A stretch of DNA of 64,000 nt from Porphyromonas gingivalis ATCC 33277 (lineage in GTDB: Bacteria; Bacteroidota; Bacteroidia; Bacteroidales; Porphyromonadaceae): assembly GCF_000010505.1 (NCBI RefSeq), contig NC_010729.1, positions 1,288,501 through 1,352,500 of the forward strand, in the 5' to 3' direction. A model generated the notes under the pieces. The model was not told the origin of the DNA. It searched no databases and worked only from the letters and a program-made list of their open reading frames with translations. A program made the translations under genes and the position numbers. Below, piece by piece: positions 1 to 64,000 of the stretch (positions are counted from its first letter, which is position 1; the number at the start of each line of letters is the position of its first letter).

Positions 1-356
1 CCCACCCTTACGAGTGTGAGTTTGCGTAGCCGATCCTTCACCTGGCGGGTATCGAAGTCTATATTGGCCAGAGCATCCAGTTCGTTCAAGACTATATCTA
101 TATTATCAGAGCCGATGCCGTGGCTCTGCACCGTGATGCGCTTGTCGCCATACCACCCCGTGACGGTATGAAACTCCCTATTGGATACATTGCATTCAAT
201 GCGCTCGAAACGAGAGGCGACTGCATCCACACGAGCAGGATCACCTACCAATATGACCTTATCGGCCAATTGTTCGGGACGAATATGCAGATGAAAGACC
301 GAACCGTCCGTATTGATGATCAGCTCGGAGGGGGGAATCGTTCTTTTGGTTTTCAT
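1..356 (-). CDS. Uridine/purine nucleoside phosphorylase, N-terminal part (runs off the window)
   Basis: Only the first 118 or so codons are inside the window; the gene continues past position 1. Translating from the ATG at 354-356 gives a protein with the phosphorylase signatures GDPARV (residues 38-43, phosphate-binding arginine) and SHGIG (78-82), ending in LVRVG where the family normally continues into a conserved glycine-rich loop. These belong to the PNP_UDP_1 family, which cleaves nucleosides with phosphate in the cytoplasm for base salvage; uridine phosphorylase is the likeliest member, but specificity cannot be read from this part. It is followed downstream of nothing else in view; the next gene on the same strand starts about 1.5 kb upstream of it, with its stop 70 bp away. 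Confidence 0.82.
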   Translation of the reverse strand, partial: MKTKRTIPPSELIINTDGSVFHLHIRPEQLADKVILVGDPARVDAVASRFERIECNVSNREFHTVTGWYGDKRITVQSHGIGSDNIDIVLNELDALANIDFDTRQVKDRLRKLTLVRV

Positions 357-426
357 AAGTTCATTAATGTTTTAAGAGGTGAGACAGATCAATCGTAAGA
401 TGGCTCTCGAAAAGGTCGGCCTTGGT

Positions 427-1848
427 CTAAAAGCCTTGCACGGCTTGTAACTCCATGTTTCTGACTTCCTTTTCCATTCGGCCTACTTCTTCTTCCAGTG
501 GAGGAATGGCATTTTCGAGACGAAGAATTTCCTGCTTCATACCGCTTCGCTCCGAAGCCGATGCTCTTCCATACAAGAGTCGTAACTCTTCCAGACGGGT
601 AGCCGCCTGTTCCAATTTTCTTTTCCGAGCCATCACATCCTGATAGAGCGACTTGGCTTCGCTGCTTTGGAAGTCGCTCCAGCGCGTATAGATACGCATC
701 CCCTGCATAGGGAAATAAATCTGACGTTCGGAAGCCTTCTTCTCTGCATCGGTGCGGTTGTCCCGAGCCGATGCGATCAGACGACTGTAGTCTCGCTCAG
801 GGTCTTGCGTTGCTCTTATGCTCTTGAGGGAGGCATACGCCCTTTTGAGGGCCATATCGTCAGTAGCCACAGGGCGCCCCTCTTCATTGATAACGAAGGT
901 ATAGACAGTGACAACATCCGCAGGACAAAAACGGTCACTGGCAAAGAAGCCAATCCCACGTAATTCGTCGTACACCAGCAGATAATCGTTGTAAGGGGAA
1001 TTGAAAGGCATACCGAGCAAAGTCGGTTCCAGAAAAATGCCATCTTCCAAATCACGACGGGTCATATACAGATCATATCCGCCTATTCCATCAGGTCGAT
1101 CACTGGCAAAAAGCAGGGTAAAACCATCCGCCCGTAACGAAGGATAGTTTTCATTGAATCGGGAATTGAGTTTTTCGAGGGGGATCGCATTGCCCCATTT
1201 GCCACCGATCCGGTGGGCTTCATGCAGGCTGTAAACTCCATCCTCACCTTTCTCCGTCATGATGGCATGGTCGCCGCGCCCATTGACAAAAGAAGTCGCC
1301 TCCCCTTGGTTTCCTTTCACCCATTCGAGCCGACCGTTATCGGCTATGAGATTGTAGGCCGACAGGAGATCGGCTTTATTCGTCCGTACGCTGTCTATCA
1401 CCTCCACCCATTCGGCTCTGTCCAGCAAGCGCACAGCTCGTCGCATACGGTCTATTCCGGCATCTATGGAGACTGTTTCCTGTTTTTTCTTCACAAGAGT
1501 AACCTTCTGTTTTTCCAGTGCAGCAAGAGCTTCGGAGAAGAAATATTCTTTAGCATAAGCATCCGCCAACATCTCATAGGCATCACTCCGCCGGCTTACG
1601 GCCACCCGAAGGGGAGCAATAGCTTCTTCGTAGCGTTCAGCCTTGTACAGAAGAAGCCCTAGCATATAGTTATTATCGGCATGTTTTGGATTTTTGGCCA
1701 CCAACTGTTGGGCTATGGGCAAAGCCTTGTCATAACGTCCGCTATCGATCAGTAGACGAAGTTCCGAAATGCTTTGGGCGGAGAGCTGCTTACTTACAAC
1801 AATGGAAATCAATGCAAAGAGAAAGAGGGTTATGGAACGACACATCAT
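427..1848 (-). CDS. Exported TPR / PD40 repeat protein
   Basis: From the ATG at 1846-1848 the product is about 473 residues and opens with a signal peptide (MMCRS, then the hydrophobic run ITLFLFALISIVV, then a likely cut after LSAQ). An ATG 54 bp upstream is in frame but would place 18 polar residues before it, so the later start is preferred. Next come two or three tetratricopeptide-like helical pairs (about residues 25-115), then a PD40 (WD40-like) segment recognisable by FASDRPDGIGGYDLY, and a charged C-terminal coiled coil. The same TPR-plus-PD40 order occurs in Bacteroidetes envelope scaffolds such as PorE, but no OmpA-like peptidoglycan-binding domain is present here. A periplasmic scaffold role is inference; the exact function is unknown. 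Confidence 0.85.
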   Translation of the reverse strand: MMCRSITLFLFALISIVVSKQLSAQSISELRLLIDSGRYDKALPIAQQLVAKNPKHADNNYMLGLLLYKAERYEEAIAPLRVAVSRRSDAYEMLADAYAKEYFFSEALAALEKQKVTLVKKKQETVSIDAGIDRMRRAVRLLDRAEWVEVIDSVRTNKADLLSAYNLIADNGRLEWVKGNQGEATSFVNGRGDHAIMTEKGEDGVYSLHEAHRIGGKWGNAIPLEKLNSRFNENYPSLRADGFTLLFASDRPDGIGGYDLYMTRRDLEDGIFLEPTLLGMPFNSPYNDYLLVYDELRGIGFFASDRFCPADVVTVYTFVINEEGRPVATDDMALKRAYASLKSIRATQDPERDYSRLIASARDNRTDAEKKASERQIYFPMQGMRIYTRWSDFQSSEAKSLYQDVMARKRKLEQAATRLEELRLLYGRASASERSGMKQEILRLENAIPPLEEEVGRMEKEVRNMELQAVQGF

Positions 1849-1964
1849 TATTGTACTTAAAAAAACCTTTGCTATCGCATCATTTGCAAACGGTATCCTC
1901 ATGGGACAAAAGACATCCGAACACGCATGCAGGCAGCCATTACCGTTGCAATACCGATACTATA

Positions 1965-1972
1965 CAAAGATA
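1965..1972 (-). promoter_or_regulatory. Putative -7 element for the TPR/PD40 gene
   Basis: The minus strand reads TATCTTTG, a perfect match to the Bacteroidetes -7 consensus TAnnTTTG, 117 bp upstream of the chosen start. No good TTTG is seen at -33, so this is a partial match. The ISAs1 element begins only 40 bp further upstream. Confidence 0.4.
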
Positions 1973-2054
1973 GTGTTTCTTGCTCACATGCCGAATCCGA
2001 GCATTTTCCGGCACTGTAGTGACAGTAATTATATTTGAGGTTTGCAGAGACTGC

Positions 2055-3137
2055 ATGAAGTACTACTTTCTTCGTCAAATCAATGCTTATGTCTGTCTTG
2101 ATCAATATGAGGGGATGGAAGGGTTATTGTGCAATGGTCTTCCTCTTGACTTTTTACTGCTGATCGTTTTCCTCTCTACACTCTCAGGCAATACCTCCTG
2201 GTATGAGATTGAAGATTATGCCGAGGAATACGAAGAAGAATTGAAAAGTCTATACGAAATGCTTACCGGCCATCAGCTTATGCATACCATGCCTTCTCAT
2301 GATACTCTCAACAGGAGCATCAGTCTGTTGGATGTAGAAGCTTTTGAGGGGGCTTATAAGCGATGGATTGAAGGCTTTATCTCGGCTACTTCGGGTAAAC
2401 ATATTTGCATTGATGGCAAGACGATGCGGGGAGTGAAGAAACTCTCTTTTGATACACAATCCCATGTCGTCTCTGCCTTTTCACCACAAGATATGTGCAG
2501 TCTTGCCCAACTCTACATCGACCGAAAAACAAACGAAATACCTGCCATACATCAACTTCTTGATTTGCTGGACTTGAACGGGGCTGTTGTCTCCATTGAT
2601 GCCATAGGTACACAGACAGCCATTGTCGAACAAATCATCGATAAGGGCGGAGACTATGTATTGTGTGTTAAAGCGAATCAAAGTTTGAGTCTGCAAGAGA
2701 TTGAAGCCTATTTCTGCCCTCTTTTTCAGAAACATATCCTCCTTGACGAACAGACGGAACTATCTCACGGACGCATAGAAACACGTCGCTATGAAAGTAT
2801 TCTCAATCCCTTGGAGATAGAAGCCAACGAGGTATTAACTCGCCGGAAAGGCTTGAGGTCGATACACAAAGTTGTACGCAAACGAAGGGATAAAAAGAGT
2901 GACAAAACGAGTGAAGAAGTGGCCTACTACATTTCGTCATTAACAGATGTTTCTTCATTGAAACAAGCTATTCGTGGGCATTGGGCGATAGAGAATAAGT
3001 TACACCACTGTTTGGATGTCTATTTCGGACACGATGCCTCGCACAAGAGAACGAGGAATGTGGCGCAGATTATGGATATCATTCAAAAGATTAATTTACT
3101 CATTATGAGACCTTTGAAAAATAAAGAGATGGAGTAA
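2055..3137 (+). pseudogene. ISAs1-family transposase, 3' end replaced by an IS insertion
   Basis: The protein starts MKYYFLRQ at 2055 and has the ISAs1/H-repeat transposase pattern: ICIDGKTMRG (first catalytic Asp), VSIDAIGTQ (second Asp) and RGHWAIENKLHHCLDVYF (Glu). The first 351 or so residues are native. The last nine (RPLKNKEME) are encoded by the inserted IS5-family element, whose left end lies at 3107. Joining the frame across the insertion at the CATTAT duplicate restores a natural tail of 28 more residues (IERLKTNMKSSIPRIQKK and onward) to a TAA. All three catalytic residues precede the break, so residual activity cannot be excluded, but the native tail and the right end are displaced. 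An upstream ATG at 1980 lies outside the element and is rejected as the start. Confidence 0.85.
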
Positions 3138-4445
3138 AGAGGAGTTCTTCGCATAAAAGGAGCGAGGGAAAGGGGTGGCAGTAAGGAGTGAAAGTAGTTG
3201 TAAATCCCCCCTTTGAGGAGCTACTTGTACGAGCTCCTCAAGGGTGGTTATGCCTTATCCTACGGATGAGGACATAATTATCCCCGGGGTTCTGTATAAA
3301 TTAAAGGCGATGCTTTCAAGAATGTTTTGAGTATGGGTCTTGGCAAGTCCCCGGTATCGACATCGTCCGCCATGAAACCACCGGCGAATACTGCCAAAGG
3401 TGCGTTCGATGGTGCTCCGTATCGGACCGATTGCTTTGTTTCGTTGCTTCTCTTCCTCGGTCAATGCCCTGTTGCGTTGTGCCTTGTGCATAATGCCGTC
3501 TTGAAGGTGATGGGTTTGCAGGTAGGAACGATTTTCCCCGCAAGCATATCCTTTGTCCGCCAAGACGGCTGTGCCTTGAGGTATGTTTGCACCCTGCAAT
3601 AGCGGAATAAACTCCTTCGTGTCACTGCGGTTCGCTGCTGTCGTTATCACCTTTTGAACAATGCCTTGAACATTGGTCAGACAATGCTTTTTGTATCCGT
3701 AGTGATAACGCTTTTGTTTGTAAACCCAACGGGCTTCTTCATCCGTCCCTTTACGCCGGCGGACAACCTGTTTTTGATAATCCTCCTCTGCCTCTTTTTC
3801 CTCCTCGCTCCGATTGTCTTGCCTGTCGTCTGCGACTTCAATCGTAATGCTTCCGTTGGGTTTGTGCGGCGTCTCCACAAGGCTTGCATCGACAAGCACC
3901 CCTTCCCTTACCGAAATGTGATGGCGCGAAAGTTGTTTGTTAAACTGCGCCAACAGTTTGTCCATGAGACCCAACTCTGTCAGTGCCGAACGAAATCGAC
4001 TGATGGTGCTGTGGTCGGGAGATACCTCTTCCATCTTCAGTCCCAAGAATCGGGAAAAGGTGATTGAATCATTGATGCGCTCCTCCAAAGCACAATCACT
4101 GAGGTTGTACCATGTCTCCAAAAGCAACATCTTGAATAAGAGAATCACGTCATAAGCCGGTGCGCCGATGGCATTTTGTCGCTTCGTGTATTTCTTGTTG
4201 ATCAGCGTCCTGATCGGACGCCAATCGATAAGCCTGTCAACCTGATTGAGGAAGTCGTTTTGTGCTTTGCGATAACGCTTTGAAAGGAGTGCGTCTGCAA
4301 ATGTTACATGCTCATCGGTATTCTTGGATTGGTATGCCATGGGAGGAATATTATGCTGTTTTTAATGCTCAAATATACAAAATAACTCCCTATTATACAA
4401 TGAATTAACAAACAAAATACACACCAATCGCCGTGCAAATTTCTC
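3107..4445 (-). mobile_element. IS5-family insertion sequence, copy 1 (IS1126-type)
   Basis: A 1339-bp element bounded by GAGACCTTTG on the left and, inverted, by a mutated right end (TGCAAATTTCTC where the other copies read TGCAAAGGTCTC or close to it). It is flanked by the direct repeat CATTAT (3101-3106 and 4446-4451), the target duplication made on entry into the ISAs1 transposase gene. It carries one transposase gene. The size, 12-bp-type ends and IS5-family transposase agree with P. gingivalis IS1126 or a close relative; the exact name would need a comparison with ISfinder. Confidence 0.9.
3255..4340 (-). CDS. IS5-family transposase, copy 1
   Basis: A 361-residue DDE transposase with an N-terminal DUF772-type region and the catalytic motifs VDASLVETPHKP (Asp), AVLADKGYAC (Asp) and RSTIERTFGSIRRWF (Glu). 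It is full length and open. Compared with copies 2 and 3 it differs at several positions (for example DRLIDW instead of DTLIDW, and CLTNVQG instead of CPANVQG), so this copy is the most diverged of the three, in line with its mutated right end. The start sits about 105 bp inside the element's right end. Confidence 0.93.
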   Translation of the reverse strand: MAYQSKNTDEHVTFADALLSKRYRKAQNDFLNQVDRLIDWRPIRTLINKKYTKRQNAIGAPAYDVILLFKMLLLETWYNLSDCALEERINDSITFSRFLGLKMEEVSPDHSTISRFRSALTELGLMDKLLAQFNKQLSRHHISVREGVLVDASLVETPHKPNGSITIEVADDRQDNRSEEEKEAEEDYQKQVVRRRKGTDEEARWVYKQKRYHYGYKKHCLTNVQGIVQKVITTAANRSDTKEFIPLLQGANIPQGTAVLADKGYACGENRSYLQTHHLQDGIMHKAQRNRALTEEEKQRNKAIGPIRSTIERTFGSIRRWFHGGRCRYRGLAKTHTQNILESIAFNLYRTPGIIMSSSVG

Positions 4446-4561
4446 CATTATAGAGCGACTAAAAACGAATATGAAGTCCTCAATCCCTCGCATCCAAAAG
4501 AAACTGGCTCGAATGAAGCCACAACAACTAATCACAATACAATTTTAATGCGTCACCCCTG

Positions 4562-4959
4562 GTAAACGAATCCTCCGGATCAAACTCTAAAAACAGATGA
4601 GAAATACTAGAAGTAGCCGAATGAGTAAAAAAACTCGCCCCTAAGGGAGGAGGTTTCCGTTTTTGTGAACTCACCCCAATAAATCCAAAGATCAATTCCG
4701 TATTGCAGAACCATCTAACCTGTCTTTCGGCCCCTATATTTCGATCTCACCACAAGAAAAAACTAAAAAAATATATCATCACGGCATTAACATAAAAGCC
4801 CACTATCATGTTTTTAACAAAAAACTATTATTATTGTAGTAGACAAATACAAGACACTATTATGTTTACTTATATAAATGCTTATCCTTTGAATGCACAC
4901 TTTTGAAACAGCTAATCCCCGACTAATGCCTTGCCATAAGTCTTGGCTCTACAGTTATT
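4562..4959. other. Non-coding stretch between the IS cluster and the lysine operon
   Basis: No convincing reading frame is seen on either strand. The sequence becomes strongly AT-rich from about 4740 to 4900. A short imperfect inverted repeat (CCCCTAAGGGAGG) lies near 4646. The left edge is the approximate right end of the ISAs1 element. Confidence 0.5.
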
Positions 4960-4989
4960 TTTGCAACTCCCAAATTGGCACTATCTTTG
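4960..4989 (+). promoter_or_regulatory. Promoter of the lysine fermentation operon
   Basis: TTTG at 4960-4963 and TATCTTTG at 4982-4989 are separated by 18 bp, close to the Bacteroidetes consensus TTTG-N19-21-TAnnTTTG. The element would start transcription near 4996 and give a leader of about 90 nt before the atoD start. It is the only good promoter match seen ahead of the gene run that begins at 5089. Confidence 0.7.
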
Positions 4990-5088
4990 GTGCGCAATTA
5001 TATCAACCGAAATAAGTTGATACATACAGATTTGTCACGAAAAGAGAAGGAAATAAAATTCTCAACAAAATAAAAAACAGAAAAAACC

Positions 5089-5733
5089 ATGAATAAAGCG
5101 ATTTCGGCTGAAAAGTTGTCCGCCTTGTTTAAGGACGGTATGACTATCATGGTGGGTGGCTTCTTAGCGAATGGTACCCCCGAAAGGATTATCGATGAAC
5201 TAGTAAAAAGCGGTGTCAAGGATCTCACTCTTATTGCCAACGACACGTCCTATCCGGATCGTGGTTGTGGTCGGCTCATTGCAAACCATCAGGTGAAGAA
5301 GTTGATAGCTTCTCACATAGGTACGAACCCCATGACCGGTGACCAAATGAATACAGGTGAGTTGGTAATCGAGTTTAGTCCTCAGGGTACTCTTGCAGAG
5401 AGAGTACGAGCAGGAGGAGCCGGCTTGGGAGGAGTATTGACCCCTACAGGGCTTGGGACGGTAATCGAAGAAGGTAAACAGAAGATCGAGATTGATGGCG
5501 AGGTTTTTTTGCTCGAAAAACCTATCCGTGCCGACTTTGCCTTTATCAAGGGAAGTGTTGGCGATGAATTTGGGAATCTCATCTATAAAGGCACAACACA
5601 GAACTTCCAGCCCCTGATGGCAATGGCAGCAGACTGTGTAGTGGCAGAAATCGAAGAAATCCACCCCATCGGACAGATCCCCATGGAACAAATCCATACC
5701 AGCGGCATATTCGTGGACTATATCCTCCGCTAA
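5089..5733 (+). CDS. atoD: Butyryl-CoA:acetoacetate CoA-transferase, alpha subunit
   Basis: A 214-residue family I CoA-transferase A subunit. Recognisable parts are the N-terminal [19 protein letters not shown] (CoA-transferase family 1 start), the glycine-rich [18 protein letters not shown] around residues 106-123 and the [13 protein letters not shown] stretch. With its beta subunit it moves CoA from butyryl-CoA to acetoacetate, giving butyrate and acetoacetyl-CoA, so the acetoacetate released by Kce re-enters the pathway. The beta subunit is not adjacent: it lies 8.6 kb downstream after kamE, although both are in the same gene run. First gene after the operon promoter. Confidence 0.92.
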
Positions 5734-5786
5734 TCGGCTCCCTGCTCTTAGACAAATCAACTACTCACAATAACTCCAATACGACT

Positions 5787-6176
5787 ATGACAAAGACATC
5801 AATGATCCGTCTTCGGATGAGTGCGCATGATGCTCATTACGGAGGTAACTTAGTAGATGGGGCTCGCATGCTCCAACTCTTCGGAGACGTTGCCACAGAA
5901 CTCCTTATCATGCAAGATGGTGATGAAGGCCTCTTCTGTGCTTATGACAATGTGGAATTTTTGGCTCCGGTATTTGCCGGAGATTATATAGAGGCTGTAG
6001 GCGAAATCACTCATGTGGGAAATACCAGTCGAAAGATGAAATTCGAAGCTCGTAAGGTGATTCGTCCTCGTACGGATATTTCGGAGTCGGCAGCCGATGT
6101 GCTTGACGAACCTATTGTTGTTTGCCGTGCTACCGGCACTTGTGTGGTACCGGCTAATTGCCAGCGCAACAAATAA
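5787..6176 (+). CDS. kal: 3-aminobutyryl-CoA ammonia lyase
   Basis: A 129-residue single-domain hotdog-fold protein. The sequence opens with [22 protein letters not shown] and contains the hotdog-type strand [22 protein letters not shown]. It matches the small lyase of lysine fermentation, which removes ammonia from L-3-aminobutyryl-CoA to give crotonyl-CoA. Placement directly ahead of kce supports this over a generic thioesterase. The end overlaps the 5' extension of the next frame but not its real start. Confidence 0.9.
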
Positions 6177-6202
6177 GTAAAACCATTATACCGACTGTAA
6201 TT

Positions 6203-7024
6203 ATGGAAAAATTGATCATTACGGCAGCCATCTGCGGTGCAGAGGTTCTGAAAGAGCATAATCCGGCCGTTCCCTACACGGTAGAAGAGTGTGTACGTGA
6301 AGCCAAATCGGCCTATGATGCAGGTGCCAGCATCATTCATCTCCATGTGAGATACGATGATGGTACCCCTACTCAAGATAAAAATCGCTTCAAAGAAGTC
6401 ATGGAAGCCATCAAGGCGGTATGTCCCGATGTAATCATCCAGCCTTCGACAGGAGGTGCTGTGGGCATGACGAATGATGAACGTCTGCAACCGACAGAGC
6501 TTTTTCCCGAAATGGCTACTTTGGATTGTGGCACCCTTAACTTCGGCGGTGATGAAGTGTTCACCAATACGGAAAACACGATCAAATATTTCGGGGAGAA
6601 AATGATCGAGCGTGGCATCAAACCTGAACTTGAAGTCTTCGACAAGAGCATGATCGACATGGCTCTTCGTCTTCACCGCAAAGGTTATATCCAATCCCCT
6701 ATGCACTTCGACTTCGTAATGGGTGTAAATGGCGGTATCAGCGGAGAAATGCGTGATTTCGTTTTCCTTCGCGAAAGTATCCCCGCAGATGCCACATATA
6801 CTGTAGCAGGTGTGGGACGCTATGAGTTTCCCCTCGCGGCACTGGCTATCATTGATGGAGGACATGTGCGTGTAGGTTTCGAAGACAATGTATATATATC
6901 CAAAGGAGTTTTAGCTCGCTCTAATGGAGAATTGGTAGAAAAAGTGGTTCGTATGGCCAAGGAAATGGGTCGTGAGATAGCCACTCCGGCAGAAGCCCGT
7001 CGGATATTGGGGCTTAGCAAATAA
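6203..7024 (+). CDS. kce: 3-keto-5-aminohexanoate cleavage enzyme
   Basis: A 273-residue member of the BKACE (DUF849) family. The start MEKLIITAAICGAEV at 6203 is the family N-terminus; an upstream GTG-type extension into kal is rejected. The zinc-binding motif HLHVR (His46, His48) is present, as are IQPSTGGAVG and the C-terminal GGHVRVGFEDN. It condenses 3-keto-5-aminohexanoate with acetyl-CoA and splits it into acetoacetate and 3-aminobutyryl-CoA. Its neighbours kal (26 bp upstream) and kdd act just after and just before it in the pathway. Confidence 0.94.
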   Translation: MEKLIITAAICGAEVLKEHNPAVPYTVEECVREAKSAYDAGASIIHLHVRYDDGTPTQDKNRFKEVMEAIKAVCPDVIIQPSTGGAVGMTNDERLQPTELFPEMATLDCGTLNFGGDEVFTNTENTIKYFGEKMIERGIKPELEVFDKSMIDMALRLHRKGYIQSPMHFDFVMGVNGGISGEMRDFVFLRESIPADATYTVAGVGRYEFPLAALAIIDGGHVRVGFEDNVYISKGVLARSNGELVEKVVRMAKEMGREIATPAEARRILGLSK

Positions 7025-7065
7025 CAACTCTAAAACTCACAAAATTCACTCAATACGTTTCGATA

Positions 7066-8109
7066 ATGCAAAAGAAAGGAAACAAATACGGTACACACCG
7101 TGTTTTAGCCCCTCAAGGCGTTCTACCCCAGCCCGCTGAAAAAGTGGACAACAACATGGATGAAATCTACGACAATGAGATTCTTATCGATGTTAAGACT
7201 TTGAATATAGACTCTGCAAGTTTCACGCAGATCCATGAACAAGCCGGTGGAGATAAGGCTAAAATCGCCGAAATCATGCTTGGCATTGTAGCCAAACAAG
7301 GAAAGCATCGTAACCCTGTTACAGGCTCAGGCGGGATGCTTCTCGGCGTAGTTGAAAAGATCGGCGATGCTCTCAAAGACAAAATCGACTTGAAAGTAGG
7401 CGATAAAATTGCCACGCTCGTGTCGCTTTCTCTAACGCCACTCCGCATCGACAAAATCAAGGAAATTCGTCCGGATGTAGATCAAGTGGACATCGAAGGA
7501 AAGGCTATTCTCTTCGAAAGCGGTATCTATGCGAAGATTCCTAACGATTTGCCTGAAAAGCTGGCTCTATCGGCACTTGATGTGGCAGGTGCTCCTGCTC
7601 AGACAGCCAAATTGGTGAAGCCGGGAGATACGGTACTTATTATCGGTGCAGGTGGCAAGAGCGGTATGCTCTGCTGCTACGAAGCCAAAAAACGCGCCGG
7701 TGTAACCGGTAAGGTAATCGGTCTTTGCCACTCACAGAAGAGTACGGATCGCTTGAAAGCTCTCGGTTTCTGCGATCATGTATTCTCTGCCGATGCAACG
7801 AAGCCGGTGCCTGTAATGGAAGAGATCGAAAAGCTTACGAATGGAGAGATGTGTGATGTTACGATCAACAACGTAAATATCACTGATACAGAAATGACAA
7901 GCATCCTCTGTACGAAGAATGATGGTATCGTCTATTTCTTCTCTATGGCTACAAGTTTCACCAAAGCTGCTTTGGGGGCTGAGGGCGTAGGCAGTGATGT
8001 GACCATGATCGTTGGTAATGGCTATACCAAAGGTCATGCTGAAATCACACTGCAGGAGCTTCGAGAATGTGAGGCTTTGCGCAAAGTTTTCACAGAATTG
8101 TACGCTTAA
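7066..8109 (+). CDS. kdd: L-erythro-3,5-diaminohexanoate dehydrogenase
   Basis: A 347-residue NAD(P)-dependent dehydrogenase. An N-terminal family-specific region (MQKKGNKYGTHRVLAPQG) is followed by a Rossmann fold with LIIGAGGKSGMLCCYEAKK near residue 190. It oxidises 3,5-diaminohexanoate to 5-amino-3-oxohexanoate with release of ammonia, feeding Kce. Length and motifs fit the Kdd family. A strong hairpin with a T-run follows 17 bp after the stop. Confidence 0.93.
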   Translation: MQKKGNKYGTHRVLAPQGVLPQPAEKVDNNMDEIYDNEILIDVKTLNIDSASFTQIHEQAGGDKAKIAEIMLGIVAKQGKHRNPVTGSGGMLLGVVEKIGDALKDKIDLKVGDKIATLVSLSLTPLRIDKIKEIRPDVDQVDIEGKAILFESGIYAKIPNDLPEKLALSALDVAGAPAQTAKLVKPGDTVLIIGAGGKSGMLCCYEAKKRAGVTGKVIGLCHSQKSTDRLKALGFCDHVFSADATKPVPVMEEIEKLTNGEMCDVTINNVNITDTEMTSILCTKNDGIVYFFSMATSFTKAALGAEGVGSDVTMIVGNGYTKGHAEITLQELRECEALRKVFTELYA

Positions 8110-8126
8110 TTCATTAGAAATGAGCT

Positions 8127-8167
8127 GCTACGGAGAGATAATCATTGTCTCCGTAGCGTTCTTTTTT
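8127..8167 (+). terminator. Intrinsic terminator between kdd and kamA
   Basis: A perfect 10-bp stem (GCTACGGAGA at 8127-8136 with its complement at 8148-8157) with an 11-nt loop is followed by TTTTTT at 8162-8167. It stands inside the lysine gene run, so it would either end the first transcript or act as a partial terminator that lowers kamA expression relative to the upstream genes. Confidence 0.8.
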
Positions 8168-8195
8168 AGATAATCAGCCAAAGCTCACAATAACC

Positions 8196-9446
8196 ATGGC
8201 AGAAAGTCGTAGAAAGTATTATTTCCCTGATGTCACCGATGAGCAATGGAACGACTGGCATTGGCAGGTCCTCAATCGAATTGAGACGCTCGACCAGCTG
8301 AAAAAGTACGTTACACTCACCGCTGAAGAAGAAGAGGGAGTAAAAGAATCGCTCAAAGTACTCCGAATGGCTATCACACCTTATTATTTGAGTTTGATAG
8401 ACCCCGAGAATCCTAATTGTCCGATTCGTAAACAAGCCATTCCTACTCATCAGGAACTGGTACGTGCTCCTGAAGATCAGGTAGACCCACTTAGTGAAGA
8501 TGAAGATTCGCCCGTACCCGGACTGACTCATCGCTATCCGGATCGTGTATTGTTCCTTATCACGGACAAATGCTCGATGTACTGTCGTCATTGTACTCGC
8601 CGTCGCTTCGCAGGACAGAAAGATGCTTCTTCTCCTTCTGAGCGCATCGATCGATGCATTGACTATATAGCTAATACACCGACAGTCCGTGATGTTTTGC
8701 TATCGGGGGGTGATGCCCTCCTTGTCAGCGACGAACGCTTGGAATACATATTGAAGCGTCTGCGCGAAATACCTCATGTGGAGATTGTTCGTATAGGAAG
8801 CCGTACGCCGGTAGTCCTTCCTCAGCGCATAACGCCTCAATTGGTGGATATGCTCAAAAAATATCATCCGGTGTGGCTGAACACTCACTTCAACCACCCG
8901 AATGAAGTTACCGAAGAAGCTGTAGAGGCTTGTGAAAGAATGGCCAATGCCGGTATTCCGTTGGGTAACCAAACGGTTTTATTGCGTGGAATCAATGATT
9001 GTACACATGTGATGAAGAGATTGGTACATTTGCTTGTAAAGATGCGTGTGCGTCCTTACTATATATATGTATGCGATCTTTCGCTTGGAATAGGTCATTT
9101 CCGCACGCCGGTATCTAAAGGAATCGAAATTATCGAAAACTTGCGCGGACACACCTCGGGCTATGCTGTTCCTACCTTTGTGGTAGATGCTCCGGGGGGT
9201 GGCGGTAAGATACCTGTAATGCCGAACTATGTTGTATCTCAGTCCCCACGACATGTGGTTCTTCGCAATTATGAAGGTGTTATCACAACCTATACGGAGC
9301 CGGAGAATTATCATGAGGAGTGTGATTGTGAGGACTGTCGAGCCGGTAAGCATAAAGAGGGTGTAGCTGCACTTTCCGGAGGTCAGCAGTTGGCTATCGA
9401 GCCTTCCGACTTAGCTCGCAAAAAACGCAAGTTTGATAAGAACTGA
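8196..9446 (+). CDS. kamA: L-lysine 2,3-aminomutase
   Basis: A 416-residue radical SAM, PLP-dependent enzyme. The 4Fe-4S site CSMYCRHC places cysteines at residues 126, 130 and 133. The PLP lysine is K338 in DAPGGGGKIP, and the two substrate-binding aspartates seen in the clostridial enzyme correspond to D294 (YVCDLSLG) and D331. The C-terminus carries a CDCEDC zinc-type cluster. It converts L-lysine to L-beta-lysine, the entry step of the pathway. It is full length with the expected ATG. The terminator at 8127-8167 separates it from kdd, so it may have its own transcript, though no clear promoter is seen in the 86-bp gap. Confidence 0.97.
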   Translation: MAESRRKYYFPDVTDEQWNDWHWQVLNRIETLDQLKKYVTLTAEEEEGVKESLKVLRMAITPYYLSLIDPENPNCPIRKQAIPTHQELVRAPEDQVDPLSEDEDSPVPGLTHRYPDRVLFLITDKCSMYCRHCTRRRFAGQKDASSPSERIDRCIDYIANTPTVRDVLLSGGDALLVSDERLEYILKRLREIPHVEIVRIGSRTPVVLPQRITPQLVDMLKKYHPVWLNTHFNHPNEVTEEAVEACERMANAGIPLGNQTVLLRGINDCTHVMKRLVHLLVKMRVRPYYIYVCDLSLGIGHFRTPVSKGIEIIENLRGHTSGYAVPTFVVDAPGGGGKIPVMPNYVVSQSPRHVVLRNYEGVITTYTEPENYHEECDCEDCRAGKHKEGVAALSGGQQLAIEPSDLARKKRKFDKN

Positions 9447-9502
9447 TTGAATGAAAATAAGCTCCCTCCCCTTTGCAAAGCCATTGGGGAGAGAGTTTGC
9501 TT

Positions 9503-9530
9503 AAAGAGAGAAAGAGAGAAAGAGAGAAAA
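9503..9530 (+). repeat. Purine-rich simple repeat ahead of kamB
   Basis: Three copies of the 8-mer AAGAGAGA run directly before the kamB start region. An imperfect stem (9462-9471 with 9486-9495) precedes it in the same gap. Slippage here would alter kamB leader length, not its reading frame, if translation begins at 9554. Confidence 0.6.
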
Positions 9531-9553
9531 AATTGCCTTTTGTAGAAAAAATT

Positions 9554-10552
9554 ATGCAGAGCCGGAGCATATCCATTTTCGGGATGGAGAAGAACACCGG
9601 CAAAACAGAAACGCTCAACTATATCATCAGGCGACTCGATGCCTATCGGCATAGGGTTGCCCTTACTTCTATAGGCATAGATGGTGAAAAGAGTGACCAG
9701 GTTACTCAGACGGCCAAGCCGGAAATAGTGGTACCTAAAGGGATGATATTTGTTACCTCCGAGCTGCATTTTCTAAAAAAAGAACTGATTGCAGAGATTA
9801 TTGATGTCAGCGAAGATCGGACTGCATTGGGACGGCTCATCACGGCCTGTTCTTTGGAACCCGGTAAAATTTTGCTCTCAGGGCCTTCCACGACAGGAGG
9901 GTTAAGAAAAATGATAACTACTCTATCGAACTCCGGAGTGCAAACGACTATTGTAGATGGAGCTCTTTCTCGCAAGTGTCTGGCATCTCCTGTCGTTACC
10001 GATGCTATGATTTTAGCTACCGGAGCTGCTTTGTCCATCAATATACCTCAGTTGGTCCGTAAAACGGCTGCCGTGTATCGATTGATCTCTTTACCTACGG
10101 TAGAAGCCGAATTGGCAGAGAAATTAGATCCCATCGAACAAGGCATATGGGGGATAGACGAATCGGGCAACGTTTACGACTTGGGGATTCGTTCGGCACT
10201 GATGTTGAATGCATCTAACAGAAATGACCTGACTCGCTTCGGCAACAGAATTTATGTGTCCGGAGCCGTTAGTGATAACTTATTGGAACAGCTTCGCCTC
10301 TCTGATGATAAAATCTGTCTCATCATCAGAGATTTTACACGTATGTTTGCTTTGCCGGAAGCAGTAGATCGTTTTCTACAGAGCAAACATGAGATCAAAT
10401 CTCTGTATGGAGGTAAGCTATTGGCCGTGACAATCAATCCGGTAGCACCCAGCGGGTACAAACTGAAATCCGAAGTGCTGCGCAGAGAGATGGAAAAAGC
10501 CCTCGGTATTCCGGTCTACGATGTAAGAGGGTTAAACACGCTTGAATGTTGA
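9554..10552 (+). CDS. kamB: P-loop protein of the lysine cluster (KamB)
   Basis: From the ATG at 9554 the protein is 332 residues and begins MQSRSISIFGMEKNTGKTETLNYI, with a Walker A-like motif (GMEKNTGKTE) near residue 12. Longer upstream starts would translate the purine-rich repeat and are less likely. The family is found beside kamA and kamDE in lysine fermenters and is called KamB from its position; its activity is not established to my knowledge. Because it pairs with a second ATPase next to the B12 mutase genes, a role in repairing or reloading the mutase cofactor is plausible, by analogy with reactivases of other B12 enzymes. Its stop overlaps the next gene. Confidence 0.75.
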   Translation: MQSRSISIFGMEKNTGKTETLNYIIRRLDAYRHRVALTSIGIDGEKSDQVTQTAKPEIVVPKGMIFVTSELHFLKKELIAEIIDVSEDRTALGRLITACSLEPGKILLSGPSTTGGLRKMITTLSNSGVQTTIVDGALSRKCLASPVVTDAMILATGAALSINIPQLVRKTAAVYRLISLPTVEAELAEKLDPIEQGIWGIDESGNVYDLGIRSALMLNASNRNDLTRFGNRIYVSGAVSDNLLEQLRLSDDKICLIIRDFTRMFALPEAVDRFLQSKHEIKSLYGGKLLAVTINPVAPSGYKLKSEVLRREMEKALGIPVYDVRGLNTLEC

Positions 10553-11943
10553 TGAAACTACGGGAACAGATAAATAGCATTAGTGGCTTTCGCTATGTAA
10601 TAGATGAGTTGTGCATACATTCATCTGTAGGGCGACGTTGTCTGATGGAGCAAGAATTCTTGACCGAGGCTTCCGATATTGAAGTGCTTCTTTCTCGTGT
10701 AGAAATAGCCATCTCATACCAAGCAGACCAACGAAAACAAAAAGGTCTGGATGAAATTGCACACAAATTAATGCAGCTACGTGACATCCAAGGGACGATA
10801 TATTCTCTTTCACGCCACGTAGTTTGCACGGACATTGATTTTTTCGAGATCAAGTTCTTAGCAATTTTAAGTGAAGATATTCGGGATCTGATCCGTTTTT
10901 ACCAGTTAGATGATCTCTCTTCTCCCCTACCCGATTTGTCGCAGATCGTTTCCGTTTTGGATCCGGAGGAAAAGAGAATTCCTCATTTCTATATATACGA
11001 TGCGTATTCGGAGACATTGAGAGAGTTGAGAGACAGGCTCAAAAAAGAAACAAACGAAGACGCCAGGATCGAAATCCGCAATGAAAGTTTGCAGGAGGAA
11101 GACATAGTCCGTAAGCGACTTTCTCGCGAGTTGTCCCCTTATGCTGGAGGATTGGCTACAGCTCTAGAATTGTTGGGAGCGATAGATCTGTTATTAGCAA
11201 AGGTCAAACTATTCATTCAGCTTGGATGGAGTAAACCGGGTTCTGGTCATAGTGTTACGAACTATATGGGACTGGTACATCCACATGTCCTTAGCCTCCT
11301 GGGGAAAAAAGGAGAAAAGTTCCAGCCGGTAGATATAGCCCTACCCTCTCTGCCAACCTTAATTACCGGTGCTAACATGGCAGGAAAAAGTGTGCTGTTG
11401 CAAGGAGTTGCATTAGCTCAGATCCTCTATCAATATGGCTTCTATGTGCCGGCACAAAAGGCAGAGATATGCCCTGTAGAAAAAGTGATGCTTTCACTTG
11501 GAGATGCACAAGATATTAGACAGGGGCTTTCCTCTTTCGGGGCGGAAATGATGTGTCTTTCGTCCATTGCCGATGAGGCCAGACAGGGAAAGCAACTACT
11601 CGTTTTAGTCGATGAACCTGCAAGGACAACGAATCCCGTAGAAGGACAAGCCATTGTCAGTGGGCTATTGGCTATATTGAGCAGGTATAAGATCCGATCT
11701 CTCGTCACTACGCATTATGGCAGTATAGACATTCCATGTCGCCGCTTGAAAGTGCGTGGTTTTAGAGAAGACAAAGTGAACTTACCTCTACATGTAAATT
11801 CCCTCAGCAAATGTGTGGACTATACGCTTGAAGAAGTGAGCGAAAACGATGTTCCACACGAAGCAATACGCATAGCAGAGATCCTTGGGGTTAACGAGGC
11901 TCTTATGACAGAATGCAAACAGTTTTTGAACAACACGAAATAG
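10546..11943 (+). CDS. kamC: MutS-like ATPase of the lysine cluster (KamC)
   Basis: A 465-residue protein related to MutS only in its core and ATPase domains. Visible motifs are ITGANMAGKSVLLQGVALAQ (Walker A and signature helix), LLVLVDEPARTTNP (Walker B) and TTHYGSID. The N-terminal mismatch-recognition domain of true MutS is absent. ATGs at 10546 and 10552 are both possible; the second gives a TGATG overlap with the kamB stop and hence likely translational coupling. Conserved placement between kamA and kamDE argues for a service role in the aminomutase system rather than DNA repair; this is inference. Confidence 0.8.
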   Translation: MLMKLREQINSISGFRYVIDELCIHSSVGRRCLMEQEFLTEASDIEVLLSRVEIAISYQADQRKQKGLDEIAHKLMQLRDIQGTIYSLSRHVVCTDIDFFEIKFLAILSEDIRDLIRFYQLDDLSSPLPDLSQIVSVLDPEEKRIPHFYIYDAYSETLRELRDRLKKETNEDARIEIRNESLQEEDIVRKRLSRELSPYAGGLATALELLGAIDLLLAKVKLFIQLGWSKPGSGHSVTNYMGLVHPHVLSLLGKKGEKFQPVDIALPSLPTLITGANMAGKSVLLQGVALAQILYQYGFYVPAQKAEICPVEKVMLSLGDAQDIRQGLSSFGAEMMCLSSIADEARQGKQLLVLVDEPARTTNPVEGQAIVSGLLAILSRYKIRSLVTTHYGSIDIPCRRLKVRGFREDKVNLPLHVNSLSKCVDYTLEEVSENDVPHEAIRIAEILGVNEALMTECKQFLNNTK

Positions 11944-11970
11944 CATAAAGCAAGAATACATATCATAAGT

Positions 11971-13542
11971 ATGCAAAAAAGTAAAGTCGGAATTGATTTC
12001 TCCAAGGTAGAATATGCCAGAAGCATTGCCGGAGAAATAGCCGGTAACGTACAGACATTCGTCGAACAATACACGACTGTAGCCGTGGAACGCACCCTCT
12101 GTCGCCTAATCGGGATTGATGGAGTGGATGGCAATGCTGTTCCACTACCCAATGTATTGGTCGACCATCTGAAAGATCGGAATGTTTTGGGGCATGGTGC
12201 TCTGTTCTTTTTAGCAAATGGAATAGTTGCTACGGGAAAATCTCCTCAAGAAATTGCTGAAAGTGTGGCTGTCGGCGAAGTGGATCTTACCTCTTACCCC
12301 TTCTGTTCTGCCAATGTCATTGCAGATACATTGGCACCGCTCATAACAGGAGGGATGCAAAAAATAGCTGCCAACAGAAAGAGAAGAGAGGACTACATCG
12401 AGACTCTCGGAGAAGGGCCTAGACCTTATCTCTACGTTATTGTTGCTACTGGCAATATATATGAAGACGTTGTTCAAGCACAAGCAGCTGCTCGCCAAGG
12501 AGCCGATATTATTGCCGTAATACGTACTACGGGACAGAGTTTGCTCGACTACGTTCCTTACGGAGCTACGACAGAAGGATTCGGGGGTACTTTTGCTACA
12601 CAAGAAAACTTCCGTATCATGCGAAAAGCCTTGGATGAGGTTGGAGAAGAGGTTGGTCGATATATCAGGCTCTGCAACTATTGTTCAGGTCTTTGCATGC
12701 CGGAAATAGCCGTAATGGGAGCACTCGAAGGCTTGGATGTAATGCTCAATGATGCTCTCTATGGAATTCTTTTCCGAGACATTAATATGCAACGTACTTT
12801 GGTGGATCAATACATGAGTCGTGTTATCAATGGATTTGCCGGCGTTATCATCAATACCGGTGAGGATAACTACCTAACCACTGCTGATGCCGTAGAAGAA
12901 GCACATACCGTACTTGCCTCGGATTTGATCAATGAGCAGCTGGCTCTTACAGCCGGATTGCCTTCAGAACAGATGGGGCTTGGACATGCATTTGAAATGG
13001 ATCCCATGCTCGAGAATGGATTCCTTTTCGAATTGGCTCAAGCACAAATGACCAGAGAAATTTTCCCCAAAGCTCCGCTTAAGTATATGCCTCCCACGAA
13101 GTTCATGACCGGCAACATTTTCCGTGGTCATTTACAGGATGCGCTTTTCAATATAATCGGTGTATGGACCTCTCAGGGTATCCAACTGCTCGGTATGCCT
13201 ACCGAAGCTATCCATACTCCTTTTATGAGCGACCGCTATCTTTCGATCGAAAATGCCAAATATATTTTCTCCAATATGAAGAATATCGGATCGGAAGTTG
13301 AATTCAAAGAAGGCGGTATCGTACAGAGCCGAGCACGTGAAGTGCTTGACAAGACCGTGAATTTGCTTGAAAGATTGAAGGAAGAAGGTCTCTTCTCTGC
13401 TTTGGAAAAAGGTATTTTTGGTGATGTAAAACGCCCGATGAACGGAGGAAAAGGTTTGAGCGGTGTTGCCAAGAAGGAAGTACACTACTACAACCCGACA
13501 ATCGAGCTGATGAAAAACTTTAATATGAGTGGTAAGTTATGA
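11971..13542 (+). CDS. kamD: D-lysine/beta-lysine 5,6-aminomutase, alpha subunit
   Basis: A 523-residue large subunit of the adenosylcobalamin- and PLP-dependent mutase that moves the terminal amino group of beta-lysine to give 3,5-diaminohexanoate. The N-terminal QKSKVGIDFSKVEYARSIA and the central TTGQSLLDYVPYGATTEGFGGT stretch are typical of the KamD TIM barrel, and the length fits. Its last four bases (ATGA) overlap the start of kamE, so the two subunits are probably made in a coupled manner. Confidence 0.95.
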   Translation: MQKSKVGIDFSKVEYARSIAGEIAGNVQTFVEQYTTVAVERTLCRLIGIDGVDGNAVPLPNVLVDHLKDRNVLGHGALFFLANGIVATGKSPQEIAESVAVGEVDLTSYPFCSANVIADTLAPLITGGMQKIAANRKRREDYIETLGEGPRPYLYVIVATGNIYEDVVQAQAAARQGADIIAVIRTTGQSLLDYVPYGATTEGFGGTFATQENFRIMRKALDEVGEEVGRYIRLCNYCSGLCMPEIAVMGALEGLDVMLNDALYGILFRDINMQRTLVDQYMSRVINGFAGVIINTGEDNYLTTADAVEEAHTVLASDLINEQLALTAGLPSEQMGLGHAFEMDPMLENGFLFELAQAQMTREIFPKAPLKYMPPTKFMTGNIFRGHLQDALFNIIGVWTSQGIQLLGMPTEAIHTPFMSDRYLSIENAKYIFSNMKNIGSEVEFKEGGIVQSRAREVLDKTVNLLERLKEEGLFSALEKGIFGDVKRPMNGGKGLSGVAKKEVHYYNPTIELMKNFNMSGKL

Positions 13543-14330
13543 GCGGTGGACTATATTCGACAGAAGGAAGAGATTTCGATCAGACATTAGATCTGTCGCG
13601 CATCAAGCCCTATGGCGACACGATGAATGACGGTAAGGTGCAGCTTAGTTTTACCTTACCTGTTCCGGCCGGAGATGAAGCCATCGAAGCAGCTAAGCAG
13701 CTCATCAAAAAAATGGGGATGCAGAATCCTCAAGTAGTATTCTTCCGCGAACTGACAGAAGGTTTTACTTTTTTCAACTGTTATGGCAGCTGCGAACATA
13801 CGGTAGACTATAGCTCTATCTATGTGCCGAAGGTAGAATCTACTAAATGGGATATGGCTGAAACGGATGACTTTATCCGTGAGAATATCGGCCGAAAGAT
13901 AGTAGTGGTTGGAGCCAGTACAGGCACTGATGCCCATACGGTAGGCATTGATGCCATCATGAATATGAAAGGCTTTGCCGGCCATTATGGTTTGGAACGC
14001 TATGAAATGATCGAAGCATACAATCTTGGCAGTCAGGTTCCGAATGAAGAGTTTATTGCTAAGGGAATCGAACTCAAAGCCGATGCTCTTTTGGTATCTC
14101 AAACAGTAACACAAAAAGATGTGCATATCAAGAATCTGATAGAGCTGGTCGAACTCATGGAGGCAGAAGGTCTGAGAGATAAGATGATCTTGGCCTGTGG
14201 AGGGCCTCGTATCACCTATGAATTGGCCAAAGAGCTTGGCTATGATGCAGGATTCGGTGCCAATACATATGCTGATGATGTTGCTTCATTCATCGCTCAG
14301 GAGTTCCATAAGAGAATGAATAACAAATAG
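13539..14330 (+). CDS. kamE: D-lysine/beta-lysine 5,6-aminomutase, beta subunit
   Basis: A 263-residue small subunit. The base-off cobalamin motif DxHxxG is present as DAHTVG (D131, H133, G136), and K144 in MNMKGFAG corresponds to the PLP-binding lysine of the clostridial enzyme. A C-terminal Rossmann-like B12 domain follows (DKMILACGGPRITYELAKEL). It forms the active mutase with KamD, whose 3' end it overlaps by 4 bp. Confidence 0.96.
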   Translation: MSGGLYSTEGRDFDQTLDLSRIKPYGDTMNDGKVQLSFTLPVPAGDEAIEAAKQLIKKMGMQNPQVVFFRELTEGFTFFNCYGSCEHTVDYSSIYVPKVESTKWDMAETDDFIRENIGRKIVVVGASTGTDAHTVGIDAIMNMKGFAGHYGLERYEMIEAYNLGSQVPNEEFIAKGIELKADALLVSQTVTQKDVHIKNLIELVELMEAEGLRDKMILACGGPRITYELAKELGYDAGFGANTYADDVASFIAQEFHKRMNNK

Positions 14331-14352
14331 AAATCGATAAAATATTTTCATC

Positions 14353-15015
14353 ATGGAAAAAGATCAAATCAGAGAAGTGATCGCCAGGCGCGTTGCCCTC
14401 GAATTGAAAGATGGTGATGTAGTCAACCTCGGTATAGGTCTGCCGACGATGGTGCCCAATTACCTAAAACCCGGAGTGCAAGTATATTTGCAGTCTGAAA
14501 ATGGCATGATTGGGATGGGCCCTGCTCCGGAAACAGGCAAAGAAGATCCTTATCTGATCAATGCAGGGGGAGGCTCCATTACGGCTATTCCGGGGGCTGC
14601 TTCATTTGATAGTGCTACCTCATTTGCCATCATTCGTGGTGGGCATGTGGATGTCAGTGTACTCGGAGCACTGCAAGTAGACGAAAATGGAGACTTGGCC
14701 AACTGGCTGATTCCCGGCAAGAAAGCGCCCGGTATGGGAGGAGCCATGGATTTGCTGATAGGAACCCGTAAGGTAATTTTAGCTATGGAGCATACTGCCA
14801 AGGGTAGCCCCAAAATCATGAAAAAATGCTCTTTGCCACTTACGGCAAAAGGACAAGTAAACCTGATTATCACAGAAATGTGTGTGATCGAAGTGTGCCC
14901 GGAAAAAGGCCTTGTCGTAACAGAAATACATCTGGATTTTACAGCAGAACAAGTACAAGCTGCAACTGAAGCTTCATTGACTTTTGCTTCTGAGATCATC
15001 CCGATGCAACAATAA
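14353..15015 (+). CDS. atoA: Butyryl-CoA:acetoacetate CoA-transferase, beta subunit
   Basis: A 220-residue CoA-transferase B subunit. The catalytic glutamate lies in QSENGMIGMGP (near residue 48), and the motifs VNLGIGLPTMV, GGAMDLLIGTRKVI and LPLTAKGQVN are typical. It partners the alpha subunit encoded at 5089. Splitting of the two subunit genes across the cluster is unusual, since they are adjacent in most bacteria. Confidence 0.94.
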   Translation: MEKDQIREVIARRVALELKDGDVVNLGIGLPTMVPNYLKPGVQVYLQSENGMIGMGPAPETGKEDPYLINAGGGSITAIPGAASFDSATSFAIIRGGHVDVSVLGALQVDENGDLANWLIPGKKAPGMGGAMDLLIGTRKVILAMEHTAKGSPKIMKKCSLPLTAKGQVNLIITEMCVIEVCPEKGLVVTEIHLDFTAEQVQAATEASLTFASEIIPMQQ

Positions 15016-15060
15016 AAAGAGTTTTTAGTATCACTACAAACCAAATAAACTTCAAGAATT

Positions 15061-16200
15061 ATGAACTTTTCTCAGACACCCCAAGAACAATTGTTTCTTG
15101 AGATGATCCGCAGTTTCGCCGAGAAAGAAGTAAAACCTCTGGCGGCAGAAATTGACGAGCAGGAACGTTTCCCCATCGAAACAGTAAAGAAGATGGGCGA
15201 AATCGGACTGATGGGCATTCCTTTCCCCGTTGAGTATGGTGGTGCCGGCGGTACAAACGTAATGTATTCAATGGCAGTGGAGGAACTAAGCCGTGTATGT
15301 GCTACCACAGGCGTGGTTCTCTCTGCACACACATCTTTGTGCGCAACTCCCATCTACGAAAATGGAACAGAAGAACAAAAGATGAAGTATTTGCCGAAAC
15401 TCTGTTCTGGCGAATGGATCGGTGCATTTGGACTTACCGAACCCAATGCAGGTACGGATGCTGCTGCTCAGCAAACTTTTGCTGAAGAAAAGGAAGATCA
15501 TTTCGTACTTAACGGTAACAAGATTTTTATCACCAATGCCGAATATGCTCACGTATACGTGGTATTTGCCATGACAGATAAGAGCCAGGGCACACGTGGT
15601 ATCACCGCTTTCATCGTTGAAAAAGGAACTCCCGGGTTCTCTATCGGAAAGAAAGAGCTTAAGATGGGTATCCGTGGTTCGGCTACATGCGAACTTATTT
15701 TTGAAAACTGTATCGTCCCCAAAGAGAATCTTCTCGGTCGCGTAGGCGGTGGCTTCAAGATCGCCATGAAAACCCTTGATGGCGGACGTATCGGTATCGC
15801 ATCTCAGGCCCTCGGTATTGCACAGGGAGCTATGGACGAGACGGTGAAGTACACCAAAGAGCGTAAACAATTCGGTCGCAGCATCGCACAATTCCAGAAC
15901 ACGCAATTCCAACTCGCCGACTTGCAATGCCGCATTCAGGCATCTCGTTTGCTGGTTCGTTTGGCAAGCTGGAAGAAGGACATGAAGATGCCCTATACGA
16001 TGGAGTCGGCTCAAGCCAAACTCTATTGCGCCGAAACGGCTATGGATATGACTACGAAAGCGGTTCAGTTCCACGGAGGATATGGCTATACTCGTGAGTA
16101 TCCGGTAGAGCGTATGATGCGCGATGCTAAGATCACTGAGATTTATGAAGGTACCAGCGAAGTTCAACGCTTGGTAATCGCATCCAACTTATTAAAATAA
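15061..16200 (+). CDS. bcd: Butyryl-CoA dehydrogenase (acyl-CoA dehydrogenase family)
   Basis: A 379-residue flavoprotein. The family motifs GAFGLTEPNAGTDA and YEGTSEVQRLVIA are present; the latter carries the catalytic glutamate of short-chain enzymes. It reduces crotonyl-CoA to butyryl-CoA. EtfB and EtfA are encoded directly downstream, so the dehydrogenase may work as an electron-bifurcating Bcd-EtfAB complex that also reduces ferredoxin, as in clostridia; this is inference from gene order. Confidence 0.93.
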   Translation: MNFSQTPQEQLFLEMIRSFAEKEVKPLAAEIDEQERFPIETVKKMGEIGLMGIPFPVEYGGAGGTNVMYSMAVEELSRVCATTGVVLSAHTSLCATPIYENGTEEQKMKYLPKLCSGEWIGAFGLTEPNAGTDAAAQQTFAEEKEDHFVLNGNKIFITNAEYAHVYVVFAMTDKSQGTRGITAFIVEKGTPGFSIGKKELKMGIRGSATCELIFENCIVPKENLLGRVGGGFKIAMKTLDGGRIGIASQALGIAQGAMDETVKYTKERKQFGRSIAQFQNTQFQLADLQCRIQASRLLVRLASWKKDMKMPYTMESAQAKLYCAETAMDMTTKAVQFHGGYGYTREYPVERMMRDAKITEIYEGTSEVQRLVIASNLLK

Positions 16201-16214
16201 TCAAGCATTAGACT

Positions 16215-17000
16215 ATGAATATCGTTGTTTGTATCAAACAGGTACCCGATACTACCGAAATCAAATTGGATCCTGTAAAAGGCACGCTCATTCGTGACGG
16301 TGTGCCCAGTATCATGAACCCCGATGACAAGGGAGCTTTGGAACAGGCTCTTCGCTTCAAGGACACACACAATGCTCACGTAACTGTGATCACCATGGGA
16401 CCGCCACAGGCTGAAGCTATCCTGCGCGAAGCATATGCCATGGGTGCAGATCATGCCATCCTTGTCAGCGATCGTAAGTTCGGTGGAGCCGACACATTGG
16501 CCACAAGTTACACACTCTCTCAAGCTTTGAGAAAGATCGACCACGATCTGATTATCGCCGGTCGTCAAGCTATCGACGGTGATACGGCTCAGGTAGGGCC
16601 TCAGATTGCCGAGCAGCTTGACCTGCCACAGATCACATACGTGGAAGAAGCCACATTCGATGGCAAGCAAACTCTGACTGTTCGCAAGAGCACGGAAGAA
16701 GGACATGAGGTTTTGGAAGTAGAGCTTCCTTGTATGCTCACTTTATTGGCTACGGCTAATAAGCCTCGCTACATGCGCGTTCGTGGCATTATGGAAACCT
16801 TCGACAGACCTATTGAGTGCTGGGGAGCAAGCGACATTGATGTTGATCCGGAAAGAATCGGTTTGGCTGGTTCTCCCACGAGCGTCAAGAAGTCGTTCAC
16901 TAAGGGAGCCAAGGCCATGGGAGCACTGCATGAAGATATCACTCCCGAAGAAGCTGCTGACATTATCTTCAATAAACTGAAAGAGAAATTCATCATCTGA
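16215..17000 (+). CDS. etfB: Electron transfer flavoprotein, beta subunit
   Basis: A 261-residue EtfB with the standard N-terminus MNIVVCIKQVPDTTEIKLD and the conserved AGRQAIDGDTAQVGPQIAEQL and LANKPRYM-type stretches. It binds the electron-transferring cofactor together with EtfA and exchanges electrons with the dehydrogenase encoded 15 bp upstream. Confidence 0.95.
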   Translation: MNIVVCIKQVPDTTEIKLDPVKGTLIRDGVPSIMNPDDKGALEQALRFKDTHNAHVTVITMGPPQAEAILREAYAMGADHAILVSDRKFGGADTLATSYTLSQALRKIDHDLIIAGRQAIDGDTAQVGPQIAEQLDLPQITYVEEATFDGKQTLTVRKSTEEGHEVLEVELPCMLTLLATANKPRYMRVRGIMETFDRPIECWGASDIDVDPERIGLAGSPTSVKKSFTKGAKAMGALHEDITPEEAADIIFNKLKEKFII

Positions 17001-17013
17001 ACAACAAGCAACT

Positions 17014-18021
17014 ATGGATAAGGAATTATATAAAGGTGTTTTCGTCTTCGCAGAACAACGCGAAGGAGTGATTCAGAACGTAGCCTTCGAACTCATCGGA
17101 AAGGCTCGTGAATTGGCAGACACCATCGGAGAAAAAGTAACGGCAATTCTTTGTGGCTATAAGGTTGCTGACTTGCCTAAGGAACTTATCGCTGCCGGTG
17201 CCGATACGGTGCTTGTCGTAGATGATGAGAAGCTCGAGAACTACCTTACTGAGCCTTACGCTCAGGCCATTACCCAAATTCTTCAGGACAAGAAGCCTGA
17301 GATCGTACTCTTCGGCGCTACGACTATTGGTCGCGACCTCGGTCCCCGTCTTTCTTCTCGCTTGCGTACAGGTCTTACAGCAGACTGTACATCGCTTGAG
17401 ATCGGTGACGAACGCAATCTGCTGATGACACGTCCGGCTTTCGGCGGTAACCTTATGGCTACGATTATCAGCAAGGAGCATCGTCCTCAGATGTCTACGG
17501 TTCGTCCCGGTGTTATGCGTCGTAAGGCTATGGACTACAACCGCCAGGGTATGGTTGAGAACGTAACCATCACGTTTGACACAGCCAAGTTCCGTGTTCG
17601 CCTGATCAAGAAAGAGCGTGAAGACAAGAATATGGTGGACATCACGGAAGCTCACATCCTTGTCAGTGGTGGTCGTGGCGTTGGTTCACAAGACGGCTTC
17701 AGCAAGCTAGCCGAACTGGCTCAGCAGATCCATGCAGAGGTTTCTTCTTCTCGTGCTATGGTCGATGCCGGTCTTATCGGTCATGAACGTCAGGTAGGAC
17801 AAACGGGTAAGACCGTTCGCCCCGACATCTATATGGCCGTTGGTATCTCAGGTGCCATCCAGCACTTGGCCGGTATGGAAGAGAGCGATTATATCATTGC
17901 CATCAACAAGGACAAATTCGCTCCCATTTTCCAGGTCGCCGATCTTGGTGTAGTCGGCGACTTGCACAAGATTGTACCCATTCTGACGGCTAAGCTACGT
18001 TCTGCCATGCAGGACAAGTAA
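17014..18021 (+). CDS. etfA: Electron transfer flavoprotein, alpha subunit
   Basis: A 335-residue EtfA. The C-terminal FAD domain is clear from SGGRGVGS near residue 215, VDAGLIGHERQVGQTGKTVRP and AVGISGAIQHLAGM. It follows etfB by 13 bp. A strong terminator stands 30 bp after its stop, so bcd-etfB-etfA end a transcript here. Confidence 0.95.
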   Translation: MDKELYKGVFVFAEQREGVIQNVAFELIGKARELADTIGEKVTAILCGYKVADLPKELIAAGADTVLVVDDEKLENYLTEPYAQAITQILQDKKPEIVLFGATTIGRDLGPRLSSRLRTGLTADCTSLEIGDERNLLMTRPAFGGNLMATIISKEHRPQMSTVRPGVMRRKAMDYNRQGMVENVTITFDTAKFRVRLIKKEREDKNMVDITEAHILVSGGRGVGSQDGFSKLAELAQQIHAEVSSSRAMVDAGLIGHERQVGQTGKTVRPDIYMAVGISGAIQHLAGMEESDYIIAINKDKFAPIFQVADLGVVGDLHKIVPILTAKLRSAMQDK

Positions 18022-18050
18022 GAGCCTGTTAGTATAACAAACCTTGTAGA

Positions 18051-18106
18051 GGAGCCGATGAGGCGAAGGGCTTTTGTGGCTCGTCGCATTCATTCGGCTC
18101 CTTTTT
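18051..18106 (+). terminator. Intrinsic terminator after etfA
   Basis: GGAGCCGA (18051-18058) pairs with TCGGCTCC (18094-18101), with further pairing inside (GAGGCGA with TCGTCGC), and TTTTT follows at 18102-18106. It separates the ETF genes from crt and hbd. Confidence 0.78.
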
Positions 18107-18124
18107 CATTCATCGAAGAGAGTT

Positions 18125-18895
18125 ATGGAATTTCACAATCTGATCATCCAATCGAAAGATGGTATCACGACGCTGACCATCAACAAACCGGAGACATTGA
18201 ACGCCCTCTCCTCTGAAGTCCTTTCCGAATTGGAATCGGCCATTGCCGTTATCGCTACAGAAAAGCCTCGAGTGCTGATCATTACCGGAAGCGGCAAAGC
18301 ATTTGTCGCAGGAGCAGACATAGCCGAGATGCAACACCTGAGTGCAGCCGAGGGAAAAGCCTTTGGAGGGCTTGGAGCAGAGGTGTTCCGAAGGATAGAA
18401 GAATTGCCTTTCCCTGTTATTGCAGCCATCAATGGCTTTGCATTGGGAGGCGGATGCGAATTGGCCATGGCTTGTGACATCCGCATAGCTTCGGCTAGAG
18501 CCAAGTTTGGTCAGCCCGAAGTCGGATTGGGCATCACCCCCGGATTCTCCGGTACACAACGCTTGCCACGCCTTGTCGCTCCGGGTATAGCCAAAGAACT
18601 CATTTACACGGGGCGTATCATCGATGCAGAAGAAGCACTTCGTATTGGTCTTGTCAATCGGGTAACAACTCCGGAGGAATTATTACCTGCCACGATGGAA
18701 ACGGCTCAACTCATTGCATCACGCTCAGCTTCTGCCGTATCAGCTTCAAAAGAGGCTATCAATCGTGGTACGGAGATGCATATTGCCGAAGGCATTGCTT
18801 TGGAACAGAATCTCTTCGGACTGTGCTTTGCCACAGCCGACCAGAAGGAAGGCATGGCAGCTTTCCTCGAAAAACGTAAACCGGCTTTCTGCTGA
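18125..18895 (+). CDS. crt: Enoyl-CoA hydratase (crotonase)
   Basis: A 256-residue crotonase. The oxyanion-hole motif [13 protein letters not shown], the [15 protein letters not shown] stretch with a catalytic glutamate and [21 protein letters not shown] with the second one are all present. It interconverts crotonyl-CoA and 3-hydroxybutyryl-CoA, linking acetoacetyl-CoA back to butyryl-CoA. The start at 18125 (MEFHNLIIQ) is the family start; the open frame extends further upstream through the terminator and is rejected there. Confidence 0.93.
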
Positions 18896-18941
18896 GAGCC
18901 AAAAGAATAGTTATTCACATACACTTTTAATCTCCAACAAA

Positions 18942-19787
18942 ATGAAAATAGCAGTAGTAGGTACCGGAGCCATGGGCAGCGGTATCGTTCAATGTATCGC
19001 CCAAAACGGCCTGGACGTCTTGATGAAAGGGCGAAGCGAGACTTCTATCAGCAAATCGCTCAAAGGAATCGAAAAAAATCTCAACCGTCTGGTTGAAAAG
19101 GGCAAGATGTCTGCCGATGAGCAGCAAGCCGTTATGGCTCGTATCCGTACGACGATGGACTTCAATGACCTGAAAGATGCCGGTGTCGTGATCGAAGCGA
19201 TTGCCGAAGAAATGGAAATAAAGAAACAGGCCCTCAGTGCTGTGGCGGAAGTGGTAAGCGAGCAATGTATCATCGCTACCAATACATCTTCATTGAGTAT
19301 CACAGCTTTGGCAACCGAACTCCCTACCCCATCTCGTGTGATCGGAATGCACTTCTTCAATCCCGTTCCCGTGATGAAACTGGTAGAAGTTATCAGTGCC
19401 CAGCAAACTTCGGACGAAGTGATGAAGCTGGTACTGGACTTGTGCGAAATGCTCAAGAAAACAGCTGTACGCGTGAACGAAGCTCCGGGTTTCGTCGTAA
19501 ACCGTCTTCTCATACCGATGATCAACGAAGGTATCGGAGCCTATGCCGACGGTGTGGCCAGCATAGAGGAAATAGATCAGGCCATGATGCTCGGTGCCAA
19601 TCACCCGATGGGCCCTTTGGCTTTGGGCGATTTTATCGGTTTGGATGTCTGTCTGGCTATCATGGAGGTATTATTCACCGAATTTGGTGATGCCAAATAT
19701 CGTCCTCATCCTTTGCTTCGCAAGATGGTTCGTGCAGGACAGCTTGGCCGCAAGACCGGCAAAGGCTTCTACGACTATAGCAAATAA
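18942..19787 (+). CDS. hbd: 3-hydroxybutyryl-CoA dehydrogenase
   Basis: A 281-residue NAD-dependent dehydrogenase. The nucleotide motif [13 protein letters not shown] starts at residue 5, and [15 protein letters not shown] carries the catalytic histidine. [11 protein letters not shown] and the C-terminal [11 protein letters not shown] complete the family pattern. It reduces acetoacetyl-CoA to 3-hydroxybutyryl-CoA, working with the crotonase encoded 46 bp upstream. Last gene of the fermentation run before a very long hairpin. Confidence 0.95.
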
Positions 19788-19827
19788 GTCGTTTTTCTCA
19801 CTTATCGGACTTATCCGAAAATAATTG

Positions 19828-19891
19828 AGGGTGAGCCAAGTGAATCCTAAAAGCTGGACACAAAACTTTTAGGATTCACTTGGCTCACCCT
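19828..19891. terminator. Very long perfect hairpin after hbd
   Basis: A 26-bp perfect stem (19828-19853 with 19866-19891) with a 12-nt loop. The stem begins AGGGTGAGCCAAGTG. It lies 40 bp after the hbd stop and 39 bp before an IS end. Only a short T-rich tail (TTTACTTATT) follows, so terminator function is likely but not certain; the length is well beyond a normal intrinsic terminator. Confidence 0.7.
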
Positions 19892-19930
19892 TTACTTATT
19901 GGGTTTATGACTCTCGAAACGAACTGTTAT

Positions 19931-21270
19931 GAGACCTTTGTACGGCGATTGGTGTGTATTTTGTTTGTTAATTCATTGTATAATAGGGAGTTATTTTGTA
20001 TATTTGAGCATTAAAAACAGCATAATATTCCTCCCATGGCATACCAATCCAAGAATACCGATGAGCATGTAACATTTGCAGACGCACTCCTTTCAAAGCG
20101 TTATCGCAAAGCACAAAACGACTTCCTCAATCAGGTTGACACGCTTATCGATTGGCGTCCGATCAGGACGCTGATCAACAAGAAATACACGAAGCGACAA
20201 AATGCCATCGGCGCCCCGGCTTATGACGTGATTCTCTTATTCAAGATGTTGCTTTTGGAGACATGGTACAACCTCAGTGATTGTGCTCTGGAGGAGCGCA
20301 TCAATGATTCAATCACCTTTTCCCGATTCTTGGGACTGAAGATGGAAGAGGTATCTCCCGACCACAGCACCATCAGTCGATTTCGTTCGGCACTGACAGA
20401 GTTGGGTCTCATGGACAAACTATTGGCGCAGTTTAACAAACAACTTTCCCGCCATCACATTTCGGTCAGGGAAGGGGTGCTTGTGGATGCAAGCCTTGTG
20501 GAGACGCCGCATAAACCCAACGGAAGCATTACGATTGAAGTCGCAGACGACAGAGAAGACAATCGGAGCGAGGCGGAAAAAGAGGCAGAGGAGGATTATC
20601 AAAAACAGGTTGTCCGCCGGCGTAAAGGGACGGATGAAGAAGCCCGTTGGGTGTACAAACAAAAGCGTTATCACTACGGATACAAAAAGCATTGTCCGGC
20701 CAATGTTCAAGGCATTGTTCAAAAGGTGATAACGACTGCAGCGAACCGCAGTGACACGAAGGAGTTTATTCCGCTATTGCAGGGTGCAAACATACCTCAA
20801 GGTACAGCCGTCTTGGCGGACAAAGGATATGCTTGCGGGGAAAATCGTTCCTACCTGCAAACCCATCACCTTCAAGACGGCATTATGCACAAGGCACAAC
20901 GCAACAGGGCATTGACCGAGGAAGAGAAGCAACGAAACAAAGCAATCGGTCCGATACGGAGCACCATCGAACGCACCTTTGGCAGTATTCGCCGGTGGTT
21001 TCATGGCGGACGATGTCGATACCGGGGACTTGCCAAGACCCATACTCAAAACATTCTTGAAAGCATCGCCTTTAATTTATACAGAACCCCGGGGATAATT
21101 ATGTCCTCATCCGTAGGATAAGGCATAACCACCCTTGAGGAGCTCGTACAAGTAGCTCCTCAAGGGGGGGGATTTACAACTACTTTCACTCCTTACTGCC
21201 ACCTCTTTCACTCGCTCCTTTTATGCGAAGAACTCCTCTTCCCTCCATCTCCTTATTTTTCAAAGGTCTC
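19931..21270 (+). mobile_element. IS5-family insertion sequence, copy 2 (IS1126-type)
   Basis: A 1340-bp element with ends GAGACCTTTG at 19931 and CAAAGGTCTC ending at 21270, flanked by the direct repeat GTTAT (19926-19930 and 21271-21275). Both ends and the target duplication look intact, so this copy entered recently. It sits in the convergent gap between hbd and ackA. Confidence 0.93.
20036..21121 (+). CDS. IS5-family transposase, copy 2
   Basis: A 361-residue DDE transposase with VDASLVETPHKP, AVLADKGYAC and RSTIERTFGSIRRWF as catalytic motifs. It differs from copy 3 at one residue only (EEEKQRNK against EEEKQGNK). All family regions are intact. Confidence 0.94.
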   Translation: MAYQSKNTDEHVTFADALLSKRYRKAQNDFLNQVDTLIDWRPIRTLINKKYTKRQNAIGAPAYDVILLFKMLLLETWYNLSDCALEERINDSITFSRFLGLKMEEVSPDHSTISRFRSALTELGLMDKLLAQFNKQLSRHHISVREGVLVDASLVETPHKPNGSITIEVADDREDNRSEAEKEAEEDYQKQVVRRRKGTDEEARWVYKQKRYHYGYKKHCPANVQGIVQKVITTAANRSDTKEFIPLLQGANIPQGTAVLADKGYACGENRSYLQTHHLQDGIMHKAQRNRALTEEEKQRNKAIGPIRSTIERTFGSIRRWFHGGRCRYRGLAKTHTQNILESIAFNLYRTPGIIMSSSVG

Positions 21271-21301
21271 GTTATGCCGTTTCGGTGTCAGATCGGTCTT
21301 T

Positions 21302-22498
21302 TTATTTGAGGATTGTCATGGTGTCGGAGGCAATCATATATTCTTCGTCAGTGGGAACGACGATCACGGTTACTTTGCTTTCCGGCTTGCTGATTACCAT
21401 TTCTTTTCCGCGCATACCTTCATTCACCTTTGAATCAAAGACAATACCCATAAATTCCATATCGGTACATACTTTCTCTCTCGTGGTATATTGGTTTTCA
21501 CCCACTCCACCGGTGAATACGAGCACATCGACTCCTCCCATGGCAGCGGCATAAGCTCCTACATATTTTTTGATCCTGTAGTCGTACATGGTCATGGCCA
21601 GAGTAGCTCTTTCGTTGCCATTCTTGATGGCATCTTCGATTTCCCGCAGGTCGGAGGACACACCGCTTACGCCAAGTACACCGCTCTTTTTATTGATCAG
21701 TTCAGAGATTCCTGCTGCTTGGAGGCCTTCTGCTTCCATCAGGAAGGTAAGAACACCGGGGTCTACGTCTCCACTGCGCGTACCCATCATAAGCCCTTCT
21801 ACGGGTGTCATCCCCAATGATACGTCCAAAGCCTTGCCGTTTTTGATTGCAGCGATGGAAGCTCCATTGCCGATATGTGCCGTGATTATGCGAGTTTTGT
21901 CGTAGTCCAAACCCAAGATCTCACAAGCACGGGCACTGACATAGCGATGGCTGGTGCCGTGGAATCCATAGCGACGTACACCATGCTTGTTGCACATATC
22001 ATATGGCAAGGCATATCGGTACACATGTTCCGGCATGGTTTGGAAGAAAGCTGTATCGAATACACCCACCTGACGAATACCGGGGAGCAACTTCTCGATG
22101 GCTACGACGCCTTTGAGGTTAGCCGGATTGTGAAGTGGAGCCAAAGGAATACATTCTTCTACTTTGGCAATTACTTCCGGTGTGATCTCCACACTATTAC
22201 TGAACTTCTCACCTCCATGAACGAGACGGTGCCCTACTGCATCGATTTCTTCATAGCTCTTGATGCATCCGTATTTGTCATCTTTGAGCACGGAAAGAAT
22301 GAACTCTACGGCTATCGTATGTTCGGGCATATCTTTCTCCAGCACCACTTTCTCACCATTGGGCATGGTTAGTTTGAGAAACGAGCCGGGAAGGCCTAAT
22401 TTTTCCACTCCGCCCTGAGCCAATACGTCTCCTTTGGGCATTTCGAGTAGCTTATATTTGACGGATGAACTACCACAGTTCAATACCAATACTTTCAT
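21302..22498 (-). CDS. ackA: Acetate kinase
   Basis: A 398-residue acetate kinase with MKVLVLNCGSSSVKYKLLEM (phosphate-binding start), HIGNGAS, TPVEGLMMGTRSGDVDP and VFTGGVGENQ. It makes ATP from acetyl phosphate. It follows pta on the same strand with a 45-bp gap, forming the standard acetate module. Its stop lies only 31 bp from the IS copy 2 end, so that insertion left the gene intact but lies in its 3' flank. Confidence 0.97.
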   Translation of the reverse strand: MKVLVLNCGSSSVKYKLLEMPKGDVLAQGGVEKLGLPGSFLKLTMPNGEKVVLEKDMPEHTIAVEFILSVLKDDKYGCIKSYEEIDAVGHRLVHGGEKFSNSVEITPEVIAKVEECIPLAPLHNPANLKGVVAIEKLLPGIRQVGVFDTAFFQTMPEHVYRYALPYDMCNKHGVRRYGFHGTSHRYVSARACEILGLDYDKTRIITAHIGNGASIAAIKNGKALDVSLGMTPVEGLMMGTRSGDVDPGVLTFLMEAEGLQAAGISELINKKSGVLGVSGVSSDLREIEDAIKNGNERATLAMTMYDYRIKKYVGAYAAAMGGVDVLVFTGGVGENQYTTREKVCTDMEFMGIVFDSKVNEGMRGKEMVISKPESKVTVIVVPTDEEYMIASDTMTILK

Positions 22499-22543
22499 AT
22501 CGTTTAGTTGATTTTGAGAGTTAGATAGGATTAGTTTTCTTTA

Positions 22544-23554
22544 TTATTGCTCCTTGGCTGCAATAGCTTGGTTGGCCGTGATGGCAACCATCCTGTATAT
22601 ATCTTCGACCGAGCATCCGCGGCTCAAATCGTTTACAGGTGCAGCCATTCCTTGCAGAATAGGTCCTACGGCTTCTGCATGGCCCAGACGCTCTACAAGT
22701 TTGTATGCGATGTTGCCGACTTCAAGCGTCGGGAATACAAGTACATTGGCCTTTCCTGCTACATTGCTTCCCGGAGCTTTGAGTGCTGCCACTCTTTCTA
22801 CCAAAGCCGCATCGGCTTGCATTTCGCCATCGATCAACAAATCAGGAGCCATTTCTTGAGCCATACGAGTAGCTTCTACGACCTTATCTGTCATTTCATG
22901 TTTTGCACTGCCTTTCGTAGAGAAGCTCAACATAGCTACACGCGGTTCAATATCGGCAATGGCTTTCGCCGTACGAGCCGTAGCGACAGCGATCTGTGCC
23001 AACTCATCTGCTGTCGGATTGGGTATAACAGCACAGTCTGCAACAAGCAAAAGTCCGTCTTTGCCATATTCTTTGGCTTTGGTGAAGAGTAAGAAAGTAC
23101 CGCTCACGCTAGTCATGCCCGGAGCTGTCTTGATGACTTGAAGAGCCGGACGAAGTACATCGCCGGTAGTATTCTGTGCGCCGGCAATCAGTCCATCGGC
23201 ATCTCCACTCTTTACAATGAGACAACCCAGATAGAGGGGGTTTTCTACGAGTTCGGCCGCCTTTTCGGGTGTCAGCCCCTTTTTTTGGCGAATTTGCAGC
23301 AGAAGGTCAGTGTATTGTTGTTTCTTGGGATGGTTATTCGGATCAATGATCACAGCCTCGTCCAAGTTCTTCAAACCGAGTTCCGCCACTTTGGCTTTCA
23401 CACTATCGACATTACCGATCAGAATGATGTTTACAACTTTGTCGGCCATGAGACGGTCGGCAGCTTCCAATGTACGAGGTTCCAGCCCTTCGGGCAGAAC
23501 GATCCGTTGCTTGTTCTCTTGAGCACGTCTGATAACGTCTTGAATGAGATCCAT
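22544..23554 (-). CDS. pta: Phosphate acetyltransferase
   Basis: A 336-residue short-form Pta starting MDLIQDVIRRAQENKQRIVLPEG. An in-frame upstream extension of 29 residues is rejected because the family begins here. Family parts include the AGAQNTTGDVLRPALQVIKTAPG stretch and VADCAVIPNPTADELAQIA. It converts acetyl-CoA and phosphate to acetyl phosphate for AckA. Acetyl phosphate is also a phosphate and acetyl donor for response regulators such as the RprY encoded nearby. Confidence 0.96.
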   Translation of the reverse strand: MDLIQDVIRRAQENKQRIVLPEGLEPRTLEAADRLMADKVVNIILIGNVDSVKAKVAELGLKNLDEAVIIDPNNHPKKQQYTDLLLQIRQKKGLTPEKAAELVENPLYLGCLIVKSGDADGLIAGAQNTTGDVLRPALQVIKTAPGMTSVSGTFLLFTKAKEYGKDGLLLVADCAVIPNPTADELAQIAVATARTAKAIADIEPRVAMLSFSTKGSAKHEMTDKVVEATRMAQEMAPDLLIDGEMQADAALVERVAALKAPGSNVAGKANVLVFPTLEVGNIAYKLVERLGHAEAVGPILQGMAAPVNDLSRGCSVEDIYRMVAITANQAIAAKEQ

Positions 23555-23638
23555 GGATAATACCTTATAGTTATTATAGTTATTGTAAGATGATCTTGAA
23601 AAGAAAGGCGAGCAGAAATAACGCCTTATTTGCAGTCG

Positions 23639-23646
23639 CAAAGATA
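23639..23646 (-). promoter_or_regulatory. Putative -7 element for pta-ackA
   Basis: The minus strand reads TATCTTTG, a perfect -7 match, 85 bp upstream of the pta start. No convincing -33 TTTG is seen at the right distance. Confidence 0.45.
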
Positions 23647-23762
23647 GTTAAAAACACGGGCAATAAGAGAGATACATTCAAAATACTTTGGAAATGGAAG
23701 TATAGCTTTAGCAGGGCTGTACTTCCATTCTCCCCATTGCATTAATATCCTTTTTTGCTATT

Positions 23763-24611
23763 CTATCTAATGCGTGACGAAAGAGGATGACGCAACCCCT
23801 CTGCCGACTTCAGATAGACTTCGGCTGCACCGATTCTCAGCTCCATCCTGATACGGACAGGTATTCTATTGGCATCATTCGTGAGCCATATGGTAATAGC
23901 TTTTTGGGGATTCTTGAATGTTTCGGATTCGTTTATGAGCATGGATACCCGATGAGTATGATAGTTGATACCCTTTTTCGTTTTTTGTACTTCAGAACCT
24001 TCGTATTGAAAGAAACAGTCGATCCCCTTTTTCCCTGCAAATATTCTTACCGGTATGCGCTCTTTCGTACTCTTTGACCAGTCTGTCGAGCGAAGATAGA
24101 GTATGGCTCCTATCATATCCAGAGATATTTGGTTGGTAATTTCTACCGTATCGATCCTTGATTCTCCATTGCGAAACCGCTTCGTATGTATCCGATTGCG
24201 ATCATCCTGTCGTGAAAAATGAATTAGATCCATTGTGTAATCTCCCCCTTCCATCACATGCTTTTGCCCATCCACGATACGCATCTTGTGATCGAGATTG
24301 CAGTCAAGGGTGTCCCTCATACTAAAGATGGCATCGAAGAAAGGTGCTGTTCTGAAAAGCAAACGAGATCTGAATCCTCTATCCTGTTTTTCAAACGATA
24401 GTGAAGCATCGCCGGCACGTGGCATCAGTGCCCCCCACTTATAGTAGATTGTATAGCTGAGGCATTCTCCGGTCCTGCTGAAATCGTTGGAGATGGGTTG
24501 CTGAGCTTGCAATGATATAGAGGTTATGCTTATGATGTATAGAGTCGTGAGGATGATGACTATGCAGTTGAATGGATTTCGTTTCTTGCTTATATTATGT
24601 TTTGCTTTCAT
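23763..24611 (-). CDS. DUF3108 protein, exported
   Basis: A 282-residue protein with a long signal sequence (basic start MKAKHNISKKR, hydrophobic CIVIILTTLYIISI, likely cut after LQAQ). The body matches the DUF3108 pattern: ECLSYTIYYKWGALMPRAGDASLS, a conserved glycine-aspartate turn and the C-terminal ITIWLTNDANRIPVRIRMEL. The fold is a periplasmic beta-rich domain of unknown function, sometimes linked to envelope polysaccharide or lipid handling. Monocistronic in appearance. Confidence 0.85.
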   Translation of the reverse strand: MKAKHNISKKRNPFNCIVIILTTLYIISITSISLQAQQPISNDFSRTGECLSYTIYYKWGALMPRAGDASLSFEKQDRGFRSRLLFRTAPFFDAIFSMRDTLDCNLDHKMRIVDGQKHVMEGGDYTMDLIHFSRQDDRNRIHTKRFRNGESRIDTVEITNQISLDMIGAILYLRSTDWSKSTKERIPVRIFAGKKGIDCFFQYEGSEVQKTKKGINYHTHRVSMLINESETFKNPQKAITIWLTNDANRIPVRIRMELRIGAAEVYLKSAEGLRHPLSSRIR

Positions 24612-24751
24612 TTCTCCTTTTCATTTCTTCCAATGATTCAAATATAGGCAATAAGCGGTTAGTAGAAATAAAAGGAGGAAGCCTGTGCCAGACCTCCTCC
24701 TCAAGAACGAATAGACTGTTTAGTGGTTTTTGGGGTGTAAATACTCCAAAG

Positions 24752-25855
24752 TTATTTTTTATTCGAATTATAGATTTCGCTGAGTTTTTCGATTAGCTTT
24801 TCACCACGAATATCTCGCTCTATAATAGTGCCGTCAGGACCGAACAGTATGACTTGCGGAATACCTTGTATGCCATACATATCCGTAGCCACATTCTTAG
24901 CATCGAATATCTGAGGCCATACCACGTTGAGAGCTTCTTTTGCTTTCAGGTGATCTTCCATTTTATCCCAAACTACTATGCCGACTACTTGCAGACCTTT
25001 TTCTGCAAACTTGGCATTAGCTTCAGCTATGTAAGGAATTTCACGACGGCAAGGGCCGCACCATGAAGCCCAGAAGTCAACCACGGCATAGTTGCCTTGT
25101 CCCACATATTTGAAGAGTTCTACCTCATTGCCCTCGGCATCCGTTCCAGCAAAGTTTTTAGCCATTTTGCCGGGTTGCGTATCAGCCAAATTGTCAATCA
25201 TAGCGAGCAAATGAACAATATTCGGATGTGCCAAAACAATAGGACCGGCCTTTTTGCGTGCTTCTGCAATAACATCCGAATCAGAGCCTTCTCCGTAGAG
25301 AATATTCTGTAAGAGACGTGCACCGAGAGCATCGTTTGTGTGCGATTGGTATAGTTCGGTTGTTATTTTGCTCTTCTCTCCCAACATTGCCGTATACTCT
25401 TTTTCCAGCATGGCTTGTGTTTCCTCTGCAGCACGGGCCGTATCAGCCTGGATCTCTTCCATTTTGAGTTTGAAGCTGTTTTCCAATTCATTGATCTTGG
25501 CAGAATACTTGAAGTTTTCTTCGTTCAACGGAGTGCCCTTTGCCGCATACTCTCCGATTTTTGCAGAAATTTTGCCGTCTTCCAAAATGAAGATGATCGG
25601 TACTACGTTATGTTCGGGCGAAGCTGTCACGATATAAGCCAACTTGGCCGTATCGATATGTTCTCCGGTGAATGTGAATGCTCCGTTCCGGATCGTCGTG
25701 CTATCTAAATTGTTGCCTTGAGATAGCTGGATGTAAACCATATTGCCGTCGAGATTCAGCGTACTGTCCACGGTACCGGTGATGGTATAACCTTTTTGTT
25801 GACAGGAGGTAAGACCTGCAAGCAGCACTGCAGCTGCGAATAATAACTTCTTCAT
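24752..25855 (-). CDS. Lipoprotein thioredoxin-like disulfide reductase (DUF4369 + TlpA-type)
   Basis: From the ATG at 25853-25855 the product is 367 residues. A lipoprotein signal (MKKLLFAAAVLLAGLTSCQQ, lipobox LTSC) is followed by a DUF4369-like beta domain (about 25-130), a helical linker rich in glutamate and alanine, and a C-terminal thioredoxin fold with the active site WASWCGPCRREIPYI. Such proteins work in the periplasm, attached to a membrane, in disulfide reduction or cytochrome/redox maturation. The upstream in-frame start at 25900 would add 15 residues before the signal and is rejected. Confidence 0.9.
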   Translation of the reverse strand: MKKLLFAAAVLLAGLTSCQQKGYTITGTVDSTLNLDGNMVYIQLSQGNNLDSTTIRNGAFTFTGEHIDTAKLAYIVTASPEHNVVPIIFILEDGKISAKIGEYAAKGTPLNEENFKYSAKINELENSFKLKMEEIQADTARAAEETQAMLEKEYTAMLGEKSKITTELYQSHTNDALGARLLQNILYGEGSDSDVIAEARKKAGPIVLAHPNIVHLLAMIDNLADTQPGKMAKNFAGTDAEGNEVELFKYVGQGNYAVVDFWASWCGPCRREIPYIAEANAKFAEKGLQVVGIVVWDKMEDHLKAKEALNVVWPQIFDAKNVATDMYGIQGIPQVILFGPDGTIIERDIRGEKLIEKLSEIYNSNKK

Positions 25856-26122
25856 ACGATATTGTTTTTTTGAATAGTGGTGAATTATTTCTAAGCGCAA
25901 AAGTAAGTATTTTGATCTTCATAGACCTGCTATACCAAATCAAATAAAACGGATTCCATCCCACTGCACTTTGAAAACATCCTTCGGAACATCAATTAAT
26001 GAACCATATACTACTGATATTGGTTATTGAAACGATAGTGCAAATTGTAATGATAAACTATTCTTTTTTGAAAGAATTTATTTACTTTTGTGCAACTAAT
26101 AATTCATTTAGCAATTTAGATT

Positions 26123-26371
26123 ATGGAAAAGAAGCGTGGAAAAAGGGCTGAAACGCCTGAACAGAAGAAGCAAAAAGCTTCAATGGGTTTTTACTTTAAG
26201 AGTGCAAAACCGGCCGAAAAAATGGCTCAGCTCGATGCAGCGATCGCTCGCTATGAAACTTACTTGGCCAACTGTCGCATAGCTAAAGACAATATCGCTG
26301 TAACATCTGTAGCAGATCAGATCAAAATGCTGACCAAAGAGCAAAAAGAAGAGTTGAAAAAATTCCTCTAA
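26123..26371 (+). CDS. Small basic helical protein of unknown function
   Basis: An 82-residue protein, strongly basic at the start (MEKKRGKRAETPEQKKQKAS) and predicted alpha-helical throughout, ending KEQKEELKKFL. No family recognised. It has an ATG, an AT-rich leader with a TACTTTTG -7-like element at 26083-26090, and its own terminator 72 bp downstream, all of which support a real gene. Confidence 0.75.
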   Translation: MEKKRGKRAETPEQKKQKASMGFYFKSAKPAEKMAQLDAAIARYETYLANCRIAKDNIAVTSVADQIKMLTKEQKEELKKFL

Positions 26372-26442
26372 ACATCTTTTTCCCTTATTTCGTTTTCAGG
26401 AGCTGATATTATCCGAATCGGAATAGGGTTACTCCAATAGGC

Positions 26443-26484
26443 AAGGCTGTCCGGGTATAAAAACTTCGGCAGCCTTTCTTTTTT
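26443..26484 (+). terminator. Intrinsic terminator of the small basic protein gene
   Basis: AAGGCTG-t-CCG (26443-26453) pairs with CGGCAGCCTT (26467-26476) with one bulged base, followed by a T-rich run to 26484. The rest of the gap, to 26724, holds no reading frame I can support; a TATCTTTG -7 element lies at 26712-26719, only 5 bp before the next start codon. Confidence 0.75.
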
Positions 26485-26724
26485 AGGCAAGAGGAGCTAA
26501 GGACAATAGTTGGTCTCTGGACCAAAGATCCGGTATCTAATTATTGCTGTCCGGTGAACTTGGAAGTCGTGCGTGTCAGCGAATATCTTTCATTGGAATT
26601 TGTCGGCCTGAAAATAGAGATTCGCCTCCTATACCAACTCGTTTCGACAAAGAGTGCCGTGAAAAGGAAATGGATCGGCATGGTTCTGTATCGATAGGGT
26701 AAAATATCCGCTATCTTTGGTCTA

Positions 26725-27660
26725 ATGATGATAGCAACAAACCAAGGATACAGAGAGTTCGGCGACTACCTCCGGCAGGTATTTCCACACTATAAAGTAC
26801 AGAAGATTACCCTCAATGCAGGCTTCACCTGTCCCAACCGAGACGGACTGAAAGGATGGGGCGGCTGTACCTATTGTAACAATCAGACCTTCAGTCCTGC
26901 CTTCGCCATGAAAGACCGCTCCGTGTCGGAACAGCTAAGAGACGGGATAGCGTTCTTCGCCCGAAAGTACCCGCACACGAAATACCTGGCCTATTTCCAA
27001 GCCTATACCAATACCTATGGAGAGCAAGCCGAGATCATCCGTAAATACGAAGAGGCTCTGAACTACTACGATGTGGTAGGCATTATTATAGGTACCAGAC
27101 CGGACTGCATGCCGGATTCTCTTTTGTCCTACTTAAAGGATTTGTCGGAAAGAGTATTCGTTCTCGTGGAATATGGTGTAGAGAGTACATTGGATGCCAC
27201 TCTTCGGCGAGTGAATCGTGGGCACCTCTGGTCGGATAGTATGGCAGCTATCGAGCGAACGGCTAAGACCGGATTGCCGATAGGTGTGCATCTGATCCTC
27301 GGGCTGCCGGGGGAAAGCAGAGAAGATATACTCAGGCACGCGGACAAGATATCGGCATTGCCCGTCACTACACTGAAATTGCATCAACTGCAAATTATCC
27401 GCGGTACGGCTATGGCCAAAGAATATGCAGAGAGTCCCTCGGACTTTCATTTTTACTCCGAGGAGGAATATATCGATCTGTGTCTTGATTTCATCGAACG
27501 CCTGCGTCCTGATATTGTGCTTGAGCGTTTCGTATCGCAGTCTCCGGCCGAACTTCTCCTGATGCCGAAATGGGGATTGAAGAATCACGAGTTCACACAC
27601 CTGATCCGTCGTCGCATTCAAGAACGCGATATCAGACAGGGACGGCACTGGAAAGGATAA
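26725..27660 (+). CDS. Radical SAM protein, TIGR01212/YhcC family
   Basis: A 311-residue protein. The Fe-S site is the YhcC-type spacing, CPNRDGLKGWGGCTYC, near residue 40. GVHLILGLPGESREDIL is a typical radical SAM C-terminal strand. The family is widespread but its reaction is not settled; a link to tRNA or cofactor modification has been suggested for relatives such as Elp3. A TATCTTTG element ends 5 bp before the start, so the transcript may be nearly leaderless or translation may start at the second ATG (26728). Confidence 0.88.
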   Translation: MMIATNQGYREFGDYLRQVFPHYKVQKITLNAGFTCPNRDGLKGWGGCTYCNNQTFSPAFAMKDRSVSEQLRDGIAFFARKYPHTKYLAYFQAYTNTYGEQAEIIRKYEEALNYYDVVGIIIGTRPDCMPDSLLSYLKDLSERVFVLVEYGVESTLDATLRRVNRGHLWSDSMAAIERTAKTGLPIGVHLILGLPGESREDILRHADKISALPVTTLKLHQLQIIRGTAMAKEYAESPSDFHFYSEEEYIDLCLDFIERLRPDIVLERFVSQSPAELLLMPKWGLKNHEFTHLIRRRIQERDIRQGRHWKG

Positions 27661-27711
27661 TTCCCCTCTGCTATTTCTACAGGAAGAACCGGGGTGTTTC
27701 TCAAAAGCTGA

Positions 27712-28275
27712 TTAATGTGGGCAATTATAGACTGCTCCATACAACAGTCTCGTTGCACTCTTCGTATCAATCCCCCCCTTATTATAGGCCATCAAGTACA
27801 GCGGCACTCCCCTACCGGTCTCTTCATACGGAGGCTGTATATAGTCGGCATCAATAATTTCGAATCCGGCTCTTTCATAAAAGCCTATTCGTCGTCGGGC
27901 AATCTCCGTCAGGGGAGGCTCTGCTTCCAGCAGTATACATGAATGCGAGGATAGAGCCAATGCTGTCATCATTTCAATACAAGCCTGCCCGATTTTATGA
28001 TTTCTCCATTCAGGAGCGATGGCAAAATGCTCGATAAAAGACAATTCGGGGGACAAGACCCAGCTAATGATAAAACCTTTGGTCTCTTCCACTACATCAC
28101 GTTCGCCGATCAGAAAGAGGCTGCAATATGGGTCGGAAAGAACCGCACGTAAGAAATTGTCATACGAGCGTCTCTCTTCTGCAGGAAACGAAGTCGTGTA
28201 CAGCTCCCATACATACCGGAGAGCTGCCGATCGGTCTGCATCGGAGAAGGACTTTAAGTCAGAAAATCGAAGCAT
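27712..28275 (-). CDS. GNAT-family N-acetyltransferase
   Basis: A 187-residue GNAT protein. The acetyl-CoA loop appears as IAPEWRNHKIGQACIEMM (R/Q-x-x-G-x-G/A type), and ERAGFEIIDADYIQPPY is the C-terminal strand region. It lies downstream of rprY on the same strand with a 116-bp gap. From memory, an acetyltransferase (Pat) co-transcribed with rprY has been reported to acetylate RprY in P. gingivalis; this gene fits that description by position, but the assignment is inference. Confidence 0.87.
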   Translation of the reverse strand: MLRFSDLKSFSDADRSAALRYVWELYTTSFPAEERRSYDNFLRAVLSDPYCSLFLIGERDVVEETKGFIISWVLSPELSFIEHFAIAPEWRNHKIGQACIEMMTALALSSHSCILLEAEPPLTEIARRRIGFYERAGFEIIDADYIQPPYEETGRGVPLYLMAYNKGGIDTKSATRLLYGAVYNCPH

Positions 28276-28391
28276 TGTTTCAAGATCTTGGTTCTATAAT
28301 AAATATGGTATCAGGAATAGATAAGGCTGCACAGCAGGATACTGCACAGCCTCATTCCGTTCTCAGCTGGGAGGGGAGGAAGAGTTGCTTT

Positions 28392-29129
28392 TCAGACCTC
28401 TTTGATCAACTCCTCACATAACTCCTTCTCTTTCTCTTTGAGCGGAGTCACCAGCTTATAGCCCTTTCCGTGGATATTCTTAATCTCGATTTCAGGATCG
28501 CTTTTTAAGAGCTTACGCAACTTCGTGACATAAACATCCATGCTTCTTGCATTGAAATAGTTGTCATCCGCCCATATCGTCTTCAGGGCATAGTTGCGCT
28601 CAAGGGTTTCATTAGCATTGGCACAGAGCAGGGCCAACAGCTCGTTTTCTTTGGTCGTCAATCGAGTTACCTGATCATCGATCGCGATGGTTTGTTTCTG
28701 AGTATCGAACAAGTACTTACCGATACGGTAGTAGAGCATATACTTGTTCGAACGTCCGCCACAGCGTCGCAGTACGGCTTCGATACGCATAGCCAACTCT
28801 TCCATACTGAAAGGTTTGGTGACATAATCGTCGGCTCCGATTTTGAATCCTTCGATAATATCTTCTTTCTTAGCTTTAGCACTAAGGAAAATAATAGGGA
28901 TATCCGGATCGATCAACCGTATTTCCTGTGCCAACGCGATGCCATCCTTACGTGGCATCATAATGTCAAGGATACAGATGTCATACGAATTCTTGACATA
29001 GTTGGAATACCCCTCTTCTCCATCACCAGAAAGATCGACGATATAATCTTTTGTCTCGAGAAACTCTTTCAAGAGCGGTCCGATATTACTATCGTCCTCG
29101 CAGAGAAAGATTCTTGTTTTTTCTTCCAT
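28392..29129 (-). CDS. rprY: OmpR-family response regulator RprY
   Basis: A 245-residue regulator. The receiver domain has the acidic pair EDD (residues 11-13) and the phospho-acceptor in DICILDIMMPRKDG, then a KPF motif. A C-terminal winged-helix OmpR domain follows (TKENELLALL, RSMDVYVTKLRKLL, GKGYKLV). No histidine kinase gene lies beside it in this window, in keeping with RprY as an orphan regulator in P. gingivalis, where it has been linked to oxidative stress and sodium metabolism. Start at MEEKTRIFLCEDD. Acetyl phosphate from the nearby pta-ackA module is a possible donor. Confidence 0.93.
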   Translation of the reverse strand: MEEKTRIFLCEDDSNIGPLLKEFLETKDYIVDLSGDGEEGYSNYVKNSYDICILDIMMPRKDGIALAQEIRLIDPDIPIIFLSAKAKKEDIIEGFKIGADDYVTKPFSMEELAMRIEAVLRRCGGRSNKYMLYYRIGKYLFDTQKQTIAIDDQVTRLTTKENELLALLCANANETLERNYALKTIWADDNYFNARSMDVYVTKLRKLLKSDPEIEIKNIHGKGYKLVTPLKEKEKELCEELIKEV

Positions 29130-29806
29130 CTTCTTCTCCTCTAAAAAAATAGTTGTTTTTATTATTAATGGGCTACTAAAGGGCTTCCCGTTTCTCGGAC
29201 TGGTGCGCTGCTCCTTTATTCACCTCCAAATGTCCCAATTCTATTATAACCGCTCTCTATAAGAACGAATATTTAGGTTTAATTGTTTTGTACAAAGAGA
29301 AATAAGACAATAATATCCTACCCTATCGATGAGTCTATCTCTTTAAAGACCAGATTCAGAACATTTTCTTTCGGATAGACTTCATAAGGTTTTTATAACA
29401 GACTGCAAAATAAATGTTTTCTTGTCAATAATCTTCCTCTTAGGGCGCAGATTTACAGCTGCTCACTCCGATCTTAAGTGCAACGGTTTGATAGATTTAG
29501 GATGAAAAGCCTTGTGGGGCTCTAAGGTTATCTTATCCGAAATGTATCTTCGGTTTCGGATAAGAGGACGATTATCAAACCAAAAAACCGGAAAAAGTCG
29601 AACCGGATCTTCGAAAAACACGCGCGTAAAAACTTTCGTTTTGGCGCGTAAATTTTTCAGTTCCCGAACCAAAACAAAAAAAATTACGAACCACGTTTTT
29701 GGGAACCATAAACACGAGAAAAAACGGTCGCAAACGAAATCAATCCTTTTCTCGCTACCATTCCTCTTTCCGTTCGGTAGGTTCCACCTATCTATATATA
29801 GTGTGC
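29130..29806. other. Long divergent non-coding region between rprY and the DHH gene
   Basis: About 680 bp with no supportable gene. It contains an 11-bp stem (CTTATCCGAAA at 29532-29542 with TTTCGGATAAG at 29564-29574) and two short GCGCGTAAA-like copies 21 bp apart (29623 and 29644), a motif also echoed near 36785. The region 29270-29460 is strongly AT-rich. Regulatory input to rprY probably lies here, but no clear promoter on the minus strand was found. Confidence 0.5.
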
Positions 29807-29840
29807 ATTGCAGGGCTTAAGCATTTCTATCTTATCTTTG
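29807..29840 (+). promoter_or_regulatory. Promoter of the DHH phosphoesterase gene
   Basis: ATTG at 29807-29810 and TATCTTTG at 29833-29840 are 22 bp apart, near the Bacteroidetes consensus. The gene starts 49 bp further on. Confidence 0.6.
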
Positions 29841-29888
29841 TACGAATCTCTGAAAACAAAGCGAAGAAAAAGCTAAAGAGGAAAAGTT

Positions 29889-30932
29889 ATGGCAGGAATA
29901 AAAATCGATCCGGCTTCGGCAACAGCTTTGCGTAAAATGGTAGAGGAGGCGGAGCGTATCGCTCTGATCTCGCATACGGCTCCGGACGGCGACTCGGTAG
30001 GAAGCAGTATCGGTTTTGCTGCCATGCTGAGAGAAAAAGGCAAGTTCCACATCAGTGTAATCATACCTGATGATATTCCCCAATACCTGTACTGCATTCC
30101 GGGAGCAAACAAAGTAATAGTGCACGAGACTCATCCTTCGGAGGCGGAGAAGGCATTGGCTGAAGCCGATCTGGTCTTCTGCATGGATTTCAATGCTCCA
30201 CATCGGGTAGCAGGACTGCAAAGCGCATTGGAGAGTTCGTCAGCCCCCAAAGTGCTTATCGATCATCATCTCTATCCGGCAGATATCTTCACTCTCAGCT
30301 TCAGCTACCCCCCCCTGTCTTCTACTTCGGAGTTGGTCTTGCGTTTGGCCAAGGCCATAGGCATGGAGTCCTGCCTGACCCAAGATGCGGCCACGGCTTT
30401 GATGACAGGGATACTGACGGATACGGGCGTATTTTCCTACAGCTCTTCCGATCCGGATCTTTATCTGCTCGTAGCAGATCTTATGCGAGCCGGTGCGGAC
30501 AAAGACACGATCATCCGCAATACCTTTCAGCAAAATTCGGAAGGCAAGATGAGGATGCAGGGTTATGTGCTGTACGAGAAAATGACTTTGCTGCCGGAAA
30601 TGGGCGTAGCATACTTCACGCTGTCAGCAGAGGAGCTGGTACGATTCCACAACCGGACGGGTGATACCGATGGTCTGGCCAATCTGCCCCTCGATATTGC
30701 AGGGATAGAGGCTGTATGTTTCCTGCGAGAGGACAAAAATCAGATCAAGCTCTCATTCCGCTCCACAGGCAACTATCCGGTGAACACTCTTGCCGAGAAC
30801 TTCGGTGGCGGCGGACACAAGAATGCTGCCGGCGGCGAGTTCCAAGGCAGTCTGCAAGAAGCTACAGAGAAGCTGCTGAAGATTTGGAAAGACTTCAACC
30901 CCAAGAATTACGATAATAAGAACCAACAATAA
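29889..30932 (+). CDS. DHH-family phosphoesterase (NrnA-like oligoribonuclease / pAp phosphatase)
   Basis: A 347-residue protein with the metal-binding motifs HTAPDGDSVGS (DHH motif I), CMDFN (motif II) and LIDHH (the DHH signature), plus a C-terminal DHHA1 domain with FGGGGHKNAAGG. NrnA-type enzymes degrade very short RNA and remove the 3' phosphate from pAp in the cytoplasm. Length and both domains fit. Confidence 0.92.
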   Translation: MAGIKIDPASATALRKMVEEAERIALISHTAPDGDSVGSSIGFAAMLREKGKFHISVIIPDDIPQYLYCIPGANKVIVHETHPSEAEKALAEADLVFCMDFNAPHRVAGLQSALESSSAPKVLIDHHLYPADIFTLSFSYPPLSSTSELVLRLAKAIGMESCLTQDAATALMTGILTDTGVFSYSSSDPDLYLLVADLMRAGADKDTIIRNTFQQNSEGKMRMQGYVLYEKMTLLPEMGVAYFTLSAEELVRFHNRTGDTDGLANLPLDIAGIEAVCFLREDKNQIKLSFRSTGNYPVNTLAENFGGGGHKNAAGGEFQGSLQEATEKLLKIWKDFNPKNYDNKNQQ

Positions 30933-31009
30933 TCATCTCTTACCTCTTTCTTTTTCCCTGTCGGAACCGGACGGAAAGGCAATAGAGGAGGAGAATATTT
31001 CTGATCAAG

Positions 31010-31621
31010 ATGAAAAGGATAATAATGATCTTGCTGCCGGTTTTGGCCATAGGTATGGCTGTTTTGACATTGGGCAGTTGTAAGAAAAGCGACATCAAAT
31101 CGCTCAAAGAAATGAAGAAGGACGAACGCAAAGCCATCGAATCCTTCATCAATAGGATGGGCTTTACCATCAAAGAAGGGCATGAGGGCCAAAGCGAATT
31201 CGATCCCGATATCATGTACCACTTCGACAACGATCTTTATATGCAGGTACTGGATAAGGGGAAAGAGCCTCCCGTGCTGAACAAGACCAAGATCAACGTC
31301 AGGATGGAAGGTTTCATGTTCAATCGTGAGAGGGACTCCATCTATGTCTTCAACAGTCTCACTTCAGGCGGTTTTCAGGAGAGCGTATTCCGCTATATAT
31401 ATAAGTACAACGATGGGGATATTCACTTCGAACTGATCAAATGTACGACCGGTTCCAACCTGGATATGTTCGTCTGCGAAGGAGTCGCTTTCCCCATGAC
31501 CATGCTTGGCAATAAAGCTCGCGTGCGCCTGATCGTACCTTTCCGAATCGGCCCGGAATCGCTCTATTCGCGAGGCCTGACCGGATATTACAAGGAAGTG
31601 GAATACGTATTTCGGGACTGA
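31010..31621 (+). CDS. Lipoprotein, DUF4827-like
   Basis: A 203-residue protein with a lipoprotein signal (basic MKRIIM, hydrophobic LLPVLAIGMAVLTLG, cysteine at SCKK). The mature part starts with a charged helix and contains INRMGFTIKEG, YMQVLDKGK and a C-terminal stretch typical of a Bacteroidetes lipoprotein family I recall as DUF4827 (FKBP-like). It follows the DHH gene by 77 bp on the same strand. Function unknown; location is probably the periplasmic face of a membrane. Confidence 0.78.
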   Translation: MKRIIMILLPVLAIGMAVLTLGSCKKSDIKSLKEMKKDERKAIESFINRMGFTIKEGHEGQSEFDPDIMYHFDNDLYMQVLDKGKEPPVLNKTKINVRMEGFMFNRERDSIYVFNSLTSGGFQESVFRYIYKYNDGDIHFELIKCTTGSNLDMFVCEGVAFPMTMLGNKARVRLIVPFRIGPESLYSRGLTGYYKEVEYVFRD

Positions 31622-31674
31622 CCCCTCCCGACCTCTAATCTTAGGAATCTATTCATCTAACATCACACAATATC

Positions 31675-33063
31675 ATGACGTTGATCAAATCAATCTCCGG
31701 CATACGAGGCACGATAGGCGGTATGGCCGATGAGGGATTAAATCCTATCAGCATAGCCCAATTCACAGCTGCCTATGCCCATTTCATCAAAAAGTTAACC
31801 AAAACCAAACGCCCCTGTATCGTAGTCGGCAGGGATGCTCGCCCGTCCGGACTCATGGTCAAGAATGTCGTTTTCGGCACTCTCATGGGAATGGGATGCG
31901 ATGTGGTCGATATAGATTTGGCCACGACTCCCACTACCGAGATGGCCGTCACGGGCTGTGGCGCCGATGGCGGTATCATCATCACAGCCAGCCACAATCC
32001 CGTACAGTGGAATGCGCTGAAGCTCTTAGGCCCTTCCGGCGAATTTCTCAATGATGCAGAAGGGAAAGAGATTCTTCGGATAGCAGAAGCCGGAGAAGCC
32101 GAGTTTGCTCCGGTGGAGAAGATGGGGCGCATCGCAGATACGCTGGACTATACACCGGCACATATCAAAGCCGTATTGGCATTGCCGTCAGTCGATGTGG
32201 CAGCCATCCGTGCAGCCAAATTCAGGGTAGCTATCGACTGTGTCAATTCCGTAGGCGGAATAGCGATACCGGCTCTATTGACTGCTTTGGGAGTGGAGCA
32301 CGTCTTCCCTCTATACTGCACACCGGACGGACAGTTTCCTCACAATCCGGAACCCTTGCCGCAGAATCTGACCGAAATATGCAAGGTAGTCAAGGAGAAG
32401 AAAGCCAATGTGGGTTTCGTGGTCGATCCCGATGTGGATCGCTTGGCTATCGTAGATGAGAACGGAGAGTTTTTCGGAGAAGAATATACTCTCGTAGCCA
32501 TAGCCGATTATCTGTTGGGACTCAACGGTGGCGGCAATACGGTATCGAACCTCAGCTCCACTCGTGCCCTTCGCGATGTAACGGCCCGACATGGTGGAAA
32601 ATACGAAGCAGCAGCCGTCGGAGAGGTGAACGTGGTGACGAAGATGAAAGAAATCGGCGCCCTCATCGGAGGAGAAGGCAATGGCGGAGTAATCCTTCCG
32701 GAGCTTCATTATGGACGCGATGCATTGGTGGGAATAGCCCTATTCCTCACACATATGGCCAAGCGCAAGGAGGCGGTGAGCCGCATTCGAGCCGAATACC
32801 CTGCATACTTTATGAGTAAGCAGCGAGTGGACACCCCTGCAGGTACCGATACGCAGCGTCTGCTTCAGACCATGTTCGAAAGGTATAAGAACGAACAGAT
32901 CAGTACCGTGGACGGCGTGAAGATCGACTTTCCCGACAGCTGGGTACATATGCGCAGGAGCAATACCGAGCCGATCGTCAGGATCTACACCGAAGCCCGT
33001 ACGGAAAAGGAAGCACAGGACTTGGCCGATCGTTTCCGTTCGGAGGTAGAACGAGAATTGTAA
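31675..33063 (+). CDS. glmM: Phosphoglucosamine mutase / phosphohexomutase
   Basis: A 462-residue alpha-D-phosphohexomutase. The phosphoserine loop is TASHNPVQWNALK, the metal loop DPDVDRLAIVDENG, and the C-terminal phosphate-binding loop RRSNTEPIVRIYTEA. It most likely isomerises glucosamine-6-phosphate to glucosamine-1-phosphate for cell-wall and LPS synthesis; phosphomannomutase or phosphoglucomutase activity is an alternative that sequence alone does not settle. Confidence 0.9.
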   Translation: MTLIKSISGIRGTIGGMADEGLNPISIAQFTAAYAHFIKKLTKTKRPCIVVGRDARPSGLMVKNVVFGTLMGMGCDVVDIDLATTPTTEMAVTGCGADGGIIITASHNPVQWNALKLLGPSGEFLNDAEGKEILRIAEAGEAEFAPVEKMGRIADTLDYTPAHIKAVLALPSVDVAAIRAAKFRVAIDCVNSVGGIAIPALLTALGVEHVFPLYCTPDGQFPHNPEPLPQNLTEICKVVKEKKANVGFVVDPDVDRLAIVDENGEFFGEEYTLVAIADYLLGLNGGGNTVSNLSSTRALRDVTARHGGKYEAAAVGEVNVVTKMKEIGALIGGEGNGGVILPELHYGRDALVGIALFLTHMAKRKEAVSRIRAEYPAYFMSKQRVDTPAGTDTQRLLQTMFERYKNEQISTVDGVKIDFPDSWVHMRRSNTEPIVRIYTEARTEKEAQDLADRFRSEVEREL

Positions 33064-33107
33064 GCCGGCTCCTTCAGAATCAAGACAACAGCTTAACAGA
33101 TCATTCA

Positions 33108-34544
33108 TTGGCAAGAAAGAAAAAAGAGCTTCCCCTCATTACAGGGGTGGAAATAACGGATCTGGCGGCAGAGGGCAATGCTCTCTGCCGCATTGATGAT
33201 ATGGTGATGTTCGTGCCTTTCGCTGCACCGGGCGACCGTTGCACGGTTCAGGTGGTAAAGAAAAAGCGCAACTTCATGCAGGGACGAATCGTCTCGATCG
33301 AAAGCCCCTCACCGATCAGGAAAGGACCTTTCTGTACGCACTTCACCGTCTGCGGCGGATGCAAATGGCAGCATATTCCATACGAGATACAGCTCCGAGC
33401 CAAGGAGCAGCAGGTGACCGATGCACTCGTGCGTCTGGGTAAGGTGGAGGTGGAGGAGATGCAGCCGATCCTCGGATCGGAGCAGACGGAGTACTACCGC
33501 AATAAGCTCGAATTTACATTCAGCAACAAACGTTGGCTACTGCCCGAAGAGGTACGGGAAGTCGATGGCGACTTCTCTCCCGAGGTGCGATACGGACTTG
33601 GATTCCATATCCCCGGCATGTTCGACAAGGTATTGGACATTCGCGAATGCCACTTGGGGGCTAAGGTATCGGACGAAATACGTCTCTTCATCCGCGAATA
33701 TTGCATGCAGGATCCGGAGCGTTATCCTTTCTTCGACCTGAGAAATCAGGAAGGCCTGATGCGAACGCTGATGATCCGGACTACATCCACAGGAGAGCTG
33801 ATGGTAGTCGTGGTCTTCTTTCGCGACGATGTTGCTGCTCGAGAAGCTCTGCTTGCGGCCGTGGCGGAACGTTTCCCTCAGATCACCTCGCTCCTCTACG
33901 TGATCAATACCAAGTGCAACGACACGATAGGCGATCAGGAAGTGCTCCTGTACCATGGCAGGGAATACATTGAGGAGGAGATGGAAGGACTGAAGTTCAA
34001 GATCGGGGCTAAGTCTTTCTACCAGACCAATAGCCGGCAGGCCTACCAACTCTATCGGATAGCGCGCGAATTTGCCGGTCTCACAGGGGACGAACTGGTT
34101 TACGACCTCTATACCGGCACGGGGACGATTGCCAACTTCGTAGCCGGACAAGCCCATCGGGTAATCGGTATCGAATACGTACCCGAAGCCATTGAGGATG
34201 CCCGCACGAACAGCCTACTGAATGGAATAGAGAATACCCTCTTCTATGCAGGAGATATGAAAGACATCCTGACCAACGACTTCATCGAACAGCATGGACG
34301 TCCGGACGTCGTCATTACGGATCCGCCCCGAGCCGGCATGCACGAGAGTGTGATCGATGCCATCCTCTTTGCTGCACCCAAGAGGATAGTCTATGTCAGC
34401 TGCAATCCTGCCACACAAGCCCGCGATTTGGCTCTGCTGATGGCAGATGGCAGATACCGAGCCGTAAAATCCCGTCCGGTGGATATGTTTCCCCACACCC
34501 ACCACGTAGAGAATGTGGTACTCCTCGTTCGAAATACCGAATAG
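33108..34544 (+). CDS. rlmD: 23S rRNA (uracil-5-)-methyltransferase RlmD/RumA family
   Basis: A 478-residue enzyme. An N-terminal TRAM domain (about 8-65) is followed by the Fe-S cysteines in CTHFTVCGGCKWQHI, an SAM fold with YDLYTGTGTIANFVAG, ITDPPRAGMHESV and the catalytic cysteine in VYVSCNPATQARDL. The start is a TTG at 33108 (TTGGCAAGAAAG); no ATG occurs until residue 31, inside the TRAM domain, so TTG is needed for a complete protein. It methylates U in 23S rRNA; whether it is RlmD- or RlmC-like is not certain. Confidence 0.88.
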   Translation: MARKKKELPLITGVEITDLAAEGNALCRIDDMVMFVPFAAPGDRCTVQVVKKKRNFMQGRIVSIESPSPIRKGPFCTHFTVCGGCKWQHIPYEIQLRAKEQQVTDALVRLGKVEVEEMQPILGSEQTEYYRNKLEFTFSNKRWLLPEEVREVDGDFSPEVRYGLGFHIPGMFDKVLDIRECHLGAKVSDEIRLFIREYCMQDPERYPFFDLRNQEGLMRTLMIRTTSTGELMVVVVFFRDDVAAREALLAAVAERFPQITSLLYVINTKCNDTIGDQEVLLYHGREYIEEEMEGLKFKIGAKSFYQTNSRQAYQLYRIAREFAGLTGDELVYDLYTGTGTIANFVAGQAHRVIGIEYVPEAIEDARTNSLLNGIENTLFYAGDMKDILTNDFIEQHGRPDVVITDPPRAGMHESVIDAILFAAPKRIVYVSCNPATQARDLALLMADGRYRAVKSRPVDMFPHTHHVENVVLLVRNTE

Positions 34545-34673
34545 AGGCTCCGTGAAGTCCTCCGACCCGGAAATATCGGGCCGACGGACTTGATACTATA
34601 AACCCTTCCGACTTTATACTTAAAAACCCAATGGAGAGATCTGACAAATCCTTGGGTAGATCGAGAAAAAACT

Positions 34674-34761
34674 ACTAGTGGTTTCAGCAAAATCTACTAG
34701 TAGTTTCACTCGAAACCACTAGTAGTTTCGGGCAGATCTACTAGTGGATTTTTCTAAGGAC
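34674..34761. repeat. Array 1: four 22-bp tandem units with an ACTAGT core
   Basis: ACTAGT starts at 34674, 34696, 34718 and 34740, exactly 22 bp apart. Each unit has a conserved half (ACTAGTRGTTTC in the first three; the fourth reads ACTAGTGGATTT) and a variable 10-bp half. The third junction extends to an 18-bp near-palindrome (GAAACCACTAGTAGTTTC). One more degenerate copy (AAAAAACTACTAGTAC) lies beyond the downstream HU-related gene near 36730. Before the IS insertion at 34836, the array end was 74 bp from the HU-related start codon. Confidence 0.88.
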
Positions 34762-34835
34762 CAAAAAGAAACTTGCCGGAGGATAATTTGCCCCACCTCC
34801 GAGCAAGGATAACAATCGGGGCATACTACTATAAT

Positions 34836-36174
34836 GAGACCTTTGCAAAATAAGGAGGTGGAGTAAAGAGGAGTTCTTGGCATAAAAGGAGCGAGTGAAA
34901 GAGGTGGCAGTAAGGAGTGAAAGTAGTTGTAAATCCCCCCTTTGAGGAGCTACTTGTACGAGCTCCTCAAGGGTGGTTATGCCTTATCCTACGGATGAGG
35001 ACATAATTATCCCCGGCGTTCTGTATAAATTAAAGGCGATGCTTTCAAGAATGTTTTGAGTATGGGTCTTGGCAAGTCCCCGGTATCGACATCGTCCGCC
35101 ATGAAACCACCGCCGAATACTGCCAAAGGTGCGTTCGATGGTGCTCCGTATCGGACCGATTGCTTTGTTTCCTTGCTTCTCTTCCTCGGTCAATGCCCTG
35201 TTGCGTTGTGCCTTGTGCATAATGCCGTCTTGAAGGTGATGGGTTTGCAGGTAGGAACGATTTTCCCCGCAAGCATATCCTTTGTCCGCCAAGACGGCTG
35301 TGCCTTGAGGTATGTTTGCACCCTGCAATAGCGGAATAAACTCCTTCGTGTCACTGCGGTTCGCTGCTGTCGTTATCACCTTTTGAACAATGCCTTGAAC
35401 ATTGGCCGGACAATGCTTTTTGTATCCGTAGTGATAACGCTTTTGTTTGTACACCCAACGGGCTTCTTCATCCGTCCCTTTACGCCGGCGGACAACCTGT
35501 TTTTGATAATCCTCCTCTGCCTCTTTTTCCGCCTCGCTCCGATTGTCTTCTCTGTCGTCTGCGACTTCAATCGTAATGCTTCCGTTGGGTTTATGCGGCG
35601 TCTCCACAAGGCTTGCATCCACAAGCACCCCTTCCCTGACCGAAATGTGATGGCGCGAAAGTTGTTTGTTAAACTGCGCCAATAGTTTGTCCATGAGACC
35701 CAACTCTGTCAGTGCCGAACGAAATCGACTGATGGTGCTGTGGTCGGGAGATACCTCTTCCATCTTCAGTCCCAAGAATCGGGAAAAGGTGATTGAATCA
35801 TTGATGCGCTCCTCCAGAGCACAATCACTGAGGTTGTACCATGTCTCCAAAAGCAACATCTTGAATAAGAGAATCACGTCATAAGCCGGGGCGCCGATGG
35901 CATTTTGTCGCTTCGTGTATTTCTTGTTGATCAGCGTCCTGATCGGACGCCAATCGATAAGCGTGTCAACCTGATTGAGGAAGTCGTTTTGTGCTTTGCG
36001 ATAACGCTTTGAAAGGAGTGCGTCTGCAAATGTTACATGCTCATCGGTATTCTTGGATTGGTATGCCATGGGAGGAATATTATGCTGTTTTTAATGCTCA
36101 AATATACAAAATAACTCCCTATTATACAATGAATTAACAAACAAAATACACACCAATCGCCGTGCAAAGGTCTC
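34836..36174 (-). mobile_element. IS5-family insertion sequence, copy 3 (IS1126-type)
   Basis: A 1339-bp element with intact ends GAGACCTTTGCA (34836) and TGCAAAGGTCTC (ending 36174), flanked by the direct repeat ATAAT (34831-34835 and 36175-36179). The right duplicate is followed at once by the ATG of the HU-related gene, so the insertion has separated that gene from its whole native upstream region, including repeat array 1. Confidence 0.94.
34984..36069 (-). CDS. IS5-family transposase, copy 3
   Basis: A 361-residue DDE transposase with the same catalytic motifs as the other copies (VDASLVETPHKP, AVLADKGYAC, RSTIERTFGSIRRWF). It is complete and differs from copy 2 by one residue (EEEKQGNK). 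It is transcribed away from the HU-related gene, so read-through from the transposase promoter would not drive that gene. Confidence 0.94.
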   Translation of the reverse strand: MAYQSKNTDEHVTFADALLSKRYRKAQNDFLNQVDTLIDWRPIRTLINKKYTKRQNAIGAPAYDVILLFKMLLLETWYNLSDCALEERINDSITFSRFLGLKMEEVSPDHSTISRFRSALTELGLMDKLLAQFNKQLSRHHISVREGVLVDASLVETPHKPNGSITIEVADDREDNRSEAEKEAEEDYQKQVVRRRKGTDEEARWVYKQKRYHYGYKKHCPANVQGIVQKVITTAANRSDTKEFIPLLQGANIPQGTAVLADKGYACGENRSYLQTHHLQDGIMHKAQRNRALTEEEKQGNKAIGPIRSTIERTFGSIRRWFHGGRCRYRGLAKTHTQNILESIAFNLYRTPGIIMSSSVG

Positions 36175-36179
36175 ATAAT

Positions 36180-36665
36180 ATGGCAGATAAGTCTATACAA
36201 TTTTCTTTGACCGAGCGTAATCTTCTCGGTAAGGATGGCAAGCGGCACAAGATGCAAGTCGCAGTGCCGACGGGTCGCAAGCGGATCGGATTCCGCAGTT
36301 TCTGTGCACGCGTGGCCAAGTCCACCACTTTCAACGAGCAGGAAGTGGCAGCAGTATTGAACTACGCTACCGGAATCGCCAAAGACATCGTTTCGGAAGG
36401 CGACATCGTCGAGTTCGGAGACCTCGGCACTCTCAGCCCTACCTTCAAGAGCAAAGCAGTGCCGCTAAACGAGAAATTCCGTGCTCAAGAGCACATCCTC
36501 GCACCGGCAGTCCGTCTCACGCCCTCGAAGAAGTACTTCACCCTCATGAATGTCACCTTCGAGCAGATCAAGCCTAAGAAGGAAAACACAGAAAATCCTC
36601 CCTCCGACACGGGCGGTTCCACGCCCTCCGCTCCCGAACAGGGCGGTGGTAGTGGCGGTTTGTAA
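36180..36665 (+). CDS. HU-related histone-like DNA-binding protein 1 (HU_rel / HU-HIG type)
   Basis: A 161-residue protein starting MADKSIQFSLTERN. The middle carries an HU fold with GRKRIGFRSFCARVAKSTTFNEQEV and the GDIVEFGDLGTLSPTFKSKA turn; it is longer than HU and ends in a glycine/proline-rich tail. This is the HU_rel family (TIGR01201 as I recall it), noted for many copies in P. gingivalis. The ATG lies 5 bp from an IS end; a GTG inside the IS terminal repeat (36162) is also in frame but would add foreign residues. The IS end supplies AAAGG 10 bp upstream. Whether the gene is still expressed is unclear. Compare the intact-context paralogue at 45781. Confidence 0.9.
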   Translation: MADKSIQFSLTERNLLGKDGKRHKMQVAVPTGRKRIGFRSFCARVAKSTTFNEQEVAAVLNYATGIAKDIVSEGDIVEFGDLGTLSPTFKSKAVPLNEKFRAQEHILAPAVRLTPSKKYFTLMNVTFEQIKPKKENTENPPSDTGGSTPSAPEQGGGSGGL

Positions 36666-36922
36666 TCCGTCATCGCTCAAATTCATTAGCAGAGAAGGCC
36701 CCGCGCCTTCTCTGTTATTAAAGATCGAGAAAAAACTACTAGTACTAAAGGTGTTTTCTCTGAAAAGTGTCGCGGGAATTTTGGCGCATAAACCAGTCCG
36801 ATATGAAATGGCGTATGTTGCATTTTGCCCCACATCGCTCATCGGAAAATGGAACCTATGACCAATCCGGCTTTAATTGCTCTCTTTTTTGTTCTTTTGT
36901 GCAGAAACAAGGTTGTAGGACG

Positions 36923-37909
36923 ATGATACAGCTAACTACCCCCGTTGAGAATCCGGTAATAAGAGAGAGGTTGATCTCTTATGCCAATAAGCTCTTTTTC
37001 GTTGGTTCCTGTTTCAGTTTGGAAGTTGGTTCCTATATGCGTCAAGCCGGATTTCGCACAGAGATCAATCCTTTTGGGATCATGTACAATCCCCTGTCTA
37101 TTGCCGGATGTATCGGCCGATTGCTCGATCCTGTACCTTATCAGGCAGAAGAGTTGTTCGAATACGACGGTTTATTTCATAGTTTCGATCATCACGGAGC
37201 TTTTTCTCATGCAAAAAAAGAAGAAACCCTGCAGCATCTCAATGACAGCCTACATGCCGGTCACGAGGCTTTGCTTCGTTCCGACAGGCTTTTCTTTACG
37301 TGGGGGACGGCCTTCGTCTACAACTATGTCAGTGCCAATAAGGTAGTGGCTAATTGTCATAAACTGCCCGAACGCCTCTTTCGCAGGCAGATGGTCGGCA
37401 TTGACGACTTACTGGCCGTCTGGATCCCTCTCATAGAGCGACTGCTGAGTTCTTCTCCCGATCGTAAAATCATTCTTACGGTCAGCCCCGTACGTCATCT
37501 TCGCGATGGAGCTGTAGGAAATCAGCAAAGCAAAGCCACTCTTGTCCTTTTCTGTAAGGCATTGACAGAGCGTTTCCCCGAACATCTTTATTATTTCCCT
37601 GCCTATGAGATAATGATGGACGAACTGCGTGACTATCGCTACTATGCAGACGATATGACTCATCCATCCTCTTTGGCTGTTTCGATCATACGCGAACGCT
37701 TTGCCGATATTTTCGTGGAAAAGGATCATCGAGAGGCTATGGATGCCTGTCTCAAACTCCGACGCCGCATGGCACACAGGCCTTTACATCCTGACAGCCC
37801 TGATGCTATGCTCTTTGAAGCGCAAACGCAGACACTCGTCAGTGCATTGCTGCGTAAGTATCCGGATTTAGTTTTAGACGATATTGCGGGCGAAATGGTG
37901 GAATCTTAG
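36923..37909 (+). CDS. GSCFA-domain protein
   Basis: From the ATG at 36923 the protein is 328 residues. The family name-giving motif is present as FVGSCFSLEVG (residues 27-37), followed by the NPFGIMYNPLSI stretch and a C-terminal DDMTHPSSLA block, which resembles the Ser/His catalytic ends of GDSL-type esterases. The in-frame upstream extension to 36767 does not match the family and is rejected. Function is unproven; an esterase or acyltransferase of the SGNH kind is plausible. It is 36 bp ahead of the MurF-Alr fusion gene. Confidence 0.88.
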   Translation: MIQLTTPVENPVIRERLISYANKLFFVGSCFSLEVGSYMRQAGFRTEINPFGIMYNPLSIAGCIGRLLDPVPYQAEELFEYDGLFHSFDHHGAFSHAKKEETLQHLNDSLHAGHEALLRSDRLFFTWGTAFVYNYVSANKVVANCHKLPERLFRRQMVGIDDLLAVWIPLIERLLSSSPDRKIILTVSPVRHLRDGAVGNQQSKATLVLFCKALTERFPEHLYYFPAYEIMMDELRDYRYYADDMTHPSSLAVSIIRERFADIFVEKDHREAMDACLKLRRRMAHRPLHPDSPDAMLFEAQTQTLVSALLRKYPDLVLDDIAGEMVES

Positions 37910-37944
37910 TATTCCAAAGTCACTTTGATAGAATATTTTCGACC

Positions 37945-40416
37945 ATGTTTCTTTTCTCCGAACTATGCAGACGTTTATCCCCTGATGCGGTAAGAATCGT
38001 TAGCGATCACCGGATCGTCCATTTGCTTACCGATAGCCGTACGCTGTCCGAACCTGCTACTACTCTCTTCTTCGCCTTACGCACCACATCGGGCGATGGC
38101 CATTTGTATATTCGAGATCTATATGATAAAGGAGTAAGGAGTTTTGTCATTTCGGATCCCTCCAAAGATTTGATGGAGAAAATGCCGCAAGCGAATTGGA
38201 TGCGCGTGGCTCATCCGTTGGACGCTCTACAACGGATAGCCGCACTAAGGCGTTCTATGTTCGATATTCCTGTGATAGGAATTACCGGAAGCAATGGCAA
38301 GACAATCGTCAAAGAGTTCCTTTATCAGTTATTGCGCAAGGACTATCGCATTGTCCGCTCGCCCCGAAGCTATAACTCGCAGATCGGAGTACCTCTTTCC
38401 GTATGGCAAATGGCGGAGGAACACACTCTCGGTATATTTGAAGCCGGCATATCGCAAATGGGGGAAATGGAACGTTTGGAGAGCATAATATGCCCCTCGT
38501 ATGGTATCATTACGAATATAGGAGGTGCTCATCAGGAGAATTTCCCGGATATAAAAACGAAACTGGAGGAAAAGCTTCGCTTGTTCCCCCATTGTCATAC
38601 TATTGTCTATAACGGCGACTGCGAAGAGATAGCTGCTGCTATCTCTTTCTGCGGTTTGGCAAGAGCCGGAGTTTCATGGAGCCGGACGAAGCCCGAAGCT
38701 CATTTGTATGTGTGCAGATTGGAATCGAAAGATAATCGCACCGAGATTGATTTTCGGTGTCTCGGCAAAGATTATTCTCTTGTGCTACCATTCACAGATG
38801 CTGCTTCCATAGAAGATATCATCCATTGCATCACGCTGATTTCTGTACTGTGTCCGGAGGTCTTATCTGCTCGAAAGCGGTTTGCGAGTTTAGAGCCTGT
38901 AGAAATGCGAATGGAGGTTAAGGCCGGAGATCATGGCAATACGATCATCAATGACGTTTACAGTAATGATGTCTATTCGCTTACGCTGGCCTTGGATTTC
39001 CAACGAAGACGTACTGCCGAAACATGCCTAAAGAAAGTGTTGATACTGTCCGACATCTTGCAAAGCGGAATGCCTCCCGAAGAATTGTACAGACATGTGG
39101 CAGGACAATTACAAGTCTATGCTCTTGACTTTTTCGTCGGCATCGGAGAGGAAATAGCCTCGCATCGCACTTGTTTTGCCGGCATGTCTGCCGTTTTTTT
39201 CAAAGATGTTGCTGCATTCTTGACATCCGGTGAGATAGAGCGCTTCTCCAACAGCTGTATTCTGCTCAAAGGTGCACGCAAGTATCGCTTCGAACAGATT
39301 ACGGAGCGACTTGTACAACAGGTGCACGAAACTGCGCTAAGGATCAATCTGTCAGCTATCATCCACAATCTTAATTTCTATCGGAATTTAGTTCCATCAG
39401 GCACCAAAACCATCTGCATGGTCAAGGCTCAGGGCTATGGCGTAGGCTCTTACGAACTTGTCAAAACCCTGCAGGAGCATCGTGTGGATTATATAGCTGT
39501 AGCCGTAGCGGACGAAGGCAAAGAACTAAGAGAGCGAGGTATCAGTATGCCTATCGTGGTCATGAACCCCCAAAGGAATGCCTTTCAGACACTCATAGAC
39601 TACGGATTAGAGCCTGAGATTTATAGCTTTGCCCTTCTCGCTTCTTTTTCGGAAACGGTCGTACGCAACGGCCTCGTGGGCTATCCTGTTCATATCAAAA
39701 TCGACACGGGAATGCACCGGCTTGGTTTTTTACCGTCTGATATGACACGACTCGGTGAGATTCTTGCCAAAGATGCCGGACTGAGCATTCGCTCTGTATT
39801 TACTCATCTTGCAGGTGCCGACGATCCTGATTTGGATGATTTTACGCGATCTCAACTGCTGTCTTTCGATGCTGCTTTCGCCTCTCTCTCCTCTTTATTA
39901 GGCTATATACCTCTCCGTCATGTATTGAATACGGCAGGGGTAGAGCGTTTTGCCGACTACCATGCCGACATGATTCGTCTTGGCATCGGCTTGTATGGAG
40001 TAACGGCATCCGGCGTACAAGGATTGAGACCGGTAGCCACCCTGATGACTACAATTTTGCAGATCAAGGATATTTCTTCGAGCGATACGGTCGGATATGG
40101 ACGTAAAGGACGGGTACAACAACCATCTCGAATAGCTATTATACCTATCGGTTATGCCGATGGCTTGGATAGACGTTTGAGTTGTGGAGTAGGAGAAGTA
40201 CTTGTGCGTGGACATCGCTGTCCTATAGTAGGGAATGTCTGTATGGATATCTGTATGATAGATGTTACCGGTATGCCGGCAGAAGAGGGAGACCCTGTCG
40301 TTGTATTCGGAGAAGAACTCCCGATCGAAGAAGTTGCCCATAAGATGAATACTATCCCCTATGAGGTGCTCACGGGTATCTCGCCTCGTGTTCGCAGAGT
40401 TTATTTCCAAGAGTAG
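37945..40416 (+). CDS. MurF-like / alanine racemase fusion protein
   Basis: An 823-residue two-domain protein. Residues 1-450 are MurF-like: ITGSNGKTIVKEF (P-loop), FEAGISQMGEME and TNIGGAHQENF. Residues 455-823 are an alanine racemase: the PLP lysine lies in CMVKAQGYGVG, IDTGMHRLGF and RLGIGLYG follow, and the C-terminus has MIDVTGMPAEEGDPVVVFGE. Such fusions are known from Bacteroidetes and join the making of D-Ala with its use in the peptidoglycan precursor. A separate full MurF is encoded at 49835, so the MurF half here may be a regulatory or partly degenerate copy. Confidence 0.94.
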   Translation: MFLFSELCRRLSPDAVRIVSDHRIVHLLTDSRTLSEPATTLFFALRTTSGDGHLYIRDLYDKGVRSFVISDPSKDLMEKMPQANWMRVAHPLDALQRIAALRRSMFDIPVIGITGSNGKTIVKEFLYQLLRKDYRIVRSPRSYNSQIGVPLSVWQMAEEHTLGIFEAGISQMGEMERLESIICPSYGIITNIGGAHQENFPDIKTKLEEKLRLFPHCHTIVYNGDCEEIAAAISFCGLARAGVSWSRTKPEAHLYVCRLESKDNRTEIDFRCLGKDYSLVLPFTDAASIEDIIHCITLISVLCPEVLSARKRFASLEPVEMRMEVKAGDHGNTIINDVYSNDVYSLTLALDFQRRRTAETCLKKVLILSDILQSGMPPEELYRHVAGQLQVYALDFFVGIGEEIASHRTCFAGMSAVFFKDVAAFLTSGEIERFSNSCILLKGARKYRFEQITERLVQQVHETALRINLSAIIHNLNFYRNLVPSGTKTICMVKAQGYGVGSYELVKTLQEHRVDYIAVAVADEGKELRERGISMPIVVMNPQRNAFQTLIDYGLEPEIYSFALLASFSETVVRNGLVGYPVHIKIDTGMHRLGFLPSDMTRLGEILAKDAGLSIRSVFTHLAGADDPDLDDFTRSQLLSFDAAFASLSSLLGYIPLRHVLNTAGVERFADYHADMIRLGIGLYGVTASGVQGLRPVATLMTTILQIKDISSSDTVGYGRKGRVQQPSRIAIIPIGYADGLDRRLSCGVGEVLVRGHRCPIVGNVCMDICMIDVTGMPAEEGDPVVVFGEELPIEEVAHKMNTIPYEVLTGISPRVRRVYFQE

Positions 40417-40476
40417 TATACATCTTTTTTATTTTCCACTCCTTTACTCTGTGATAATATAGTATGAAGATGAATA

Positions 40477-40500
40477 TTTCTACGTATATATACGTAGAAA
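40477..40500. promoter_or_regulatory. 24-bp perfect palindrome
   Basis: A perfect palindrome centred between 40488 and 40489 with half-site TTTCTACGTATA. It lies 61 bp after the MurF-Alr stop and 41 bp before the -7 element at 40541. As DNA it could be an operator; as RNA it would fold into a 12-bp stem with little or no loop. Confidence 0.6.
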
Positions 40501-40540
40501 AATACAGAGGAACTCGTAGAGAATCTCTTTAAATACCTCT

Positions 40541-40664
40541 TACCTTTGCGATAGATAAAAACAGAGATGCTGTTTTAGGAAAATATCTTTACTTATTCCT
40601 CAATAGTGTTTTTATTTGTAATGGGTGCGCGCGGGATTGCTTATATAAGCAATCCCGTTTTATT
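40541..40664 (+). ncRNA. Candidate small RNA (about 100 nt)
   Basis: TACCTTTG at 40541-40548 is a good -7 element, and a 26-bp perfect inverted repeat (40632-40657, half-site CGGGATTGCTTAT) followed by TTTTATT is a strong intrinsic terminator. A transcript would run from about 40555 to 40661. No gene lies between them; the longest frame is a few codons. It does not fold as a tRNA by inspection and no known RNA family was recognised. A proper -33 element is missing, so promoter strength is uncertain. Confidence 0.45.
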
Positions 40665-40723
40665 AAGGATTTTGTTTATCTGTGAAGAACGCCCCATTTC
40701 TTATGTTTTGTTCAGGGGATAAA

Positions 40724-41947
40724 TTACTCTGCCTTACGAAGTAATAACAACACCTTTTTTCCATCTGCCATTGTCGTACCCATCAGTGTCTTTTCCCCAC
40801 CGTCTGCCATCTTGCTGCGCTGCCTCAGCTCGATCGGAGAAAGAGGAAAGTTGCGACAGCTGATGGAAGCCCGTGGCACTACCTTACCAAGCTGTTTGAG
40901 TACGGAAGTGGAAAAAGGAATAATTTCTTCCAGAACAAAGGTACGCCCGGGGAAAGCTGATTCATATGCTTCCGACGTGTATAGATGGCTGTTGGGATGC
41001 AGTTTACGTAAACCAAGGCGGTAGGCTACGGTCTTGAAGGCCCCTGCTTTGAACAACGCGGTATGCGGCTCATATACGTACTTGTCGATCGAATCGGCAT
41101 ACGGAACCGAGATGCTTCTCTCTTCTTCCATTGTAAAGATGAAAGGTATTACGGTATCTTCCGAAAGAAGATTGACTGCATGGATCGGTACTTTTTCGGG
41201 AGGAATAGTAGCTTCGTTTAAGGACATTCTGACCAATAATTCTTTTACCTCTCCGTGGGCGGCCACTACATGCAGCTCTTGTACGTGCGGAAGAGACTGA
41301 AGCGTGTCCCACAGGTCGATCATAGGAGACAGTTTGGCCAAGATACTGCTACAGAACGGCAGCAATTCGGCAGCCAATGGGATGAGATCCGGCTCGCAGT
41401 CGGCTATGGCATAGACGCGCTTATCCGCTCCTGACCTTCTGGCGGGATCCACGTAGATATAGTCGGAGTGAAAAGTCTTTATCAGCGGTAAATACTCTTT
41501 GAAATCCCCTGTTAGGATATTTAGATCTTTCCCTTCGTTGAGTAATAGCGGTATGTTGTGCCGTGCTGCAACAGCCGTTTCATCATTTCGCTCGATATAT
41601 ATGCCTTGGGATGCTTTGGACATCAAGGCTATGAAATCGATGCCGAGTCCGCCGGTCAGATCCACCACTTTAGTCCCTTCTCTTATGAAACGGCTTTTGT
41701 ACGAACTCGTGACAGCTCCGGAGGATTGCTCCAAAGAGAGCCGTGAAGGAATATACAGAGAACTGATACCGGGCCATTGAGGCAGCTTGTTCCTCAGACG
41801 AGGCCAAAGTTCTATCTGGGTAGCCACTGCAGCCCGGTACTCCGGAGGAATATCATTGCTCCCCAACAGAATTCTGTCGGGTGATTGATTGGCATAGAGC
41901 TTAGCCCATCGCGTAATGGCGAGAATCTCTTTTTCGTCGAATAGCAT
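40724..41947 (-). CDS. THUMP-like class I methyltransferase (PG_1098 family)
   Basis: A 407-residue protein. A central SAM fold is seen in VVDLTGGLGIDFIALMSKA and DYIYVDPARRSGADKRVYAI (the DPAR catalytic-type motif of N-methyltransferases), with N- and C-terminal ferredoxin-like / THUMP-like domains. I recall this family being defined by P. gingivalis PG_1098. RNA methylation is likely but the target is unknown. Two tRNA genes lie directly upstream on the same strand. Confidence 0.85.
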   Translation of the reverse strand: MLFDEKEILAITRWAKLYANQSPDRILLGSNDIPPEYRAAVATQIELWPRLRNKLPQWPGISSLYIPSRLSLEQSSGAVTSSYKSRFIREGTKVVDLTGGLGIDFIALMSKASQGIYIERNDETAVAARHNIPLLLNEGKDLNILTGDFKEYLPLIKTFHSDYIYVDPARRSGADKRVYAIADCEPDLIPLAAELLPFCSSILAKLSPMIDLWDTLQSLPHVQELHVVAAHGEVKELLVRMSLNEATIPPEKVPIHAVNLLSEDTVIPFIFTMEEERSISVPYADSIDKYVYEPHTALFKAGAFKTVAYRLGLRKLHPNSHLYTSEAYESAFPGRTFVLEEIIPFSTSVLKQLGKVVPRASISCRNFPLSPIELRQRSKMADGGEKTLMGTTMADGKKVLLLLRKAE

Positions 41948-42007
41948 CGTCCGTACGTAATATACTGAAAGAGGGAACCCTTCGAATGGATTCCCTCAGA
42001 GACTATG

Positions 42008-42081
42008 TGACCGCGACAGGATTCAAACCTGTAACCGGCTGATCCGTAGTCAGCTACTCTATTCAGTTGAGCTACGCGGCC
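42008..42081 (-). tRNA. tRNA-Arg (ACG), copy A
   Basis: A 74-nt cloverleaf on the minus strand. Acceptor GGCCGCG pairs with CGCGGTC (one G-T pair), anticodon stem GCTGA/TCAGC encloses the loop CTACGGA with anticodon ACG, and the T arm is ACAGG-TTTGAAT-CCTGT. The CCA end is not encoded. It lies 35 bp from the second, identical copy. Confidence 0.95.
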
Positions 42082-42116
42082 ATCGCAAAAGCCTGAAACA
42101 ATAGAAGGAGAAAAAG

Positions 42117-42190
42117 TGACCGCGACAGGATTCAAACCTGTAACCGGCTGATCCGTAGTCAGCTACTCTATTCAGTTGAGCTACGCGGCC
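42117..42190 (-). tRNA. tRNA-Arg (ACG), copy B
   Basis: A 74-nt cloverleaf identical to copy A in every position read here, with anticodon ACG. It is first in transcription order, 25 bp downstream of a strong promoter match at 42215-42245. Confidence 0.95.
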
Positions 42191-42214
42191 GTTCTTTTTT
42201 CTTTGTTTCGGGTG

Positions 42215-42245
42215 CAAATATAGTGGTTTTATCAATAGATGCAAC
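42215..42245 (-). promoter_or_regulatory. Promoter of the tandem tRNA-Arg genes
   Basis: On the minus strand GTTG (42245-42242) and TATATTTG (42222-42215) are 19 bp apart, an excellent Bacteroidetes-type promoter. It points into the tRNA pair. Confidence 0.75.
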
Positions 42246-42284
42246 ATCCCGAACGGTTTTTTCCCTTTTTGCCGGTGTAAGTTT

Positions 42285-43109
42285 CTATTTCTTGGGAGGC
42301 TTTTGCTTCATGCTTTCGGAGGCGATACGGACAGATCCATGGCGAAGGAGGAGGGTGCGGGCATCTTCGTAGGAGAGGTCGAACTCACTCATCAGCATGC
42401 GCGTGCCCCGATCGATCAGCTTGTTGTTGCTGAGTTGCATATTGACCATGCGATTGCCCTTTACCCGCCCGAGACGAATCATTATGGAAGTGCTGATCAT
42501 ATTCAGGATCATTTTCTGCGCCGTACCGGATTTCATCCGTGAGCTACCCGTCACGTATTCCGGGCCTACTATCACTTCAATGGGATAATCCGCTTCGGCA
42601 GCCAGCGGAGATCCGATATTGCTACAGATACATCCCGTCAGGATTCCATGTCTGCGCGCTTCTCGCAAGGCTCCGATCACATAGGGTGTAGTCCCCGATG
42701 CCGCTATACCGATGACCGTATCGGAGGAGTTCACTCCGTGGCTCAAAAGTTCTTCCCAGCCGCGCTCGGTGTTGTCTTCCGCTTTCTCTACCGGATTACG
42801 CAGGGCACGATCCCCTCCGGCGATCAGCCCGATGACGAATGTGGGGGGCATACCGAATGTGGGAGGGATCTCCGAAGCATCCAAGACGCCCAAGCGGCCG
42901 CTGGTGCCGGCTCCCATGTAGAAGAGTCGCCCACCCTGCTCCATGCGTGGTACGATTTGTTCGACCAGTCGTTCGATCATCGGAATAGTCCGGCTGACGG
43001 CTTCGGCCACTTTCCTGTCCTCGCGGTTGATGTCTTCGAGGATCTCTCTGGTCGACTTTTCTTCCAGTCGGTCGTACAGGGAAGGCTGTTCGGTAATCTT
43101 TTCAAACAT
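42285..43109 (-). CDS. murQ: N-acetylmuramic acid 6-phosphate etherase
   Basis: A 274-residue SIS-domain protein. MGAGTSGRLGVLDASEIPPTFG, GIAASGTTPYVIGALREA and TGSSRMKSGTAQKMILNM are the MurQ signatures. It splits MurNAc-6-phosphate into GlcNAc-6-phosphate and lactate in the cytoplasm. The start overlaps the 3' end of the kinase gene by 8 bp, as part of a three-gene salvage operon. Confidence 0.95.
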   Translation of the reverse strand: MFEKITEQPSLYDRLEEKSTREILEDINREDRKVAEAVSRTIPMIERLVEQIVPRMEQGGRLFYMGAGTSGRLGVLDASEIPPTFGMPPTFVIGLIAGGDRALRNPVEKAEDNTERGWEELLSHGVNSSDTVIGIAASGTTPYVIGALREARRHGILTGCICSNIGSPLAAEADYPIEVIVGPEYVTGSSRMKSGTAQKMILNMISTSIMIRLGRVKGNRMVNMQLSNNKLIDRGTRMLMSEFDLSYEDARTLLLRHGSVRIASESMKQKPPKK

Positions 43110-43953
43110 GATCGTTGCAGTGATATTGTATAAGTCCCTCCATCGGACTTTGCAGTACCGATCCGAGCGTTAAGCCTCTTTTTTTGATGATGCTACTCAA
43201 CACTTCCCGATAATGAAAGGCTACAGAGCCGATGAAGTGGAGGGGGAGATCAGGACGATTGTATCGGAGCACGTTGCGCACAAGAAAGTCGTCGAAACTA
43301 TTCTGTACAAGGCTATATACAGCCGGAATGTCCATATGCTGCAAAATGAAAGGGGAGAATCCGGCCAAGAAGCGATTGGGGAAAGGCTTTCGATAGACAC
43401 TCTCGATAATATCGGCAGACGTCAGGCCATACTCCTGCAGGAAAGCTTCGCACAGCCCCTCCGGCATCTGCCCCTTGAGAAGGCTGCCGATGAACAGTCG
43501 TCCCAATACGGCTCCGCTCCCTTCATCTCCGAGGATATAGCCCAGTGGGGAAACGTTGGCTTTGATCTCCCGACCATCGAACAGACAGGAATTGGAGCCC
43601 GTACCCAATATGCAGGCTATCCCCTCGGAATCGCCACAGAGAGCACGGGCTGCACCGAGCATATCGCCGGCGACTTCGATGTGGTCACAGTGGGGCAGCA
43701 TACTGTCCAAGGCTTCATATAGCATAGGGGCTTTGGCCGGTGTACACCCTGCACCGTAGAAATATACAGCTCGGATAGAGGAGGCTTTTTGGCCTATGGT
43801 CGGCAGGACTTCCGAACGCAGGGCAGTGTCTATTTCGTTCCTATCCTGCTGAAAGGGATTGATACCTGACATTTGGAATCGTCCGAGGTCTTTTCCTTCG
43901 GCGGCTATGCACCAATCCGTCTTGGTGGAACCGCTGTCTCCAATCAGAATCAT
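43102..43953 (-). CDS. Amino sugar kinase, BadF/BadG (MurK-like)
   Basis: A 283-residue ASKHA-fold kinase. MILIGDSGSTKTDWCIA is the phosphate-1 loop, ACILGTGSNSCLFDG the phosphate-2 loop, and LGYILGDEGSGAVLG the substrate region of the N-acetylglucosamine kinase group. Placed between a transporter and murQ, it most likely phosphorylates MurNAc to MurNAc-6-phosphate, as MurK does in Tannerella forsythia. GlcNAc kinase activity is possible as well. It overlaps both neighbours. Confidence 0.88.
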   Translation of the reverse strand: MILIGDSGSTKTDWCIAAEGKDLGRFQMSGINPFQQDRNEIDTALRSEVLPTIGQKASSIRAVYFYGAGCTPAKAPMLYEALDSMLPHCDHIEVAGDMLGAARALCGDSEGIACILGTGSNSCLFDGREIKANVSPLGYILGDEGSGAVLGRLFIGSLLKGQMPEGLCEAFLQEYGLTSADIIESVYRKPFPNRFLAGFSPFILQHMDIPAVYSLVQNSFDDFLVRNVLRYNRPDLPLHFIGSVAFHYREVLSSIIKKRGLTLGSVLQSPMEGLIQYHCNDHV

Positions 43954-45410
43954 GATCGTATTTCTTTTTTCCGGCTCAACAATGCCAGACCTATGGCGGT
44001 AAAGAAGGCATTGAAGATGAGGAGTTCGTAACTGAATTTATAGCCGCCGAACCATTGCTCCGAATGGCTCTGGAGAATGTAGCAGAGCACCGGAGCGACA
44101 AGGGCTGCCAGAGGGACGTATCTGTCCCGTACTGCCCTTTTGGTGGCGATGCCGAAGAAAAACAGTCCCAATATCGGCCCATAAGTGTAACTGGCCAGTA
44201 CGTAGACGGCATCGATGACGCTCGTGTTGCTTACCATATTAAAGAAGTATATGACCAGCCCCATGACGACAGCCATGCCGATGTGCACGCGATGGCGTAT
44301 ACGAGCCGATTGCTCTTCGCTTCGGTGGCTGTGTGCTTGGAGGATGTCCAGCGTGAACGAAGTAGTCAGAGCCGTCAGGGCCGAACCGGCTGCAGAGAAA
44401 GCCGACGACACCAGTCCCAATATAAACAGGATGCCTACAACAGGCGGAAAATAGCTGCCCGTGGCCAAGAGAGGGAATAGCTCATCGCTTTTGGACGGAT
44501 GCGGGATGCCGTGGCTGTCGGCATAGGTATAGAGCAGGGTACCGAGCATGAGGAAGAGTGCTATGATGAAGAATTGCATCACGCCGCCGGTGAGGACATT
44601 CTTCTGCGAATCGCGGTAGTTCTTGCAGCTCAGATTGCGCTGCATCATGTCCTGATCCAACCCCGTCATAGCTATTACGGTGAATACGCCTGCCAGAAAC
44701 TGCTTGAAGAAATAGCGTTTGTCGTTCACGTCATCGAAGAAAAACATACGGGAGTAGTCGCTCCCGCCGATAAGGTCGGCCACCCCTCCCCATTTGTCGC
44801 CCAAGTCGGCGGAAATATAGGCGATGCAGAGTACGACCGAGACGATGAGGCAGAGGGTCTTGAACGAATCGGTCCAGATCAGCGATTTCACTCCGCCCTT
44901 GAACGTATATAGCCAGACGAAGAGCATCGTCAGGCACACATTGGCCATAAAAGGCCATCCGAACGGTTCGAATACGATCAGTTGGAGCGTCAGGCATACG
45001 AGAAAAAGCCGGACAGCCGCACCGAGCATCTTGGAGATGAAGAAAAACCATGCCCCCGTCTTGTAGGACGAGAATCCGAACCGCTCTTGCAAGTAGCCGT
45101 AAATGGACATCAGATTCATCCGGTAGAAGAGAGGGATCAGTACGAAGGCAATAATCAGTTGTCCGGTCACAAAGCCCAGTACCATCTGCAGGTAGGAGAA
45201 TCCGCTGCCGGCCACCATGCCCGGCACGGATACGAAGGTTACTCCCGATATACCGGAGCCGATCATGGCAAAAGCCACCATGTACCACGGGGATTTGCGA
45301 TTGCCCACAAAGAAGCCGGCATTATCCGCTTTGCGGCCCGTGACAAAGGAAATACCGAAAAGGAAGACGAAATAGACGATAACGGTCAGAATAGCTACGA
45401 GAGGACTCAT
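43950..45410 (-). CDS. Sodium:solute symporter, probable MurNAc transporter (MurT-like)
   Basis: A 486-residue SSS-family membrane protein with about 13 hydrophobic segments. GSGISGVTFVSVPG and LGFVTGQLIIAFVLIPLFYR lie in the conserved early helices; the sodium-site region near ASAFSAAGSALTALTTSF matches the family. It heads the operon with the kinase (4-bp ATGA overlap) and murQ. By analogy with the murTKQ operon of Tannerella forsythia it probably imports MurNAc; substrate is inferred from context only. Confidence 0.88.
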   Translation of the reverse strand: MSPLVAILTVIVYFVFLFGISFVTGRKADNAGFFVGNRKSPWYMVAFAMIGSGISGVTFVSVPGMVAGSGFSYLQMVLGFVTGQLIIAFVLIPLFYRMNLMSIYGYLQERFGFSSYKTGAWFFFISKMLGAAVRLFLVCLTLQLIVFEPFGWPFMANVCLTMLFVWLYTFKGGVKSLIWTDSFKTLCLIVSVVLCIAYISADLGDKWGGVADLIGGSDYSRMFFFDDVNDKRYFFKQFLAGVFTVIAMTGLDQDMMQRNLSCKNYRDSQKNVLTGGVMQFFIIALFLMLGTLLYTYADSHGIPHPSKSDELFPLLATGSYFPPVVGILFILGLVSSAFSAAGSALTALTTSFTLDILQAHSHRSEEQSARIRHRVHIGMAVVMGLVIYFFNMVSNTSVIDAVYVLASYTYGPILGLFFFGIATKRAVRDRYVPLAALVAPVLCYILQSHSEQWFGGYKFSYELLIFNAFFTAIGLALLSRKKEIRS

Positions 45411-45574
45411 ATCAAATCATTGAGACGTTAGGAACAGTATTTTCTTAAACTCTCTGCAAAGCTACGGAAATACGGCAAGCACCATATATTATTATGTCTA
45501 TTCATCAATTGATCAAACAGAGGGAGATTCTTACAGATATGATATAATGAGAAATTAGTCGGCTGATCTCTCGG

Positions 45575-45684
45575 AAACTGACGACTGATTCTTCAAAAAC
45601 TGACGACTGTTTTCTTAGAAACTGACGACTGTTTTCTTAGAAACTGACGACTGTTTTTCCGAAAACTGACGACCGTTTTTTATA
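45575..45684. repeat. Array 2: five 22-bp tandem units with an AAACTGACGAC core
   Basis: AAACTG starts at 45575, 45597, 45619, 45641 and 45663, exactly 22 bp apart. The conserved half is AAACTGACGACTG (last unit CGACCG), followed by a variable T-rich spacer of 9-10 bp (for example TTTTCTTAG). The last unit overlaps the likely promoter of the HU-related gene (TACCTTTG at 45682-45689). The array ends 96 bp before that gene's start codon. Confidence 0.88.
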
Positions 45685-45689
45685 CCTTT
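45682..45689 (+). promoter_or_regulatory. Putative -7 element for HU-related gene 2
   Basis: TACCTTTG is a perfect -7 match. The -33 region would fall inside the last 22-bp unit of array 2 (TTTTT at 45654-45658, no exact TTTG), so a protein bound to the array would be placed to control transcription. Confidence 0.5.
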
Positions 45690-45780
45690 GTCTTATCAAT
45701 CAGAAAAAATACACGACGGAGGCTAAAGCTCCCGACCTCTACACGGCACAAAACCAACTGCGGAGCAACCTTTTGAAACT

Positions 45781-46239
45781 ATGGCAAACAAACCTTTGGC
45801 TTATGTGCTATCAGAGCGCAAGGCAAATTTCGGAAAGCTGGCAGGCAAGACTGTCATTCAGGCACGCCCCACAGGGCGCAAGCGTGTGGACCACCGCAGT
45901 TTCTGCGACGAAGTAGGTCGGGCGACGACATTCACCGGCGCAGAGGTGGAGGCTGTGCTTCGCCTTGCTGCCGAAATTGCGAAACGGCATGTGGAAAATG
46001 GCGACATCGTTGAGTTCGGCGACATCGGCACGCTCACGCCCTCGTTCAAGAGCGTCCTTGTGGTGAAAGGTCAAGAGCGGTTCAATGCCAATGTACACAT
46101 CACCAAACCTATCGTTCGCCTCTCGCCCTCACGCAAGTACTTCACTCTCACGGGCGTAACCTACGAGCGCGTGGAAGCATCCGCAAAGAAAAAGAAGACA
46201 ACGAAGCCGTCAGGTGGCGACGGTACGGAAAATCCGTAG
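45781..46239 (+). CDS. HU-related histone-like DNA-binding protein 2 (HU_rel / HU-HIG type)
   Basis: A 152-residue paralogue of the protein encoded at 36180. Shared blocks are TGRKR-x-x-HRSFCDEVGRATTF, VENGDIVEFGDIGTLTPSFKS and VRLSPSRKYFTLTGVTYE. The tail is lysine-rich then glycine-rich (KKKKTTKPSGG). Unlike copy 1, its upstream region is intact: array 2 and a promoter match come first. HU-fold proteins bend and coat DNA; a specific affinity for the 22-bp units is my inference. Confidence 0.9.
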   Translation: MANKPLAYVLSERKANFGKLAGKTVIQARPTGRKRVDHRSFCDEVGRATTFTGAEVEAVLRLAAEIAKRHVENGDIVEFGDIGTLTPSFKSVLVVKGQERFNANVHITKPIVRLSPSRKYFTLTGVTYERVEASAKKKKTTKPSGGDGTENP

Positions 46240-46322
46240 GCTTCTCAAACTGAAAAGGCCGAGGTATTTACCCACGGTCTTTTCCGTATCTGCAACGTAT
46301 CCCAATTATGTACCTTAGCGGC

Positions 46323-47627
46323 ATGAAACAAATACCCTTGGCCGAGAGAATGCGTCCAAAAACGCTGGCCGACTATGTGGGGCAGCAGCATCTGATCGGA
46401 TCGGGGGCTGTGCTCCGGCAGATGATCGAGCAGGGACAGACGCCATCCATGATCCTGTGGGGGCCTCCCGGAGTAGGCAAGACTACGCTGGCCGAAATCA
46501 TTGCACATGAAGTGGATGCACCTTTCTATACATTGAGTGCGGTCAGCTCCGGTGTGAAGGAAGTGCGGGAAGTAATAGCCGACATCGAATCCAATCGTGG
46601 CAATCTGTTCGACAAAGGAGGACGCGCCATCCTCTTCATCGACGAGATACACCGTTTCAGCAAGAGTCAGCAGGATTCTCTTCTGGCAGCAGTAGAGCGG
46701 GGAATAGTGACGCTGATCGGTGCCACGACCGAAAATCCGAGTTTCGAAGTAATACGTCCGCTCCTATCGCGCTGTCAGGTCTATGTGCTCAAACCCCAAA
46801 GTGATGAGGATCTGCTGCTACTGGCACACAGAGCTATCGATCGGGACGAACTGCTGGCTGCCAAGCATCCTGTACTGGAGGAGACGGAAGCTCTGCTTCT
46901 CTATGCCGGAGGCGATGCGCGAAAGCTGCTGAACATCCTTGACCTTCTGGCCACAAGCGAAGTGGAAGACCGGCTCGTCATTACCAACGAAAAGATACGT
47001 CAGCGCTTGCAAGAAAACCCCGCTGCTTTCGACAAGGGAGGCGAACTCCACTATGATATAGCATCCGCCTTTATCAAAAGTATTCGGGGCAGTGATCCCG
47101 ACGCGGCTATTTACTGGCTGGCGCGCCTTATAGATGGTGGGGAGGAACCCTCATTCATCGCTCGCAGGCTGATCATATCGGCTTCGGAAGACATCGGCCT
47201 GGCTAATCCGAATGCCATGCTCATCGCCATGGCCTGTGCCGAGGCTTTAGACCGAATCGGCTGGCCTGAAGGCCGTATTCCATTGGCCGAGGCTACCATT
47301 TATTTGGCTACTTCGGAGAAGAGCAATTCAGCTTATTTGGCCATCGACTCCGCTCTCGAATATGTCCGTCAATCAGGTAATCTTCCCGTGCCCCTACACC
47401 TGCGTAATGCCCCTACCCGTCTGATGGCCGACCTTGACTATGGCAAGGGTTACAAATACTCGCATGATTTTCCGGAACACTTCGTCTCACAGCAATATCT
47501 GCCCGACAAAGCTGCTAACACCTCTTTCTGGACACCTCAAATGCACACAGTGCATGAAGCCAAGCTGGGAGAACGGATGAAGCGATGGTGGAAGAGGGAA
47601 AAATCCCAAAAGGATACAGCAGAATAA
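46323..47627 (+). CDS. rarA: Replication-associated recombination protein RarA (MgsA)
   Basis: A 434-residue AAA+ ATPase from [20 protein letters not shown] (an ATG 15 bp earlier is also in frame). Walker A is [13 protein letters not shown], Walker [16 protein letters not shown], and [11 protein letters not shown] is the sensor 1 region. The C-terminal oligomerisation part includes YPH-like [19 protein letters not shown]. It acts at stalled replication forks. Confidence 0.95.
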
Positions 47628-47652
47628 TGACTCTTCATTCTGTACCGTCTCT

Positions 47653-48420
47653 ATGCCGACAGATATTTTCTCCTTCAAACGATTCGACATCGACCAGACA
47701 GGTTGTGCCATGCGCGTGGGTACCGACGGCGTCCTGCTGGGAGCATGGGCCGGAGAGGATCCAGCCGGAAGTATTCCGCAGCATTGCCTGGACATAGGTA
47801 CGGGCACAGGGCTGATTGCCTTAATGTTGGCACAGCGATTCCCACAGGCCCGGGTGCAGGGAATAGAAATAGATCCTATCGCTGCCGAATGTGCTCGCGC
47901 AAACGCCGCTGCCTCTCCTTTTTCCGATCGAATAGTGATCGCTTCGGGAGACATTTTGGATTCATCGCTCGAAAGCCTTATCGGAAATCAACGTTTCGAT
48001 CTGATCGTCTCGAATCCGCCTTTCTTCAAGTCTTCCCTGCATGCCCCCGACAGACAGCGCACCATGGCACGACATGAAGAAACCCTGCCGTTGGAAAAAC
48101 TGATATGCCGTGCCTCCGAATTACTCTCTCCACAAGGGCGATTGGCACTCATTACGCCCCGCGACCGGCTGAAGGATTTACGTCTGTATGCAGCTACCTA
48201 TCGTTTGGTTTCATCTCGCCTGACGGAAGTGCGTACCCTACCCCATAAAGAACCTAAACGCATCCTAAGCGAATGGCGACCTGCCGATACTGCTATCGAC
48301 CGATCGCCATTCACCGATACCCTCATCATACATCCTGCCACAGGCTACTATTCACCTGAGTACGTGCGCCTGACAGAGCCTTTCTATACGACTTCTTTCC
48401 GCATCCTCGCTGTAGGATAA
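47653..48420 (+). CDS. tRNA1(Val) adenine-37 N6-methyltransferase, YfiC family
   Basis: A 255-residue class I methyltransferase. MRVGTDGVLLGAWA, LDIGTGTGLIALMLAQRFP and the N6-adenine motif SNPPFF are in family order. It is 25 bp after rarA on the same strand, so likely co-transcribed. Its 3' end overlaps the convergent rpoN gene by 37 bp. Confidence 0.92.
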   Translation: MPTDIFSFKRFDIDQTGCAMRVGTDGVLLGAWAGEDPAGSIPQHCLDIGTGTGLIALMLAQRFPQARVQGIEIDPIAAECARANAAASPFSDRIVIASGDILDSSLESLIGNQRFDLIVSNPPFFKSSLHAPDRQRTMARHEETLPLEKLICRASELLSPQGRLALITPRDRLKDLRLYAATYRLVSSRLTEVRTLPHKEPKRILSEWRPADTAIDRSPFTDTLIIHPATGYYSPEYVRLTEPFYTTSFRILAVG

Positions 48421-49841
48421 CCGAGCTGCTCCCGATACTTGGCAACGGTACGACGAGCCAGTCGATAACCGTTTTCGGCCAAAACTTCAGCCAACTCGGT
48501 ATCATTCAGGGGAGATCTCTTATCCTCGGAGTCGATGGCTTCGGCAAGCACTCGTTTGACCTCACGTGTGGATACTTCCTCTCCCTTATCGTTGACAGTG
48601 CCATCACTGAAAAAGTGCTTCAGCGAGAAGATTCCGAAGTCGGTCTGTACATATTTGCTATTGCTCACCCGAGAGATCGTACTGACATCGTAACCCGTCG
48701 GATCAGCCACATCTTTCAGAATCATAGGCTTCAGATCGGCAAGTTCTCCACTTCGGAAGTAAGCATCCTGTAGCCGTACTATGGCCTCCATCGTCCGCTG
48801 TAGCGTTTCCCGACGCTGACGAAGGGCTTCGATGAACCATTGAGCTTGATCCACTTTCTGCTTGACGAAAAGAAGTGTTTGTTTGCGTTCGCGTGAGCGG
48901 TTTTTAGCAGAGCTTTGATAATCCTGCATCATCTCCTGATAGACCGGACTGACGCGCAAGGGCTGAATATCACGACCACGAGTAAGCGACACGACCAGAT
49001 CGTCCCCCATGCGCTCGACGATGAAATCGGGATGTACCCTGTTCATGGTTGCTTCGGCGTCATCTCCCCATCCGTTAGCGGGTTTGGGATTGAGCTGCAT
49101 GATCAGTTCGAAGGCCTCTTTCATTTCCGAATCGGAAAGGGATGCTCCCTCCTGCAACTGCTCGAACCGTTTGGAGACAAAGTCGTCATAATGGTTCGTA
49201 AGAATATGGAGGGCTGTCTGCCGAGCTGTCGTATCCGGCAATCGTTTCAATTGGAGTAGCAAACACTCTTTGAGGTCTCTGGCACAGATACCGGGGGGAT
49301 CGAGGCTTTGCACCAATCCTATCACTTCTTCTACTTCCTTTTTGTCCGCCTCGATACCGGCACGGAAAGCGAGATCGTCCAGAATCTCCTCCAAATCACG
49401 ATGCAGGTAGCCATCTTCTTCTATGTTACCAATGATATAAGGAGCAAGTTGTTGCTGTCGATCCGTCAGAGGCAGGAACTTCAACTGTTCGACCAAACGA
49501 TCGTTGAGCGAAGGTACAGCCGCAGAAAAAGGTATTTCTTCTCGTCGGCTGTTACGATCCTGTATTTCACGCAATTTGTATTCAGGAATATCTTCCTCGG
49601 TACGGTAATCACCCAATGAGAGGTCGGAGGTGTCGTCCCCCATAAGATTGTCTTCGGTTCCATCCGCACTACCGGCCACCTCCTCATCGTACGCTCCTTC
49701 TTCCAAAGCAGGGTTGGCCTCCAGTTCTTTCTGTATCCTCTCTTCTAACTCAATGGCCGGAAGCTCCAAGAGTTTGATTTGCTGGATCTGTTGTACAGAG
49801 AGATTTTGTTGCTGCCTTTGAGCAAGGGTTTGCTTCAACAT
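48384..49841 (-). CDS. rpoN: RNA polymerase sigma-54 factor
   Basis: A 485-residue RpoN. Region I starts [20 protein letters not shown] (glutamine-rich activator-interacting region), then an acidic region II, the core-binding region, and the C-terminal RpoN box in RLARRTVAKYREQLGYPTA. It is the alternative sigma factor that needs an ATP-driven activator. It overlaps the upstream murF by 7 bp, so both may be expressed from one transcript, and converges on yfiC with a 37-bp tail overlap. Confidence 0.96.
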   Translation of the reverse strand: MLKQTLAQRQQQNLSVQQIQQIKLLELPAIELEERIQKELEANPALEEGAYDEEVAGSADGTEDNLMGDDTSDLSLGDYRTEEDIPEYKLREIQDRNSRREEIPFSAAVPSLNDRLVEQLKFLPLTDRQQQLAPYIIGNIEEDGYLHRDLEEILDDLAFRAGIEADKKEVEEVIGLVQSLDPPGICARDLKECLLLQLKRLPDTTARQTALHILTNHYDDFVSKRFEQLQEGASLSDSEMKEAFELIMQLNPKPANGWGDDAEATMNRVHPDFIVERMGDDLVVSLTRGRDIQPLRVSPVYQEMMQDYQSSAKNRSRERKQTLLFVKQKVDQAQWFIEALRQRRETLQRTMEAIVRLQDAYFRSGELADLKPMILKDVADPTGYDVSTISRVSNSKYVQTDFGIFSLKHFFSDGTVNDKGEEVSTREVKRVLAEAIDSEDKRSPLNDTELAEVLAENGYRLARRTVAKYREQLGYPTARMRKEVV

Positions 49842-51139
49842 AAAGGAATTATCTTTTCGAGGTGGATGCCGTGCGATCCTTTGAGCAAGATGAGGGAATC
49901 GTGAATGGAATGAGCTTTCAAATACTCTTCGAGCACAGCATTGTCAGCAAATCCCGTTGCACCACCGGGAAAGCTGTCTGCCAAAGCCGTGAGGCAAGGC
50001 CCGCATAGCAATATTTGCCGGTAGCGGCCGGTATTTATACGTTCCAGAAGAGCCATATGCTCACGCTTGCTCTCCGCGCCCAGTTCGTTCATGTCGCCGA
50101 GGATAAGCACAAGAGGCTTATCGGTATGCAGGGAATCGAAATTGTCGAGTGCAGCGCGCATGCTCACCGGATTGGCATTATAGGCATCTACAATCAGGGA
50201 ATTGCCTCGCTCCGTCTCGATCCATTGCGACCGATTATTACTCGGTTTGTAAGTAGCAAGAGCCGATACGATGGCTTCATCGGGGACATCGAAAAAGCGT
50301 CCTGCCGTTATGGCAGCCAAAGCGTTCGGCAGATTGTAATCGCCCACAAGATTGGTACAAACCTGCTGTTCGTTCGATGAGTCGAATAAATCGAGACAAA
50401 GATAAGGTGTGTTGTTTGCAACTATTAGTCCTCGAACCGTGGCATCTGCCGAGGTACCGTAAGAGACCGATTGCAGCCCCTGCGACATATCGATGAGGGT
50501 ATCATCATCGAAATTCAGAAAGAGGATACCCCCCTCTGCTCGAATGAAATCATAAAGCTCCTCCTTGGTACGCCTTACCCCTTCCAGAGAGCCGAAGCCC
50601 TGTAAATGTGCCCGGCCGATATTGGTAATCAGTCCAAAGTTAGGACGAGCAATACGTGTCAGCTCGGCGATGTCTCCAGGCTTATTGGCTCCCATCTCGA
50701 TAATAGCTATCCGGTGTTCGGCTTTGAGCCTCAACAAAGTCAAAGGCACTCCTATATGGTTATTGAGATTGCCCTCCGTATAGAGTACAGGATAAGTAGT
50801 GGAAAGGACAGCAGCCATTAGCTCTTTTGTCGTGGTTTTGCCATTCGTCCCCGTGATACCTATAACCGGTGTGCCGAGACTCTTGCGATGAAAAGCAGCC
50901 AGCTGCTGGAGAGCTGTCAGCACATCATCCACAAGGAGATAGCGTTCGTCACGAACGACTGAAGGATCGTCCACCACAGCCAAGGCGCATCCTTTCTCCA
51001 AGGCAGAGGAGGCAAACCGATTGCCATCGAACAGCTCGCCCTTGAGAGCGAAGAAAATACTGTCGGGAGGTGTTTGGCGGCTGTCGGTAGTCACCATAGG
51101 ATGAGCCAGATAGGCTGCATATAATTGTTCGATTGTCAT
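49835..51139 (-). CDS. murF: UDP-MurNAc-tripeptide--D-Ala-D-Ala ligase
   Basis: A 434-residue MurF starting [14 protein letters not shown]. The P-loop is [17 protein letters not shown], followed by [14 protein letters not shown] and [13 protein letters not shown], then [18 protein letters not shown], all as in active MurF. An upstream in-frame extension to 51244 lacks similarity and is rejected. It adds D-Ala-D-Ala to the peptidoglycan precursor. It is distinct from the MurF-like half of the fusion at 37945. Confidence 0.95.
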
Positions 51140-51272
51140 TTCGACTGCAAATTTGAATTTGTCTTGAGTAGCGTAGGCTGCTACTCCCGCTTGATCTGTC
51201 CGAACAAATGTACAGCAATTCTTGGTTGCATCCCATACGAACAATGTTTGCTACAGAGTGAATACAAGTGCG

Positions 51273-51306
51273 ATTGTTGTATATACATATATTTACCGTT
51301 ACTTTG
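51273..51306 (+). promoter_or_regulatory. Putative panD promoter
   Basis: ATTGTTG (51273-51279) and TTACTTTG (51299-51306) are about 20 bp apart, close to the Bacteroidetes promoter pattern, though the -7 element has TT in place of TA. The panD start is 35 bp downstream. Confidence 0.5.
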
Positions 51307-51340
51307 CAATCGTAAAAAATATAGAGCATTGGAAAACAAT

Positions 51341-51697
51341 ATGTACGTCGAAGTATTAAAATCCAAAATACACCGCGTAACCATTACGGAGGCCAACCTC
51401 AACTATGTGGGTAGCATCACCATCGATGAAGATCTGATGGATGCTGCCAACATCATCGCCGGAGAGAAAGTCCAAATCGTGGACAACAACAACGGAGCAC
51501 GCTTGGAGACCTATACCATACCGGGCAAAAGAGGTTCGGGGGTAATCTGTCTCAATGGAGCAGCTGCCCGCATCGTTCATCCGGGCGACATCATCATCAT
51601 CATGGCATATGCCTGGATGCCGATGGAGGAAGCCAAGGTGTTCAAGCCTGCTGTAGTATTTCCCGATACTGCAACGAACAAGATAATCCTGAAGTAA
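51341..51697 (+). CDS. panD: Aspartate 1-decarboxylase
   Basis: A 118-residue PanD. The self-cleavage site that makes the pyruvoyl cofactor is intact at Gly24-Ser25 ([10 protein letters not shown]), and [23 protein letters not shown] is the conserved core. It makes beta-alanine for pantothenate and CoA, fitting the heavy CoA use in this organism's fermentation. The ATG at 51341 gives the family length; the longer upstream frame is rejected. A perfect 8-bp stem (51713-51720 with 51747-51754) follows the stop without a T-run. Confidence 0.95.
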
Positions 51698-51773
51698 TCA
51701 CAGCAATATAATCTCTCCTCCTCCCCGACCATGAATCGGATCGCGAGAGGAGAGACGCAAGCTATCATTTCCT

Positions 51774-53111
51774 ATGTTTGAAAATCTGAGCGAACGGCTC
51801 GACCGTTCTTTTAAACTCCTCAAAGGTGAGGGGAGAATTACCGAGATCAATGTAGCCGAAACTCTCAAAGATGTACGTCGTGCTCTTTTGGATGCCGACG
51901 TGAACTATGTCGTTGCCAAGCAGTTTACGGACTTGGTGAAGGAAAAAGCCATTGGCCAAAACGTGCTGACCTCCGTCCGTCCGGGCGAACTGATGGTGAA
52001 GATTGTTCATGACGAATTGGCTGCTCTGATGGGCGGACATTCTGTGGATATTAATCTCAAAGGCAGTCCGGCAGTAATCCTGATGTCCGGATTGCAAGGT
52101 TCGGGTAAGACCACCTTCTCCGGCAAACTGGCCAATATGCTCAAGTCCAAGCAGGGCAAACGACCTCTGCTCGTTGCCTGCGACGTGTATCGCCCTGCGG
52201 CTATCCAGCAGCTGATGATCCTCGGCGAACAGCTCGGGGTACCCGTCTACAGCGAACCGGACAGCAAAAAGCCGGTCGAGATAGCCCGACACGCCATAGC
52301 CGAAGCCAAGACCAAGGGGAACGACGTTGTCATCATCGACACCGCGGGTCGTTTGGCCATCGACGAAGAAATGATGCGCGAGATAGAGGCCATCAAGGCT
52401 GCCATTCAGCCGAACGAAGTCCTTTTCGTGGTGGACTCGATGACCGGTCAGGACGCCGTAAATACAGCCAAGGAGTTCAATACACGCTTGGATTTCGACG
52501 GTGTTGTCCTTACCAAGCTCGATGGAGACACCCGGGGCGGTGCCGCCCTCTCGATCCGTTCGATCGTAAACAAGCCCATCAAGTTCGTCGGTACGGGAGA
52601 GAAGATGGAAGCAATCGATGCTTTTCACCCCGAACGTATGGCCGACCGTATCCTTGGCATGGGGGACATCGTATCGCTTGTGGAGCGTGCTCAGGAGCAA
52701 TACGACGAACGGGAAGCTCGCAAACTGGAGGAGAAAATAGCCAAGAATCAGTTTGACTTCAATGACTTCCTTGCCCAGATACATCAGATCAAAAAGATGG
52801 GTAACCTCAAAGAGCTTGCATCCATGATCCCGGGAGTGGGAAAGGCTATCAAGGATATCGACATAGATGATGATGCCTTCAAGAGCATCGAGGCTATCAT
52901 ATATTCCATGACGCCCCATGAGCGCACCCATCCCTCTATCCTCAACGGACAGCGTCGCAAGCGAATAGCAATGGGTAGCGGCACTTCCATACAAGATGTC
53001 AATAAGTTGATCACGCAGTTCGACCAGACGCGTAAGATGATGAAGACCATACAGGGATTCAAAGGCGGCAAAATGCCGAAGATGCCGCGCATGCCGAAGA
53101 TGAAGAGATGA
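51774..53111 (+). CDS. ffh: Signal recognition particle protein Ffh
   Basis: A 445-residue SRP54. The N domain (FENLSERLDRSFKLLKG) leads into the G domain with GLQGSGKTTFSGKLA (P-loop), DVYRPAAIQQL, VIIDTAGRLAIDEEM and TKLDGDTRGGAALSI. The methionine-rich M domain ends in a repeated basic tail (MPKMPRMPKMKR). It brings nascent membrane proteins to FtsY. On its opposite strand lies a 684-codon open frame that I treat as a shadow. Confidence 0.97.
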   Translation: MFENLSERLDRSFKLLKGEGRITEINVAETLKDVRRALLDADVNYVVAKQFTDLVKEKAIGQNVLTSVRPGELMVKIVHDELAALMGGHSVDINLKGSPAVILMSGLQGSGKTTFSGKLANMLKSKQGKRPLLVACDVYRPAAIQQLMILGEQLGVPVYSEPDSKKPVEIARHAIAEAKTKGNDVVIIDTAGRLAIDEEMMREIEAIKAAIQPNEVLFVVDSMTGQDAVNTAKEFNTRLDFDGVVLTKLDGDTRGGAALSIRSIVNKPIKFVGTGEKMEAIDAFHPERMADRILGMGDIVSLVERAQEQYDEREARKLEEKIAKNQFDFNDFLAQIHQIKKMGNLKELASMIPGVGKAIKDIDIDDDAFKSIEAIIYSMTPHERTHPSILNGQRRKRIAMGSGTSIQDVNKLITQFDQTRKMMKTIQGFKGGKMPKMPRMPKMKR

Positions 53112-53231
53112 AAAAGATACCGGCCACAAAGAGTTCTTCGGACAGCCGGAGTGAGTGCAAGGTGAGCGTGTATCGGCACTGCTGACGGAAGAGCGAAGAA
53201 CAATGTTGAGATCAAAGCGGTTGTCTAATAT

Positions 53232-54122
53232 ATGGAAACGACATACAAACTTCTCGACGGGAAAAAGATTTCCGGCGAAATAAAACAAGAGATTGCAGCC
53301 AAAGTAAACGAGCTGCTGGAGAAAGGTGGTCGCCGTCCGCATTTGGCGGGCGTGCTCGTAGGTCATGATGGCGGTAGCGAGACCTATATGGCCAGCAAGG
53401 TAAAAGCTTGCGAAGAGGTGGGCTTCACCTCCTCGCTCATTCGCTACGAAGACGATGTGACGGAGGAGGAATTGCTGGCCTGCGTGCATCGCCTGAATCA
53501 GGATCCGACGGTAGATGGCTTCATCGTACAGCTCCCCCTCCCGAAGCATATCGACGAGCAGAAAATCATCGAAGCAGTAGACCCGCGCAAGGATGTGGAC
53601 GGATTTCATCCCATCAACGTAGGCCGTCTGAGCATCGGTTTGCCCGGTTTCGTCTCGGCCACACCGAAGGGAATAGTGGAACTGCTTCGTCGCTACAATA
53701 TCCCTACCAGAGGCAAGCATTGCGTAGTATTGGGACGCAGCAATATCGTAGGCAAGCCTGTATCGCAGCTTCTGCTCCAAAAGGGAGAGCCGGGCGACTG
53801 CACCATCACTATCTGCCATAGCCGTACCCCTAACATCAAAGAGGTATGTCTGACGGCCGACATTATTATTGCAGCTTTGGGGCAGCCCGAATTCCTGACA
53901 GCCGATATGGTAAAGCCCGGAGCTGTGGTAGTGGACGTAGGTACCACGCTCGTACCGGACTCGACACGCAAAAGCGGTTTCCGTCTGACGGGCGACGTCA
54001 AATTCGATGAAGTGGCCCCCAAGTGCTCGTACATCACTCCCGTACCGGGTGGAGTAGGTCCGATGACCATCGTATCGCTCATGTCCAATACCCTTCTGGC
54101 AAGTAAAGGATTGTACCGGTAA
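53232..54122 (+). CDS. folD: Methylene-THF dehydrogenase / cyclohydrolase
   Basis: A 296-residue FolD. Signatures are [21 protein letters not shown] with the catalytic lysine, [14 protein letters not shown] and [18 protein letters not shown]. It interconverts one-carbon folate forms in the cytoplasm. It follows ffh by 120 bp on the same strand, and a terminator stands 16 bp after its stop. Confidence 0.96.
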
Positions 54123-54137
54123 ACCCTCCTTCCCTTA

Positions 54138-54210
54138 TTTGCCAACGACCTTATCGAAGAGGCCCGTCATCAATATCGGTTCGTCCGGTATGATGATCGG
54201 CCTCTTTTCT
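54138..54210 (+). terminator. Intrinsic terminator after folD
   Basis: GAGGCC (54140-54145) with CGTCATCA pairs with TGATGA and GGCCTC (54200-54205) around a long loop; TTTTCTT follows. Confidence 0.75.
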
Positions 54211-54220
54211 TATTGACAGT

Positions 54221-54334
54221 GTGTCATCATGCGCAAATTGCTGCGTTGCTTGCGGCATTCGTTTCTTAGCGCCTTGTACTTTACGTATTCTTACCCACCT
54301 AAAATGGGGTATGCCAAAACCGAATTTTGACACA
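54221..54334. repeat. Possible small dispersed repeat (MITE-like)
   Basis: A 114-bp segment bounded by TGTGTCA (54221-54227) and its inverted copy TGACACA (54328-54334). The minus strand is open across it and reads a peptide with FGFGIPHFRWVRIRKVQGAK, which I recall seeing in several short P. gingivalis ORF annotations. That suggests a repeated non-gene element. Weak evidence: inverted ends are only 7 bp and no target duplication is clear. Confidence 0.35.
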
Positions 54335-54414
54335 GCCCCTTCCTGCCGATACTTTCAAGAATCGCTTCGTATCCTTTCCCGTTAGGAGGTAAAGGCGTAC
54401 TTTCGCAGCACGCT

Positions 54415-55761
54415 ATGGATGCTACAACGCAAAAGACCGGCCACTACGGGGCATTGCTCCTCCTCGGGCTACCCATTATCATCGGCCAACTGGGAATCAT
54501 CTTCGTCAGCTTTGCCGATAATATCATGGTCGGGCAGCACTCTACGGCAGAGTTGGCCGCAGCCTCCTTTGTGAACAACATATTAGGCCTGCTCCTCATC
54601 CTCGGTATCGGCTTTGCATACGGGCTGACGCCGCTGGTGGCATCGGCCGAACACAGAGGGCAGTACTTCAAAGCCGGCATCCTGCTCCGGCACAGCCTCC
54701 GCCTCAATATAGCGATCGGACTCTTTCTCGCAGGTGTGGCAGCCGTGATGGTTCCCCTGTTCGATACATTCAACCTCCCACCCTCGCTCCGCCCTCTCGC
54801 CATCCCCTATTATTGGGTACAGGTGGGAGGCCTCTTCCTCGTAACGGTATTCAATGCCTTCAAGCAATTCTATGACGGCATGAGCGATACGCGCACCCCG
54901 ATGTATATTACCATATCGGGCAATCTCTTCAATATCGGGCTGAACTACCTGCTGATATTCGGCAAAGGCGGTCTCCCCGAAATGGGACTCCTCGGTGCGG
55001 GCTATGCCACCCTGTTGAGCCGCCTGCTGATGCTCGTCACCATCGTCCTTTTCCTCTATCGCAGACCCTCATGGACAGCGATCCGCCACGCCTTCTGCCG
55101 GCAGATGCATATCCGTCGCGCCTACCGCCGCCTATTCTCCGTCGGACTCCCCGTTGCCGTCCAGATGGGACTCGAATCGGCCTCTTTCACCATCGCCGTC
55201 CTTTTTGTCGGGCGACTCGGCGATCAGGCTCTGGCAGCACACCAGATCGTCTGCGTCATCACCACGCTCGGCTACCTCGTCTATTACGGGCTTGGTGCTG
55301 CCACCACCATCCGCATCAGTCACTTCAAGCTGCACGGCAAACCCGACGAAGTCCGCCGCGTAGCCGCCACTGCCTACCGAATGGCCGCTTTGACTGCCTG
55401 CGTTGTGGTTGTACTGCTTTTGCTCACACGGCACAGCTTTTCCTTCCTCTTCACGCCCGACGAAGAGGTGGCGCACATCGTTGCCCTTACGTTGATCCCC
55501 GTTGTCGTCTACCAATTCGGAGATGCCCTCCAAGCCATCTATTCCAATGCTCTGCGAGGAATGGAGCGCGTTCGTTTTCTGGCTCCGGCAGCAGCTTTCT
55601 GCCACGTATTGCTGGCACCGATACTCTCCTATTTGCTGGGATTCGTATTCATATCGGGCAATACGCCCATGCAGTTGGCCGGTATCTGGTCGGCCTTTCC
55701 CATCAGCCTGACACTGCTCGGCATCCTCTTCTACAGCTACTTCCGGAAGGTAACCCGATAA
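54415..55761 (+). CDS. MATE-family efflux transporter
   Basis: A 448-residue membrane protein with 12 hydrophobic segments in two halves. Family stretches are LLLGLPIIIGQLGIIFVSFADNIMVG, ASFVNNILGLLL and GMSDTRTPMYITISGNLFNIGLNYLLI, with the second-half repeat GLPVAVQMGLESASFTIAVLFVGRLG. It probably expels drugs or metabolites in exchange for sodium or protons; substrate unknown. Monocistronic, convergent with clpB across the 23-bp array. Confidence 0.94.
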   Translation: MDATTQKTGHYGALLLLGLPIIIGQLGIIFVSFADNIMVGQHSTAELAAASFVNNILGLLLILGIGFAYGLTPLVASAEHRGQYFKAGILLRHSLRLNIAIGLFLAGVAAVMVPLFDTFNLPPSLRPLAIPYYWVQVGGLFLVTVFNAFKQFYDGMSDTRTPMYITISGNLFNIGLNYLLIFGKGGLPEMGLLGAGYATLLSRLLMLVTIVLFLYRRPSWTAIRHAFCRQMHIRRAYRRLFSVGLPVAVQMGLESASFTIAVLFVGRLGDQALAAHQIVCVITTLGYLVYYGLGAATTIRISHFKLHGKPDEVRRVAATAYRMAALTACVVVVLLLLTRHSFSFLFTPDEEVAHIVALTLIPVVVYQFGDALQAIYSNALRGMERVRFLAPAAAFCHVLLAPILSYLLGFVFISGNTPMQLAGIWSAFPISLTLLGILFYSYFRKVTR

Positions 55762-55967
55762 ACTCCGCAGAGGAAAGCCCTTGTTCGTCTTTCGGGGAAA
55801 CAATCCTTTTTCCGATCGCCCCCCTCCATTTGCTCCATGACGGCTGTACGGAAAGTGAAAAACTACAGACGAAGCCGACCGATATTGCCATCCCTTTGCT
55901 TTCTCCTCTGTCGATAAAGTGAAATTCATTTCCTGAAAAAAACATGATAAATACGGAGAGAATAATA

Positions 55968-56275
55968 TAGTCTTACATGAGAGGATACTATGGTCTCACA
56001 TGAGAGGATACTATGGTCTCATACGAGAGGATACTATGGTCTCATATGAGAGGATACTATGGTCTCACATGAGAGGATACTATGGTCTCACATGAGAGGA
56101 TACTATGGTCTCATACGAGAGGATACTATGGTCTCACATGAGAGGATACTATGGTCTCATATGAGAGGATACTATGGTCTCATACGAGAGGATACTATGG
56201 TCTCACATGAGAGGATACTATGGTCTCATACGAGAGGATACTATGGTCTCATATGAGAGGATACTATCCTCTCTA
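55968..56275. repeat. Array 3: thirteen 23-bp tandem units
   Basis: GAGGATACTAT starts every 23 bp from 55981 to 56257 (13 starts). The units are almost identical apart from three bases between TCTCA and GAGA, which vary as CAT, TAC or TAT; TCTCATATGAGA is a perfect palindrome. The last unit runs into CCTCTCTATATAG instead of GGTCTCA. The open frame through the array (23-residue repeat) is a by-product of the period. No genes lie in 55762-56402; the rest of the gap holds only the clpB terminator. Confidence 0.95.
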
Positions 56276-56315
56276 TATAGACCCCTTAGGGATGTACTCG
56301 AAGATACCCCTTGAA

Positions 56316-56368
56316 ACACAAAAAAGGCTCCTCCGGGAAGTGGCAAGCCACCTGCCCGAAGGAGCCTT
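56316..56368 (-). terminator. Intrinsic terminator of clpB
   Basis: AAGGCTCCT (56324-56332) pairs with AGGAGCCTT (56360-56368), extended inward by CGGG/CCCG pairing. On the minus strand the stem is followed by TTTTTTGTG. The clpB stop lies 35 bp upstream on that strand. Confidence 0.82.
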
Positions 56369-56402
56369 GAAAGAATAAGAGGAATAAGGCAGCCGGAGGC
56401 TA

Positions 56403-58994
56403 CTATTCGTTGCGGAAGACGATTGACCCGTCTATGCAATCGATGAGGACGGGACGTGTACTGTCCACCGTATCGGCCAAGAGTGCCTTGCTCAGTTCGT
56501 TGAGGACGAATCGCTGCAGGACTCGCTTCACAGGACGCGCTCCGAACTGCGGATCATATCCCTCGCGAGCGGCAAAGGTTACGACAGCCTCCGTATAGTG
56601 GAGCACCACGTCGTTATCGGCCAGTTGGCGCACGATACCATCGAGCTGCAAGCGGACGATCTCGTAGATCTCCTTCTCGGTCAGTGGCGTGAAGACTATG
56701 GTCTCGTCGATACGGTTCAGAAACTCGGGGCGGATCGTATGCTTGAGTAGCTGCATCACCTCATCGGCCGTCCGGGCCGTGAGGGACCGGCGATTCTCCG
56801 CCGTGAGGTTCTGCATCCGCTCGCGAATGATGTCCGAACCGAGGTTCGACGTCATGATGATGAGCGTATTCTTGAAGTTTACCACATGCCCCTTGTTGTC
56901 GGTCAGGCGGCCATCGTCGAGGACTTGCAGCAATACGTTGAACACATCCGGGTGAGCTTTTTCTATTTCATCGAAAAGCACTACGGAATAAGGCTTGCGG
57001 CGAATGGCTTCCGTCAGTTGGCCACCCTCGTCATAGCCCACATACCCCGGAGGCGCACCGATCAGACGCGTGGCACTGAACTTCTCCTGATACTCGCTCA
57101 TGTCTATTCGCGTAAGCATGCTCTCATCATCGAAGAGCAATTCGGCCAAGGCACGTGCCAACTCCGTCTTGCCCACCCCCGTAGTACCGAGGAAGATGAA
57201 CGAACCGATCGGACGCTTGGGATCCTGAAGGCCTGCCCGGCTGCGACGGACGGCATCGGCCACGGCACGGATGGCTTCGTCCTGACCGATCACGCGCTTA
57301 TGCAGCTCGTCCTCCAGATGAAGCAGCTTGTCGCGCTCGCTCTGGAGCATGCGGCTGACGGGGATACCCGTCCAGCGCGACACGATGTCGGCTATGTCGT
57401 CGGCCTCCACTTCCTCCTTGATCATGGAGCCGCCACGCTGCAATTCGTGCAGCTGTTGCTGTATCGTGTCGATCTCCGTCTCTTTCTGCTTGATGAGTCC
57501 GTAGCGTATCTCGGCCACTCGTCCGTAGTCGCCCTCTCGTTCGGCACGATCGGCCTGAAACTTCAGCTCCTCTATATCTATCTTGAGCTGCTGAATCTGA
57601 TTGATCCGATCTTTTTCATTCTGCCATTGGGCTTTCTCCGAGGCCTCTTTCTCCTTGAGTTCGGCTATTTCCCTGTCGAGGAACTGTACCTTCTCCTCGT
57701 CATTCTCTCGCTTGATGGCTTCGCGTTCGATCTCAAGTTGCTTGATCCTGCGCGAGATCTCGTCCAGCTCCTCCGGCAGCGAATCCACTTCCATACGCAG
57801 ACGAGCCGCAGCCTCATCCATCAGGTCGATGGCCTTGTCGGGCAGGAACCGCTCCGTAATGTAGCGGTGCGACAACTTCACGGCCGCAATGATGGCATCA
57901 TCCTTGATCCGCACTTTGTGGTGATTCTCGTATTTCTCCTTCAAACCCCGGAGGATGGAGATGGAGCTTAGCTCGTCCGGCTCGTCCACCATCACCATCT
58001 GGAAGCGTCGTTCCAGAGCCTTGTCCTTCTCGAAGTATTTGCGGTATTCGTCCAGCGTGGTGGCACCGATGGCACGGAGTTCGCCCCGAGCCAGGGCCGG
58101 CTTCAGTATATTGGCAGCGTCCATCGCACCTTCGCTCTTGCCGGCTCCGACAAGGGTGTGGATCTCATCTATGAAAAGGATGATTTCCCCCTCGGCACCA
58201 GTCACTTCGTTTACCACGGCTTTCAGCCTTTCCTCGAATTCACCTTTGTATTTGGCTCCGGCGATCAAGGCACCCATGTCGAGAGAGAATATCTGCTTGT
58301 TGCGCAGATTCTCCGGCACGTCGCCACGCACGATCCTGTAAGCCAAGCCCTCGGCTATGGCCGTCTTGCCCACCCCCGGCTCACCGATAAGGATAGGATT
58401 GTTCTTGGTGCGTCGAGAGAGAATTTGCAGCACTCGCCTGATCTCGTCATCGCGACCGATCACGGGATCCAACTTGCCATCGCGAGCACGCTGACAGAGA
58501 TTGACGGCATATTTCTCCAGTGCATTGTACTGTTCCTCCGCACTCTGACTGGTCACGTTGCGCCCCTTCCGAAGCTCTTCGATGGCCGACTGCAGAAGCT
58601 GTTCGGTGGCTCCGGCATCCTTGAGCAGAGTGGACGCCTCGCATCGCGTAGTCAGAATAGCTAGCACGATGTGCTCCAAAGAGACGTATTTGTCCTTCAT
58701 CCGGTGCGCTGCGTCCTCTGCTACCTGTAGCACCTGGTTGGTCTCATGCGACAGATAGGGTTCGCCACCCGATACATGGGGCAGTTTCTCTATCAGTTTG
58801 TCCACAGCCGTGGCAATACTGCCCTTGTTCAGCCCCATCTTGGCAAAAAGGAAATCGGTCAGGCTTTCGCCCTGATCCATAACGGCCTTGAGCAGGTGCT
58901 GCGGTTCGATGGCCTGCTGTCCGTGCCGACGGGTCAGCTCCACAGCCTGCTGTAGAGCCTCCTGCGATTTGATTGTGTAGTTGTTAATGTTCAT
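56403..58994 (-). CDS. clpB: ATP-dependent chaperone ClpB
   Basis: An 863-residue Hsp100 disaggregase from the ATG at 58992-58994 ([20 protein letters not shown]). It has the N domain, NBD1 with [15 protein letters not shown] and a Walker [13 protein letters not shown], the long coiled-coil middle domain (about 400-530) that marks ClpB rather than ClpA/C, and NBD2 with [18 protein letters not shown] and [17 protein letters not shown]. It works with DnaK to dissolve protein aggregates. An upstream in-frame ATG at 59033 adds 13 residues without similarity and is not used. No CIRCE- or HrcA-like inverted repeat was recognised upstream. Confidence 0.96.
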
Positions 58995-59176
58995 TGCTGT
59001 GTTTGTTGTTACCAGACAAAATCCAACATCCATGCCAACGCCTAAAGACTGACATTTTGTCCTTTTTTACGTTTTCCCCCTCCTACCGTTTATATCCAAA
59101 GCAAGGATTATTCATTATAACACATGGTATAAGAAAGAAAGTAAAGGTTCCATACAGCTTATATGACCTAATCGAA

Positions 59177-59184
59177 TACCTTTG
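59177..59184 (+). promoter_or_regulatory. Putative -7 element for the flavodoxin gene
   Basis: TACCTTTG, a perfect -7 match, stands 29 bp before the flavodoxin start. No exact -33 TTTG is seen. Confidence 0.5.
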
Positions 59185-59212
59185 TCCGTGGAAAATCAAA
59201 AAATACCCTACT

Positions 59213-59773
59213 ATGAAACTCAGAACATTAGTATTCGTGATCGTGGCTGCACTGGCAGTAGCGTTTAGCGCAGAAGCACAGAAGAAGACGGCGAAAAAAC
59301 CGCTTATCGTCTATTACTCTCACAGTGGAAATACCCAAGCAGTGGCCGAACACATCCAAAAGGCTACCGGAGGCACACTCTTCCGCATAGAACCGGAGCA
59401 AGCCTACCCCGAAGACTACAAAGCCCTCGTCCAACAAGCCAAAGAGGAGCTGAAGAAAGGCTTTCGTCCCAAACTCAAAAAGTCCGTCAAGAACATAGCC
59501 GACTACGACGTTGTCTACATAGGTTCGCCCAACTGGATCCACACCTTGGCTCCTGCCGTAATGAGCTTTCTGGAGCAGCACAACCTCAAAGGCAAGACCA
59601 TCATCCCCTTTGTCACACACGGCGGTGGTGGCATGGGCAAGTGTTTGGACGAAATGAAGCGACTGGCACCTCAAGCGACAGTCCTTGACGGCATCGTTAT
59701 CGACGGCAAGAAAGCCAAAGAATCGGCCGAAGAAGTCCGCAACAGCCTGAAAGCGATGGGACAAATCAAATAA
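59213..59773 (+). CDS. Flavodoxin with a signal peptide (exported)
   Basis: A 186-residue protein. Residues 1-21 form a signal peptide (MKLRTLVFVIVAALAVAFSAEAQ, cut after AEA or EAQ). The mature part is a flavodoxin: YYSHSGNTQAVAEHI is the FMN phosphate loop, YIGSPNWIHTLAPAVMSFLE the isoalloxazine-side loop, and FVTHGGGGMGKCLDEM the third FMN loop. It resembles the Flavodoxin_4 group. Flavodoxins are normally cytoplasmic, so an exported form suggests electron transfer in the periplasm; the partner is unknown. Own promoter match and terminator indicate a single-gene unit. Confidence 0.9.
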   Translation: MKLRTLVFVIVAALAVAFSAEAQKKTAKKPLIVYYSHSGNTQAVAEHIQKATGGTLFRIEPEQAYPEDYKALVQQAKEELKKGFRPKLKKSVKNIADYDVVYIGSPNWIHTLAPAVMSFLEQHNLKGKTIIPFVTHGGGGMGKCLDEMKRLAPQATVLDGIVIDGKKAKESAEEVRNSLKAMGQIK

Positions 59774-59875
59774 CGACAACTGTCCCTACTTCAGACCACT
59801 GAGGAATGATAGAGGCAAGCTTTCCCCTACAAATCAAACACAAGCCCCCCACCCTCCTCGGTTCTTTTCCCCCAC

Positions 59876-59905
59876 AAAAAGAGGCGCCATCGACGCCTCT
59901 CTTTT
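59876..59905 (+). terminator. Intrinsic terminator of the flavodoxin gene
   Basis: GAGGCG (59881-59886) pairs with CGCCTC (59894-59899) around a 7-nt loop, followed by TCTTTT. Confidence 0.75.
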
Positions 59906-60069
59906 ATACCCAATAACCACCAAATACGCACCAAAAAACTTTTCAACAACGAAGACAAGTTTGGAATCATTCTAAATAAACGACTGAAAAGAACTCCATT
60001 TTGACACTCAACAGATAAGCAAGCAAATATTTTCAGTCCGAAATCCGCTTTTCAGCAACCCATTCAACG

Positions 60070-60179
60070 ATCTATATATAAAACATTTTCAATTTATATA
60101 TAGATTGTTTTCGATTTATATACAAATCGTTTTCAATAAATATATAAATCAAAACTCGTTTATATATAAATCGCTCTCA
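60070..60179. repeat. Array 4: five AT-rich units with 22-bp period
   Basis: Related units begin at 60070, 60092, 60114, 60136 and 60158. Each combines a TATATATA-like half with a less regular half ending TTTTC, ACTC or CTCTC (for example ATTTATATACAAATCGTTTT). Similarity between units is lower than in arrays 1-3 but the period is exact. A hairpin follows 26 bp later and the dynamin-like gene 425 bp later. Confidence 0.75.
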
Positions 60180-60204
60180 CAAAAAGGCCATCTGTGATAT
60201 AAAT

Positions 60205-60245
60205 AAGGCGTCCGCCATGTCGCTGTCGAACATGGCGGACGCCTT
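60205..60245. terminator. Strong hairpin without T-run
   Basis: A 16-bp perfect stem (AAGGCGTCCGCCATGT with its complement) and a 9-nt loop. Neither strand has a following T-run, so it may be a structural element or repeat remnant rather than a terminator. Confidence 0.55.
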
Positions 60246-60547
60246 AACATATTTAGAGGGTTATCCCTCTACTACTCTCTTTTACACATCATCCACACGC
60301 CAATCCATTCTCCATGTACCATAACCTCACAATAAAAAACAGCCCACCGAACGAGCCAAACAGATCAGCATCACAAACAAGACGATCACACATACACTTC
60401 ATCTATTTATCATTGATTCATAAACACTTACACCTCATCAAGAAGTCTTTCTTCTCCGCCACAAATGTAGCAAAAAAACCTAACCGCAAAGAATCGAAAA
60501 CCACAAGAGCATAAAAACACACTCCGATCAACACAAAAAAAAAAATC

Positions 60548-60578
60548 TTCGTAAAACAAACTACCTGTTGTATCTTTG
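60548..60578 (+). promoter_or_regulatory. Promoter of the dynamin-like cassette
   Basis: TTCG at 60548-60551 and TATCTTTG at 60571-60578 are 19 bp apart, close to consensus. The first gene starts 26 bp downstream. Confidence 0.65.
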
Positions 60579-60603
60579 TGGATAAATTCACAAATTCAGT
60601 CCA

Positions 60604-61674
60604 ATGGAAAATCAATTTTTAAAGTATCGGGAAAAGGTCAATACGTGTTTAGACGCATACGATTCTGTACATAACCAATTAGAAAAGTCTTTCAAAGGTA
60701 AATCAGCATCTATTAAAGCCTTAGCTCATCCATTCAAAAAGGGGCACTTTACGTTAGCCATTATAGGAAAAATGAGTGCAGGTAAGTCCTCCTTTATCAA
60801 CGCTCTCCTAAAACGTCCGAATCTATTGGCAACAGGATATGGACAAACCACTTGTATGCTTACAGAGATAGTCCATAACGAAACAGAGGGATACAAAGTC
60901 TTTTTTGCGGATGGACACGAAAAATCTGTTAGCAGGACCGAATTACAAGAATACATGAAAGTACCTGACAAATATAGTGATCTACCGGTAAAACAGATTA
61001 ATAAATATATTATTGAAGGAGAAACCACTGACCAGATTTGGGTACGAAAGCAAGAATTACAAGAGATAGCAGCGAGAGGAGATAAAGACTTCAGCAAAAA
61101 GCTACTGGAGGAATACGTTATCACTCATCCCAAAGCTGTTATTCCAGATAGGATCTGTATTTCTGTACCCCTTTCTGAAGATCTTCATGGCTGGAAGATC
61201 ATCGATACTCCGGGTATTGACGCCGTAGGAGGTCTGGAAGACGAAACATTCGAGTTGCTCAACGGAAAAGATAAAAACGGGAATAATAAAGTTGATGCCA
61301 TTATCTTTATCAACAGTACAGAAAATCGAATTGAAGATAAAACGTTTTGCAACTTCGTAAAAGAGACCATAGATGGCTTTACAGACGACATCAAACGGCG
61401 CACCTTCATGATTCGCACGCATGGAGCTGATCGCCGATATCTTCGCTCGAAAGAATCGGAAGAAGAAGCATGCAAAAAACTTTTTGTGAATGGTCTGAAT
61501 TTGCCGGAAAGCTCCATATTTGTCGTTGATAGTCTCTGTTACATCTTATTAAAATATACGGAGGATGTATCCTTAGATCTTACAAATATTATTTCGAATA
61601 TGCCCGAAGATTGGCAGGAATATTGGGATAAAAATGAATGTAAAAACGCCTGGTACGAAGTAGGCGATTTATAG
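60604..61674 (+). CDS. Dynamin-like GTPase, N-terminal part (frame broken at the 3' end)
   Basis: A 356-codon frame with a dynamin-type GTPase domain: IIGKMSAGKSSFINALL (G1, residues 53-69), TTCMLTEI (G2 Thr82 or 83) and WKIIDTPGIDAVGG (G3, 201-204). A clear G4 (T/N-K-x-D) is not seen; IRTHGADRR may take its place. The frame stops at TAG (61672-61674) just after WYEVGDL. One more T in the TTT run at 61668-61670 would instead read GDFIEYAEKQLNNKK and continue without stop to 62696. So this is probably the first half of a single protein of about 696 residues, broken by a one-base deletion or a sequence error. Confidence 0.88.
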   Translation: MENQFLKYREKVNTCLDAYDSVHNQLEKSFKGKSASIKALAHPFKKGHFTLAIIGKMSAGKSSFINALLKRPNLLATGYGQTTCMLTEIVHNETEGYKVFFADGHEKSVSRTELQEYMKVPDKYSDLPVKQINKYIIEGETTDQIWVRKQELQEIAARGDKDFSKKLLEEYVITHPKAVIPDRICISVPLSEDLHGWKIIDTPGIDAVGGLEDETFELLNGKDKNGNNKVDAIIFINSTENRIEDKTFCNFVKETIDGFTDDIKRRTFMIRTHGADRRYLRSKESEEEACKKLFVNGLNLPESSIFVVDSLCYILLKYTEDVSLDLTNIISNMPEDWQEYWDKNECKNAWYEVGDL

Positions 61675-61826
61675 AATACGCAGAAAAACAACTTAATAAC
61701 AAGAAACAGAGCAAAAACCAAGAGACATTAAAAGAAACTATTAGCTCATGGGCGAACTTTGAGAAACTAATAGAGAAGCTAAACGATTTTGTCAAAACTG
61801 AAAAAGAACGTGCATATCAGGAGCTA

Positions 61827-62696
61827 TTGAAAAAAATAAAAGATGACTTCAATGCATGGAAGCAACTTCTTAAAAAAAAACTCTCACCGCTCGAAGAAAA
61901 TCTCGACGAAGTAGAATTAAAACGTTGGTTAGAACAAGAAAAAGCGAACCTTGACAAGGCGAAGCAAGAGATGAATACCAAGTTCCCTGACTTTCAAAGA
62001 AAATTTGGACGCAACGGAATCAACCAATACTTTTCCAAAGTGCAGGAGCAAGTTGGATCGCTATCCGGGGGATTAAACGACATGAGAAATCTTATGCGCC
62101 GTTATTTGAGCGAAGCCGACGATTGTAAAAAGCAAATACTTGATGACGTATCCAAATCTTTGGACGAAACGCTCAAAGATGCATTAAAAAAATTCGATGT
62201 AGAAGTGTTCACTATCGACTTTGACAACATAGCTCGTATGGCAAAGGAAGATGCTACGCATACAGAAATTGTTGGTTATAAAAAGAAGATAATCAAAGAA
62301 GAAGGACCTATAGGTTGGCTAAAACGACTCCTCTCTTTTAAGAAGCCCAATAGCGGGAATTTGAGAAGGGGATACAAAGAAGTAGACGACACCTCCCGTC
62401 CAATCTGTAGGACAAAGATTGATGAGACAGAAGCAGCAAAGAAATTCCGAACTGCAGCTATCAAAATATTTACAGAATCACTCGACCAATTTAAAAAAGC
62501 TATCGGCACGGAAATAGACAACATAGGGAAAGAAGTAAAGATAGAATTAGATAGACAAATAGAAAAAGCAAAAACAAGCTATGAACAAGCTTGCACAGTC
62601 TATAAAGAGAAAGAAGAAGAAACGAGACAAAGGATCGAAGATCTGAAAGAAAAAATACAAACAATAGATCATGCGATCACAATAATCAACGGATAG
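61827..62696 (+). CDS. Dynamin-like GTPase, C-terminal helical part (continuation of the broken gene)
   Basis: The frame is open from at least 61674 (EYAEKQLNNKKQ) to 62696, about 340 residues, although the first usable start codon (TTG) is at 61827. The sequence is rich in Lys, Glu and Gln with long coiled-coil helices (for example LKRWLEQEKANLDKAKQEM and the C-terminal KEKEEETRQRIEDLKEKI), as in dynamin stalk and trunk regions. A short hydrophobic-amphipathic segment near GPIGWLKRLLSFKKP may be a membrane-contact paddle. Because no typical start precedes it, it is best read as the 3' half of the gene begun at 60604. Confidence 0.8.
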   Translation: MKKIKDDFNAWKQLLKKKLSPLEENLDEVELKRWLEQEKANLDKAKQEMNTKFPDFQRKFGRNGINQYFSKVQEQVGSLSGGLNDMRNLMRRYLSEADDCKKQILDDVSKSLDETLKDALKKFDVEVFTIDFDNIARMAKEDATHTEIVGYKKKIIKEEGPIGWLKRLLSFKKPNSGNLRRGYKEVDDTSRPICRTKIDETEAAKKFRTAAIKIFTESLDQFKKAIGTEIDNIGKEVKIELDRQIEKAKTSYEQACTVYKEKEEETRQRIEDLKEKIQTIDHAITIING

Positions 62697-62713
62697 CACA
62701 TAGCATAGATAAC

Positions 62714-63358
62714 ATGTATACATACCGCCAACATATAGAACAGGAGATACAGATGCTTGCTAAAAAAGTATTTTCCGAGGGAGTGACAGAAGAAGCCGCA
62801 GAACGCTTTATAGTCCAAGTAAAAAACTTTGCCGAAGATCAGCTGGAAAACTGGTTTTTTGAACGCTCAGAAAATCCTGCCATTGTTGTTGCAATGCGAG
62901 AAGACGAATACAGAGACTTCTCCATAGGATATATAGCACAAATGCGAGAATGGCAGCGTCAGCATCCGGCAAAAGTGGAGCATCAAGCACTTAGTATCGA
63001 TACAGTTTGTAGTCTTGAACTATTCGATAAAGAAATGCAAGGCATTGCCAGGAAACATCTTATCGAAGCCGGAATCGGGACAATAACCTCTGTCGGAATT
63101 GGAATGATTGTCTCCGGCATGGCCGGTTTTATTATTGGACTAATTGCCGAGATGATTGTATTGGCCGTTGTTCACCGTCGATATCAAGCATCCAAAGAAG
63201 CAAAGGAAGCTTTCAGAGAGCAACAACTTAAGATGAAAATAGAAAAGCGTTGCCATGAATTAGTAAACAATGTGAGCGCAGACATCAGTGCATGGCTCGA
63301 TGAGGCAGAAAAAGAGAGCCGAAAAATCGAAGAATCGTTTAGGAGAAATAAGCCATGA
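62714..63358 (+). CDS. Membrane protein of the dynamin-like cassette
   Basis: A 214-residue protein. The N-terminal 115 residues are charged and helical; residues 119-153 form a glycine-rich hydrophobic segment (IGTITSVGIGMIVSGMAGFI, then IGLIAEMIVLAVV) that could be a two-pass hairpin; the C-terminus is a basic coiled coil. No family recognised. It starts 18 bp after the dynamin-like frame and its last bases (ATGA) overlap the next gene, so the three frames look like one operon. Role probably tied to the GTPase at the membrane; inference only. Confidence 0.8.
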   Translation: MYTYRQHIEQEIQMLAKKVFSEGVTEEAAERFIVQVKNFAEDQLENWFFERSENPAIVVAMREDEYRDFSIGYIAQMREWQRQHPAKVEHQALSIDTVCSLELFDKEMQGIARKHLIEAGIGTITSVGIGMIVSGMAGFIIGLIAEMIVLAVVHRRYQASKEAKEAFREQQLKMKIEKRCHELVNNVSADISAWLDEAEKESRKIEESFRRNKP

Positions 63359-64000
63359 ATCATAATAGCAAAAACGATACGGATGCCGAATCAGACACAA
63401 TAAATGCACCATATATGCCTGAGGAATTAATTCCACTAGATAATATGCCGAGCATGAGCATCGCTAAAGCGGTGGATCATGTACAGATGATTTTGAATAA
63501 AAGTTATCTGCAAAATCTTTCGTCTTCTCCAATTGTACCATATAACGAAGAATATCCGGAAGAAAAAAAGCGTTCCATACGATGGTACCGGATCGATCGT
63601 ATAGTATATGAGCAAGGTGTTTTTTTTACAGACAAATTTTCCATGCTTCTCAATGCCTTACATGGAGAAGCTCGAGAGTTGGTACTGCTCTTGCACAAGA
63701 ATAATGGAGAGCGTATACAACTCTTCTTAGGTGCGAGTGATAAGAATACGGACAAGAATTTTTATGCCGGCGAAACCTTGAAGGCGTCCTTGGAGGGAAT
63801 ATTTCCGGGTATCCAAATAGAAAGAAAAAGTCCGAATGAACTCATTCGCTTTGACCAAAAAGCCGTCTCTGCGATTTCTGCCGCAGGATCTTTGAGGGGT
63901 GATCGAAAGGAGGGATTTGTACAGGGTCTGGAACGACTAATCAATGCCTCTGCAAACATTCCTTCTTTCACCGGTATAATGATTGCCGAACATATAAGCG
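63355..64000 (+). CDS. Partial protein, possible N-terminus of a HerA/FtsK-like ATPase
   Basis: An open frame of 215 codons runs off the right edge; it starts MNHNSKNDTDAESD at 63355 with a 4-bp overlap on the previous gene. The visible part has an acidic start, then a beta-rich region (RWYRIDRIVYEQGVFF, LVLLLHKNNGERIQLFLGAS) and KEGFVQGLERLINASANIPS before a strand (FTGIMIAEHIS). This layout recalls the N-terminal domain placed before the motor in some HerA/FtsK-like ATPases. No Walker motif is inside the window, so the assignment is tentative. Confidence 0.6.
   Translation, partial: MNHNSKNDTDAESDTINAPYMPEELIPLDNMPSMSIAKAVDHVQMILNKSYLQNLSSSPIVPYNEEYPEEKKRSIRWYRIDRIVYEQGVFFTDKFSMLLNALHGEARELVLLLHKNNGERIQLFLGASDKNTDKNFYAGETLKASLEGIFPGIQIERKSPNELIRFDQKAVSAISAAGSLRGDRKEGFVQGLERLINASANIPSFTGIMIAEHIS

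Follow-up and report, generated by a model that had tools for sequence, protein, structure and literature searches.

What is the AT-rich array of 22-bp repeats that stands beside a GC-rich hairpin just ahead of a dynamin-like gene in Porphyromonas gingivalis ATCC 33277, and does it belong with the cassette that follows? The window, i.e., the whole stretch of DNA analysed, comprises 64,000 nucleotides and corresponds to positions 1,288,501-1,352,500 of the single 2,354,886-base chromosome. Coordinates below are those of the window unless a locus is named, and the features of the copy studied are collected in Table 1.

The array and hairpin of the window

Both the array and the hairpin exceed chance. 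In Tandem Repeats Finder the 22-bp array extends from 60073 to 60150, with 3.5 copies, 78% matches and a score of 100, and inspection by eye together with a repeat search extends it to 60179, giving five 22-bp units. At lag 22, 60 of 88 array positions are identical. For comparison, 59780-60600 was shuffled 200 times with dinucleotides preserved, and the highest count at any lag from 15 to 30 was then 46.1 on average and 54 at most. The hairpin has perfectly complementary 17-bp arms (60204-60220 and 60230-60246). Between the upstream plus-strand ORF, flavodoxin-like by eye and ending at 59773, and the dynamin-like ORF, starting at 60604, no ORF of at least 80 aa was found. The first-pass annotation had thus correctly described the array, the hairpin and the gene-free stretch around them, but it drew the limits too narrowly, as the conserved unit covers ~560 bp (59922-60480). 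Its statement that this array is more diverged than the other three in the window is not confirmed: Tandem Repeats Finder gives 74% matches and 6% indels for the array at 34667-34745, which has diverged further than the present one with its 78%, and the remaining two reach 84% (at 45569) and 93% (at 55956).

Two other repeats in the window are of different kinds. A further 22-bp array at 34640-34770 resembles L102:12078-12165, L092:18556-18661 and, in P. gulae, L135:19601-19702, and arrays of this type form a second dispersed 22-bp family. A 23-bp array at 55956-56267 lies at the place beside clpB given for BrickBuilt_16 in the accessible text of its published description (PMC4596501).

Table 1. 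Features of the element copy in the window and of its immediate surroundings
Feature	Position	Strand	Basis or remark
Element copy	59922..60480	+ (= family orientation)	conservation shared with 31 further copies in P. gingivalis ATCC 33277 and 40 in P. gulae, some of them partial
Left block (AAATACGCACCAAAAAACTTTTCAACAACGAAG...TAAACG)	59922..59982	+	shares the highest conservation with the array
Dyad TTTGGAATCATTCTAAA inside the left block	59960..59976	.	sequence; family form about TTTRGAWTNATTCYAAA
Array, five 22-bp units	60066..60179	+	AT palindrome in the middle of each unit; consensus across the family CGATTTATATATAAATCG + TTTT
GC-rich hairpin, terminator-like on the - strand	60204..60246	.	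17-bp perfect arms, covariation
Right half, putative - strand transcript body	60247..60461	-	weak constraint, no conserved ORF
Second, weaker terminator-like site in the right half	60358-60340	-	terminator prediction
CAAATGTA = TACATTTG on the - strand, TAnnTTTG box directed into the element	60462..60469	-	kept in copies
GAATCGAAA, possible -33 region 21 nt from the box	60491..60499	-	GAATC[GC] motif
TATCTTTG, beyond the element, probably the -7 box of the dynamin-like gene	60571..60578	+	sequence; inferred
Hairpin resembling a terminator, belonging to the upstream gene and not to the element	59880..59900	+	terminator prediction

A dispersed modular element

Array and hairpin both belong, as modules, to a single copy of an intergenic element that is ~600 bp long and non-coding. 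A 261-base query around the array returned 65 matches in the P. gingivalis ATCC 33277 genome, merged to 32 places, with a few partial remnants elsewhere in that genome; a whole-unit profile applied to the fetched stretches matched all 32 of these loci and 40 places in P. gulae, the copy at L052 counted and partial copies included. The length is 573-650 bp in 63 of 66 near-complete copies. Placed side by side, the copies share one order, namely a left block ~145 bp upstream, the array, a short linker, a GC hairpin whose sequence varies from copy to copy, and a less conserved right half that ends in a conserved box. The dyad of the left block is frequently imperfect among copies, and the ORFs neighbouring them lie in any orientation. 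The window copy (~59,922-60,480) occupies most of the gap before the dynamin-like gene.

Counted with a loose motif, 54 of the 66 copies have five units, nine have six and three have four, so that unit number seems not to be strictly fixed (12/66 deviate). The phase is steadier. With a script that assumed five units and allowed spacings of 21-23, the best fit was 22 in 246 of 252 intervals and 23 in four among 63 P. gingivalis/P. gulae copies, and 22 in 73 of 80 intervals of P. loveana copies. Moreover, each of the five units bears its own signature across the 63 copies; given this and the preserved phase of 22, the array is not simply a slipping minisatellite. Length requirements set aside six of the 72 copies in the box counts, unit counts and folding, and nine of the 72 in the spacing fit and the test for terminal inverted repeats.

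Placement on the chromosome departs only weakly from randomness (n=32, mean 1.25 Mb, dnaA at 409 bp; Rayleigh p about 0.04), so that a role in chromosome layout gains no support from position, and a chromosome-terminus element was rejected on the weakness of this bias. Two copies that lie 0.9 Mb from each other and point in opposite directions, L088 and L107, agree in score and in the sequence next to them; they were probably carried by a duplicated segment.

Species distribution and the variant palindrome of P. loveana

When up to three mismatches are allowed, the left-block pattern has 30 sites in P. gingivalis ATCC 33277, 41 in P. gulae and 25 in P. loveana; it is missing from the 35 other family genomes searched. 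A narrower, exact form of the pattern, run over 84,980 species genomes in a set that may omit P. gingivalis ATCC 33277, gave 36 stretches, all in P. gulae DSM 15663 and P. loveana DSM 28520. In an order-wide draw of 393 genomes, to which P. gulae, P. loveana and the Porphyromonas genome G006 did not belong, a phased pair of TTTATRYATAAA occurs 58 times in P. gingivalis ATCC 33277 and one or two times in 19 others; control patterns gave matches elsewhere of like size, in one case 17. Phage and plasmid records held no match to the element. Viral contigs yielded no match to the array pattern and two to the left block, both of them bacterial DNA of locus L106. Array-type matches devoid of the left block also occur in G006, from which the left-block pattern is absent: 22-bp phased arrays of about four units by eye, built on another palindrome (TTTATGCATAAA), lie near 2940-3035 of L080 and near 3075-3150 of L081.

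The P. loveana copies that were fetched (20, plus L079) have the left block and an AT array in 22-bp phase. Their palindrome is of the type ATCTTTATAAAGAT, with the core TTATAA, as against CGATTTATATATAAATCG and the core TATATA in P. gingivalis and P. gulae, and the loose motif performed poorly as a unit counter in this species (five in 7/20). Their hairpins differ in sequence and retain near-full pairing in 20 of 20. The layout is therefore kept across copies and species although the palindrome differs in P. loveana.

Constraint and a possible nucleoprotein site

In 24 orthologous pairs of P. gingivalis and P. gulae copies (one of 25 pairs was dropped), identity is highest for the left block (95.4%), followed by the array (93.6%), the hairpin (92.4%) and the box (91.7%), and lower for the right half (87.0%), the spacer (85.4%) and the intergenic flank outside the element (85.3%) (array vs flank, p=1.7e-21; left block vs flank, p=1.0e-22). 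Being 92-95% identical where spacer and flank stand at 85%, the left block, array and hairpin are constrained, and the earlier suggestion that the array might be older or under other constraints is borne out at these 24 loci. Other causes could slow the mutation of an AT-rich array; the left block, which is less AT-rich, is likewise constrained. Judged by this pattern of divergence, old copies of the element appear to be kept in place by selection.

Covariation, scored with the relatedness of copies uncorrected, is strong only in the hairpin in both species groups (helix scores 1.1-1.65, 0.45 at the hairpin base and at most 0.36 in the rest). Since it is found in the hairpin and not in the array, the latter looks like a DNA-level signal, and what it presents, sites in helical phase under constraint, is what characterises a DNA-binding array of a nucleoid or regulatory protein. 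Nested hairpins obtained for the array by consensus folding were rejected, as covariation gave them no support, and a minus-strand helix suggested in the left block by the P. loveana fold is not claimed, its outer pairs not being kept by eye.

The reading we favour, with a confidence close to an even chance, is that the unit is a movable non-autonomous element whose array may serve as a phased DNA-protein site, with a two-way terminator to insulate it. A dimeric AT-binding protein would fill the five palindromes, two helical turns apart, on one face of the DNA, perhaps assisted by the dyad of the left block, and a nucleoprotein station would thus be built. Acting as a two-way terminator, the hairpin would shield the array from the transcription of neighbouring genes, and it may also stop transcription from the element's own inward promoter before the array is reached. 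The conservation of the inward box suggests that transcription is of importance, a feature not accounted for by a pure DNA station.

Movement and relation to known repeats

Some sites of the element are old, since P. loveana L079 stands at the place of P. gingivalis ATCC 33277 copy L041, and P. loveana L165 has its left neighbours at the same side and distance as L103 of P. gingivalis ATCC 33277. P. loveana L160 perhaps equals L084 of that strain, given a shared left neighbour (0.5 vs 1.3 kb), and P. loveana L162 shares a neighbour with a P. gulae copy on the opposite side. By their flanks, within the stretches fetched, most P. loveana copies are unmatched to copies of P. gingivalis ATCC 33277 or P. 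gulae. Neither relative has the element at one of the P. loveana sites, and the element of P. gulae L143 is part of a ~5-kb stretch without equivalent at the corresponding place in P. gingivalis ATCC 33277. A target-site duplication was sought at this one empty site, the flanks of which are too diverged to fix the edges. The terminal inverted repeats of a classical MITE were not detected in 63 copies (mean best inverted 12-mer match 8.13 vs 8.02 in shuffled sequence).

Gene order also changes at the edges. In the comparison of P. gingivalis with P. gulae, 54 edges could be tested, and 15 of them (9 right, 6 left) have a break within 150 bp, as against 25 breaks across 176 kb farther out. The sample consists of the 28 of 32 P. 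gingivalis ATCC 33277 copies with a usable P. gulae partner (L087, L088, L092 and L107 have none), two of 56 edges being dropped for too little flank. A break was defined as more than 1.2 kb unmatched, so that insertions are counted as well, and order resumes after 1.4-4.4 kb at L082, L103 and L110 (left) and at L101 (right). In ten right-edge cases homology stops 16-68 bp past the start of the box in eight and inside the element in two. Since breaks lie mostly between genes, intergenic DNA is the proper yardstick: on an assumed intergenic share of 15%, ~7-8 edge breaks would be expected, and the excess is estimated at ~2-fold. Taken together, the lack of detectable terminal inverted repeats and of a conserved gene, the mostly different sites occupied in P. 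loveana and the gene-order changes at the edges point to an element that would spread, or get displaced, rarely and with outside help.

The same observations can be read as those of a parasitic non-autonomous repeat of the BOX or BrickBuilt kind, devoid of host function, in which the array would be a transposase site or merely inherited. The many intergenic copies, the restriction of the left block to three species, the mostly unmatched P. loveana copies, the empty site and the breaks at the edges all agree with such a repeat; the constraint on old copies in place, the unit-specific signatures, unlike BrickBuilt, and the want of terminal inverted repeats and of a conserved ORF in the scanned part do not, and we regard this alternative as possible but rather doubtful.

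BrickBuilt is a P. gingivalis MITE with a 23-nt unit, a leader and a tail, present in 19 copies according to the accessible text (PMC4596501). The element resembles it in genome, intergenic position and leader-array-tail layout. The BrickBuilt unit of 23 nt is described there as repeated 1 to 22.8 times, with IS5-type TIRs, whereas the present element has a period of 22, an AT palindrome, usually five units, no TIR and, in P. loveana, a changed palindrome. Only one of 63 copies contained any of seven typed strings of IS5-type TIRs such as GAGACCTTTGCA. It is the copy at L110, where the left block is interrupted by ~1.3 kb of DNA beside an IS5/BrickBuilt-type end (L110:8382-9790). With BOX of Streptococcus pneumoniae, in the parts of the description available, the element shares its dispersed and modular nature and a tandem array between two different end modules (PMC3049150), and such end modules around a tandem array were indeed found here in many copies. 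In BOX the number of boxB modules varies and a similarity of TIRs to an IS has been proposed (PMC3049150); in the element four to six units were counted and a TIR was not found.

For P. gingivalis W83, 22-nucleotide tandem direct repeats have been reported, their exact locations unidentified according to the passage that cites the W83 genome report (PMC4596501). Species and period are the same, and these repeats may include arrays of the element; that passage describes no element, ends, hairpin or relatives (PMC4596501). Short repeats of 3 to 31 bp were left unannotated in another study, as its accessible text states (PMC5771137). Literature searches, whose reach did not extend to most subscription papers, found no description of the element, and we file it as a further case of dispersed modular intergenic repeats, apparently undescribed.

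Promoter-like and terminator-like motifs

Of the P. gingivalis/P. gulae copies, 62 of 66 carry the inward TAnnTTTG box, as do all 20 P. loveana copies examined; the same motif is reported as the -7 consensus for Flavobacterium in the part of the source consulted (PMC9723704). A GAATC[GC] motif lies within 40 nt of the box in 27 of the 62 box-bearing copies, in 24 of these at 20-22 nt. After the stem of the hairpin, the two strands carry 4.3 vs 5.5 T of 12 in the 48 of 63 P. gingivalis/P. gulae copies in which the hairpin was recovered, and 5.0 vs 5.5 of 12 in P. loveana (20/20), so they differ little in T content. A GC stem with T-rich tails on both sides is what an intrinsic two-way terminator has; the difference is that the hairpin here belongs to a larger conserved unit.

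Promoter-like and terminator-like motifs of this kind are features of a small-RNA gene, and the element may be imagined as a multicopy gene of this sort, ~270 nt long and read on the minus strand from a right-end promoter to the hairpin; the array would then be a regulatory part of it or lie next to it. The persistence of the box, the -33-like motif at 20-22 nt (24/62) and the terminator-like form of the hairpin on that strand speak for it. Apart from the hairpin, however, no conserved RNA body or structure was found: the putative body diverges almost like the flank (87.0% vs 85.3%), strong covariation is confined to the hairpin, no Rfam family was detected across the window or in four loci, no conserved ORF emerged from a scan of the right half for a shared start, and the weaker minus-strand terminator-like site in the right half comes earlier than the hairpin. 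We consider such a gene improbable. A transcript in PMC6231650 belongs, by the description in its accessible part, to another kind of locus. A coding function was also rejected: inspection of the left block suggests an open peptide and the array is crossed by some ORFs, yet no conserved ORF was found in the right half.

The dynamin-like cassette and the entry-point proposal

The first-pass annotation linked the array to the dynamin-like cassette. In P. gulae, the orthologous locus (92.8% identical where aligned) retains the left neighbour and the element, its array 97% identical over 107 nt, while the cassette is missing on the right, where other DNA is found that partly matches P. gingivalis ATCC 33277 at 1,165 and 1,443-1,448 kb. 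Homology between the two species ends at ~60477, ~16 bp past the start of the right-end box. Among 26 genomes of the genus, the dynamin-like protein occurs in one, P. gingivalis ATCC 33277. Since P. gulae has the orthologous array but no cassette, the two are not one unit: their coupling is unsupported, the finding named beforehand as speaking against it, an array unchanged where the cassette is absent, is what is seen at the species level, and the cassette is a later or independent neighbour of the element. The dynamin-like protein has a Pfam Dynamin_N domain and a weak LeoA/LeoBC similarity in PADLOC. The ORFs 60604-61674 and 61827-62696 match the LeoA model at positions 8-101 and 266-553; the gene seems split and may be broken in this strain.

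The related proposal that the array marks an entry point for foreign cassettes such as this one draws some weight from the edge breaks (15 of 54), from the break at the right edge of this very copy and from the Cas13b, Mrr, SIR2-type and type IIG genes adjoining some copies, but the excess of breaks over intergenic expectation is only about 2-fold, many variable flanks carry housekeeping-looking genes by eye, defence-model matches number at most 6 of 61 adjacent against at most 3 of 59 distant genes, and the array persists without the cassette, which makes it very unlikely. In the same PADLOC counts, for which the duplicate locus L107 was dropped (leaving 61 of 63 near and 59 of 61 far genes), no clear enrichment was seen, and a defence-island marker was likewise rejected. 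Single genes of this class stand beside or close to copies at L101, L102, L095, L085 and L079 (SIR2-type, Cas13b, Mrr, type IIG and SIR2-TPR genes).

Possible meaning of the element

It is tempting to extend the favoured reading of a phased DNA-protein site to a lineage-specific set of 25-41 nucleoprotein stations per chromosome, with a co-evolving protein that would read five 22-bp-phased palindromes, the palindrome having shifted while phase, hairpin and inward promoter were kept. This extension is speculative, and we give it a low probability. If true, the stations could serve, for instance, in the bridging of distant copies or in nucleoid anchoring, and the switch of palindrome at constant phase would offer a clean route to the reading protein. 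The sites of the element coincide with places of frequent gene-order change among related species. Some 30 unexplained intergenic sites, selectively kept, would be hidden regulatory or chromosome-structure parts of a much-studied oral bacterium.
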